Part shown: piece by piece, positions 1 to 33,432 of the stretch | Layout of the letters: each line of letters opens with the position of its first letter | Numbering within the stretch: position 1 is the first letter of the stretch | Virus record (IMG/VR): IMGVR_UViG_3300028592_000053 | Span: 1 to 33,432 of that record | DNA length: 33,432 nt | Direction: 5' to 3' (one strand) | DNA from: a virus | Notes under the pieces: model-generated | Seen by the model: only the letters and a program-made list of their open reading frames with translations | Database searches by the model: none | Told to the model about the DNA's origin: nothing | Position numbers and translations under genes: made by a program

Positions 1-10
1 TTTTATAAAA

Positions 11-1903
11 TTAAATACTGAAATCGACTCTATATTTACCACTAATAGGGGCTGTAAAAACATTTCCAGAATAAGCCCCATGAGTATCCCAAATCTTTGT
101 ATCTAGAGTAGTGATATGAGTCTCTGCTCCTGAAGTAATGGCCTGATTTCCAGATTGACGATAATCTGCAGAAATTGTTTCGGTTGCAGCGATTACGGAA
201 GGACCTGAGAGTCTTTCGATATCTACATAGACAATATTAGAGTAGTCGTCGATATCGCGAGCTAGTCCACCGTTGTCGTTTTGTTGGGCTCTAATGTTGA
301 CTTCATCTCCCGCATTCAGTTGAACTAAACAACTTCCACTGCGTTGACGATTGGTAATTTCTGAGACTGAAGCCTGCACGAGGACAGCAGCCACCGCACC
401 ATTGACGTATAATTGAACTTGTTCAAGAAACATGTCTGTATAAGAGTCCCAATGAATCGAAGTACTGACACGATAGATTCCTGAAACAGGAGCTGTGAAC
501 TTCCAGTTCGCACCGGTTGTCACGGAATTAGTCGTATCAAAAACCTTGTCATCGAAATCCACAATTTCTTCAGTCGCATGGGCAAATGAAATATTCGCAC
601 TGCTGGAGCTGATCCGATATCGAGCCGCAACAACTCGGTTCAGTGTATCATTGGACATTTGAACAGTTGAAGACCAACCGAGAATAGGAAGATTGACTCG
701 AATAAAAATTCGATCTCCAGAGGCGAAGGTAATCGGGACGGTATCCGTTAAGTTTCCACCTGCCTCAGTGAGAGGCTTGACCTGACTTGCGGTAATATAA
801 ATTATTTTGTGGGTACTTGCTTCGCCATGACCTCCGCCATCCATAATGATGGCAAAACCATCTAGCTCGCGATTATCGGCGATCGAAGTGAGTTTCGTCG
901 TATCGATTGAAAGTCCAGCAGGAAGGTTGACGGCAAGATCCGTTGCATCAGGAGCGCCGGAAAGAGTAACCTGATACCAAAGTTCAATCGTATCTCCGAC
1001 TCTTCTAAATTTTCCAAGGTAGGTGGTGTTGGTTGTCCAAGTTCCCGTGGCATTAAAGTCGGCCCAATCGGTGACAGGTGGACCATAGGCTACGGACTCA
1101 GGACCGACTGAAACGTTATCGAACTTGAAAGTCCAAGCATTCGCATTGGTCGTCGCCACGTGAAAAATCAATCGATAGCTGGTGCTATCCGCTGAGGTTT
1201 GAAAGATACCTTGAAAGCGATGTTTCGAGCCACTTCCTCCTTGAAGGGTGTAGGGAGCAGGTTGAATCAATCGAGAATTGGTAACGTCAAGGATATAGAT
1301 TCTGAGATCACTTGAATCTCCTGCAGCGAAATCGGAAGAGGGCTCATAATCGAAGGAGACTACGAGTGGCTTGGCTTGATCGGCGGAGTCGATCGTGAAA
1401 TCATAACTCACCCCTTCACCTTGTCGATCGGCTGCATCCTTGGTGATCAAACCTGATCCGGTGTCTCGAAGAGGACTCGAAGTCGTTCGAGTGATCGTAA
1501 CTGTAGGACTGCCACCAGTGCCATCGACTGGAGACGATCCAGCTGCATCTGCGTATGCAGACCATCCAGCAGCATTCACTTCAAAATCAGAATTGCCATT
1601 ATTTTTAGAAATATAATTGATGCCACCTTGACCTGAACCGCTTCCGACTTCGGCCCAAGCGACTCCGTTATAGGCGTTGATCTTATTTGTAGTGGTATTG
1701 AAGATCGTTAATCCTGTAGGAGGAGAGGAAATAGCATCTCGTTGAGTTTCAGTCATACGAGGAAAAAGCATTCCTTTGGTCGTGCTTTCGAGATCTAAAA
1801 TAGCTTTCGAATCTGGCGAACTAGTCGATCCTAACTTCAAGCCTTCGAGCATTTTTGCAACGGTTCTAACAATTAAACTATCCGTATACTGATTCAAACT
1901 CAT
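11..1903 (-). CDS. Tail fibre / adhesin protein with C1q-like domains, C-terminal domain incomplete
   Basis: A 630-residue protein, probably a tail fibre or receptor-binding subunit. The N-terminus has the phage-fibre pattern in which an ILDLESTTKGMLFPRMT stretch is followed by TGLTIFN and an YNGVAW motif. Residues about 430-560 look like a C1q/TNF-type jelly roll (APVSGIYRVSTSIHWDS), and a second copy begins near residue 580 (FTAPISGKYRVDFSI) but stops after about 50 residues at a TAA ten bases from the window edge. An upstream in-frame TTG exists at 1927, but the ATG at 1903 has AAAGGAG seven bases before it and lies clear of the preceding stop, so I use it. It is the last visible late gene. 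The C1q assignment is from pattern memory; the fibre role is inferred from position. Confidence 0.7.
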   Translation of the reverse strand: MSLNQYTDSLIVRTVAKMLEGLKLGSTSSPDSKAILDLESTTKGMLFPRMTETQRDAISSPPTGLTIFNTTTNKINAYNGVAWAEVGSGSGQGGINYISKNNGNSDFEVNAAGWSAYADAAGSSPVDGTGGSPTVTITRTTSSPLRDTGSGLITKDAADRQGEGVSYDFTIDSADQAKPLVVSFDYEPSSDFAAGDSSDLRIYILDVTNSRLIQPAPYTLQGGSGSKHRFQGIFQTSADSTSYRLIFHVATTNANAWTFKFDNVSVGPESVAYGPPVTDWADFNATGTWTTNTTYLGKFRRVGDTIELWYQVTLSGAPDATDLAVNLPAGLSIDTTKLTSIADNRELDGFAIIMDGGGHGEASTHKIIYITASQVKPLTEAGGNLTDTVPITFASGDRIFIRVNLPILGWSSTVQMSNDTLNRVVAARYRISSSSANISFAHATEEIVDFDDKVFDTTNSVTTGANWKFTAPVSGIYRVSTSIHWDSYTDMFLEQVQLYVNGAVAAVLVQASVSEITNRQRSGSCLVQLNAGDEVNIRAQQNDNGGLARDIDDYSNIVYVDIERLSGPSVIAATETISADYRQSGNQAITSGAETHITTLDTKIWDTHGAYSGNVFTAPISGKYRVDFSI

Positions 1904-1916
1904 AACATTTTCTCCT

Positions 1917-2366
1917 TTAGAAACCAAATGTCATGGCACGGAACTGCATTGTGCCTGCGTAACCTGTCCCCGACATATTGTCGGAGGTGTACTGAACCTG
2001 CCCCCCGGATGTGATGGAGAAGGTGACTCCGTCATCGTCTCCGTTCAGCTGATCAAGCAACTCCCACGTGTTGGTCAGCGTTCGATAAACAGCTGTCAGA
2101 ATTCCGCCGGACATCACTTCAACCGAATCCGTAGAACGCTTCACGCCCACGTAGATAAGCGCGAGCTGGTAGTCATCTTTGTCGAGTAAAAGACCCGTGA
2201 CGTTGGCCGCAGAAGACTGGTTATTGGCCAAAGAAAATTCTTGATTCGGGATGTAGTCTTCCCCTATAAACTGTTCGAGCAACACTCCGGCTGAACGAAG
2301 ACTGTTAAACCAACTGTACAGAAAAACTTGTCCGTTTTGTCTTATGGGTATTTCCTGGAAACTCAT
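1917..2366 (-). CDS. Tail-associated protein, short relative of the two upstream genes
   Basis: A 149-residue protein of unknown fold between the fibre gene and two duplicated tail genes. Its first 45 residues follow the same plan as both upstream products: an R-x-(N/D)-(G/D)-Q motif, an aromatic W(F/Y) pair about eight residues later, and a downstream acidic-aromatic stretch ending in PNQEF. The rest differs. The end contains GGQVQYTSDNMSGTG and is probably beta-rich. The ATG has a GGAAGAGAGG ribosome site and the gene follows its neighbour after 15 bases. A baseplate- or fibre-attachment role sharing the N-terminal docking segment is an inference from the shared N-terminus and position. Confidence 0.6.
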   Translation of the reverse strand: MSFQEIPIRQNGQVFLYSWFNSLRSAGVLLEQFIGEDYIPNQEFSLANNQSSAANVTGLLLDKDDYQLALIYVGVKRSTDSVEVMSGGILTAVYRTLTNTWELLDQLNGDDDGVTFSITSGGQVQYTSDNMSGTGYAGTMQFRAMTFGF

Positions 2367-2381
2367 TTTCGCCTCTCTTCC

Positions 2382-3107
2382 TTAAGGAGCGACTCGCGCC
2401 ACCATTTTACAATATTGAACAAACACCGAGTCCGTGGTGCTTCTGCCCTTGAGGGTGTAGAGATAAGTTCCTGCACCGGGGTTGACATCGATCCATCGCA
2501 AACACCCTGGACCCACTCGAATCAGTGTGCTTGTTGTAGGGTTATCGATCTTGGCTCGGCCGACTTCTGTTGCATCTCGGAGGAGTTGGAAATGAACTTC
2601 TGCTTGTCCTCCGACCGCTGCGGAATTGGAAGTGTCCCCATCCGGAATGACAAACACCTCAACGTCTCTTCCGGCAGGCACCGTTAAGCTGACGGCGAAA
2701 TTGGTGACCGTGGTAAAGCTTCCTGTGGAATCAAACCAAGCACCTGAGCTCGGACTGATCGTTCGAGTCACTTGCTCCGCATAGAGTTGGCCATTCTGAT
2801 CCATGAAGACCGCGCGCTTTCCACTGGGCAAAGCGGTGGGCCAGATCATATCGATCGTGGCAGCAAGGTCATCCGGCGCCTTCACGCGCACTAAATTGGA
2901 ATTGTTTAAAGCGCGGTGGTGGTAGGAGTAGGCCACATTCCTGGTCCAAGTATAAGTGGTTGAACCAAAGGCACCCGCATTGTTGGTGGGGGCGCCACTG
3001 GAATCTCTCGGAACAAAGTCTCCTTTCAGGGCTGAGTGGACGGAGTTGTACCAGTCCTGACTAATGGTTTGATCGTCTGCGCGATCGACTAAGGTATCTA
3101 AACCCAT
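2382..3107 (-). CDS. Tail protein, tandem duplicate A
   Basis: A 241-residue protein that matches the product of the next upstream gene along its whole length. Shared blocks include TNNAGAFG/TNNAGALG, RALNNSN, VEVFVIPDG/VEIFVIPDG, TSNSAAVGG, the TEVGR block and the terminal QYCKMVAR. The two genes are therefore a tandem duplication that has diverged. The ATG is preceded by GGAAGGAAAAA. Its place between the tail-tip genes and the C1q fibre suggests a distal tail or receptor-binding component. No catalytic motif is visible, and the Sec signal and membrane segments are absent. Confidence 0.7.
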   Translation of the reverse strand: MGLDTLVDRADDQTISQDWYNSVHSALKGDFVPRDSSGAPTNNAGAFGSTTYTWTRNVAYSYHHRALNNSNLVRVKAPDDLAATIDMIWPTALPSGKRAVFMDQNGQLYAEQVTRTISPSSGAWFDSTGSFTTVTNFAVSLTVPAGRDVEVFVIPDGDTSNSAAVGGQAEVHFQLLRDATEVGRAKIDNPTTSTLIRVGPGCLRWIDVNPGAGTYLYTLKGRSTTDSVFVQYCKMVARVAP

Positions 3108-3142
3108 ATTTTTTCCTTCCTTGAAAAAACTTTGTGGCCTTT

Positions 3143-3871
3143 TTAAAACGCTAAGCGAGCCACCATTTTACAATATTGAACATACGCATTCGCCGAAGAC
3201 CCGAGCACTTCGAGCGAGTAATCATAATTTCCCGCAGCCGGCTCGATATCGAGCCAGGTTAAAACGCCCGGCGCGTACCTCACAGCCTCGGACGAAAAGA
3301 AATGATCGAATTTAATTCGGCCCACCTCGGTCGAATCCCTCATCACTCGGAAAAGGGTGTCCGCCACCTCTCCTCCTACAGCAGCCGAGTTCGACGTGTT
3401 CCCATCGGGGATGACGAAAATCTCCACATCCCGTCCCCCAGGAACATCCAGGTTCACCGAGAAGTTGGTCACCGGAACAAAGTCTCCCGAAGAATTGGAG
3501 AAGTTCCCCGAGCTGGAACTGATCGCTTGGGTGGCTCCTTCGGCGACGAGCTGTCCATTCTCATCGAGAAAGAGATTCAGCTTCGAAGCCGGAAGGGATT
3601 CCGGAAGAATGAGGTCGTAGGACGAGGCGAGTGAATCGGGCGATTTGACCCGAATCACATTCGAATTATTCAAGGCTCGGTACCAGGCTGAGTAGGTCAC
3701 CCCTTGGGACCAGGTATAGGTCACGGTTCCCAGGGCGCCTGCGTTGTTGGTGGCCACCCCACTCGCGTTCCTCGGAACAAGATCTCCGAACAGGGCCTCA
3801 TTAATTTTGTCGAACCAAGTTTCATCCATGAACTGCCCATTGGCTCGGGTGGGTAAAGTGTTCGTTCCCAT
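3143..3871 (-). CDS. Tail protein, tandem duplicate B
   Basis: A 242-residue paralogue of the downstream 241-residue protein. It begins with a short conserved docking-like segment (R-ANGQ then TWFDKINEALFGD) followed by a beta-rich body that contains GGRDVEIFVIPDGNTSNSAA. Start ATG has AGGGAAGCT in front of it. The gene lies 35 bases upstream of its copy and 12 bases after the tail hub gene. Function is inferred as a distal tail or host-contact protein. Divergence between copies is largest in the second half between the conserved blocks, as expected for surface-exposed receptor-binding regions. Confidence 0.7.
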   Translation of the reverse strand: MGTNTLPTRANGQFMDETWFDKINEALFGDLVPRNASGVATNNAGALGTVTYTWSQGVTYSAWYRALNNSNVIRVKSPDSLASSYDLILPESLPASKLNLFLDENGQLVAEGATQAISSSSGNFSNSSGDFVPVTNFSVNLDVPGGRDVEIFVIPDGNTSNSAAVGGEVADTLFRVMRDSTEVGRIKFDHFFSSEAVRYAPGVLTWLDIEPAAGNYDYSLEVLGSSANAYVQYCKMVARLAF

Positions 3872-3883
3872 AGCTTCCCTTTC

Positions 3884-5119
3884 CTAGGTTTCGATCTTCC
3901 TGACCCGAAACGTAATATTCTCGTTCTTCATGTCGATGGATTTCCCCAAAACTTTGTAGCCATCGTCGTCGGATACGGTGAACGCCCAAAGTCCCTTCGG
4001 CAGAGTGGCCGTCTCGGGATCTCCACAGATCGCCACTCCACAGATCGGGATCTGCTTGCCGGTAGACACGTAGACTCGGGGATAATCAATCGCCACGCGG
4101 TCGAGAAGATTCACCGCCAGCGACTGATAACTCAGCGGCGTGGTGATATTAAACTCCTGTTGTGGATTCTTGAATTCATCTTTCAGCGAATCTAAAATGT
4201 TTTGTTGTTTTGTTTCATCGGTCGTGAACTCGAACGACACTTCTTTTTTACGAGCTCCGTACTTGGAGACCGAGCTCGGATCTTGCGAAACCAGTGCCGT
4301 GTCCTTCCAAGTGAAGAAGTTAAAGGTCTTGTTCAACCCCCCTTGAATATTTTTCAGATCCACAATGTTCTCTGGACCGGCTTGGGAACCTTGTCCGTAG
4401 AACGTAAACGCCACCGACACCCCTGGCTCACGTGGAGAAATAAAAATGGTTCCATTCTCGATATAGAGCACCGAATTACTGGCGAGCAGGAGTTTGTTCA
4501 ATCCTTCTTGAACGGTTTTATTTTGGAGGCTCGCAATCGAATCAATGGTTTGATCGAGGCCACAATCGATGTTCGCATCATCGAGCGTGAGTAGGTTCGT
4601 AATTGCGGATTGATTAAGGATTTTATAAAGCGTTTCAGAATACAGGTCTCCATTGTCGACCGTATCGAACGGGACAATCGTTCTCTGAAAAATGGCTTCT
4701 CTTCCTAAGCAGGTAAAGGTGAGCTCCTGCTTTTTGATGTCCATTTTTAAACTTTCATCATTGAGCAGGCCTTGAAAGATTTCGATCTCTTCGGAAAGGT
4801 ATCCGCTCCCAGAGGTGGCAATCCCCACGTAAGGTCCACCATTCTCGATTTCCCAGGTGATCTTCAGAAGCGAATCGGACCGCTTGTATCGGAAGATACT
4901 CTTGTCTTCACCCACGTCTGAGTACTTTCCAGAATCATTGCGGAAGGTGATGTTGAAGTTGCTGAATCGATTCACCCCGATGTCATACTCCGTATTGTCG
5001 ATATCCGAATTCACCGAACCCAGAGAATCGAGAATGATGTCGTCAGTGACTTCAACCCAGTCTGTGTAATTTCCATCCGAGTCAAACGGCTTGAGATAAA
5101 TTCTCCATTTGTTTTTCAA
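3884..5119 (-). CDS. Tail-tip hub protein
   Basis: A 411-residue protein with beta-strand-rich character and phrases typical of siphovirus tail-tip hub or tail-associated proteins, such as FNITFRNDSGKYSD near residue 55 and LTFTCLGREAIF near residue 130. The TTG start overlaps the preceding stop by four bases (TTGA) and has GAGGTG at the right distance; the first in-frame ATG is more than 100 codons downstream, so TTG is the better choice. It follows the distal-tail-like gene, the usual order tape measure, distal tail, hub, fibres. No lytic domain is visible. Confidence 0.65.
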   Translation of the reverse strand: MKNKWRIYLKPFDSDGNYTDWVEVTDDIILDSLGSVNSDIDNTEYDIGVNRFSNFNITFRNDSGKYSDVGEDKSIFRYKRSDSLLKITWEIENGGPYVGIATSGSGYLSEEIEIFQGLLNDESLKMDIKKQELTFTCLGREAIFQRTIVPFDTVDNGDLYSETLYKILNQSAITNLLTLDDANIDCGLDQTIDSIASLQNKTVQEGLNKLLLASNSVLYIENGTIFISPREPGVSVAFTFYGQGSQAGPENIVDLKNIQGGLNKTFNFFTWKDTALVSQDPSSVSKYGARKKEVSFEFTTDETKQQNILDSLKDEFKNPQQEFNITTPLSYQSLAVNLLDRVAIDYPRVYVSTGKQIPICGVAICGDPETATLPKGLWAFTVSDDDGYKVLGKSIDMKNENITFRVRKIET

Positions 5120-5913
5120 TCAATCACCTCCGCCAGATTCATGCTCAACTTGATACCGTTGACGTAGACGCCTGAATTGTATTCGGGAGCGTAGTCATTC
5201 GTACATTTGACCAGGAAAATGTCTTCCATTCGGTAGCCCTGACGAAGCGTTTTGAATTGGTCTTCATCTCCTCCACAAGGCCAGTAGAGAAATCCTTCCG
5301 AGGAATCGAAGAGCTGTTCAATAATGTCAAGATCGGCATCAATCGACAAAGAATCCCAATTCAGAGAGGTTGAAAATCCCCCCACATTCTCCTGGATATT
5401 CATCTTCCCCGAAAGCATTTGGCTGACCCTTTTATTTCGACTGAGGACGGGTGCTTTAATTTGTGGCCAGCTTTCCAGCTTCCCGATTCGAGTCGTAAGG
5501 ATGAATTGATAAAGGAACTTGTCCACGTCCGGGGTTTGGGTTCCGGTAATGGTCAGTTGAATGCGAGACGTTTGAACGGAACTTCTCTGGTAAGAGTTGG
5601 AGGTTTCCGTATTGGTCGTCTCCACGATTGGAGTAGAAAAATCCTGATAAGCGGAACCATCCCAGTACTTCACGGTAAAGGCTTTGAAATTGTGTTTCAA
5701 CAGAAGGATGTCCGTTACCTCTTGGATATCCGAAAGGTTGATGGTCAGCGTGGTGTTGTCCGCATCCACTGAGCCGGTGGTAATCCAAGCCGATATATTG
5801 TTTCTGTTTAAAACGTTCCGAGCGTAGTCATTGCCTTGCGAGGCTGTGGCCGTGACCCAACTCTTTGAGTAATCGGCTGCGTTTTTTCGGAAAAAGATAA
5901 TTTGTGAACTCAT
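5116..5913 (-). CDS. Distal tail-like protein
   Basis: A 265-residue protein directly after the tape measure gene, overlapping its stop by four bases (ATGA). The first 120 residues resemble a discoidin/galactose-binding-like beta-sandwich: SAWITTGS, then a DILLLKHNFKAFTVKYWDG stretch. The central part carries TRIGKLESWPQIKAP. By gene order it should be the distal tail protein or an equivalent adaptor between tube and hub. The family assignment rests on order and general character, not on a diagnostic motif. Confidence 0.6.
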   Translation of the reverse strand: MSSQIIFFRKNAADYSKSWVTATASQGNDYARNVLNRNNISAWITTGSVDADNTTLTINLSDIQEVTDILLLKHNFKAFTVKYWDGSAYQDFSTPIVETTNTETSNSYQRSSVQTSRIQLTITGTQTPDVDKFLYQFILTTRIGKLESWPQIKAPVLSRNKRVSQMLSGKMNIQENVGGFSTSLNWDSLSIDADLDIIEQLFDSSEGFLYWPCGGDEDQFKTLRQGYRMEDIFLVKCTNDYAPEYNSGVYVNGIKLSMNLAEVID

Positions 5914-8150
5914 ACAGGAGCTCCTTGAATCGAAATATTCAGTCGCTGACGTTCGACGAGTTTGGCCTCAATGAAGTCCATGAGGTTATCGGTAAGAGAG
6001 ATTTCAATCTTTGCAGAAGCCTCTCCAGAAAAAGCCGTAGAGCCTGAAGAACTACTCGGTGGGCGATAGCCACGTTGAAGCGCCACGGCTTCCACGGTTT
6101 CATTGAAGTTTTGTCTAGGCACCACCAGCTCATTTTGTTGAGCCATGAGAGGAACGCTGTCGATGCCAGGAATCCCACCGGTCACGCGACCCCCTTCGGC
6201 CATGGCGACAGGCTTGGGCTCAGCGGAGGAGATGTTGGCAATCTGCTCGGCTCCGAACGCCACAGCGGCTGCTGCACCGGCAAGACCGAGCACTGGACCG
6301 ACGATCGGAATCGCCGAGAATCCGGCATAGATCGCCATCGCGGATTCCGCGGTTTTAATCACGACGTTGGCAATGGCCGCGGCTTTCCCGATCTCAAAGA
6401 GTGCTCGCTGCTTGGAGTTCATGAGCTGTCCGAGCTCGGTGAATCCCGACTTGTAGCCTTGGACTACTCGGCTTTGCTGGGCCTCGACCAGACCCGCATA
6501 AACCACGTTGAATCGTTCTTCGTTTTCTAGGAACCGATTGTTGGAATCGATTTGTTCCCTGAGTCGATCCTCGGCCATTTTCCGCTCGATCGTACGCTCG
6601 CTTTGAATCGTCGCTTGAAGCTGAGATAAGCGAGTCTGAAGGAAAATCTGTTGCTGCTGGTTCGACAAGTTCTGATAATTCGAGTTACTGGAAAGCAGTT
6701 CATCGAAAGCAATCTGTCGCTGATCTCGCTCGATCGCGGCTTGGGTTTCTTGCATCGAACGAATCGTATTCAAATGATCTTGAAGGGCTGCCTGTTGTGC
6801 GGCTGACTGTTCACCCTCGAGCAGTTTCAAGGTTTCGATTTCTTGCTTCTTGAGATCAATCGTCGCTTGGCTGGCTTGCTGAAGCGTGAGCCGCATGGCT
6901 TCGGTTTCGGCTTTGATCCGCTGGTTTTTCAGCATCTCATTCTGGACGAGCTCTTCATTCGCCTTCTTTGCGGCCGCAATCTGTTCCGGACTCGCTGTCA
7001 CGGCACTGGAGAGTTCTCCCTCTTTGGGTGCGGAATCCTTAATCTTCTTAAACCCAGTGGCTAGAATACTTCCCACTTGGTTGATCCCGGTCTGGATCTT
7101 GGCTAGGTCAAAACTCCCAATCCCCTTCAGAACCGTGCCCAGACCTCCGGAGATGGTACTGATGTTTTCAGCAAAGGTTTGGTAAACAGCCTGAATCACC
7201 GGAAAGATCTTGCTCCAATTATTGTAGATCTCCACCCCAATCAAGACGAGTAATCCAATGCCAGTAGCCCCCACAGCGACTTTGGAGGCCAAGCCGAAAC
7301 TGGTCACCGCGGCCTCTGCAATGGCAAAGGCCTTGGAAATATTCACGATGGCCAGTCCGGCTGTGGCGAGCGCGGTCACCATCCCAGTGGCAATCGCTGC
7401 AATTTTTCCGACTTCAAAAACGAAATCGAGCAAGGGTTTATTTTCATTCAGAGTGTTGAAAAAGTTCGTTAAGGAAAGGACGGCTTGAGTCACAAACGGA
7501 GCCAGCCGTTCTCCGATCGCTTCCATGAAGTTCCCGAAGGCTGTTTCTAATCCCTTAAAAGAACCGAGCCCTTTGTTTGCGGACTCGGCTAAGCCACCAA
7601 ATTTCTGACTGACGGTTTCGGTGATTTTCGCGATCCGCTCTTCCCGAGAGAGGCTCTCATCTAAGGAGATGCCGTATTGCTTGAGCACCTTCACATTGCC
7701 GTTAATCGCTTTACCGAGGAGTTGAGCCGCGGAATCGACGTCTCCTGTTTTAACCGAGAGGTTGGCCATGGCCTCGAGCAGTTCTGAGGACGCTTCCGTT
7801 TGTCCGAGAAAGTTTTGTAGTACAGCCTCGCCCGAAACAAGGGCGTCGTCATCAATCCCGGTTTTAAGCGAGAGTTCTGTGGCCATGTCTTTGTAATTCG
7901 CAATCAGCTTGTCGCTGGCGATCCCTTGATTCTTGAGGGCGAGTTCCAAACCCTTCGAAGCCTTCTCGGAATCCGCAAAGGCTTTGACGGCAAACCCAGC
8001 TGAAGCGACCAACCCTGCAAAAGCGGCTCCGGAAATCTTGGCAATTCCTGCGAGTTGCCCTTCGAGATCTTCGGTTTTTTTCCCGATATCTTTGACGGCA
8101 TCGTCAAACTTTTTCGCATCCGCACTAATCGTGATCACTAGGTTGGACAT
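5910..8150 (-). CDS. Tape measure protein
   Basis: A 746-residue protein and the longest tail gene here. It sets tail length inside the tube and helps DNA entry at infection. The N-terminus (residues 1-110) has the TP901-type tape measure look: alternating hydrophobic helix GAAFAGLVASAGFAVKAFAD followed by helical repeats. Residues about 230-310 and 590-650 are hydrophobic and Ala/Gly rich, and residues about 385-560 are a long Gln/Glu-rich coiled coil. Near residue 665 is GGIPGIDSVPLMAQQNELVV, a signature common at tape measure C-termini. At the usual 0.15 nm per residue, 746 residues would mean a tail of roughly 110 nm (inference). ATG has GAGGA nine bases upstream. Confidence 0.93.
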   Translation of the reverse strand: MSNLVITISADAKKFDDAVKDIGKKTEDLEGQLAGIAKISGAAFAGLVASAGFAVKAFADSEKASKGLELALKNQGIASDKLIANYKDMATELSLKTGIDDDALVSGEAVLQNFLGQTEASSELLEAMANLSVKTGDVDSAAQLLGKAINGNVKVLKQYGISLDESLSREERIAKITETVSQKFGGLAESANKGLGSFKGLETAFGNFMEAIGERLAPFVTQAVLSLTNFFNTLNENKPLLDFVFEVGKIAAIATGMVTALATAGLAIVNISKAFAIAEAAVTSFGLASKVAVGATGIGLLVLIGVEIYNNWSKIFPVIQAVYQTFAENISTISGGLGTVLKGIGSFDLAKIQTGINQVGSILATGFKKIKDSAPKEGELSSAVTASPEQIAAAKKANEELVQNEMLKNQRIKAETEAMRLTLQQASQATIDLKKQEIETLKLLEGEQSAAQQAALQDHLNTIRSMQETQAAIERDQRQIAFDELLSSNSNYQNLSNQQQQIFLQTRLSQLQATIQSERTIERKMAEDRLREQIDSNNRFLENEERFNVVYAGLVEAQQSRVVQGYKSGFTELGQLMNSKQRALFEIGKAAAIANVVIKTAESAMAIYAGFSAIPIVGPVLGLAGAAAAVAFGAEQIANISSAEPKPVAMAEGGRVTGGIPGIDSVPLMAQQNELVVPRQNFNETVEAVALQRGYRPPSSSSGSTAFSGEASAKIEISLTDNLMDFIEAKLVERQRLNISIQGAPV

Positions 8151-8156
8151 ATCCGT

Positions 8157-8911
8157 TTATCCTCGCGCTTTTCTGAATCGGGCTAGGACTCGCTCCTGGG
8201 CTTCTTTCATGGCCTTTTCTGCTACGGCTGGATCGATCTCGACATCTTGAGCCTGCTCACTGGCTGCAACTTCCGCAGCAGATCGAATGAAGGGAATCTT
8301 CACTCCATGCAGAGCGGCTTCCGCAGCGAACTGATTATGAGTCCGCTTACTCATGGCCTTCACCATCCCGACTAACTGGCGATTGGTGAGGTTGGCGATG
8401 TCGTCGGGGGTGTATCCGTATTCATGGGCAAGTTCGTCGGCAATTTCTCCCCAGTCTTGTTCGACTGGAGCTGTTGAAGGTTTTTTTTTACCTCGGCTTC
8501 GACAAGAGGCTTCAGCTTAGGTTCCCCCAAGACAATCGCCTGCACCATCGCAGCCAGCATGAGAATTGCTTCGTCCTGCGTTTGAAGAGCACGTTGAAGT
8601 CGGACAGGTCCGGTGACAAAGAGTTTTTTCTTCACTCCGTCATCGTCGTAGTCCTCTTCGTAGATCGCTTCGAAATCGGATTTGTCCTTCAGAAAGTGAA
8701 ACACGACGAGGCAGATTTCCGCCCAGTCCCGATTCTTGAAAGCTTCATCCAATTTGCTGAGATCTTTGCCGTATCGATTTTGGAGCCAGGGACGATCCCC
8801 GACTCGAACAATCTTCAGCTCGTACTTCTTCCCTTGAATATCAAATACAGGTGCCTCTGGTAGAAAATCACTGAGACTGAGTACACCTTCATCCTTGTGG
8901 TGCGTTTCCAT
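8157..8911 (-). CDS. Tail assembly chaperone GT fusion made by -1 ribosomal frameshift
   Basis: The 3' part (8157-8366 and its open extension back to 8480) is in the -1 frame relative to the G gene and has no ribosome site of its own. A slip on the A9 tract at 8489-8481 would join 144 residues of G to 107 residues of T, giving about 251 residues. The -1 frame is open right through the join and encodes DWGEIADELAHEYGYTPDDI and an NLTNRQL segment, the alpha-helical type expected of lambda gpT-like extensions. The gene ends 7 bases before the tape measure start, which is the classical position. It is a morphogenesis factor, not part of the finished virion. The event itself is inferred from sequence. 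Confidence 0.85.
8372..8911 (-). CDS. Tail assembly chaperone G (unshifted product)
   Basis: A 179-residue protein located between the tail tube and tape measure genes, the place of gpG-like chaperones. The N-terminus contains DIQGKKYELKIVRVGDRPWL and is followed by helical acidic segments. The last 35 residues after the slip site are low-complexity (Asn, Thr, Pro, Ser), as is usual for the short product. The ATG at 8911 is preferred over a TTG at 9007 because the latter would read through the terminator hairpin and give an unlikely leader; the ribosome site at 8911 is weak (AGGG at long distance, CGGGATC adjacent). Confidence 0.8.
   Translation of the reverse strand: METHHKDEGVLSLSDFLPEAPVFDIQGKKYELKIVRVGDRPWLQNRYGKDLSKLDEAFKNRDWAEICLVVFHFLKDKSDFEAIYEEDYDDDGVKKKLFVTGPVRLQRALQTQDEAILMLAAMVQAIVLGEPKLKPLVEAEVKKNLQQLQSNKTGEKLPTNLPMNTDTPPTTSPTSPIAS
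8480..8486 (-). other. Programmed -1 frameshift slippery heptamer
   Basis: On the minus strand the G frame reads GTA AAA AAA AAC CTT, so the heptamer A AAA AAC sits in the correct X XXY YYZ register inside a run of nine A residues (8489-8481). Re-pairing on AAA AAA places the ribosome in the T frame with CCT as the next codon. A AAA AAC and A AAA AAG are established efficient slippery sequences. No strong pseudoknot was identified downstream, though I could not fold it. Confidence 0.85.
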
Positions 8912-8953
8912 GATCCCGATTATAGCCCTGACTTTGTTTAAAAAAGATAGTGG

Positions 8954-8993
8954 AAAAATGGGGTGGAGCCGAACTCTTGTTTCAACTCCACCC
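8954..8993 (-). terminator. Intrinsic terminator after the tail tube gene
   Basis: Inverted repeat GGGTGGAG (8961-8968) and CTCCACCC (8986-8993), with a further four pairs inside (GAAC with GTTT), followed on the minus strand by CA and five T. It lies between the tube gene stop (9046) and the chaperone start (8911), so tube mRNA can be made in excess over chaperone and tape measure mRNA. Confidence 0.75.
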
Positions 8994-9045
8994 TCGGGGT
9001 TTTGCAATGTGTCTAAAATCCATGAAAATTGGATTTATCCGAAAA

Positions 9046-9933
9046 TCAGCTTGGAGTGATATTTCTCAAGCTGAAGACCTTATCTAACTGGGAATCGTAG
9101 AAACATTCCACTTTAATTTCGGCTTCGCTGTAGGCGTTTTCTTCAAAACCGATCGGCAAACCCACACCCTTACAGCGGTGTGCGTCAACTTCGAACATCT
9201 CTCCATTGGAGCGCTGTTTAGCCAGAAGAAGAGCTCCGAACTCAGGGAAGACATCGGAGTTCGAGCCGATGGAAACAGCCATTGTCTTAGTGAATGGAGG
9301 CTGAACTTCGAAGGTGGCTGTATCATTGATGGTGAAAGCAGTTGAACCTGAGCCAGCTGTGAACTGAAGACCAAGACTCGCTACGTCGACGGTTGCACCA
9401 CTGTCACCGATCGCCGCTGTTCCAACCAATAAAGTATCGTCGTCGTAGTTCTCGTCGGTACCCCGAGCGAAGTCGATGTTGGAGTAACAATAAATGTTCA
9501 AATCGTCATCGGTGGTAGCCTTCAATACGTATTTGCCGAACTTCAAATTCGCTGGTCCGGTGGACGGAATGGCAGCAACAGAAGCCAGCCCAGTTGTACC
9601 ATTCGCAATGGTGGTTCCATTTTTATTGGCGACTGCGGAAACGGTTCCATCTGTGTCTGGAGTGGTCACTTCGACCGGTGCTTTTCCTAAGAAGAGTTCG
9701 AAAAGGAAGCTGGGGTATTCCTTCACCTTCAAACTCATTTCAGCGGAGATGGTTCCATCTTCGACAGCCCAGGGGTACTTTGAAGAACCCCCCATCAGCT
9801 TTTGAAGTTCGCCGGAAAGCGCGAGAGAAGACCCACCCAACACGCGAAGAATGCCGTAAGGCAATCCTGTCGTTCGTGAATAAGGGGTCACCGAGTGAAT
9901 CCCGAATATAATTCTTGGATCTGACAATGACAT
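9046..9933 (-). CDS. Major tail tube protein
   Basis: A 295-residue protein just before the frameshifted chaperone, preceded by a strong ribosome site (GGGAGG, then seven bases to ATG) and followed by an intrinsic terminator, all features of the abundant tube subunit. Near the start are GELQKLMGGSSKYPWAVEDG and SAEMSLKVKEYPSFLFELFL, reminiscent of tail tube proteins that open with a strand and an alpha segment. Residues about 95-215 form a Gly/Thr/Asp-rich insertion that could be a surface-exposed Ig-like domain on the tube. The C-terminus (EIKVECFYDSQLDKVFSL) returns to a strand-rich core. The family is assigned from position and composition. Confidence 0.8.
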   Translation of the reverse strand: MSLSDPRIIFGIHSVTPYSRTTGLPYGILRVLGGSSLALSGELQKLMGGSSKYPWAVEDGTISAEMSLKVKEYPSFLFELFLGKAPVEVTTPDTDGTVSAVANKNGTTIANGTTGLASVAAIPSTGPANLKFGKYVLKATTDDDLNIYCYSNIDFARGTDENYDDDTLLVGTAAIGDSGATVDVASLGLQFTAGSGSTAFTINDTATFEVQPPFTKTMAVSIGSNSDVFPEFGALLLAKQRSNGEMFEVDAHRCKGVGLPIGFEENAYSEAEIKVECFYDSQLDKVFSLRNITPS

Positions 9934-9974
9934 AATTTCCTCCCTTGGAAATTTTCGTTTTGTTGTTTAAAAAC

Positions 9975-10448
9975 TCAACCTAACTCCGTGGTGAGCTCTA
10001 CTCCTGTAGCTCGGTAGGGATCATTGGAATTCCAAGTGATCGGTCCCACCGGAACTAAACTGTTCACTTTAAATTTGGCACTCGGGAAAATACTGTTAAA
10101 ATTCTGGCAAAAGAAATCTTCCATCACGCGCATGTAACGGAGCATTCGCAGTCCCATGTTCAAGTCGGAAGCGGCATCCGCCACCACGATGATCACTTGG
10201 AACACCAGAGTTTTTGCGACAGCCGGACCGATTCCGCGAGATTGGATATCGTCCAACCCCACCAGGATGTAGGGATCGTAATTCATGATCGCCTCGTTCA
10301 TGCTCTGGATGGCGTAGCCGTCGGTGTTGACGGTATTCAACACGATGGAATCGTTCTTCTCCGTATTCATAGCTGCGATCTGAGTGTTCAGATTCGCCTT
10401 CATGAAGTCCGCTATTCTGACCAGGTAGGTTTCTGGATCGAGCCTCAT
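9975..10448 (-). CDS. Tail terminator / tail completion-like protein
   Basis: A 157-residue protein between the virion-morphogenesis gene and the tube gene, where tail terminator proteins are encoded. Its first half is helical (VRIADFMKANLNTQIAAMN), and the second half alternates strands and a helix around LGLRM-type sequence and ends with YRATGVELTTELG, an alpha/beta plan compatible with gpU-like terminators. Its ATG overlaps the upstream stop by four bases (ATGA), suggesting translational coupling. The specific family is inferred. Confidence 0.6.
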   Translation of the reverse strand: MRLDPETYLVRIADFMKANLNTQIAAMNTEKNDSIVLNTVNTDGYAIQSMNEAIMNYDPYILVGLDDIQSRGIGPAVAKTLVFQVIIVVADAASDLNMGLRMLRYMRVMEDFFCQNFNSIFPSAKFKVNSLVPVGPITWNSNDPYRATGVELTTELG

Positions 10449-10975
10449 GCTTTCGCCTTCCCGACACCTGAGTCATTCAGGGTCTGAGTCATGAACCCAT
10501 CGAGAATGCCCATCCAACGCTCCATTCTTCCCTGCTGTTCGGAGTTGGCGAAGCGAGGGGCTTCGGGACCGATAAACAAGAACTTCCGGAGCGGAATGAC
10601 CTTTCTGGGTTCATCCGACTGGTGGTAGATGGCGTAGGGAACTGCCTTTTCATCTACGCCCAGGTCGAGCTGCCTGCTTTGAATTCGGGTAATATTTCCG
10701 GGCCCGAATTGAACGCTGGCCGCGGCTTCCAGGTAGCCGTTCTTTTTCAAGATCGGATAAAGGAAGCCGACTTCCTTCTGCTTCTTCTGCTTGTAACCGT
10801 CGGAGAGATCGGGATAGAGACCCGGCGACTTCAACTGAAAGATCGACTTCTGGGAACGATAGAAATCCGCTGCGATCAGAGTAAACGGAATCCGTAGATC
10901 GTCCGTGGCCTTCCCTGCTTTTTTCAGGGCGTTCCGGAATTGCTTGTCGTTATCGACCGAGTAACTCGTGAACAT
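10445..10975 (-). CDS. Phage virion morphogenesis protein (Mu gpG-like, Phage_tail_S)
   Basis: A 176-residue protein with the hallmarks of the Mu gpG/P2 gpS-type morphogenesis family: a central SPGLYPDLSDGYKQKKQK segment, a KKNGYLEAA segment, a VPYAIYHQSDE motif, and a RKVIPLRKFLF segment near the end. These correspond to the family pattern of a YP-LS-Y block, an LK-tG-L block, YA-xx-HQ and PaRpFL. The ATG follows the upstream TAG with no gap. In Mu-like phages this protein acts at head-tail completion. Confidence 0.8.
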   Translation of the reverse strand: MFTSYSVDNDKQFRNALKKAGKATDDLRIPFTLIAADFYRSQKSIFQLKSPGLYPDLSDGYKQKKQKEVGFLYPILKKNGYLEAAASVQFGPGNITRIQSRQLDLGVDEKAVPYAIYHQSDEPRKVIPLRKFLFIGPEAPRFANSEQQGRMERWMGILDGFMTQTLNDSGVGKAKA

Positions 10976-11428
10976 CTACCAAGCGTCCCTCTCCATCTTG
11001 AATTCGTACTCAATGGTTCGATCCTTCAAGTAGGAGGTGAGACCCCCGTCGGTGTTGCTGGCTTCCGCATCGATCAGCTCAAGCGTCCCCTTCACAATGG
11101 CGTCCAACATGGCTTCGGCTTTCTTTTCCAAGGTCGGGCCGTCGGGGTCTTGCTTGTTCTTATCTTGCGGAGTCTTGACCGAAAGGATGGACAAGATCCT
11201 CGCCTTGACGAACAGGATGCACACCATCTTCAGGATGAGAAGGGAAGCGGTGCCGCTCACTGGAACTTCGTATCGGTTTTGGATCTTGCCATCGATGTAG
11301 GCGGACACTTGATCGATAAACGAGACGACATCTTCCTGGGTGACCGGAGAAGTGGGACTTGCAGCGGCTGCCAGGAAGGTGATCGACTTAAATTCGCTCT
11401 CAACGTCGGTTCGCGCACAGTAAGCCAA
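10976..11428 (-). CDS. Mu gp36-like head-tail connector protein (DUF1320)
   Basis: A 150-residue protein starting MAYCARTDVE, the typical opening of gp36-like proteins (a Y-C/A-T-x-D-L/V motif). Residues 35-75 form helices with a YIDGKIQNRYEVPV motif, like the YIDgyL...RY-LPL segment of the family. It is followed by the virion-morphogenesis gene, as in Mu. The start codon is TTG (11426-11428), supported by AAGGAG six bases upstream; no ATG is nearby. Role: connector in the neck between portal and tail (family knowledge). Confidence 0.75.
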   Translation of the reverse strand: MAYCARTDVESEFKSITFLAAAASPTSPVTQEDVVSFIDQVSAYIDGKIQNRYEVPVSGTASLLILKMVCILFVKARILSILSVKTPQDKNKQDPDGPTLEKKAEAMLDAIVKGTLELIDAEASNTDGGLTSYLKDRTIEYEFKMERDAW

Positions 11429-11431
11429 GGA

Positions 11432-11704
11432 TTACTCCTTTTTCTTCTTTTTCTTTGACTTCTCGGACTCCTCGTCAGAAGAAGGCTCCACACTAGTTGG
11501 ATTGTCAGATGTCACTTTGTCAGAGGGTGGAGAATTTTCAGGAGATTCTCCCTTCTGACAACCATCTGAACACTTCCCTTCAGGAACCAAATCCGCACAG
11601 ACGAGACCCTTCACCAGCAGCTCATCGGTAGGTTCTCCAGGGAATTCTGTCCCCTTGGTATAAAGCTTCCGTTTGAACCAGAAATCCGTCATCACTTTGT
11701 ACAT
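11432..11704 (-). CDS. Small Mu gp35-like protein with charged tail
   Basis: A 90-residue protein. The N-terminal 40 residues (DFWFKRKLYTKGTEFPG, then a LLVKGLV helix) resemble the small gp35-type proteins found between the capsid and gp36 genes of Mu-like phages. The remaining half is a disordered Ser/Pro/Glu segment with two Cys, ending in a run of six Lys and one Glu. It ends three bases before the gp36-like start and shares its mRNA. The relationship to gp35 is inferred from size and position. Confidence 0.55.
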   Translation of the reverse strand: MYKVMTDFWFKRKLYTKGTEFPGEPTDELLVKGLVCADLVPEGKCSDGCQKGESPENSPPSDKVTSDNPTSVEPSSDEESEKSKKKKKKE

Positions 11705-11725
11705 AGGCCGTTATCTACTTTCTGT

Positions 11726-12385
11726 TTATAAGCAGCGGAAATTCTGAATGAAGAACAATTCGAAATCGTTTGAACCGTTCATCGTTCCGTTGAAGTCCGC
11801 GGTATTGCTTTCGATTGCAGTTGCGCTGGCTGCCATCGTAGGACCGGTGCCTTCCTTTGCGCCATTCAAGGTGCTGAAGAAGACTTGCCCAGCGGCTTCC
11901 ATGCATTTGTTCAGTCCGAGTTTTTCACCTAAGCCCACACCCCAAGTCGCTGCGAATCCGCCGGACTCACAGTTTCCCGGGAAGACAATCGAAGTGACGG
12001 TTTTGAAGGCCTTCGCGCCAGTGGTGGCTGAACTCGCGTTCGCTGCGAAAGTGAAATCCTCCGAGATGGCCACATTCTTGATGTTCGTTCCACTGACGAC
12101 GATCACACAATCTTCGATATCGGTAGTGGTTCCACCCGGAGTGATGACCAAATTTCTTGGAACATCTGGCTGACCTGAGAAGCTGGTTACCGTTACTGCA
12201 TCCGCAGCTGTGCCACCTGCGTGTGCACTCAAAATGGTGGTGGTAGTGGCAGCCAAAGGATTGGTGAAATCCTGACGGTCGACGACAGCCTGTGTAGCAA
12301 GCTTCACGTCGGAATTAATTCGCTTTACCCAAGCGTGAGATGGGCTAGCAAGGAATAGGGATAATCCTAAAATGAGAAATCGCAT
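11726..12385 (-). CDS. Exported decoration-like protein with Sec signal peptide
   Basis: A 219-residue protein in the capsid module that begins with a clear Sec signal peptide (MRFLILGLSLFLASPSHA, predicted cut after A18). The body contains GQPDVPRNLVITPGGTTTD, then VIVVSGTNI and GAKAFKTVTSIVFPG, a pattern I know from beta-sandwich virion decoration or head-fibre proteins. At least four Cys follow (including NCESGG and NKCMEA), which could form disulfides outside the cytoplasm. A strong ribosome site AGGAGG precedes the ATG. It lies behind the capsid terminator hairpin. A signal peptide on a structural-type protein is unusual: it could be an exported host-surface protein built on a virion fold, or the leader may be retained. 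Confidence 0.65.
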   Translation of the reverse strand: MRFLILGLSLFLASPSHAWVKRINSDVKLATQAVVDRQDFTNPLAATTTTILSAHAGGTAADAVTVTSFSGQPDVPRNLVITPGGTTTDIEDCVIVVSGTNIKNVAISEDFTFAANASSATTGAKAFKTVTSIVFPGNCESGGFAATWGVGLGEKLGLNKCMEAAGQVFFSTLNGAKEGTGPTMAASATAIESNTADFNGTMNGSNDFELFFIQNFRCL

Positions 12386-12422
12386 GATTTCCTCCTAAGT
12401 TTTGTTTTTAAATAGAAATTAG

Positions 12423-12455
12423 AAAAATCGGTGGGAGGAAAAAAACTCCTCCCAC
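12423..12455 (-). terminator. Intrinsic terminator after the major capsid gene
   Basis: A perfect nine-pair stem GTGGGAGGA (12431-12439) and TCCTCCCAC (12447-12455) with a seven-base loop, followed on the minus strand by CGA and five T. It lies 24 bases after the capsid stop codon and separates high-level capsid expression from the genes downstream. Confidence 0.85.
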
Positions 12456-12457
12456 GG

Positions 12458-12474
12458 CATCCCGATTGGGGATG
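12458..12474 (-). other. Second hairpin between capsid stop and terminator
   Basis: CATCCC (12458-12463) and GGGATG (12469-12474) form a six-pair stem with a five-base loop immediately after the capsid stop codon. It has no T tract of its own. Together with the following terminator it could protect the 3' end of capsid mRNA from exonucleases. Confidence 0.45.
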
Positions 12475-12478
12475 AAAA

Positions 12479-13411
12479 TTAAGCGATCACATCCTTGATC
12501 AAGTAACCCGCTGTGATGTCGGAGAATAAAACATCGTAGCAGTTGTCCACTAAGATTTCGGTGGAGTTAGGAGGGTTATTCACTGCGTATTTAAACACGC
12601 GTGTAGATCCGCCTCTCATCGCTACTCGGTAGCCCAAGCTTTGCTGATAAACCTGAGCAGAGTCTGGAGCATAGTAGTAAGTGATGTGATTTCCCCAGAT
12701 ATTGGCTAGGGCATCGGTCTGTCCTTCAGAAGCAGAATTGTATTTGCCCGAAGCGACGAAAAGCTTTTCAATGCCCATCGCTTTAGCCAGTTCAGCTTCA
12801 CTCAATTGGCCGGCTCGGTTTTGAGTGTATCCGAGCGCATCCAAAATCTGTGGATGGTAAGCCAAGGTGTTGAAGGTCGGCCAGTTCATGACCGCTTTGT
12901 TCGGAGCGAATCCACACCCATTGAATACTGCCAATCGAGCTGTCTTGAAAACAGCCAATGGGTCAGAAGTCAAATAGCTGCTGAACTGATCATCGCCTGC
13001 CAAAGTTGCAGTCTGAGTCAACACGCTGGAGTTTTGGAATGCTTGTGCGAAAGCGTATTCCTTGTTGGTGTCGATCAAAGAAGTTAGACCAATGGTCTCG
13101 TCCTTCTCGGCATCGAAAGGCAACTCGACGTTGTCGTAGTCGTCTTCAGTCACCAATCCACTTAAACCGTGACTCTCCACGGAGTAGCTGGTGTCCGTGC
13201 GGAAGATCGGCTCGACTCTTCGGTACTGACCACGGCCAGCCACCAGAGAGTGCTCAATACGGATATGAGACTTTCCGTACTTTCCGAGTTTCCCTGTCTT
13301 CTGCTTTACGGAAATCAGAGGTAACAATTGATCCGCGACAAAGCCTTGTGGCTTGTACATTTGGCTCACGTTCGTGAGCAATTTATCGACTATCGCTTTA
13401 ACCTGTGCCAT
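12479..13411 (-). CDS. Major capsid protein
   Basis: A 310-residue protein whose opening (FVADQLLPLISVKQKTGKLG followed by KYGKSHIR) is typical of a large group of HK97-fold major capsid proteins. Further family-like points are an EDDYDNVELPFDAEKDE helix region, the FNGCGFAPNKAVMN segment and ITYYYAPDSAQVYQQSLGY near residue 250. It follows the protease/scaffold and decoration genes, has a strong ribosome site (AAGGGAAGGA) and is followed by paired hairpins, all expected of the most abundant virion protein. Confidence 0.9.
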   Translation of the reverse strand: MAQVKAIVDKLLTNVSQMYKPQGFVADQLLPLISVKQKTGKLGKYGKSHIRIEHSLVAGRGQYRRVEPIFRTDTSYSVESHGLSGLVTEDDYDNVELPFDAEKDETIGLTSLIDTNKEYAFAQAFQNSSVLTQTATLAGDDQFSSYLTSDPLAVFKTARLAVFNGCGFAPNKAVMNWPTFNTLAYHPQILDALGYTQNRAGQLSEAELAKAMGIEKLFVASGKYNSASEGQTDALANIWGNHITYYYAPDSAQVYQQSLGYRVAMRGGSTRVFKYAVNNPPNSTEILVDNCYDVLFSDITAGYLIKDVIA

Positions 13412-13453
13412 GTATTTTTATCCTTCCCTTGGTATAAAAATTCTGTTTTTAAA

Positions 13454-13834
13454 TTATTGAGAAGCGTGAGCTGTTGCCATGTAGACTTCTACTGCAATCA
13501 GATCACCGCTATCGCCAGACTCCATTGCGCGAGCAATGATCTGGTCACCTTCTGCGTTGGGTTTCACAAGAGTGCCGTCGGTGTGAGAAACGAGATCGTC
13601 CCCACGTGTGACGCCTTCCCCGAGAAGACCCTTCGCACCACCGCCTTGAAGAGCCACTTCGGCCATGTCGCCAGAAGTAGTTGGGCTGTTTTGGATGATG
13701 CCGATACAACGGTCTGTGTTTGCTGCACCGACCACGACTGCTTCATCACTGGAACCGAACTTGACGGCTTTCCCTTTGGTGATTGCAGCACTGACTGTGT
13801 AAGTCTGAATTCTTGGCTTGGAATGGCTTGCCAT
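13454..13834 (-). CDS. Capsid decoration / stabilising protein (DUF2190-like)
   Basis: A 126-residue, Gly/Ala/Val-rich beta protein between the protease and capsid genes. It opens with an AITKGKAVKFGSSDEAVVVG segment and has DRCIGIIQNSPTTSGDMAEV, the plan of small head decoration proteins (gpD/DUF2190 type: a start-up strand, a cIGI turn, a G-D-x-A-x-V block). The ATG has AAGGAGGG upstream. It probably binds the outside of the expanded capsid (family knowledge). Confidence 0.75.
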   Translation of the reverse strand: MASHSKPRIQTYTVSAAITKGKAVKFGSSDEAVVVGAANTDRCIGIIQNSPTTSGDMAEVALQGGGAKGLLGEGVTRGDDLVSHTDGTLVKPNAEGDQIIARAMESGDSGDLIAVEVYMATAHASQ

Positions 13835-13867
13835 GTTTAAATCCCTCCTTGGAATTTATTAAATGGT

Positions 13868-14383
13868 TTATGAATAAAGCTTTTCGTTTAATTCTTTGTT
13901 CTCAGAAAGAACCATGTGGAAAGCGACTTCAAGAGAAGGTGCTTTGTTCTCTTTGACTTTCACTTCCGCTAAACGAATCACTTCCGCTTCGGCTTCTTCC
14001 CGAGTCTTGAACTTGCCAGTCGCAGGTGCTGCTGGAGTTGTTCCGTGACCTTGTTCTGAAAACTTCACAGCGCCTTGAAGTTCAATGAACTTCGCCATGT
14101 CGCCTGACAAGAAAGCGTCCTTCTGAGCAGGAACGGCTTTGCCTTCGGACAGAAGCTTTTCGAACTGAGTGTTCTTCTCGACCAATTGAATTTGCTTCTT
14201 CAATTCTGAGCACTGCTTCGCCATTTCAGCGGCTTTCTTTTCTGCGTTGACGAGTTCTTCGCCAGCGGTAGCTGCTTCTGAATCTTTCGCTTTCATTTTC
14301 GCGAGCAAATCCACAAGTGCTGCTTTCAACTGTTCGGGAGTCATCTTATCCAGCATGGCTGGGTCCATGGTCTTATAGTCCAT
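13868..14383 (-). CDS. Internal-start scaffold protein (Mu gpZ-like)
   Basis: Inside the protease gene, in the same frame, an ATG at codon 166 (14383) is preceded by AAAGGA (14398-14393) with nine bases between. Starting there gives a 171-residue protein (MDYKTMDPAMLDKMTPEQLK opening) that contains exactly the scaffold half. Mu makes its scaffold gpZ from an internal start within gene I in the same way. Three more in-frame ATGs follow within 40 bases, but only the first has a well-spaced ribosome site. Confidence 0.7.
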   Translation of the reverse strand: MDYKTMDPAMLDKMTPEQLKAALVDLLAKMKAKDSEAATAGEELVNAEKKAAEMAKQCSELKKQIQLVEKNTQFEKLLSEGKAVPAQKDAFLSGDMAKFIELQGAVKFSEQGHGTTPAAPATGKFKTREEAEAEVIRLAEVKVKENKAPSLEVAFHMVLSENKELNEKLYS

Positions 14384-14878
14384 TGTTTTGATTCCTTTCG
14401 TATCAATGGGTTTACCTTCTGAAAGTTCCACTACGGGCTCCATCTGCTTGATGGTGGGCCGATTCGTGAGACCTGCTCCGAGAAGAACAGGACCGAATTT
14501 CTTTAAAGTCTCATTGTCTTGATAGTCGAAGGCGAAGTCAGGAGAGATGTAGCGGAATTCCTTTTCCGCCAAAACCTTCTCGGCTGCAGGAGTCCACTCC
14601 ACGTCGGCCCAGAGTTCTGTTCCCCCTTCGGCCAGGTAGACATTCTTGATCCAACCAGCCGCAATGTCCTGGCTGGCGTGCTTGTAATCGACGGCGATAT
14701 CGATTCCTCGAACCTTTTCTCGGAAGTTTTTTTCCATCGCCTGGAGGTGTTCAGCCGTGATGTCGAACTTTCCATAAACGGAGTGGAAAAAAGTTCCGGT
14801 TCGGAAAAGTTGAATCTTCTTGGAAACTCCCTCTTCTGAAAGTTGAATCTCCACGCAGGGAGAACGATAAGTTTTCAT
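13868..14878 (-). CDS. Mu I-like capsid protease with C-terminal scaffold
   Basis: A 336-residue protein of the Mu I family. The N-terminal 155 residues are the protease: IDIAVDYKHASQDIAAGWIK, a LWADVEWTPAAEKVLAEKEF block and RYISPDFAFD are the family's signature region, followed by LGAGLTNRP. Residues about 165-336 are a charged helical scaffold (coiled-coil-like around 190-235). The ATG has GAGAGGA upstream. It follows the portal gene by seven bases. In Mu the full-length product digests the scaffold during maturation. Confidence 0.88.
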   Translation of the reverse strand: MKTYRSPCVEIQLSEEGVSKKIQLFRTGTFFHSVYGKFDITAEHLQAMEKNFREKVRGIDIAVDYKHASQDIAAGWIKNVYLAEGGTELWADVEWTPAAEKVLAEKEFRYISPDFAFDYQDNETLKKFGPVLLGAGLTNRPTIKQMEPVVELSEGKPIDTKGIKTMDYKTMDPAMLDKMTPEQLKAALVDLLAKMKAKDSEAATAGEELVNAEKKAAEMAKQCSELKKQIQLVEKNTQFEKLLSEGKAVPAQKDAFLSGDMAKFIELQGAVKFSEQGHGTTPAAPATGKFKTREEAEAEVIRLAEVKVKENKAPSLEVAFHMVLSENKELNEKLYS

Positions 14879-14885
14879 CTTGAAA

Positions 14886-17141
14886 TTATCCTCTCTTTTT
14901 CAACTGAGAAAGCCAATTATTCCACTCGGAAAGTGTAATGTATTTCTCCAGAGAAGCCTTCGAGGGTTGTAATCCGTCAGGGTCAACGTCCTTGTTGGTC
15001 CCTTTCAGATTCGCCACTAAATAACTCTTGCAGTTGTGGTGCAGAGGTGGGCTATACCGCTCCATATTCGGATCATCCTTGGAGAATACGGTGCCGGCCA
15101 AGTCTTGACAGATCGGAGAGACGGGATCTCCGTTCACAAAGGTAAAGCTTTCGATTTCTTCCTGAACGTCCTCGTCGAAGAAGAAGGTGGAGCGAGATTC
15201 GTTCACTGCCTTGGCCACCGTGTTCCCGGCTCCTGCGGCCACAGAAGAACCTTCTAAGAATTTATCTAAACTATCTTGAAGATCGGATTCGACGGTGTCG
15301 TCGGAATCGGTACTGGTGACGGATGAATTAAACTGAAAATAGATCGCCTTCAGTAGATCTTGAATTTGGAAGGTGGTGAGAAGTCCCACTTGAGAGTCGA
15401 TGGATTTTTGGATCGACTTCGGCAATTTTTTATAAAGATCCTCGTCGAGTTGAACGGATTCGAGATCTTCCACCAACTTGATTTTCTTCCCACCAGGAAT
15501 CTCGCCTCGCGCTTGGCGAAGGGACTGAGTCGAAAGATTGGCCAAGAACCCCTGGAGCTCCTTCTTGTAGTCTCGGGAGCCTTTGGGCTCAACCTGAGAA
15601 GTCAGAGACAGGTACTGGGATGGGTTAGCACGCTTCTTCTTGGCCATGAGATCGGCAATCACTTGGCTGCCGACATCACTGAGCATGGTCTTCATCAATT
15701 CACGGAGCTCGTCTGAGCCTTTCGTGATCAAAGCCTTTGGAGTCTTCGGAGACTCATCCAATCGGAGAGAATTGAAGAGAGCCTCCGAAGCCGCAAGGCC
15801 GGGAAGAGCAGGGACACTCGGGTTAGGAGAAGTCACCCGGCTCGGATCCGGCAAACCTTTTTTCGGGAGTCCGTACTTTTTGCGAAGAGCGACTTCGAGA
15901 TCTAAGTCAGGAATGATGGCCTTGCCGTCGATCAACATCTTGAGAATCTCGGCGAGTTCTTTTCCTGCCTTGTCCTTGATTCCGGAACAGGTGAGTTCGG
16001 GATAGGCGGCCTGAGGACCGAAGTTCAATTTAATTAAATCGGGAATCAGACCCCGATTAAAAGTCTCGCAAATCGTTTTGGCCACCGTCTCCAAAGACGA
16101 CAAGAAGAAGTCGGAGAGATCGGTGGAGAGGGCCCACGATCCCGAACCGGACTGACCGAGCTCGAGGAAGTTGGCCAGGAAGGCGACTGCCATTTCGGCA
16201 TTCTCGCGCTCGACATCATTTCGAAGCTTGGAGGAATCGAAATCCGAGGTCAGGAAGCCTAGCTTCCAGCCTTGAGGATAGGTGATGTACTGCTGCTGGT
16301 GAGAGACATACCGTTCCAGCACCTTCTTGGCATTCGTGAATTCAGGAGAATTTTCTTTCCCAGCGGGCACTTCCATGTACGGAGTGGGGACCGCTCCCTT
16401 TTCCGAACCAATGGCGATCAGCTTGAGGAACATGTTCTTGCGCTTCCAGGCTCCATAACAAGGTCGGAGCGCGCTGATGCCTTCGTAGTTGTCGCCTTCT
16501 TTTTCATTCGTGAAGACGAGAAGGAATCGACCATCGAGGTCCTGATAGGTTTGCAAATCTCCGTTCGCCAACTGAGTGACGGACAAGATTTTTCCAGTCT
16601 TGGGGTCGAGGTTCCAGCGTTCAATGGTCTTCTGAACGCGAAGAGCAATCTTGGCTAAGCTTTGATAAGTTCCAAATCTTTCATCATTCGTCACCAGCTT
16701 GTGAGTGATTTCGAACACGGAGTATCCGAATTCGAGCATGGTGAGAATCTCTTGCAGTTGTTGATTCCAGGACTGCGCGAGATCCTTAAATAAGACTTGT
16801 TGAATCAGGTCGGCGTGTAATTGATAGGCAGGATTGGTGCCTTCGGCAGGTTGAATCGACCAGTTGGCACCCAAGATGGGATTCTTGACGGCCTTGAGGC
16901 ACATTTTGACTTTAGGTTCACTTCGGCGAATTTTATCCCAGAGTTCAGCGACCTCGCGACTGCGAAGTTCGGCTAAGTACTCTTCGTAGAAATAGCCACC
17001 GTAGATCTCGGTACCTGACGTACCTGTCTCTTGAACGTGCAAAATCGTTTGCTTCGTTTGCGAGGCGTCCTCGACTGGCGATCCTTCGACCAGTTTAACG
17101 AACGCTCGCCCCATCCGTTGGAGCAGAGATTCCCTTCCCAT
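14886..17141 (-). CDS. Portal protein (Mu gp29-like, DUF935) fused to a MuF head morphogenesis domain
   Basis: A 751-residue protein. Residues about 1-450 are the portal: an RSREVAELWDKIRRSEPKVK segment, a FGYSVFEITHK segment, a KIALRVQKTIERWNLDPKTG region, and ALRPCYGAWKRKNMFLKLIA followed by EKGAVPTPYMEVP. Residues about 560-715 resemble the Mu F (gp30) minor head domain; the end has FVNGDPVSPICQDLAGTVF and YSPPLHHNCKSYLV, matching the C-x-x-L-x-G ... P-x-H-x-N-C signature of that family. Mu keeps these as two genes. The ribosome site before the ATG at 17141 is poor; an in-frame ATG at 17114 is an alternative. Confidence 0.88.
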   Translation of the reverse strand: MGRESLLQRMGRAFVKLVEGSPVEDASQTKQTILHVQETGTSGTEIYGGYFYEEYLAELRSREVAELWDKIRRSEPKVKMCLKAVKNPILGANWSIQPAEGTNPAYQLHADLIQQVLFKDLAQSWNQQLQEILTMLEFGYSVFEITHKLVTNDERFGTYQSLAKIALRVQKTIERWNLDPKTGKILSVTQLANGDLQTYQDLDGRFLLVFTNEKEGDNYEGISALRPCYGAWKRKNMFLKLIAIGSEKGAVPTPYMEVPAGKENSPEFTNAKKVLERYVSHQQQYITYPQGWKLGFLTSDFDSSKLRNDVERENAEMAVAFLANFLELGQSGSGSWALSTDLSDFFLSSLETVAKTICETFNRGLIPDLIKLNFGPQAAYPELTCSGIKDKAGKELAEILKMLIDGKAIIPDLDLEVALRKKYGLPKKGLPDPSRVTSPNPSVPALPGLAASEALFNSLRLDESPKTPKALITKGSDELRELMKTMLSDVGSQVIADLMAKKKRANPSQYLSLTSQVEPKGSRDYKKELQGFLANLSTQSLRQARGEIPGGKKIKLVEDLESVQLDEDLYKKLPKSIQKSIDSQVGLLTTFQIQDLLKAIYFQFNSSVTSTDSDDTVESDLQDSLDKFLEGSSVAAGAGNTVAKAVNESRSTFFFDEDVQEEIESFTFVNGDPVSPICQDLAGTVFSKDDPNMERYSPPLHHNCKSYLVANLKGTNKDVDPDGLQPSKASLEKYITLSEWNNWLSQLKKRG

Positions 17142-17171
17142 GGTGAGAATTTTAAATGAAATGATTCTAGT

Positions 17172-18678
17172 TTACCAGTTTAAATCGACGGTCCCCTCGG
17201 GATCGCTCGCCACAGGAGGCTGGGCTTCCTCGGTGGGCTGGGCCATGGAGTCCGTATATTCCCCATCTTGAGCGCCTGCCAGAGCATTGACACCACCGGA
17301 CAAAGTATCCACTTGGTCCTTCTTGCCCTCGGGGAAGTTCTCACACTCCGTGAGAAAGTCCTCGTTCCAGTTGCCTCGGAGCAGGACAATGTTTCCATTC
17401 TCGGCTTGAGCGGAGGCCGGCTTGGCTCGGGTGACTTTGTCCGCAGCGGGACGAGGGAACTTCAAGTCATACCCACGCAGGAGTTTGGTGTAGGTATTCT
17501 TCTCCGCTACTCCTGCCTGTCCGGGATCCATTTCGAGATGCACTTCCACGCCGACGCCGTCCTGTTGGGCCATTCTCTTGATCGCCTCCTCCACTTTCGC
17601 CGGGGTGTTCCGGAACCGAACGACGTGAAGCACGTAGAAGCGTTCGTCCGTACCGAGCCCGATTTTGGTCCCGACGGTCCAATCGGGATCGGGGTTCTGA
17701 GGATTGGGAAGGGTGGCCGCACGGTCCCAGTACCGAATCACACGCTTCAGGGGGGGGTGGGCTTCCTGCACCGGGAACCATTCCCGACGGAACAGGGTTC
17801 CGGCCGTGGCCTTGATGTTCCAGTTGCCGAACTTGAGCTGCATCCGATCCACATAGGGAAGGGCATCCAGGTTGGCTGCGTAGGCTGGGTCTTCCTGCAT
17901 GAAAATCTGATTGTCCTCCAACTTGGCCGGGATGAAGGTGAAGGACTTCGGAATCTGTTTGTCTCCGTAGGTGGCGAGCAACTCTTGAGGGGTGTCGGCC
18001 CAGTGGAGTTCGTCGTTCACCCGGATGAACCAGCGAATGACCCCGGCTCGTTCGGGGATGGCGTAGCCGCTTTCCTTGTCGATCCACCAGTCCACCAGTC
18101 CGCGCACCCAGCTTTCGGAGTCCGCGTTGCAGGTGGCTCGGATGTAGCCCGGCACCCCGGAAGTGGAACGGTTTCGGGAGAGCATGTACCAGAACTGTCC
18201 CGAGGTGAAGTGGGTCAGCTCCTCGAACTGGATGAGCGGGATCTGGGTACCTTGCCAGTCGTACTTGTTCTTCTCGTACTCCATGTGGGCAAACTGGATC
18301 TTCATCCCGGTCCGGTACCGGAATTCGAGCGTACTCGGGGTGGAAATGAATCCCCCCACCTTGGCATAGACCGAGGTGGCCGAATCCCAGAGGGCACCGG
18401 TGTTCCGAATCTGCTTGGTCGTTCGTCGAAAGGTGACCGAACTGAATTCCGAGTTCTTGAGGTGCCTCAAGGGTTCGAGCAGACTGCCATAGGTCTTGCC
18501 TCCTTCAACCCCCTGCCGCGCCACCGTACAATGCAATATCAGCGGTGGTTGATAGGAACATTGTCTGTGGACCGGGTTGAGGTTTAAGCTCAATTTTCGG
18601 CAGAGGAATACCCTCCTTTCTCTTTGGACCATCTCGGATGAGGGTTTCCTTTTTTAAATCGGGTCTGCGAAGGAACAC
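17172..18678 (-). CDS. Terminase large subunit, reading frame interrupted in the Walker A motif
   Basis: The packaging ATPase/nuclease. Downstream of 18506 the frame encodes GGKTYGSLLEPLRH, an RRTTKQIRNTGALWDSAT segment, Walker B-like LIQFEELTHF, YMLSRNRSTSGVPGYIRATC, and the nuclease part (YWDRAAT, DWTVGTKIG, EMDPGQAGV). Upstream of 18508 that frame is nonsense, whereas the +1-shifted frame is open from a GTG at 18678 and encodes PQPGPQTMFLSTTADIALYG followed by GAAGG, the canonical terminase lead-in, then meets TGA at 18507-18505. Removing seven bases would restore GAAGGGKT exactly. So the gene is either mutated, mis-sequenced, or frameshifted (+1) at the TGA. The ribosome site of the GTG is poor; CTG at 18603 behind AAGGAGGG is another possible start. 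Confidence 0.85.
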
Positions 18679-18686
18679 AAAATTTT

Positions 18687-19088
18687 TTATTCAGATTTCT
18701 TTTCCCTTCCGTTTTGAGGCAGCACGATCAAGGTGGGTTCGGGCATCTCGTAGTTGAGATTCTCGTTCTTGTTCTTGGTTTCGAGTCGGTCGAGGTAACC
18801 GAGGTGCTGCTTCGAGAGGAAAATCTGCATCGTGACGGAACCCTTTCCAGTCCCGAACGCGGTCTCGAACATCCGGCGACGGAGAGAGGCGTTGCCTCGG
18901 GCTGCCTTTTTAGCGTAAACCACCGCAAAATTCTCTCCGTAGTGGCGCTTGACGTGTCTCTCGATCGTGTCTTCGGAGCAGTGGAACCACTCCGCAATCT
19001 CGACTTTGGTGCAGTGGATCCCGCACAGTTTTTCGAACGTGTCCCAGTCGATTTCCGTACTGGGTCCTTTAGGGCCTCGCTTGGCCAT
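18687..19088 (-). CDS. Terminase small subunit
   Basis: A 133-residue DNA-binding packaging subunit. The opening MAKRGPKGP and a helix-turn-helix around CTKVEIAEWFHCSEDTIERH (residues 26-45) are followed by ARGNASLRRRMFETAFGTGK and VTMQIFLSKQHLGYLDR, the ordinary pattern of small terminases that recognise phage DNA ends. It directly precedes the large subunit gene (stop nine bases before its likely GTG). The ATG has GGAGAAAG upstream. Confidence 0.88.
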   Translation of the reverse strand: MAKRGPKGPSTEIDWDTFEKLCGIHCTKVEIAEWFHCSEDTIERHVKRHYGENFAVVYAKKAARGNASLRRRMFETAFGTGKGSVTMQIFLSKQHLGYLDRLETKNKNENLNYEMPEPTLIVLPQNGREKKSE

Positions 19089-19138
19089 AGGCTTTCTCCT
19101 TCCATGAGAAAAAGTCTTTTTTCTACAATTCTAGTGTA

Positions 19139-19237
19139 TCAGATTTGATCCAGGAGGACGGCGACAATCAGGAATATTCCCACGAAAAACATTCCGAACA
19201 TCACCCACTTTTCCTGTCCCGAAGGTTGCATATACAT
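19139..19237 (-). CDS. 32-residue single-span membrane protein
   Basis: A short gene encoding a polar N-terminus (MYMQPSGQEK) and one hydrophobic helix (WVMFGMFFVGIFLIVAVLL) ending DQI. AGGAAG lies about ten bases before the ATG. It sits between the MazG-like gene and the small terminase, in the same orientation. Size and topology are compatible with a small holin-like or regulatory membrane peptide, but no family is recognised. The coding call rests on the ribosome site and the clean transmembrane pattern. Confidence 0.5.
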   Translation of the reverse strand: MYMQPSGQEKWVMFGMFFVGIFLIVAVLLDQI

Positions 19238-19273
19238 TTTTTTTGTCTTCCTATAGTTTATCAGACTGCTTTG

Positions 19274-19297
19274 TTATTTCATCATTTCTGTCATCAT
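19274..19297 (-). other. Seven-codon minicistron behind a very strong ribosome site
   Basis: TTAGGAGGTC, an almost perfect anti-16S match, stands six bases before ATG ATG ACA GAA ATG ATG AAA TAA. The peptide would be MMTEMMK. It lies 29 bases after the stop of the MazG-like gene and 37 bases before the 32-residue membrane gene. It could be a translated leader or the remnant of a lost gene start. Confidence 0.3.
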
Positions 19298-19325
19298 GGT
19301 TTGACCTCCTAAAATCCTTGCCACG

Positions 19326-19865
19326 TCAATTTTTTGACTTCTCCGCACCCAACCCCTTAACGGCCTTTCCAAAAAAGCCTGGCGCATCAGCCTCGTTTGT
19401 TAAACGCTGATCCCTCTCACGCTCCATCACCCAATCCAGCCGGTCGAGTTTAAATCGCATCCGACCGTCCACCAATTCGGGTCCGAAAATCAGGCGGAGT
19501 TGCCGGGCCATAATCAGGACGTCCGCAATCTCGTCAATCACGAGCGTACTCCATCCGGCCTGATTCTGGTACCGCACGAGTGCGCTTGTCAGCTCGGCCA
19601 TCTCGTCGATGGCTTTCATAATCTGGTGGCTGGGCCCGAAGTGATCAATGACTTTTTCTAGGTAACTATCCGTGTTGTCTAATCGTCCGCTTAGCCCATC
19701 CAGAGCTGAGGATACGCGAACTTGACGCTGCGCATTCTTGCAGTCGTCACAAATCACGTACTTCACTTCTTGGACCTGCCAGTCCACGGGATCGAGATCC
19801 ACACACCGGCACGAGGCGACGAGTTTTGCGCAGAGACTACATTGGATTTTTTGGTGGTGATGCAT
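19326..19865 (-). CDS. Zinc-finger protein with MazG-like nucleotide pyrophosphohydrolase domain
   Basis: A 179-residue protein in two parts. Residues 1-45 are a metal-binding knuckle with Cys pairs C9/C12, C19/C21 and C39/C42. Residues about 70-155 look like an all-alpha NTP pyrophosphohydrolase: HQIMKAIDEMAELTSALVRY followed by LVIDEIADVLIMARQL, giving the E-x-x-E and D/E-E-x-x-D metal motifs of MazG/dUTPase-like folds. Phage MazG-type enzymes cleave nucleotides or alarmones. The AGGAGG ribosome site before the ATG is strong. The gene is the last of the replication group before the late genes. Confidence 0.7.
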   Translation of the reverse strand: MHHHQKIQCSLCAKLVASCRCVDLDPVDWQVQEVKYVICDDCKNAQRQVRVSSALDGLSGRLDNTDSYLEKVIDHFGPSHQIMKAIDEMAELTSALVRYQNQAGWSTLVIDEIADVLIMARQLRLIFGPELVDGRMRFKLDRLDWVMERERDQRLTNEADAPGFFGKAVKGLGAEKSKN

Positions 19866-19875
19866 TTTTTTCCTC

Positions 19876-20409
19876 CTAAGGAATCACTTTCATTTCCACG
19901 CCCAGCTTTTTGAGAACATCCCGCGATTGATGCTCCAAGGATTCCATCCGAGTTTGCCTCTCGTTCTGTTCCATCAAGCCTATGACTGACTTCCGGATCT
20001 GGGATTTGATGGTTCCAGGGTCTCCCATCTCATTGATCAGGTCGATGAACTTCTGAAACCCACCCTGGTTCTGAATATATTTCCAACCGAGCTCGCCTAC
20101 TTTCTTTCGGGCGCGTTCGATTCCTTCCGAGTCCGCACCGTAAGCGCAGCCAGCGTAGTACACCCGGTCTGCTAAGAGCTGAGCCTCGGTCTCGAAATTA
20201 GGCTTGGGTCGAGCCAATCCATAAATCTGTCCGACCCTAGGAAAAAATTTATTCTCTGGATCTTTACAGTAAACCTCCACCGCCATTTGCAGTTCCTGCG
20301 GAGAAAGGTCTTTCAAGACCGAGCACCAGATATGAATCAGATTATCGTCTATTTTTTCTTTGAACACTGAGCCTAGGCCATACATCGCTTTGAGGATGTC
20401 GGCCCTCAT
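19876..20409 (-). CDS. Helicase loader-like replication protein
   Basis: A 177-residue helical protein that overlaps the initiator stop by four bases (ATGA). The segment LKDLSPQELQMAVEVYCKDP then FFPRVGQIYGLA resembles phage helicase-loader proteins (lambda P or G39P type), where a W-x-x-L-x-D...A-x-x-Y...FP-x-P-x-I pattern is common. The remainder is charged helix with RMESLEHQSRDVLKKLG at the end. With the initiator upstream this forms an O/P-like pair that would bring a host or phage DnaB helicase to the origin. Confidence 0.6.
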   Translation of the reverse strand: MRADILKAMYGLGSVFKEKIDDNLIHIWCSVLKDLSPQELQMAVEVYCKDPENKFFPRVGQIYGLARPKPNFETEAQLLADRVYYAGCAYGADSEGIERARKKVGELGWKYIQNQGGFQKFIDLINEMGDPGTIKSQIRKSVIGLMEQNERQTRMESLEHQSRDVLKKLGVEMKVIP

Positions 20410-21434
20410 TGCACGTGTTCTCCGCTACCGTTCAGGTATTTATTCAGGACGGCCTGATTATGTTCGCTGACGGACAGATCCTTTCGGATGGGCGAATCGA
20501 TTCCAGATCTTCTTTTCAGGCTGAGTTTTTCCGCATCGTTCAACAGGGTCTTCGGGTCGTGAAGATTGTCCTCATAATATTTTTTATTGTCCTTCAAGTA
20601 AAACAGGACCGTCTCCCTAGCCTCGTCTTCCCCTAGCTTCTCCACCAGTTGCTTGAAATACCGGTTCGTATCCCGGTTACGGATCGGGGGTTTTTTATAT
20701 TTGGCTTGGATTCCCTCCGCATAGACTTTCCAAACCCTAGACCCAGGGGTGGTTCCTTCTGAGTCCCCAATCAGTTCATCCAAAGAACCAGCCGGAACCA
20801 TCAAAGGGGTCGGCCGGGATTCTTGCCCGGCAACCCCCAAGGAAGAGACAGAATCAGAAGAAGAGAAAGAGGAAGAGACAGAGGTAGAGTAGTTCGAGAC
20901 CGTTCGGGGTCGTTCGGGCTCCGTTCGGCTCCGTTCGAGATTTTTTGGCTTCGGTTGAGCTGTACCATGCTTTAAACGTCGCTTTTCAGCCGACCGTTTA
21001 CCTGCTTGGACCCTCTGAAGTTGACCTTCAATGAGCCAAAAGTGATATTCCCGACTACCGTTCGCATAAACATAACAGCGTTCGACTTCCGTTAAGGGTC
21101 GTTCGGGGGTCGTTCGATGGGCGTTCGAGTCTCGTTCGGTCTCGTTCGGGCTCCGTTCGGGCACGTTCGGGTGCTTCTCACTCCGATCAGGATAAAGCCA
21201 AATCTCATTAGTCGGGTATACGCGGACCAATCCTATTTTTAAAAGAGTTTCTGCGTGAGGCAGTCGGACAAAGACATGGCCAGGGATCAGTAACTTTTTC
21301 ACCCAATAATCCTGACTGGCTCTCCAGAGACGATAGACGACGCCTTCCACCAATAAAGGATTCCCCAGCGCGGCAGAAAGATCTTCTCTCCGCGGATCCA
21401 CTAACCAACGGTCATCGAAATTAATTCTAGGCAT
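20406..21434 (-). CDS. Replication initiator (O-like) containing origin iterons
   Basis: A 342-residue protein. Residues 1-90 look like a winged-helix domain (VEGVVYRLWRASQDYWVKKL, then HVFVRLPHAETLLKIGLVRV). Residues 90-220 are a polar linker of Glu/Arg/Thr/Pro and Ser. Residues about 240-310 form a DnaD-like helical unit (RNRDTNRYFKQLVEKLGEDE, then LFYLKDNKKYYEDNLHDPKT). The linker segments are encoded by two clusters of GTTCG repeats. As in lambda O, an initiator gene that carries its own origin is the simplest reading. GGGGGGG with short spacing precedes the ATG. Downstream, the loader gene is translationally coupled. Confidence 0.7.
   Translation of the reverse strand: MPRINFDDRWLVDPRREDLSAALGNPLLVEGVVYRLWRASQDYWVKKLLIPGHVFVRLPHAETLLKIGLVRVYPTNEIWLYPDRSEKHPNVPERSPNETERDSNAHRTTPERPLTEVERCYVYANGSREYHFWLIEGQLQRVQAGKRSAEKRRLKHGTAQPKPKNLERSRTEPERPRTVSNYSTSVSSSFSSSDSVSSLGVAGQESRPTPLMVPAGSLDELIGDSEGTTPGSRVWKVYAEGIQAKYKKPPIRNRDTNRYFKQLVEKLGEDEARETVLFYLKDNKKYYEDNLHDPKTLLNDAEKLSLKRRSGIDSPIRKDLSVSEHNQAVLNKYLNGSGEHVQ
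20892..20937. repeat. Origin iteron cluster 1, five GTTCG units
   Basis: GTTCG occurs at 20892, 20902, 20912, 20923 and 20933, most within CGTTCGG, with spacings of 10, 10, 11 and 10 bases. The spacing follows the helical repeat of DNA and is not a multiple of three, so the reading frame changes from unit to unit; selection is on DNA, not on a peptide repeat. Confidence 0.8.
21060..21169. repeat. Origin iteron cluster 2, nine GTTCG units
   Basis: GTTCG occurs at 21060, 21080, 21101, 21112, 21123, 21134, 21144, 21155 and 21165, with a degenerate GTTAA at 21091 filling the one gap. Spacing is 10-11 bases, or twice that. It lies about 120 bases from cluster 1 in the same gene. An AT-rich stretch (20575-20590, ATATTTTTTATTG-like) lies about 300 bases away and could be the unwinding element. 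Confidence 0.8.
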
Positions 21435-21488
21435 TTAATTGTCCCCCCCGAGAATTCCAGTTGTATCTAGTCATGTGTCAAACACCAT

Positions 21489-21528
21489 AAAAAAAGAGAG
21501 GTCCCCTACCCGCCAGGACGGGGGACCT
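21489..21528 (-). terminator. Intrinsic terminator upstream of the initiator gene
   Basis: AGGTCCCC (21499-21506) pairs with GGGGACCT (21521-21528); an alternative inner stem CCCG/CGGG exists. On the minus strand the stem is followed by CTC and seven T (21495-21489). It stops minus-strand transcription entering from the small gene at 21.7-21.9 kb, so the initiator operon probably has its own promoter in the remaining 50 bases. A TTGACA lies at 21481-21476, but I see no good -10 at the right distance. Confidence 0.75.
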
Positions 21529-21534
21529 TAAGAA

Positions 21535-21717
21535 GCCGTAGACCCTGATTACAAACTTCCCCGGGTGAAGGGGAATGGGTATGATTAGATAAGCCTACGA
21601 CTAATAAAAATTTTCGATGGTTTGGTACTCCTGTTTGTAATTCATACTTCTGGCGGAAGTTCTCTTCATACGCTTTGCAGCATGCCTCGACTTGGGAAAA
21701 AAAGCTTCGAAAAAAAG
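21535..21717. other. Structured non-coding region
   Basis: No convincing gene on either strand. It contains a nine-base perfect inverted repeat ATTACAAAC (21548-21556) and GTTTGTAAT (21633-21641), a nested stem TTCCCC (21557-21562) with GGGGAA (21570-21575), and a third small hairpin ACTTC (21646-21650) with GAAGT (21656-21660). Such nested pairing over about 110 bases suggests a structured RNA or a protein-DNA site. The stretch ends in repeat copy A. Confidence 0.45.
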
Positions 21718-21720
21718 TCA
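21681..21720. repeat. Intergenic repeat copy A (40 bp)
   Basis: CATGCCTCGACTTGGG (21681-21696), followed by an A run, GCT, CG, more A and GTCA. It matches copy B at 27985-28023 with the same first 16 bases and a similar AAAAA-GCT-CG-AAA-GTCA remainder. In both cases the block ends on the stop codon of a minus-strand gene. Confidence 0.75.
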
Positions 21721-21888
21721 GCTCATTTTCTTTTTATGTAGGTCGGTTTCCTGGATGGAATCAATGTACTGGAGCGGGACCCGAAGACTTCGGAGCTCCT
21801 CGTAGGCCAAGGTTTCAGCGTGTTGGGGGTTGATCGCAGCGACGGTAAGAACAGCTCCTCCCTGGAACCGAACGAGGTAAAACTTCAT
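21718..21888 (-). CDS. Small protein of unknown function
   Basis: A 56-residue protein beginning MKFYLVRFQGGAVLTVAAIN and ending in a Lys-rich tail (DLHKKKMS). The ATG at 21888 has AAGGGC about nine bases upstream; an in-frame GTG at 21918 would add ten mostly Lys residues. The fold seems to be a small strand-strand-helix unit. It is transcribed away from the protease operon and followed by repeat copy A and, further on, the initiator terminator. No family recognised. Confidence 0.55.
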   Translation of the reverse strand: MKFYLVRFQGGAVLTVAAINPQHAETLAYEELRSLRVPLQYIDSIQETDLHKKKMS

Positions 21889-21966
21889 AAGCGGTAAGCC
21901 CTTCTTTTTCTTCCCCACAGAGTTATAGTTTGCCAGATTTCCAAGCGGTCAGGTAAAACTTTTCTC

Positions 21967-22878
21967 ATGAAAATCACAAATGGATTTGTTGGTGGGTTGG
22001 TCGTTTTGTTGGGAGTCGGATTTCCTGTGTTAGGAGCTGCGAAGATCACGCCGAAGGGAATGAGCGCCGTCCACTTGGCTCATCAGCCTTCTCCTCAACC
22101 GTCTCCCAAGCAGGAGAGTCCCGAGGAAGCCTCCAAGCCGAAGCCCTTTTACCTCCCTTTGGACGAAATTATCCCTGTGGAGGAACAAAATAAGATCGAA
22201 CGTAAGCGCACCCAGAAGTCGATTCAGACCTCTGAAGGATTGGGTTCGGATCGAACGGTCGACTTCTCCCAGTTCAACACCGGGATCATCAATCAGTATC
22301 GCGGAGACTGCACCGCTCAGGCGATGGCCGGTGGCATGGAGAATAAACTCCGTCAAAGTGTTGACACTTCTGCCGACGTTTCGCAGGAGTCGCTCTGGGC
22401 TTGGTACCGACAACCTTCCGTCTATGCAGCCGTAAACACCGCACAGAAGACCTGGGTGAAGCGTGAATCCGCTTGGCCATTTGGTGCTCGCAGCTTCAAG
22501 CTGCCCGAGGAGCGCGGTCTGTATCGTGCGGATCAAATCGAATACCTTGGGGATTATTACACACCGGGGATTAAACAGAAAATTATTGCATCGCTCGACC
22601 AGCGGAATCCCGTCTATTGGGGTGGGTCCGTCAACCAGGACATGGCTTCCTGCTTTGTGAACATTCGGGCCAACGTTCCTCAGACCAACGGAGGTCACTC
22701 TGTTCCGTTCACCGGCTACAAAGTGAGCAAGGGTGTGCTCTGGACCAAGTTGAAGCAGAGTTGGGGAAAAAACTGCGGAGACGGTGGATACCAGTGGTTC
22801 AACATCGACTCTTGCGCGAATGGGTATTGTCTGTTTTGGTCAGTGAAGAAAGTTTCAATGAGAGGGGAAGCAAAATGA
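21967..22878 (+). CDS. Secreted papain-like (C1) cysteine protease
   Basis: A 303-residue protein with an N-terminal signal peptide (hydrophobic residues 7-24, likely cut near A24-A25), a Pro/Ser/Glu linker (40-62) and a C1-type peptidase domain from about residue 95. The oxyanion Gln and nucleophile are in INQYRGDCTAQAM (Q110, C115), the catalytic His is in NGGHSVPFTGY (H244), and the third position is QSWGKNCGDGGYQWF, where papain has NSWG; the usual Asn is Gln here (Q264). Several extra Cys fit an extracytoplasmic protein. It starts a plus-strand operon and overlaps the next gene by four bases (ATGA). A role at lysis, entry or host surface change is inference. Confidence 0.75.
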   Translation: MKITNGFVGGLVVLLGVGFPVLGAAKITPKGMSAVHLAHQPSPQPSPKQESPEEASKPKPFYLPLDEIIPVEEQNKIERKRTQKSIQTSEGLGSDRTVDFSQFNTGIINQYRGDCTAQAMAGGMENKLRQSVDTSADVSQESLWAWYRQPSVYAAVNTAQKTWVKRESAWPFGARSFKLPEERGLYRADQIEYLGDYYTPGIKQKIIASLDQRNPVYWGGSVNQDMASCFVNIRANVPQTNGGHSVPFTGYKVSKGVLWTKLKQSWGKNCGDGGYQWFNIDSCANGYCLFWSVKKVSMRGEAK

Positions 22879-23369
22879 GATTTCCGCACGTCGAGCAAGA
22901 AAGTGAAATGTTACGCTTGGAGGATAATCAGTCCGTCATCGGGATCCTCCGAGGAGAACCCTACGAGTATCGAACCCACTGGGGAGAAGGCAAGAGCTAC
23001 GTCTGTTCAGGCGACGGCTGTACTTTTTGTCAGGAAGGGAAGAAGTCGAACTTCCGATTCCGGATGGAGATCTTCCTTCCGAAGATGGGAATCAAGATCC
23101 TGGATCAGGGCTATCAGTTCTACAAGTCCTTGCGCGAGATCAATGAAAAGGCTCCCCTCGAAACTCGCGTGATCAAGATCACGAGGAAAGGCGCACTCCG
23201 CGATACGAAGTATTTCGTGGAACTGATGCCAGACGAGGTGAATCCCGCGCTCATCGATAAGATTAATCAACTCCCAAAGTTGAAAATGGATCAAGGGTTG
23301 ACGAGTCGGGAAATCCCACCCTATGCATCTCCTGACTTCAGTCACGAATTCGAAACAATCCCATTTTAA
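22875..23369 (+). CDS. Probable phage single-stranded DNA-binding protein with zinc motif
   Basis: A 164-residue protein starting at the ATG that overlaps the protease stop. The layout resembles OB-fold ssDNA-binding-like phage proteins: GILRGEPYEYRTHWGEGKS, a Cys cluster VCSGDGCTFCQEG (three Cys in 10 residues), then KILDQGYQFYKSLREI and RVIKITRKGALRDTKYFVEL, with an acidic-aromatic C-terminal tail (FSHEFETIPF) like those that recruit partner proteins. It probably coats ssDNA during replication or recombination, working with the Sak4-like protein. The assignment is by pattern and moderately certain. Confidence 0.5.
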   Translation: MRFPHVEQESEMLRLEDNQSVIGILRGEPYEYRTHWGEGKSYVCSGDGCTFCQEGKKSNFRFRMEIFLPKMGIKILDQGYQFYKSLREINEKAPLETRVIKITRKGALRDTKYFVELMPDEVNPALIDKINQLPKLKMDQGLTSREIPPYASPDFSHEFETIPF

Positions 23370-23383
23370 AATAAAGGATATTT

Positions 23384-23791
23384 ATGGCAATTGAGACCTT
23401 AAAAGGAGTTAAGAAGATCGGCGGATTTAACCTAGTCGATATGGATGCCCTCCGAGAAACCCGGCCAGACATGTTCCGGCCGGACGGAAGCATGCACTAT
23501 CACCTGTTCGAGAAAGACATTCGCCCTTTCAACTTCATTTATGTAAGACAGGACGTGGGCTCGATTTCGTTCACCCTGCAGCGCGGACCGATTCAAGAAG
23601 TCGGCGTGAACGGTTGTCAGGTGGATTCTTTAATTGCCGTGGCGAAGTTCATGATTGAAAGCTTGAATCAGAAACTCTCTTGCGTGGAAAATGAAATGGC
23701 CATCCTCGCCCTGAAAAACGCCTTGGGTTGGTTGGAGTCTCGACGCAAGGACCGAGAACACCGTAAAGTCGAAGGAACAGGAGCACCTTAA
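23384..23791 (+). CDS. Acb2-like protein (putative anti-CBASS cyclic nucleotide sponge)
   Basis: A 135-residue protein. Residues 66-132 carry the pattern I know from Acb2/Tad1-hairpin-type phage proteins: a QRGPIQEVGVNGCQVDSLIA stretch, a helix with SCVENEMAILALKNALGWL and the closing SRRKDREHRKVEGT (usual form R-x-x-D-R-x-x-R-G-V-E-G-T). Acb2 proteins bind cyclic nucleotides made by CBASS and so blunt that defence. Residues 1-60 form an extra N-terminal region (FNLVDMDALRETRPDMF) also seen in longer relatives. In the third-from-last motif Lys replaces the usual Gly. RBS AAGGA precedes the ATG. Binding is inferred from the family. Confidence 0.6.
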   Translation: MAIETLKGVKKIGGFNLVDMDALRETRPDMFRPDGSMHYHLFEKDIRPFNFIYVRQDVGSISFTLQRGPIQEVGVNGCQVDSLIAVAKFMIESLNQKLSCVENEMAILALKNALGWLESRRKDREHRKVEGTGAP

Positions 23792-23796
23792 CAAAA

Positions 23797-24189
23797 ATGT
23801 CAAACCCCGATTACTCACCCTATTTTTATGTTCGAGAGGCTTGCCGGGAATGCCAATGTCAATTCTATGTGGACACCGCTACGTATGGAACCGTTTGCAG
23901 TTGTTGCGGGCGTTCCTATCAACCTCTTTCAGCCTCTGAAATCCAAGAAGAATCGAGAAGGCTGAAGGAGGCAATGCGAGAACTCAGCGAGGCAGTGCTT
24001 TCCGAAGATACTTTGAGGAAAAAAAGCGTCGAACTGATGCAAGCCTATTTAAAACTCATGAAGTTCTCCAGCGAGGTGAATGGACGACGGTGTAATGAGT
24101 GTGGTTTTTTTATTGGTTTGAAGCATCGAAAGTCTTGCGTGAATCCCTATTGTGGAAACTTCGATCCCCAAGAGCCTTATGGGTTCTAG
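23797..24189 (+). CDS. Double zinc-ribbon protein
   Basis: A 130-residue protein with two four-Cys sites: CRECQC ... CSCC near residues 16-37, and CNEC ... CVNPYC near residues 99-119, separated by a charged helix (EESRRLKEAMRELSEAVL). The pattern suggests a nucleic-acid or protein-contact adaptor. No catalytic motif. It follows the Acb2-like gene after five bases; the nearest ribosome-like sequence (CAGGAG) is about 15 bases from the ATG, so translation may depend on coupling. Confidence 0.55.
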   Translation: MSNPDYSPYFYVREACRECQCQFYVDTATYGTVCSCCGRSYQPLSASEIQEESRRLKEAMRELSEAVLSEDTLRKKSVELMQAYLKLMKFSSEVNGRRCNECGFFIGLKHRKSCVNPYCGNFDPQEPYGF

Positions 24190-24382
24190 AAAGAAGTTCA
24201 CTCGGAAGGAAGTGTTGGCAACGGCTCGCGAACTCCTGGATCAGTTGACTCATTACGAGGATGAAGACCAGCTCAAGTGGGTGTATCGAAAAGTCGGATG
24301 CCAGAAGTCCGATTGTGGGAAGCCTTACCTGGCCGTCTTGATTGCCATGTTCGTCTTCCATTTGGATAAATTCGAGAGCTAG
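24179..24382 (+). CDS. Small protein with C-x5-C motif
   Basis: A 67-residue protein (ATG at 24179, overlapping the previous stop by 11 bases) with helix ARELLDQLTHYEDEDQLKWV followed by GCQKSDCGKPYLAVLIAMF. It ends the plus-strand operon five bases before the tRNA-like gene on the other strand. The function is unknown; the short metal-knuckle-like Cys pair could bind zinc with the upstream helix. Confidence 0.5.
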   Translation: MGSRKKFTRKEVLATARELLDQLTHYEDEDQLKWVYRKVGCQKSDCGKPYLAVLIAMFVFHLDKFES

Positions 24383-24386
24383 AAGG

Positions 24387-24463
24387 CGCCCGAACCCAGA
24401 ATCGAACTGGGACCCTTCCCACAACCATTCAAGGGGGGAACTCTTCCATTGAGTTATTCGGGC
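24387..24463 (-). tRNA. tRNA-like gene with an irregular anticodon arm
   Basis: Read on the minus strand: acceptor GCCCGAA and TTCGGGC pair in all seven positions; D arm ACTC-AATGGAA-GAGT; T arm CCCAG-TTCGATT-CTGGG with the standard TTCRANY loop. No CCA is encoded. The anticodon region is 27 bases long where a class I tRNA has about 22. The best 5-pair stem (CCCCC with GTGGG, one mismatch) encloses an 11-base loop; a normal 7-base loop CTTGAAT (anticodon TGA, Ser) leaves a poor stem. It may be a degenerate or specialised tRNA. The isotype is unresolved. Confidence 0.65.
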
Positions 24464-24476
24464 GAATGGCCTGATT

Positions 24477-24641
24477 CTATTGTGAACGAATTATCAGAAT
24501 TTTGTATATTAAATAAAACAACAAAACCGAAAAACTCGCCGGAATCATAAACGTCACGGAGCGAACCAAAAAGTGGATCGCAAACGTCCAGAAATTAAAC
24601 AGTTTGCTGAGGCTCGACAGCAGCAGGTTTTTTCTTAACAT
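24477..24641 (-). CDS. 54-residue membrane protein, possible holin
   Basis: This short gene overlaps the 3' end of the preceding gene by 47 bases in another frame. AAGGG lies five bases before its ATG. The product is basic at the N-terminus (MLRKN), strongly hydrophobic from about residue 14 to 51 (FWTFAIHFLVRSVTFMIP, then ASFSVLLFYLIYKILII), and ends RSQ, so it could cross the membrane once or twice. This size and topology match small phage holins or antiholins. There is no endolysin next to it in the window, so the function is uncertain. Confidence 0.5.
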   Translation of the reverse strand: MLRKNLLLSSLSKLFNFWTFAIHFLVRSVTFMIPASFSVLLFYLIYKILIIRSQ

Positions 24642-24894
24642 TTAAGCCCTTCAGTTTCGCGCTGCGTTTCTCGAGAATTTTAGTCATTTGACTATGTTTC
24701 TTGGTCTCTAACTTTAGACGACCATCGATATCTTTTTTGAACTTATTCAACTCAGCCAGGGTTTTGGTGTTGTTCACCCAGTCTACCAAATCCTTTTCCA
24801 AGGATTTCGCTTTGGAAGAAGCTAACGCAATAAGTTTCTTTATCGTCTTTTTGGAGTTAATCATTTTTTTGTTGGATTTTTTCTGATTTTTCAT
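24595..24894 (-). CDS. Small basic protein of unknown function
   Basis: A 99-residue protein with about a quarter Lys and a coiled-coil-like centre (AKSLEKDLVDWVNNTKTLAE, then LNKFKKDIDGRLKLETKK). The first 25 residues are mostly Lys, Asn and Ile. It could bind nucleic acid, but no family is recognised. AAGGA stands eight bases before the ATG. The start lies inside the 3' end of the upstream gene (38-base overlap), typical of tightly packed phage operons. Confidence 0.5.
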   Translation of the reverse strand: MKNQKKSNKKMINSKKTIKKLIALASSKAKSLEKDLVDWVNNTKTLAELNKFKKDIDGRLKLETKKHSQMTKILEKRSAKLKGLNVKKKPAAVEPQQTV

Positions 24895-25237
24895 TGTTGA
24901 TGTCCTTAGTTAAATGTCTAGCTAATTGACCATGATCTGCATTCACTCTAGACACGTTATTGCAGATCTCTACATAACTCGACCCCGGAATCTTCCAATT
25001 TTCAGGATCTGCGTAGAACTTTAAACCTTCAGTGAGTTTATTCTTCTGGTCGTGCAATTCAGAAAGGCGAACGCTCACCTTCATTGTTTCATCGAGATAG
25101 TATTGTGCATTCAGGTGGATAAACTCGTGGAGTTCGTCAATCAACTTCAACAGCTCGGTGATGTGTTTGGACCTCACCATGCTCATTCCTGAAAGGGCCC
25201 ACTCCCTCTTGAATTCTTCGAGGTCTGCCTTCTTCAT
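24857..25237 (-). CDS. Phage protein with FYADPENW motif
   Basis: A 126-residue helical protein (ELLKLIDELHEFIHLNAQYY; then VRLSELHDQKNKLTEGLKF) that carries the FYADPENW motif found in many uncharacterised phage and prophage proteins of this length. The ATG overlaps the upstream stop by four bases. It lies in a group of small minus-strand genes; no enzymatic residues are apparent. Confidence 0.55.
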   Translation of the reverse strand: MKKADLEEFKREWALSGMSMVRSKHITELLKLIDELHEFIHLNAQYYLDETMKVSVRLSELHDQKNKLTEGLKFYADPENWKIPGSSYVEICNNVSRVNADHGQLARHLTKDINNEKSEKIQQKND

Positions 25238-25458
25238 AAGGGAGGTGCTCCCTGAGGCCGGGCCGTCATCATTCGGTTGATTTGAATTTCTAGAATCTTC
25301 AGCATCAATAGCATTCTCTCTACTCCTCCAGGCACAGCAAATTCAATTCTGAATTCTCCGTTGGGCAGGTGACTGATCACAATCGCCTCCACTGGGTTCA
25401 TCAATAAAGTTCGATTTAAAATTTCAATCGGTCCCGTCAATCCTCTGATGTTCTCCAT
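25234..25458 (-). CDS. Small protein of unknown function
   Basis: A 74-residue protein starting MENIRGLTGPIEILNRTLLM. The ATG at 25458 is chosen over an in-frame TTG at 25482 because GGAAGGA lies eight bases upstream. A central SHLPNGEFRIEFAVPGGVER segment looks like a beta hairpin leading into an amphipathic helix. The gene overlaps the end of its upstream neighbour by 35 bases. No family recognised. Confidence 0.45.
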   Translation of the reverse strand: MENIRGLTGPIEILNRTLLMNPVEAIVISHLPNGEFRIEFAVPGGVERMLLMLKILEIQINRMMTARPQGAPPL

Positions 25459-25978
25459 GAAAGATTCCTTCCACCTCTTCAAAACTTCCGATTTGTTCCA
25501 AACAACTCACATCCCAAATACAAGCACTTGCGCAGTCCCAGCTGCTATACCAACTTGTTTCCTCGTGAAGCCTCATCTCCCAGCTGTAGGGACTAATCAG
25601 AAGGCCTTTGAACCCCAATTCACGAACTCTCTTCCAGTCGATCGTTTTTAGAAAGCTATTGTTTCTGAGGCTTGGCTCATCCGGAAAAAGATCCACTAAG
25701 AATTCCCGAGAGAACCCAAGAATCATTTGGTCATCCGAGAGGTGCAAAATTTGAGAAAGATCTACTTTGAAGTCCGCTCTGAACGTGAGTCTCTCCGGAT
25801 AGAAATCTTCATCTTTACACCACTTCTTCCAGCCATAATCAGAATCGTCCGAAAGCCAGAGCCCATGAGGCTTGTACAACGGCATATTCGGAAAGCGTCC
25901 TGAGTATTCTTGGCCAGGGTTGAAGTTAAATTTCTCTTCTGACCAGTGAGAAAGGATTTTAAATCTTGGGTGGCTCAT
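25424..25978 (-). CDS. Uncharacterised phage protein with Trp/Cys-rich motifs
   Basis: A 184-residue protein with YKPHGLWLSDDSDYGWKKWC near residue 34 and WYSSWDCASACIWD near residue 145. I associate this pair of motifs with a family present in phages and some bacteria, not characterised as far as I know. It is rich in Trp, Asp and Glu, and could be an enzyme. Start is ambiguous: ATG at 25978 has GAGGAG 11 bases upstream; ATG at 25987 lies only two bases from the same site. It overlaps the upstream gene by 20 bases. Confidence 0.55.
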   Translation of the reverse strand: MSHPRFKILSHWSEEKFNFNPGQEYSGRFPNMPLYKPHGLWLSDDSDYGWKKWCKDEDFYPERLTFRADFKVDLSQILHLSDDQMILGFSREFLVDLFPDEPSLRNNSFLKTIDWKRVRELGFKGLLISPYSWEMRLHEETSWYSSWDCASACIWDVSCLEQIGSFEEVEGIFHGEHQRIDGTD

Positions 25979-26201
25979 GCTGCTCATCACTCCTCGTAAA
26001 TCGTGCAAACTCGAACTTCATTCCATTGATCTCTTGAGCGAGATCTAAATCGGATTTGAATGCGTGTATGGACTCGTGATCCTGGCTCACCAGGTTCAGC
26101 AATACGCCTTGTTTGGTTCGGAAGGCGATGACCTTCTCGTGTCCATTGGAATCCACCGTCAACCAAGCATAAAGGGCTTGAATTTTCTGATCACACTTCA
26201 T
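25959..26201 (-). CDS. Small protein of unknown function
   Basis: An 80-residue protein, MKCDQKIQALYAWLTVDSNG at the start and VIAFRTKQGVLLNLVSQDHE in the middle. The pattern of alternating strands then a helix (SDLDLAQEINGMKFEFARF) suggests a small alpha/beta fold. GGAGAA stands nine bases before ATG. No family recognised. Confidence 0.5.
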   Translation of the reverse strand: MKCDQKIQALYAWLTVDSNGHEKVIAFRTKQGVLLNLVSQDHESIHAFKSDLDLAQEINGMKFEFARFTRSDEQHEPPKI

Positions 26202-26205
26202 TTTT

Positions 26206-26490
26206 TTATTCTCCGATTTCTTTTAAACTCCCTTCATTTAAGTTCTGAGAAAAATGGAAATAACTAATTCTTCCGTAACAATCTCCACAAACAGGAACTT
26301 CTTCTCCAGCTTGATAGCCTTTACCCCAATAGGGTTGACCTTCCTTCCAGCGGACGGCACACCTACGATTGTGTTCTCGGTTCCGTTTCCAGAAGGCAAA
26401 GGCGTGCCTCCACTTGGGATGCAACACAATCACAAAGCAAGAGAAACTGCCTAGGATGAAAAAATCTTGGAGAAGAAGTTGCCAGTTCAT
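26206..26490 (-). CDS. Small N-terminally anchored protein with Cys motif
   Basis: A 94-residue protein. Residues 4-24 (QLLLQDFFILGSFSCFVIVL) form one membrane helix with the basic remainder probably cytoplasmic (WKRNREHNRRCAVRWKEGQP), and a VCGDC pair near residue 68 with an upstream Cys might bind metal. The ribosome site before the ATG is weak (AAAGAAA), so coupling to the short upstream reading frame may help. Function unknown. Confidence 0.5.
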   Translation of the reverse strand: MNWQLLLQDFFILGSFSCFVIVLHPKWRHAFAFWKRNREHNRRCAVRWKEGQPYWGKGYQAGEEVPVCGDCYGRISYFHFSQNLNEGSLKEIGE

Positions 26491-26495
26491 TTTCT

Positions 26496-26555
26496 TTAAA
26501 AGCCCGAAGTGAAAGGAACAGGTTCAGCCGATTTGACAGATTCAGTTTCGTTCAT
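26496..26555 (-). CDS. Possible 19-residue peptide gene
   Basis: AAAGGA lies eight bases before an ATG that opens a 19-codon frame (MNETESVKSAEPVPFTSGF). It ends five bases before the next gene start. It could be a translated leader coupling expression of that gene. Only the ribosome site and spacing support it. Confidence 0.25.
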   Translation of the reverse strand: MNETESVKSAEPVPFTSGF

Positions 26556-26631
26556 TCATTGCATCCTTTGTTTGTAAGAAAATCAGCTCTTATTTTTCAA
26601 TTCCTAAACTGATTTTGTCCAGAACAAACTT

Positions 26632-26769
26632 TCATAGGTACCCGAGCGCGGCCTTCTCGTCGAATTCCCGATCGAGTCGCGCTCGCTCCTCACACAAAGG
26701 GCACAACTCGACGTCTTCCTCTAAGTCCACCCAGCAGCTCTTGCAGACGAATTCTTCACAGGGGGACAT
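26632..26769 (-). CDS. 45-residue zinc-ribbon protein
   Basis: A short gene overlapping the end of the Sak4-like gene by 14 bases. It encodes MSPCEEFVCKSCWVDLEE then ELCPLCEERARLDREFDEKA. The two CxxC pairs (C9/C12 and C23/C26) form a typical four-Cys zinc ribbon. It is too short for many gene finders. It resembles the small zinc-finger proteins that phages often encode beside recombination genes. Role unknown; coding status is supported by the Cys spacing and the overlap. Confidence 0.6.
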   Translation of the reverse strand: MSPCEEFVCKSCWVDLEEDVELCPLCEERARLDREFDEKAALGYL

Positions 26770-27850
26770 CTTCTTCGGCGCTCAATTGCATAATGATCGG
26801 GGAACCTTCGGGTGCCTTCTTCTGGTTCAGCTCGATGCGCATTTGGTCGAGGCATCCTTGCAAGGGGTCCAGCCTCATATCGGAAATAGCGGTCCAAGAA
26901 CTCGTACCGAAAATCTTGACCAACAGTTCGATGCGCTTCTTCTTGGTCTCGGCAGAGGATCCATCCAGCTCCGCCAGCACAAGGGCTTCCTTGATTTCCT
27001 CTAAGGCAATTTCCTTACGCTTCAACTGTTCGGCGTAGGAACGTTCAGGAGCCTGAAAGAGACTTTCGGACCCCTGAACTGCACTTGGCCCTGCGTGACT
27101 CCCACCCAAATTCAAGAATTTCACAATCGGCAGGAAGTGCTCAAATTTTGGCTGGTCGATGATTTTTGCATTCATTAAATCCGAACGATCTTTGATCACG
27201 CAACAGCGGTTGATAAATCCTTTCGAATTCTTCTTCGCTTTCTTGTCGGTGAGCAGTTCGGCGCGTGACACTTTAAAGGTTTCGATTAAGAGATCGGGTT
27301 CGAATCCTGTTTCTCCTTCGGCCTTCATCTTGGTTCCACTTTTAGTGATTTCTTTTTTACCGTCTTCATTTTCTTCAAAGTCGTACTCATAACCCGCACG
27401 ACCACACATTGCGATGTGGACCTTGGAGTTGACGTAAAGATCCGTGAACTGGGACCACTCCGTTTTAAGTACCATCCAATCTTTCATGCTCAAGGAGTCT
27501 CGATTCTTCTTTTTCTGGTAGGCCCTGCCTAAGTCTCGCCAAACATGGGTGATGGAATCGATGATGAGAAATTCGTATTTATTGGCTTCGGCTTCACGAA
27601 TGACGTTGAGCAGATCCACAAAGGATCGGCTGCGGAGAGTGTCGAGTTGGATGCCTTTTTCTTGAAATTTGCTCACCCAGAAATCGGAACCTTTTTCAGT
27701 ATCGAAGTAGGCCACCTTTTTATTTTGCATCAATTCGGAAATGCCCATGGCGAATTGGCAAGCCAGGTAGGTCTTCCCGGATCCTTCGAACCCTTGGAGA
27801 CCGAGTTTCAGATACGCGGTTTGGTGTTTAGCGGGCTTCAGGAGTGCCAT
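26756..27850 (-). CDS. Sak4-like single-strand annealing ATPase (RecA-like core)
   Basis: A 364-residue ATPase. The ATG at 27850 is selected over one six codons upstream because AAAGGG lies seven bases before it. Walker A is LQGFEGSGKTYLACQFAM (G20-T27), Walker B is EFLIIDSITHVW (D98), and the RecA-fold core runs to about residue 210; a Lys/Glu-rich helical C-terminal region follows. AAA_24/Sak4 proteins pair ssDNA in phage recombination, usually with an SSB partner; here the SSB-like gene is at 22.9-23.4 kb on the other strand. The 170-base leader contains a strong hairpin. Confidence 0.7.
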   Translation of the reverse strand: MALLKPAKHQTAYLKLGLQGFEGSGKTYLACQFAMGISELMQNKKVAYFDTEKGSDFWVSKFQEKGIQLDTLRSRSFVDLLNVIREAEANKYEFLIIDSITHVWRDLGRAYQKKKNRDSLSMKDWMVLKTEWSQFTDLYVNSKVHIAMCGRAGYEYDFEENEDGKKEITKSGTKMKAEGETGFEPDLLIETFKVSRAELLTDKKAKKNSKGFINRCCVIKDRSDLMNAKIIDQPKFEHFLPIVKFLNLGGSHAGPSAVQGSESLFQAPERSYAEQLKRKEIALEEIKEALVLAELDGSSAETKKKRIELLVKIFGTSSWTAISDMRLDPLQGCLDQMRIELNQKKAPEGSPIIMQLSAEEDVPL

Positions 27851-27880
27851 TAAACTACCCTTTCTCATCTTTGTAAAGGC

Positions 27881-27938
27881 GCCCGCTCCTCTCGACTGGG
27901 TTCGACCAAGAATCAGTTGAGGGAGCGAGCATCTTTTT
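27881..27938 (+). terminator. Strong hairpin with T tract, terminator-like on the plus strand
   Basis: Left arm 27881-27898 and right arm 27914-27930 pair over about 16 positions (core CGCTCC with GGAGCG) with one mismatch and one bulge; on the plus strand the stem is followed by ATC and five T (27934-27938). No plus-strand gene lies upstream. On the minus strand the same structure lies in the leader of the Sak4-like gene, with only three T after it. The flanking GGTTCGACCA (27899-27908) and TGGTCGAAC (27966-27974) form an additional inverted pair. Confidence 0.5.
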
Positions 27939-27984
27939 CAGTACTTAAATGTAAAGGAAAAATTGTGGTCGAACGCCCCCTCTA

Positions 27985-28023
27985 CATGCCTCGACTTGGG
28001 CAAAAACGCTCGCGAAATCGTCA
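27985..28023. repeat. Intergenic repeat copy B
   Basis: CATGCCTCGACTTGGG (27985-28000), then CAAAAACGCTCGCGAAATCG and TCA, matching copy A at 21681-21720. It ends on the stop codon of the glycosyltransferase gene, as copy A does on its gene. Sharing 16 exact bases plus the position suggests a regulatory site. Confidence 0.75.
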
Positions 28024-28785
28024 GGAGCCCTTACTTTTTTTAAACAAAGACCAATGAATCTTACAGTCGACCCTTCCATCGGGCTTAATTTGCTTTTCTA
28101 CGATCCCTGGCCAGAGTTCGCACATCCGTTCTACCGCTTGGACTTCCCTTCCAGACTGAGCGTAGACGTCCTTTAACCCCCCCTCGTTTGACCCGTTTTT
28201 AGGTGCGGCGAACCCGAACCGGGACGCCCTGGCCGTGCAGAGCCCACTGGCCAGGATTTGCAGGGTGAAGTCTCGGTCCTCTTTTAAATCCACCATGGGA
28301 CGATAATTAATGTGGAACGTGCGCTTGACATTGATGAAGACGGCGACGTCGCAATAGGAGTTGAAGACGAGGTTCTTCTTCGCGCTCCATGAGAATTGTT
28401 GATATTCCAAGGCGCCCTGGCCCAGGTCTGGACAGGATTGAAAAAGCTGGGTCGCTTCTTCGAGAACGAATCCGAAAGTCTTCTTTACGTTCTTAGTTCC
28501 CACCTGTTGGCTCATGGAGGAAATATCGTCGTCCAACATCCAATACCATTCGGATGAACTGGCTCGGGCAAATTGGAGGATAGAGTTCCGCACAAACCCA
28601 ATTCCTTTATTGCTCTGGCTGAGTATGAGCCAATTGATTTCTTGATTAGGGTAGGCTCTCTGGTAACTGGACGCCTCTTGAGGCTCGACCACCACAAAGA
28701 ATGGAATGCCTTCCTTGATCAGATTTTCAATGGTTTTTGACTTTCCAGCGCGTCCCTTCGAAGGAACGTAAATCGGGGGTAGCAT
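28021..28785 (-). CDS. TAGT-type DNA base glycosyltransferase
   Basis: A 254-residue GT-A fold enzyme. It opens with YVPSKGRAGKSKTIENL, has VVVEPQEASSYQRAYPNQEI, a GIGFVRNSILQFA helix, and the metal-binding acidic triplet in YWMLDDDIS (D85-D87), matching the TET-associated glycosyltransferase family of phages. The likely job is to transfer a sugar to an oxidised pyrimidine (5-hydroxymethylcytosine) in phage DNA. The start ATG overlaps the dioxygenase stop by one base (TAATG). It completes a ParB-TET-TAGT cassette. The donor sugar is not predictable. Confidence 0.75.
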   Translation of the reverse strand: MLPPIYVPSKGRAGKSKTIENLIKEGIPFFVVVEPQEASSYQRAYPNQEINWLILSQSNKGIGFVRNSILQFARASSSEWYWMLDDDISSMSQQVGTKNVKKTFGFVLEEATQLFQSCPDLGQGALEYQQFSWSAKKNLVFNSYCDVAVFINVKRTFHINYRPMVDLKEDRDFTLQILASGLCTARASRFGFAAPKNGSNEGGLKDVYAQSGREVQAVERMCELWPGIVEKQIKPDGRVDCKIHWSLFKKSKGS

Positions 28786-29606
28786 TATAGGTCATCCCTT
28801 TCTGTTTGGAGCCGCTTCTCTTCGCGGGCTTTTTTCACGGTGCGAATTCTCTGCACTTCCTCATGGATCGGCAAGCAATTACACATCTGTTGTAGAGCGT
28901 AAAAGACGATGGAATATCGGTAAGCAAACTGAGTCTTCCGAATAATCTGGGTCACCCCATGGAGGTGCTTCTGGCCATCAAAAATGAGATAATGGCCGTC
29001 CTGCAAGTCGAGTCTTAAGTCGAACTCAGGCAAGGAAAGCATGCCTCCTCCAATGTCCTTTCTCAGCACCAGCATGCAGCTCATGCAGTCCCGGAAGTTC
29101 CCACTGTCGAGGTGGTACTTCAGCGAATTGTTCTGGTTGATGATCCCACTCGTGAAGACGGTCTTCGGAATTCTCCACTCTTCGCGGACTTCTTGGAGGA
29201 CCAGGTCCTCGTGGTGCTTGTAAACTTCGGGTGCCCAGAGGGAATAGAGCTGAGTGAACTGAACCCCAAAATCACAGATCAATTTATGCTCATTTGGGTG
29301 ATCCAGGGAGAGCGACGTGGCCGAGCAAAAATCTCCTCGCATCACCCTCCTGGGTCGAAACCCAAAGATCCGAGATTCGGTCTTCAATCCGGAAGTGCGA
29401 TCACTCTTCTGGTATTTGATCGACTTACAGGCCTGACGAATGGCCGAGAGATCTCCCTCGTACTTGCCATAAATCATGACTACTTTTCCATCGAGATGGA
29501 AGACCGTCGGTTCTGTAATGATTTCGAAAGTGTCAGTCTCCAGAGCTGACTTCTTCATCAACTCCTTCTTGCTCACTTCCCTCCACTTTAAGTTCACCTG
29601 TTTCAT
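28785..29606 (-). CDS. TET/JBP-type 2-oxoglutarate/Fe(II) dioxygenase
   Basis: A 273-residue oxygenase. Metal residues lie in LKYHLDSGNF (H165 and D167) and HLHGVTQI (H216), and the 2-oxoglutarate-binding Arg in FAYRYSIVFYAL (R230). The RKDIGGGMLSLPEFDLRL block between them is the GG-x-L-x-x-P turn of JBP/TET enzymes. TETs oxidise 5-methylcytosine to 5-hydroxymethylcytosine in DNA. The ATG has GGAGAGG upstream and overlaps the ParB-like gene by 74 bases. No cytosine-5 methyltransferase gene is found in this window, so the methyl donor enzyme must lie elsewhere or be host-encoded. Confidence 0.8.
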   Translation of the reverse strand: MKQVNLKWREVSKKELMKKSALETDTFEIITEPTVFHLDGKVVMIYGKYEGDLSAIRQACKSIKYQKSDRTSGLKTESRIFGFRPRRVMRGDFCSATSLSLDHPNEHKLICDFGVQFTQLYSLWAPEVYKHHEDLVLQEVREEWRIPKTVFTSGIINQNNSLKYHLDSGNFRDCMSCMLVLRKDIGGGMLSLPEFDLRLDLQDGHYLIFDGQKHLHGVTQIIRKTQFAYRYSIVFYALQQMCNCLPIHEEVQRIRTVKKAREEKRLQTERDDL

Positions 29607-30369
29607 ATTGCCTCTCCGTCATTTCAATCAGAGTTCTGAACAGGGCACTGAAGTCTTCCAGCTTCAAACAGTTCAACAAATAGTTCGCCCTGCGCAGGGT
29701 ATCTTCGAATTCGTATCCCTCGTAGTAGAGCACAATTTGTTTAATATTGGAGGACAAATAGGTTTTTCTGGTCTCATCCATGCGGCTCTCGTCCGCAGCT
29801 CGGGCAGGCACTGGTTGAGGCACCACGCCAGACGCCAAGCTAGCCTCGTTCGGATCTGCTCCGGGGATGGGTGCAGGGTTCTGCGAAGGCACGGTGGGGT
29901 CCGGCAAAACCGGGTCCTTGAAGAACTCGAACTTGAAGCTTTCATTGTCCATCGGAAGATGGAAGTCATCCAGCTCGTCGATGTGAATTTTCCCTTCTTC
30001 CATGAACTCATAAAGTCCTTGGCGGTCCAGCGTTCCATATTGGCTGATGTCTTGAAGAACCCTCCGCCGGGCTCCTGCAGGGTCTTTGGCTCCCACGATG
30101 ACAATCGGAAGCTTGGGGATTTCGAAATCCATTTCATCCCGCATATAGGTCAGCGTGCGCTTACGTTGGGTTCCGGCCACAATCCATTTTTTACCGGCTT
30201 TGTCGATCCAAACATGAATGGGAAAGGCGTAGCCAGTTTCCTTGATTTGCTTGGCCATCGCTTCGAAGTTTTCACGCGTGAGGCTTTTCAGGTCTTTTTG
30301 TAGAACATGGAGCTCATCCAAATCAGCGAACTCCGTCAATCCTTGACAGTCGATTTTAATCGTTTCCAT
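29533..30369 (-). CDS. ParB-like nuclease-domain protein of the modification cassette
   Basis: A 278-residue protein. Residues 15-110 resemble the ParB N-terminal domain: LHVLQKDLKSLTRENFEAMA, FPIHVWIDKAGKKWIVAGTQ and RKRTLTYM, where the last corresponds to the GxRR box, here GTQRKRT. An Asp/Pro-rich linker (160-205) and a helical end (EGYEFEDTLRRANYLLNCLK) follow. ParB-fold proteins accompany phage TET/TAGT operons, possibly guiding them to DNA. It is the first gene of the cassette, with GGAGGGGG before the ATG and a hairpin in its leader. Confidence 0.7.
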   Translation of the reverse strand: METIKIDCQGLTEFADLDELHVLQKDLKSLTRENFEAMAKQIKETGYAFPIHVWIDKAGKKWIVAGTQRKRTLTYMRDEMDFEIPKLPIVIVGAKDPAGARRRVLQDISQYGTLDRQGLYEFMEEGKIHIDELDDFHLPMDNESFKFEFFKDPVLPDPTVPSQNPAPIPGADPNEASLASGVVPQPVPARAADESRMDETRKTYLSSNIKQIVLYYEGYEFEDTLRRANYLLNCLKLEDFSALFRTLIEMTERQYETGELKVEGSEQEGVDEEVSSGD

Positions 30370-30373
30370 ACGA

Positions 30374-30407
30374 GTTTTAACCCCCTCCCTGGAGGTACGT
30401 TTAAAAC
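30374..30407 (-). promoter_or_regulatory. Hairpin that could hide the ParB-like gene's ribosome site
   Basis: GTTTTAA (30374-30380) and TTAAAAC (30401-30407) enclose a second pair CCTC / GAGG. On the minus-strand RNA the inner stem would bind part of GGGAGGGGG, the ribosome site of the ParB-like gene. A translation switch is possible but unproven. Confidence 0.4.
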
Positions 30408-30441
30408 GCTAGCATGGAATTCCCGATGGAAACAGAGACTT

Positions 30442-30510
30442 ATGCATGGGTAAAATAATGCAAAATTGCATGATTTTTTACTTGCTTTTTTTCATGCAAT
30501 GAGCCATAAT
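30442..30510 (+). promoter_or_regulatory. Early promoter with ATGCA operator cluster
   Basis: TTGCTT (30482-30487), a 17-base spacer and CATAAT (30505-30510) form a sigma70-like promoter for the plus-strand early operon. Around it are ATGCAT (30442-30447), the six-base palindrome ATGCAA-AA-TTGCAT (30458-30471) and ATGCAAT (30494-30500), the last inside the spacer. A repressor binding these repeats could block this promoter and the divergent ParB-like gene. The repressor is not identified. Confidence 0.55.
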
Positions 30511-30536
30511 TAAGTTAGAAGGTTGGAGGGAAGTAT

Positions 30537-30662
30537 ATGACTGTAACATTTCTAGGAAGTTCTTTTGAAGTCCTTAGCGTCACCTTCGTAGAAGATAATC
30601 TAATCAACGTGATCTATAGAAGATCACCGAATGACTTGGTTCTTGGAACCGGAAGAGTTTAA
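30537..30662 (+). CDS. 41-residue protein, first gene of the early operon
   Basis: The ATG has GGAGGGAAG seven bases upstream and the gene starts about 20 bases after the promoter start point. The product (MTVTFLGSSFEVLSVTFVED, then NVIYRRSPNDLVLGTGRV) looks like three or four beta strands. The function is unknown. It is preceded by the strongest promoter seen in the window, which suggests early high expression. Confidence 0.55.
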   Translation: MTVTFLGSSFEVLSVTFVEDNLINVIYRRSPNDLVLGTGRV

Positions 30663-30695
30663 AGAGAAGGTTAAAATAAAGGAGTAGAGGTTTTT

Positions 30696-31022
30696 ATGAG
30701 AAAGTTATCGAGACAGATCAAAGAGAATCAATTCCAAAAGCCCACCAGACAAGAAATCGAATCCGCTCTCGCCGCGGTTGAATTTGGCAGAAAGCCAATG
30801 AATTGGAATGAAGTCGATACCGTAGAACCTAGCGTTGGGTTGACTTTGGTGGTGGATTCCCTTCCCCGCTTTGAAGAACAGGAAATTTTACCCAAGGGTT
30901 TAGAAGGCAGATTTAAAGGTGAAATGCCTCAGTACTTCTTAATCATCGGCAACGACAAGCACACCTACCTCGTCGATACCCAGGGCTATGACTACGCTCG
31001 ATACGTAGCCAGAATTAAATAA
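30696..31022 (+). CDS. Early protein of unknown function, MRKLSR family
   Basis: A 108-residue protein. It starts MRKLSRQIKENQFQKPTRQE, continues with helix ESALAAVEFGRKP and then beta segments (LEGRFKGEMPQYFLIIGNDK; DTQGYDYARYVARI). The first six residues, and 19 of the first 20 bases, are the same as those of the gene at 31215. GGAGTAGAGG precedes the ATG. No family recognised. Confidence 0.55.
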   Translation: MRKLSRQIKENQFQKPTRQEIESALAAVEFGRKPMNWNEVDTVEPSVGLTLVVDSLPRFEEQEILPKGLEGRFKGEMPQYFLIIGNDKHTYLVDTQGYDYARYVARIK

Positions 31023-31041
31023 GTTTTGGAGGGAAGTAAGT

Positions 31042-31206
31042 ATGAAAGACTTTATTTATGCAGTTGTTTATGGAGATCCAGCAACGCAACAGTACGACAT
31101 GCTTTATTTCGACACCGCTGAACATCGACAAGAGTTTATCGACAAATTGAAAAAGGATCCAGATTGCAAGAACTGGGATATTCGCACCGGAATCAAAGTA
31201 GACTAG
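31042..31206 (+). CDS. 54-residue early protein
   Basis: MKDFIYAVVYGDPATQQYDM, then an LYFDTAEHRQEFIDKLKKDP helix and NWDIRTGIKVD. The plan is strand-helix-strand, as in very small regulatory proteins. GGAGGGAAGT precedes the ATG, as for the 41-residue gene. It ends eight bases before the next ATG. Function unknown. Confidence 0.55.
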   Translation: MKDFIYAVVYGDPATQQYDMLYFDTAEHRQEFIDKLKKDPDCKNWDIRTGIKVD

Positions 31207-31214
31207 GAGGCCTT

Positions 31215-31430
31215 ATGAGAAAGTTATCAAGACATTTAAGCAAAGGTTCTGAATTAAGAAGAGGCGAAATCCAAACACTCATCCAGGTTGCTCAAAAAGA
31301 GATCGATCGTTTGAATAGAGAATTAAAAGGAAACTATCGGATCTCAGATCCTGCTGAACTTCAACGTGACGACTTGATGGCGATTGTTCACAAGCTAGCT
31401 GGCACCTTGACTAAGCGAGGGGAGAAATAA
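31215..31430 (+). CDS. Small helical early protein, MRKLSR family
   Basis: A 71-residue protein from the ATG at 31215, with TAGGAGG upstream. It begins MRKLSRHLSKGSELRRGEIQ and continues with a helix (TLIQVAQKEIDRLNRELKGN) and a second helix (DDLMAIVHKLAGTLTKRG). It shares its N-terminal residues with the protein at 30696. Likely an all-helical dimer; function unknown. Confidence 0.55.
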   Translation: MRKLSRHLSKGSELRRGEIQTLIQVAQKEIDRLNRELKGNYRISDPAELQRDDLMAIVHKLAGTLTKRGEK

Positions 31431-31436
31431 GCTTTT

Positions 31437-31847
31437 ATGAAGAAGTTACTGATTTTAATCTGTGGATTGAGTTTAATTGGTTGCGGAAGAGCGCCTCACA
31501 CCAAAGCGTTGCTCCCTTATATTGAGAACTTTGAACAGACATTTAAGGCCAGTGCTTCTTCCGTACAAGTTAAGTTGAGCCAAGCAGTGCCTGACTTTGC
31601 AGACGCAGTTTGCAACAAAGGAACCGTGTTGATTAGCTTGGACTCTTGGTTAGAGTTCAGTGAGGTTCGAAGACAGGCGCTTGTGATCCATGAGTTAGGC
31701 CACTGTGCTTCGAACAGAAAAGAGCACGTGGAAGAAGTTTTTGCTGACGGATGCTTTAAGTCTTTCATGAGCGCCAATATTGATTCAGATGATTGTCTTA
31801 GCACTCACTGGGACGAGTTGGTTCAAGAAATGAAGGAACATTTATGA
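31437..31847 (+). CDS. Lipoprotein zinc metalloprotease-like protein
   Basis: A 136-residue protein with a lipoprotein signal peptide (MKKLLILICGLSLIGC; LIGC lipobox, lipidated C16) and a gluzincin-type HExxH motif in ALVIHELGHCASNRKEH (H85, E86, H89). A Glu-rich segment after it (EHVEEVFADG) could give the third metal ligand. It would sit at the periplasmic membrane face. It may act on the host envelope, for instance to exclude other phages, but its role is unknown. The next gene overlaps its stop by four bases. Confidence 0.65.
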   Translation: MKKLLILICGLSLIGCGRAPHTKALLPYIENFEQTFKASASSVQVKLSQAVPDFADAVCNKGTVLISLDSWLEFSEVRRQALVIHELGHCASNRKEHVEEVFADGCFKSFMSANIDSDDCLSTHWDELVQEMKEHL

Positions 31848-32047
31848 CTCGCCTAAGACACCTCCCTAAAGATGAGGCTCCAAAAATGGTCGTAGAGTTT
31901 GCCGCTCAACCATTAAACGATAAGAATAATAGCTCCTGCCCTGCAAAGGTTCTCAAGAGCGGAAAAGTGAAAGTATTTACGTTCGTGGGCTCAATTACTT
32001 ACGAATCCATGGATGAGTTTAAAAAAGAGTGGAAGGTGAGAAAATGA
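31844..32047 (+). CDS. Small early protein, MTRL family
   Basis: A 67-residue protein, MTRLRHLPKDEAPKMVVEFA at the start, then a KSGKVKVFTFVGSITYESMD beta stretch and a charged end. The ATG overlaps the metalloprotease stop (ATGA). The first 12 bases are identical to those of the next gene. Function unknown. Confidence 0.5.
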   Translation: MTRLRHLPKDEAPKMVVEFAAQPLNDKNNSSCPAKVLKSGKVKVFTFVGSITYESMDEFKKEWKVRK

Positions 32048-32313
32048 CTCGCCTAGAATCTCTTAAAGATCGAGTTCAACAGTATCCGTATAAAAAGTCT
32101 GCACTCAAACTGACCGAGGCAGAATTTGATGAGATGGTTGCTTTTATTGAAGAGAACGATGAGTTGGGTCACTTGGAATTCGAATATGCGGTGAACCGCA
32201 TGTTCCTCAGTAAGAAGGAAAAACCCAAGCACGCTTTCATTATGATGGAGCTCCTCGTAGTGTGCAATTTTGCCGTACACGGCAGAAGGAGAACTTATGA
32301 AGACCCAAAATGA
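32044..32313 (+). CDS. Small helical early protein, MTRL family
   Basis: An 89-residue protein from the ATG at 32044 (four-base overlap with the previous stop; GGTGAG upstream). MTRLESLKDRVQQYPYKKSA opens it, followed by helices (LTEAEFDEMVAFIEENDEL; FEYAVNRMFLSKKEKPKHAF) and a hydrophobic end (LLVVCNFAVHG). A GTG at 32029 would add five residues. No family recognised. Confidence 0.5.
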   Translation: MTRLESLKDRVQQYPYKKSALKLTEAEFDEMVAFIEENDELGHLEFEYAVNRMFLSKKEKPKHAFIMMELLVVCNFAVHGRRRTYEDPK

Positions 32314-32506
32314 AGCCTTAAGAAAGCTGTTAGATGACGCCCGCGAAGCCCACAAAATGTCTCAGGACTTGAGAGAAAGCAACCCAGCTGAATCTGCTGT
32401 TTGGGCGGATAAAGCTTACCGAAGCTTGATGCAATTCGAAGAGCTCTGGGCTTTAGAAGTCAACAAGAAGATCGACGATGTGTTAGCACAAATGATTATT
32501 ATCTAA
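32297..32506 (+). CDS. Small helical early protein
   Basis: A 69-residue protein with GGAGAACTT before the ATG. It is nearly all helix (MKTQNEALRKLLDDAREAHK; then SAVWADKAYRSLMQFEELWA). Its start overlaps the previous gene by 17 bases. The function is unknown. Confidence 0.5.
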   Translation: MKTQNEALRKLLDDAREAHKMSQDLRESNPAESAVWADKAYRSLMQFEELWALEVNKKIDDVLAQMIII

Positions 32507-32525
32507 GAAAGAAAGGACAAATCGT

Positions 32526-32729
32526 ATGGCAAAAACAATTCAAGAATATCTTCCGGAGTCCAAGACCACAGTGAACGTTCAAGCAAGGATTCCAGCCGAC
32601 CTAAAAGCCAAGGTGCAAGTCATCATGGACAAGAAAAAGATCGGCTGGAATGAGGTGGTCGAAGCTTGCTTCCGCAAATTCTTAGACGACATGGCCCAAG
32701 AAGATAAACGCAAGGAACTGATTAAATAA
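32526..32729 (+). CDS. Ribbon-helix-helix-like DNA-binding protein
   Basis: A 67-residue protein. A beta strand (TVNVQARIPADLKAKVQVIM) followed by a helix-turn-helix pair (KKIGWNEVVEACFRKFLDDM) matches the Arc/MetJ ribbon-helix-helix plan, which works as a dimer on short palindromes. It is a candidate regulator of the ATGCA operators upstream of the operon, though no direct link is seen. AAGGAC lies before the ATG. Confidence 0.6.
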   Translation: MAKTIQEYLPESKTTVNVQARIPADLKAKVQVIMDKKKIGWNEVVEACFRKFLDDMAQEDKRKELIK

Positions 32730-32738
32730 GGAGGATTT

Positions 32739-32924
32739 ATGAAAATGGTAGTGGGCTTACTGCTAGCCTTAAGTGCAGTGATGGTTTCCGGTTGTGGAAA
32801 AGTAGCCAAAGCGCAAGGTGGGTATCGTGTAGAAAGCGTGATCCCAGGAACCGCTCCAGAGTACATCTGCTTCATCATCGAGAGAGATGGGCAGACCTTG
32901 GGTGCTAATTGCGTGAAGAGGTAG
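32739..32924 (+). CDS. Small lipoprotein
   Basis: A 61-residue precursor with signal peptide and lipobox (MKMVVGLLLALSAVMVSGCG; VSGC, C19). The mature part of about 42 residues has two further Cys (YICFIIERDG and LGANCVKR), probably a disulfide. AAGGAGGA precedes the ATG. Small phage lipoproteins can act in superinfection exclusion or, as Rz1-like spanins, in lysis; the early position favours the former. No family recognised. Confidence 0.6.
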   Translation: MKMVVGLLLALSAVMVSGCGKVAKAQGGYRVESVIPGTAPEYICFIIERDGQTLGANCVKR

Positions 32925-32927
32925 TTT

Positions 32928-33200
32928 ATGAACGACTGGAGAAGTAAAAGTAGAAGAGGCTCCAGCTTAGTCGGTGAAGAGATTCGTGATGATGTCATCA
33001 TCTTCGACGAAAAGACTAAAACAAGTGAAACAATTAAAAAGACAATTTTTTTTCTCGACATGGTTCACGCAGACTTATGGTCTAAATTACAGCAAATGCA
33101 TCAAAGTAAAAATAAAAGCCTGATCGTCAAGGAAGTGGAACTGTCCTGCTTAATAATACTGATTGAAGAAGCTATGAAAGAGATTAAGAAAGGAAAATGA
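32928..33200 (+). CDS. Early protein of unknown function
   Basis: A 90-residue protein: basic start (MNDWRSKSRRGSSLVGEEIR), strand DDVIIFDEKTKTSETIKKTI, then two helices (LDMVHADLWSKLQQMHQ; EVELSCLIILIEEAMKEIKK). No ribosome site of note is visible before its ATG; it follows the lipoprotein gene by three bases. Function unknown. Confidence 0.5.
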   Translation: MNDWRSKSRRGSSLVGEEIRDDVIIFDEKTKTSETIKKTIFFLDMVHADLWSKLQQMHQSKNKSLIVKEVELSCLIILIEEAMKEIKKGK

Positions 33201-33413
33201 TTGGTAACGATGCAATCACATAAATTAGAGAGAGAAAAAATGCTGATTTTTCTGAGAGAACTGGGAGTTCATATTAGAAAGGTGAGAAGATCGCAAGGAT
33301 ACAGCCAAGATCGACTGTATCTTGAGGCTGGCTTCTCTAGAGGAATTAATCAATGGCCAGCTGAAAACGCTCAAAGAATTCTCAAGGAAATATTGGACAA
33401 TGAATCCAAATAG
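33201..33413 (+). CDS. XRE-like helix-turn-helix protein with a shortened domain
   Basis: A 70-residue protein. A TTG start (33201) has AAAGGA six bases upstream and follows the previous stop directly; an ATG at 33210 is an alternative. FLRELGVHIRKVRRSQGYSQ and DRLYLEAGFSRG correspond to helices 1-3 of the XRE fold (the SQ...L...AG pattern). After this the usual I-x-x-E-x-G turn is missing: INQWPAENAQRILKEIL follows at once, as if 8-10 residues had been deleted. It could be a small regulator of early or late promoters. Confidence in the fold is moderate. Confidence 0.55.
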   Translation: MVTMQSHKLEREKMLIFLRELGVHIRKVRRSQGYSQDRLYLEAGFSRGINQWPAENAQRILKEILDNESK

Positions 33414-33432
33414 ACTTGCTACCGCTTTACGG

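What the first reader, a model, noticed from the sequence alone, without database searches (positions are those of the whole stretch)
28021..30369. TET dioxygenase, TAGT glycosyltransferase and ParB-like protein form a DNA hypermodification cassette
The three genes are overlapping and co-oriented. HxD...H...R residues in the dioxygenase and the DDD of the glycosyltransferase are intact. In characterised phages, cytosine is methylated, oxidised by TET and then glycosylated to evade restriction. No cytosine-5 methyltransferase is seen in this 33 kb, so either it lies elsewhere or the oxygenase works on a different base or on host-made methylcytosine. Substrate, sequence context and sugar are all open.
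Basis: partly seen in the sequence, partly recalled or inferred. Interest (0 to 1): 0.9.

Follow-up and report, generated by a model that had tools for sequence, protein, structure and literature searches.

The report
Phage DNA-sugar cassette, probably on thymine
A phage carries three overlapping genes that probably tag its own DNA by oxidising the methyl group of a base, most likely thymine and not cytosine as first read, and attaching a sugar to it; the cassette belongs to a widespread known type, but which base it modifies has not been shown for this combination.

Summary
On the minus strand a ParB-like gene (29533-30369), a TET/JBP dioxygenase (28785-29606) and a TAGT glycosyltransferase (28021-28785) overlap, with catalytic residues intact. 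AlphaFold models (pLDDT 94 and 91) match NgTET1/TET2 and GT-A glycosyltransferases. ParB-TET-glycosyltransferase is a recurrent cassette: ParB lies beside 43 of 44 well-flanked TETs of this clade.

The cytosine reading is not supported as stated. C5-methyltransferases (canonical or compact 'SPPC' type) occur in only 3 of the 50 clade-set relative records and not in the window. In both phage TET clades, TAGT alternates with the kinase / aGPT-PPlase / ADDT genes known from thymidine hypermodification (both present in 1 of 92 loci). These swaps need 14-15 changes on the TET tree, with no residue in the TET separating the two groups. The histidine that contacts 5mC in NgTet1/TET2 is Leu238 here. 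Most likely: ParB-associated TET hydroxylates thymine (to 5hmU) and TAGT adds a sugar, a base-J-like product (about 0.6).

Against: four clade loci, close to the window, carry a compact C5-methyltransferase in or near the operon, and the record may be incomplete; 5mC remains about 0.33. It is a new member of a known kind.

The parts
29533..30369 (-). ParB-like protein (278 aa): N-terminal ParB-CTPase-type domain without a recognisable HTH; conserved C-terminal block (..NIKQIVLYYEGYEFED..); first gene of the cassette
   Evidence: phrog_498/723
28785..29606 (-). TET/JBP-type Fe(II)/2OG dioxygenase (273 aa), inferred 5-methylpyrimidine (probably thymine) hydroxylase
   Evidence: PF12851 above cut-off; AF2 pLDDT 94.3, Foldseek NgTET1/CcTet/TET2
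29106..29114 (-). HxD Fe(II)-binding motif H165-L-D167 of the TET
   Evidence: alignment
29097..29099 (-). Asn170, at the position of TET2 N1387 / NgTet1 D234
   Evidence: HMMER alignments to PDB sequences; residue roles from general knowledge of the structures
28959..28961 (-). His216, third Fe ligand
28917..28919 (-). Arg230, 2-oxoglutarate-binding arginine
28893..28895 (-). Leu238, at the position of the 5mC-contacting NgTet1 H297 / TET2 H1904
28021..28785 (-). TAGT, TET-associated glycosyltransferase (254 aa), GT-A fold
   Evidence: PF20691 above cut-off; AF2 pLDDT 91.4, Foldseek GT-A enzymes
28525..28533 (-). D85-D86-D87 nucleotide-sugar/metal-binding motif of the TAGT
   Evidence: sequence; conservation

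Best explanation
The cassette modifies the phage's own DNA after replication. The TET/JBP enzyme hydroxylates the 5-methyl group of a pyrimidine in DNA, most likely thymine, giving 5-hydroxymethyluracil. The TAGT then transfers a sugar from a nucleotide-sugar donor to that hydroxymethyl group, giving a glycosyl-5hmU (a base-J-like product). The ParB-like protein, whose gene almost always precedes the TET in this clade, probably acts as its DNA-loading or site-selection partner rather than in partition. The product would shield the DNA from host nucleases. Shown here: gene order, families, folds, intact catalytic residues, conservation of the cassette, alternation of TAGT with 5hmU-pathway genes, rarity of C5-methyltransferases. 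Inferred: thymine as the base, sugar transfer to it, the ParB role, protection. Unknown: sugar and sequence context.
For: (1) In isolated phages the nearest TETs (32-38% identity) sit in ParB-TET operons with ADDT (PF18724), aGPT-PPlase and P-loop kinase (PF18751). The literature calls such an operon thymidine hypermodification (PMC11955845), and 5hmdU DNA kinase acts on 5hmU (PMC6449724). (2) In 92 well-flanked loci TAGT and these genes exclude each other: N clade 32 vs 6 with 1 both, D clade 22 vs 24 with 0 both; Fisher p=2e-16, not corrected for relatedness. The tree needs 14-15 switches and well-supported branches force at least 9-10; Kharcho (kinase) and Bolt007 (TAGT) are sisters. (3) No TET residue separates TAGT-linked from kinase/ADDT-linked members, which suggests one substrate base. 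The window's TAGT resembles those paired with the other TET clade (37-42%) more than most of those of its own (about 15-23%). (4) PF00145 hits in 3/50 and 4/50 relative records, 0/10 complete isolates; compact SPPC methyltransferase in 1 of 51. Bolt007 and P12024L carry TET plus TAGT without either. (5) The histidine contacting 5mC in NgTet1/TET2 aligns with Leu238, and Leu/Met/Ile occurs across the clade including the kinase/ADDT-linked members. (6) No thymidylate-synthase-type hydroxymethylase in 13 records tested, so the TET is the likely source of the hydroxymethyl group.
Against: A compact SSPPC C5-methyltransferase follows the TET directly in L084, L087 and L091 and lies upstream of the operon in L071. 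These are in the subclade next to the window's, which has no kinase/ADDT members. Asn170 matches TET2 N1387, a 5mC contact. TETs can act on both 5mC and T. The record may be incomplete. Published phage TET biochemistry is on cytosine (Burke et al. 2021, seen only as cited in PMC12730594 and PMC11404850). Glycosylated 5hmU had not been reported in phages as of 2019 (PMC6449724).
Confidence: 0.6

Rival explanations
1. Cytosine pathway: a C5-methyltransferase encoded outside this record, or by the host, makes 5mC; the TET oxidises it to 5hmC and the TAGT glycosylates it, with ParB helping target the TET.
For: Published precedent for phage C5-MTase + TET + glycosyltransferase (as cited in PMC12730594). 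Compact C5-MTase genes directly beside TET in L084/L087/L091 and near it in L071 (N clade) and in L120/L127/L146/L018 (D clade). Asn170 equals TET2 N1387. The record may be a fragment.
Against: C5-MTases in only 3/50 and 4/50 relative records and 0/10 complete isolates, including TET+TAGT isolates Bolt007 and P12024L and the 46-kb and 64-kb records nearest by TAGT. TAGT is interchangeable with 5hmU-pathway genes. Leu238 replaces the 5mC-contacting histidine.
Confidence: 0.33
2. The TET accepts both 5mC and T, or another methylated base such as 6mA as CcTet does, and the ParB-like protein rather than the active site decides which sites are modified.
For: CcTet acts on 5mC and 6mA (PMC12730594) and is among the best structural matches. 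The same TET clade sits beside 5hmU-pathway genes in some loci and C5-MTases in a few others.
Against: A downstream glycosyltransferase needs a stable hydroxymethyl group, which fits 5-methylpyrimidines and not 6mA. There is no direct evidence for dual use in one phage.
Confidence: 0.05
3. The ParB-like protein is an ordinary partition or regulatory protein that merely neighbours a TET-TAGT pair.
For: Its N-terminal domain is of the ParB/Noc CTPase type.
Against: It is beside the TET in 43 of 44 well-flanked N-clade loci, same strand in 88 of 88 and upstream in 86; no HTH domain was found; the C-terminal block is shared across cassettes.
Confidence: 0.05

Closest known systems
Arthrobacter phage Bolt007 ParB-TET-TAGT-PIG-L operon (OP985600, L028)
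   Same: Same gene order ParB, TET, TAGT-like glycosyltransferase, same N/L TET clade, no C5-methyltransferase and no P-loop kinase
   Different: Adds a PIG-L-type deacetylase (suggesting an N-acetyl sugar), has two small ORFs between ParB and TET, and its GT is only 26% identical and below the Pfam TAGT cut-off; not biochemically characterised as far as I found
Actinophage ParB-TET-kinase/ADDT/aGPT-PPlase modules (LilMcDreamy, Tonitrus, Prince, LittleMunchkin)
   Same: ParB directly upstream of an N/L-clade TET, about 30-34% identity over the aligned full-length TET
   Different: The hydroxymethyl group is predicted to be phosphorylated and aminoacyl-modified, not glycosylated
Nonlabens phage P12024L TET-TAGT (NC_018272)
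   Same: TET followed by a TAGT 41% identical to the window's; complete genome without PF00145 or SPPC C5-MTase
   Different: TET of the D/R clade, no ParB in the cassette, an N6/N4-type methyltransferase follows
Phage C5-MTase/TET/glycosyltransferase cytosine hypermodification (Burke et al. 2021, known here from citing papers)
   Same: TET-family oxidation followed by glycosylation
   Different: Requires a C5-methyltransferase, not found here
Kinetoplastid base J pathway (JBP1/2 + JGT)
   Same: TET/JBP hydroxylase plus glucosyltransferase; the proposed chemistry on thymine
   Different: Eukaryotic; JBP1 carries a J-DNA-binding domain instead of a ParB partner; homology of TAGT to JGT not tested here

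Membership tests
TET/JBP dioxygenase (PF12851) | Profile match above the curated cut-off | tested here: met
   50.2 bits vs 34.9
TET/JBP dioxygenase (PF12851) | HxD...H Fe(II) ligands and 2OG arginine | tested here: met
   H165, D167, H216, R230, conserved in 192-193 of 194 relatives
TET/JBP dioxygenase (PF12851) | TET/JBP fold | tested here: met
   AF2 pLDDT 94.3; Foldseek NgTET1, CcTet and TET2 are the top matches
TET/JBP dioxygenase (PF12851) | Oxidation of a 5-methylpyrimidine in DNA | not testable with these tools
   needs biochemistry
TAGT glycosyltransferase (PF20691) | Profile match above the curated cut-off | tested here: met
   86.2 bits vs 27.5
TAGT glycosyltransferase (PF20691) | GT-A fold with acidic DxD-like motif | tested here: met
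   DDD 85-87; Foldseek GT-A enzymes
TAGT glycosyltransferase (PF20691) | Genomic association with TET/JBP | tested here: met
   adjacent here; TAGT found in 31/50 and 21/50 TET-bearing relative records
C5-cytosine hypermodification (C5-MTase + TET + GT) | Phage-encoded C5-methyltransferase | tested here: not met
   absent from the 33.4-kb record; the record may be incomplete
Thymidine hypermodification (5hmU-derived) | 5hmU DNA kinase / aGPT-PPlase / ADDT | tested here: not met
   no PF18751 in the record and no ADDT, aGPT-PPlase or kinase within 7 kb of the TET by own profiles; TAGT stands in their place, as in about 30 well-flanked relatives of the clade
Thymidine hypermodification (5hmU-derived) | 5hmU in DNA | not testable with these tools
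   needs LC-MS
Canonical ParB partition protein | ParB-CTPase domain | tested here: met
   family profile to Noc/ParB structures E~1e-14; the single sequence is below the Pfam cut-off
Canonical ParB partition protein | HTH DNA-binding domain | tested here: not met
   no HTH match in the Pfam scan; the profile-to-structure match covers only the N-terminal domain

The most novel reading that the evidence does not exclude
A phage form of base J: ParB-associated, site-selective hydroxylation of thymine in DNA followed by glycosylation, giving glycosyl-5hmU in virion DNA, with ParB-CTPase proteins as general targeting or loading partners of phage TET enzymes.
Probability: 0.4. Interest if true: 0.8.

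Novelty: new member of a known kind. Interest (0 to 1): 0.45.

Why it matters
Phage TETs are mostly discussed as cytosine enzymes. The comparative data here suggest that two large phage TET clades feed interchangeable decoration modules, and that for the window's clade the base is more likely thymine, so many annotated 'TET/TAGT cytosine' cassettes may really make glycosylated 5hmU. As of a 2019 paper (PMC6449724) that base had not been reported in phages. It would be a bacterial counterpart of base J, a possible obstacle to host nucleases, and a source of enzymes that write on thymine in DNA. The near-constant ParB partner makes the question of how such enzymes choose sites testable.

Tried and rejected
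Single-protein scans of IMG/VR for the window's TET found nothing, and its TAGT only two loci; alignment-based scans were needed. Nucleotide search in phages: no match. The Iyer 2013, Burke 2021 and Lee 2021 papers are not held, so they are cited only through other papers. Canonical C5-MTase as the missing partner: rejected for this record, but I found that PF00145 detects compact SPPC methyltransferases only partly, so a separate profile was built; it also found none in the window. A TET residue separating TAGT-linked from kinase/ADDT-linked members: none found. I did not find a clade of TETs with frequent C5-MTases to use as a positive control. PF00303 hydroxymethylase as a pool-level source of 5hmU: no match. 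Host assignment: not resolved (nearest large terminases are from Rhizobium phages and Methanoculleus viruses at 46-48%; the nearest cellular TET locus is in an Ignavibacteria MAG).

Full report
Observation. The three ORFs are real and where stated. Transcribed leftwards they are ParB-like (30369-29533), TET/JBP (29606-28785) and TAGT (28785-28021). ParB and TET overlap by 74 nt, and a purine-rich stretch (GGAGAGG) precedes the TET ATG; TET and TAGT overlap as TAATG. Pfam places the TET and the TAGT above curated cut-offs; the ParB-like protein is below its cut-off when scanned alone. As a family, however, 29 of 38 homologues match ParB_N, and the family profile hits Noc/ParB structures at E~1e-14 over the N-terminal domain only. 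AlphaFold models are confident (pLDDT 94.3 and 91.4). Foldseek puts the TET on NgTET1, CcTet and TET2 and the TAGT on GT-A glycosyltransferases.

The genome. The window is an IMG/VR record of 33,432 bases that may be a fragment. Portal, large terminase, head protease, major head protein and tail tape-measure genes are present. No canonical C5-methyltransferase, compact SPPC-type methyltransferase, Ploopntkinase3 or thymidylate-synthase-type hydroxymethylase was found in it.

Relatives. The nearest TETs in isolated phages are actinophage enzymes annotated 'oxidoreductase', 'queuine tRNA-ribosyltransferase' or, in one record, 'thymidine hydroxylase'. They follow a ParB-like gene and are followed by ADDT, aGPT-PPlase and/or P-loop kinase genes. 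The Tonitrus cluster is described in print as a thymidine hypermodification system (PMC11955845). Bolt007 instead has ParB, TET, a TAGT-like GT and a PIG-L deacetylase, the same logic as the window.

Two TET clades. 194 TET ORFs from 191 loci fall into an N/L clade (HxDxxN, and Leu/Met/Ile two residues after the conserved Tyr; includes the window and the actinophages) and a D/R clade (HxDxxD and Arg; includes P12024L). In loci with at least 3 kb on both sides, ParB is within 4 kb of 43 of 44 N-clade TETs. TAGT and the kinase/aGPT-PPlase/ADDT set are almost mutually exclusive: N clade 32 TAGT only, 6 the other only, 1 both; D clade 22, 24, 0 (Fisher p=2e-16 overall, not corrected for relatedness). 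On a maximum-likelihood tree the labels need 14-15 changes, at least 9-10 forced by well-supported branches, and sister pairs with different modules exist (Kharcho with a kinase, Bolt007 with TAGT). No TET position separates the two groups within the N clade. Other loci use other glycosyltransferases or an FkbM-type methyltransferase in the same place. So one TET product is decorated by exchangeable modules. Because the kinase route is known on 5hmU (PMC6449724), the shared product is most simply 5hmU.

C5-methyltransferases. PF00145 was found in 3 of 50 N-set and 4 of 50 D-set records and in 0 of 10 complete isolates. Inspection showed that several of these hits are compact proteins of about 215 residues with an SSPPC motif. 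An SPPC motif is also described for the C5-carboxymethyltransferases of PMC12783734. A dedicated profile found the compact type near TET in eight of the fetched loci, directly after the TET in three N-clade loci (L084, L087, L091) and 3 kb upstream of it in L071, but in only one of 51 whole records tested and not in the window. These loci belong to the subclade next to the window's and are the best evidence for the cytosine rival.

Active site. Profile alignments to NgTet1 and TET2 place the window's Leu238 on NgTet1 H297 / TET2 H1904 and Asn170 on D234 / N1387. From established knowledge of those structures, the histidine contacts the polar edge of 5mC. Its replacement is compatible with thymine but is not proof, since Asn can pair with either base and no authentic JBP sequence was available to compare.

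Mechanism. Best explanation (0.6): ParB-associated TET hydroxylates thymine in phage DNA and TAGT adds a sugar, a base-J-like product that would shield the genome. That the cassette oxidises and glycosylates some 5-methylpyrimidine in DNA I put at about 0.9. The cytosine route is at 0.33. The ParB role as targeting or loading partner is inferred from near-constant, strand-consistent upstream linkage and the missing HTH domain.

Novelty. The kind of system is known: TAGT is a named Pfam family, TET-linked pathways were predicted by Iyer et al. 2013 and cytosine examples reported by Burke et al. 2021 (both known here only through citing papers), and Bolt007 has the same architecture. The window is a new member. 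What would be new is proof of glycosylated 5hmU in a phage: the 2019 paper states that it had not been reported (PMC6449724), and my literature searches found no later report, although the library held is partial.

Noticed in passing
N- and D-clade loci, e.g. L002, L027, L033, L042; not the window: TET modification cassettes lie within 4 kb upstream of the large terminase in 40 of 67 N-clade and 48 of 65 D-clade loci with enough flank, across actinophages, a cyanophage and environmental contigs. In the window the terminase (17172-18632) is about 10 kb from the TET. Reason unknown.
   Followed up: partly
L056, 3886-11693 (327-kb record): One cluster holds two TET and three ParB-like genes plus a kinase and an aGPT-PPlase/ADDT-like gene, suggesting that each TET may have its own ParB.
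   Followed up: no
L084 2461-3117, L087, L091, L071, L120, L127, L146, L018: Compact (about 215 aa) SSPPC-motif C5-methyltransferase-like proteins near TET genes, only partly detected by PF00145.
   Followed up: partly
L002 3761-4333 (LilMcDreamy gene 5) and L025 1592-2176 (MementoMori gene 3): Genes annotated 'terminase small subunit' match the P-loop kinase PF18751 (E=6e-73 and 8e-23), so the annotation is probably wrong; 'queuine tRNA-ribosyltransferase' for the TETs and 'DNA glycosylase' for the ADDT-matching gene of Prince likewise.
   Followed up: yes
L191 1843-4221 (Ignavibacteria MAG): A ParB-TAGT-TET cassette (TET 45% identical) on a contig binned as a bacterial genome, possibly a prophage or a mis-binned phage.
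   Followed up: partly
window 11-1927, minus strand: A 638-aa protein next to the tail genes with a C1q-type domain, probably a tail or receptor-binding protein.
   Followed up: no
window 21967-22878, plus strand: A papain-like peptidase domain just under the Pfam cut-off, in a plus-strand block between minus-strand operons.
   Followed up: no

Follow-up and report, generated by a model that had tools for sequence, protein, structure and literature searches.

What does a small phage lipoprotein with the HExxH motif of a metalloprotease do in an infected cell? The question is raised by an open reading frame in a virus record from IMG/VR (IMGVR_UViG_3300028592_000053), of which a stretch of 33,432 nucleotides, referred to here as the window, was analyzed. 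An initial annotation described the product as an early-expressed lipoprotein with a metalloprotease motif and suggested a novel role in superinfection exclusion or envelope takeover. A lipobox, a conserved zinc site, membership in a protein family, and a confident predicted fold were computed for the product. We consider it quite probable that it is a minimal, lipid-anchored, metzincin-like zinc endopeptidase that would act on the host envelope, encoded by an accessory gene of a family found in phages and some bacteria.

The open reading frame has an ATG start with GGGGAG upstream and an ATGA overlap with the next gene. Its product begins with MKKLLILICGLSLIGC, followed by GRAP, and has the n-region Lys, hydrophobic stretch, and lipobox with Cys of a Sec/SPII substrate. 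The lipobox reads L13-I14-G15-C16, with the C16 codon at 31482–31484, and HELGH occupies residues 85–89 (31689–31703), so that both motifs are as clear as the initial annotation had stated. Features beyond that annotation are a third His (H97), a Met-turn methionine (M111), and a pair of cysteines (C59 and C90). The features of the gene are as follows:

31437–31847, + strand: gene for a predicted lipid-anchored metzincin-like zinc protease, 136 aa, full-length profile match of 91.8 bits
31437–31484, + strand: lipoprotein signal peptide with lipobox LIG-C; Cys16 is the predicted lipidation site, with Gly at +2
31611–31613, + strand: Cys59, in an invariant GxC; probably disulfide-bonded to Cys90
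31689–31706, + strand: HELGHC, residues 85–90, with putative zinc ligands H85 and H89, catalytic E86, and C90
31725–31727, + strand: His97, putative third zinc ligand in an invariant column, shifted one residue downstream relative to most members
31767–31769, + strand: Met111, the Met-turn methionine, in SFMSA where most members have SIMYP

The chance of an HExxH motif is 0.0045 in random 116-aa proteins of the operon's composition, and that of a lipobox-like match at aa 11–30 is 0.0035 in composition-matched random proteins. Both would therefore occur together by chance in about 1.6e-5 per ORF.

No close relative of the window protein was found by tblastn against named phages and plasmids or by back-translated scans of viral and genome contigs, and no close relative of the whole 33,432-base stretch was found in the collections searched. 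The lead to a family was a weak match (E 8) on plasmid pBdHM1 of Bdellovibrio sp. HM001, to a second lipoprotein with the pattern W-x13-HELGHC. This pattern was run as DNA on IMG/VR viral contigs and returned at least 119 stretches, of which 118 hits were translated, yielding at least about 95 related genes. Among the matches listed, most of the translated hits belong to one family of exported proteins of about 150 residues. Its hallmarks are a signal peptide or lipobox, DPxFxxYxxxFE, a VGxC strand, IxIDxxYW, HELGHCxLxRxH, PxSIMYP, and YxxELF. About 20 pattern hits were discarded as unrelated, namely ImmA/IrrE-like HELGHCETGSF proteins and large M10-like proteins. The HELGHCETGSF set consists of viral or prophage proteins without a signal peptide (L058, L064, L077, L099, L105, and others) that have the same DNA pattern but fall outside the family.

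A profile was built from 93 members, not including the window, and matched the window protein over residues 1–134 (91.8 bits, E 2.5e-30). Since members had been picked by motif, shuffling and masking controls were run. When the flanks were shuffled and the motif core was kept, the best of 200 sequences scored 43.0 bits, and with the motif masked the window protein still scored 38.6 bits against the family profile. By these sequence comparisons, the window protein is a member of the W-x13-HELGHC lipoprotein family, a large and nameless family present in many uncultured phages and some bacteria. The nearest rows by path in the tree, L096 (record G059) and L063 (record G039), are about 33% identical to the window protein, and support for the grouping is modest. 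Record G039 also has in common with the window an ORF beside the terminase (18690–19130, 48.5%), and G059 a large tail-end protein (44.6% over 130 residues). Ten records have portal or capsid genes related to those of the window; they are mostly fragments or the structural half only, so the lack of a match to the single protein in all ten, and of a profile match in nine, is uninformative.

Conservation of the putative active site extends beyond the residues used for selection. H97, M111, and C59, none of which was a selection criterion, are invariant in a 67-row alignment (A2); C90 is invariant too, but is part of the selection motif. The Met-turn is mostly SIMYP across A2. Among the matches listed, the third His occurs at one spacing, HExxHx6H, in 87 of 96 members, and the HExxHx7H of the window is atypical for the family. 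Loss of the motif was tested for with a second pattern that ignores HExxH, and all nine family members found with it keep HELGHC. The profile alone picked up three more members, in which the motif reads HEFGHC or HELAHC, and HELGH is kept in the nearest relatives (twice in G059 and once in G039), so that no loss of HExxH was seen among relatives. A scan for Glu replacements encoded by NNY codons, which leaves out Gln and Lys, gave five stretches, none of them in the family. Among the substitutions screened, then, no Glu replacement was found, and the putative zinc ligands and Glu appear to be kept across deeply divergent members. This conservation argues for working enzymes. It also bears on the reading that the motif has no function and that the lipoprotein acts solely by binding. 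Some phage lipoproteins do work by binding, and the third-His spacing in the window is atypical, but the retention of ligands and catalytic Glu over such divergence makes this reading very unlikely.

Structure prediction with AlphaFold2 on the family alignment gave confident models for the window protein (pLDDT 92.2, pTM 0.82) and for a typical member, L057 (pLDDT 92.3, pTM 0.82). The best PDB matches in Foldseek were the mini-zincins selecase, abylysin, and jannalysin, all weak (E 0.002 at best). With VIA-align, the top match for the window was MMP-9 (Z 8.3 over 103 residues), and L057 matched MMP-11 (Z 9.6 over 106 residues); these scores are just above the tool's noise level of 7–8 and are supportive, not decisive, for a metzincin fold. 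The window model has three strands of at least three residues, versus five in MMPs. Compared with solved metzincins, the family profile matched reprolysins (E 0.0027), fragilysin, and MMP-1 over a span that includes the zinc site and the Met-turn. The predicted fold bears some resemblance to those of metzincins (MMPs, snapalysin) and mini-zincins.

The family shares HExxH, a third His, and a Met-turn with metzincins such as the matrixins (MMPs), snapalysin, reprolysins, and fragilysin, and may have a similar fold. It differs in having no prodomain, a catalytic domain of only about 115 residues, a predicted lipid anchor, and the conserved C59/C90 pair. It also departs from the metzincin spacing HExxHxxGxxH by one extra residue (two in the window), and for this reason we describe the protein as metzincin-like but do not place it among the metzincins. 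The minimal zincin scaffold is shared with the mini-zincins (selecase, abylysin, jannalysin, and Acel_2062), but these are soluble, whereas members of the family are predicted to be exported and conserve the third His and Met-turn; Acel_2062 is a mini-zincin without a Met-turn (PMC3890501). In the mini-gluzincins selecase and abylysin the third ligand is Glu, whereas all rows of A2 have His at position 97.

Judged by sequence matches, the protein fits no described family in Pfam, NCBIfam, or PHROG. The nearest is PF18894 (PhageMetallopep), itself a putative phage metallopeptidase, which is mentioned in a paper on a Burkholderia phage gene (PMC12860723). It resembles the family in the HExxH region and matches 65 of 68 members weakly (best E 3.6e-6), but the match covers the HExxH half only, without the lipoprotein signal, and for the window (21.7 bits, E 2.3e-4) it lies under the curated cut-off of 23.7. 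NCBIfam has no model for the family, and PHROGs gave just scattered weak matches to members. TIGR04549 (LP_HExxH_w_tonB, model length 261) likewise describes a Bacteroidota HExxH lipoprotein with a TonB-linked neighborhood, but at its cut-off of 75 bits it had no match in the window, in pBdHM1, or in two Bacteroidota genomes that bear the family, and it did match a control genome. The novelty that had been proposed therefore holds for the family, which is undescribed in the libraries searched, and not for its general fold.

Export signals occur in nearly all members. A lipobox is present in 72 of the 91 members whose 5' end is complete, and most of the remaining 19 have a signal peptide or an N-terminal hydrophobic helix (among the matches listed). 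In A2, the lipobox column holds Cys in 85% of rows, with Gly at +2 in 63%. A cytoplasmic location, which would have spoken against the initial annotation, is not indicated by the sequence. Among the matches listed, none of the 72 lipobox members has Asp at +2 and 43 have Gly, which under the sorting rule of the E. coli Lol system indicates the outer membrane, with the reservation that the E. coli rule may not be that of the host. The window protein is most likely anchored in an envelope membrane, probably the outer membrane facing the periplasm.

A C59–C90 disulfide is likely from the pattern of cysteine conservation. Both cysteines are absent together in two relatives outside the lipoprotein class: a protein of MW202601 and L190, a Bacteroidota protein that has a transmembrane segment. 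Joint absence from non-lipoproteins fits a disulfide formed in an oxidizing compartment. One exception is L133, in which C90 is kept and C59 is apparently missing. The MW202601 protein is a distant relative (39 bits) encoded at 19575–20567 of L175 (MW202601.1, a Manatee Spring phage) and annotated as 'neutrophil collagenase'; it has no signal peptide and neither Cys, and its gene comes last in a long series of same-strand genes.

From the features described above we infer lipidation, membrane anchoring, zinc binding, and proteolysis. The infected cell would export the protein through Sec, and Cys16 would be lipidated, anchoring the protein in a membrane of the envelope (most likely the outer one), so that it faces the periplasm. 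A single zinc would be held by H85, H89, and H97 above the Met-turn at M111, with E86 as the general base and the C59–C90 disulfide stabilizing the protein. Host envelope proteins would then be cleaved. Our leading guess is that an outer-membrane or periplasmic host protein is modified for the benefit of the phage, with phage exclusion as one possible outcome.

The gene lies in a cluster of small genes at the end of the window, where further features were identified:

30696–33413, + strand: closely spaced small genes, oriented away from the − strand genes ending at 30369
32526–32729, + strand: possible ribbon-helix-helix (Arc-like) regulator (phrog_582, E 0.001)
32739–32924, + strand: second small lipoprotein, 61 aa, with lipobox VSG-C and two further Cys

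Gene order and strand of the cluster are compatible with early expression, which is putative; promoter-like and terminator-like sites were no more frequent in the window than in shuffles. The ribbon-helix-helix protein of the initial annotation finds some backing in the match to an Arc-like repressor, which is single and weak. The second lipoprotein is present as described. It matched no Pfam or PHROG family, has no homolog among the family loci compared, and could be a partner or substrate of the protease, or independent of it. It resembles the known exclusion lipoproteins Llp and Cor only in its size and does not match them in sequence.

A protease encoded near a lipoprotein has a phage-linked precedent. 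In Listeria, the phage-derived secreted metzincin of the Mtz-Tim pair cleaves a lipoprotein and sensitizes cells to phage lysins (PMC8235301). The window protein could similarly aid lysis or weaken the envelope by cleaving lipoproteins or envelope-tethering proteins, easing virion release, and the second lipoprotein in the cluster would fit such a role. The two systems, which we compared by description only, share an exported metzincin or metzincin-like protein linked to a phage, with a lipoprotein encoded nearby (PMC8235301). In Mtz-Tim, however, the protease has HExxHxxGxxH and is unanchored and secreted, and its different partner, the lipoprotein, is the substrate, whereas in the window the protease is itself the predicted lipoprotein. 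Endolysins, holins, and spanins are also not recurrent among 103 neighbors of family genes, with one SLT match to Pfam among the commonest families listed. We regard a lysis aid as rather unlikely.

No shared neighbor was found across the family when links to lysis cassettes, papain genes, and replication genes were examined. Some members adjoin primase, ribonucleotide reductase, RNA ligase, or recombination genes, and others tail genes. Several contigs carry two copies (L096; L048 and L150; L056 and L122; L039). This shifting neighborhood looks like that of an accessory gene. A second lipoprotein was observed near eight family loci (L056, L061, L150, and others), several with collagen-like GXX repeats, and a signal-peptide protein (MKIKKYIVIGLLLTTTAWA) recurs close to members L041, L063, and L118.

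The window itself carries a Terminase_6 large subunit and a Mu-like portal, and one further exported protein is relevant here:

21967–22878, + strand: papain-like exported protein with a signal peptide, 20.1 bits against a Pfam cut-off of 20.7

It has KQSWG where papain has KNSWG. That the phage carries two exported proteases, as had been claimed, is plausible given the signal peptide on this protein, which nevertheless scores below the Pfam value. Side observations in the window include a gene in the capsid region (11726–12385, − strand) whose product opens with a Sec-type signal peptide (MRFLILGLSLFLASPSHA), an odd feature in a virion gene, and a TET-associated glycosyltransferase (TAGT) beside a Tet/JBP oxygenase (28021–29606, − strand), likely a DNA hypermodification pair.

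Exported proteases might instead feed or arm the infected cell, for example against prey, without a part in infection itself. A host fitness gene of this kind would agree with the homolog on the Bdellovibrio plasmid and with the papain-like exported proteases near family genes in L063 and L066 and in the window. Papain genes occur in just 3 of 50 records, however, and no integrase or other evidence of lysogeny was seen in the window, and we find this reading unlikely. The plasmid homolog (L032 7725–8339; AP029175.1 82327–82941) lies on a 161-kb replicon with RNR, RecA, SSB, dUTPase, and ClpX; pBdHM1 could be a phage-plasmid, and Terminase_6N was not found on it. Its use as a host indicator for the window was dropped, as it has almost nothing else in common with the window and no Terminase_6N.

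Superinfection exclusion would require the protease to degrade or clip an envelope receptor or injection co-factor, blocking other phages. Periplasm-facing lipoproteins are proven exclusion factors, including T5 Llp, which blocks its receptor by binding (PMC9586334), and the phage lipoprotein Ltp (PMC3952083). Like the window protein, Llp, Cor, and Ltp are phage-encoded lipoproteins made by the host cell, but they bind and are not described as proteases, whereas the window protein is a predicted protease. Similarity to Cor (phrog_1119) was limited to a match of signal-peptide length (E 0.32), with none beyond it. Chromosomal relatives are found in operons that also encode TonB-dependent receptors, a class that includes known phage receptors, but no conserved link to receptor-binding genes is seen in phages. 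We regard exclusion as such as somewhat unlikely.

The chromosomal relatives offer a more specific context. The family profile matched 8 of 395 Bacteroidota genomes (about 2%). In three (G125, G219, and G223), the family gene is flanked by genes for an ECF sigma factor and FecR, a TonB-dependent receptor is encoded downstream, and a divergently oriented lipoprotein gene lies upstream; domains of this operon were confirmed for representative neighbors. The operons span L188 3974–8515, L198 2710–7256, and L202 2316–6995, and the divergent lipoprotein beside them is uncharacterized (L188 8777–9436 and L202 7144–7842). Surface signaling by ECF sigma factors and FecR works by regulated proteolysis. 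The phage protein might accordingly be a signaling protease that cuts a periplasmic FecR-like anti-sigma or sensor domain, resetting an envelope-stress or nutrient-uptake program during infection. G125 and G219 seem closely related, however, giving two and not three independent cases, and four other full-length chromosomal copies inspected (of ten matches in total) have different contexts. No phage member has this context either, and the role in the bacterial operons is itself putative, so a signaling role in infection seems improbable.

The recurring ECF-sigma/FecR/TonB neighborhood nevertheless points to a concrete first candidate substrate for the envelope protease that we favor. Phage versions of a bacterial surface-signaling protease might clip TonB-dependent receptors or their FecR partners, closing the receptors to rival phages. 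We think this quite unlikely; if true, receptor clipping would be catalytic superinfection exclusion, as opposed to the binding lipoproteins known so far. The family has an apparently intact zinc-protease site and yet is nameless in the main libraries, despite at least about 95 members on viral contigs. Phage lipoproteins that alter the envelope have been described as binders; one that works by catalysis would give phages a new means of remodeling the host surface.
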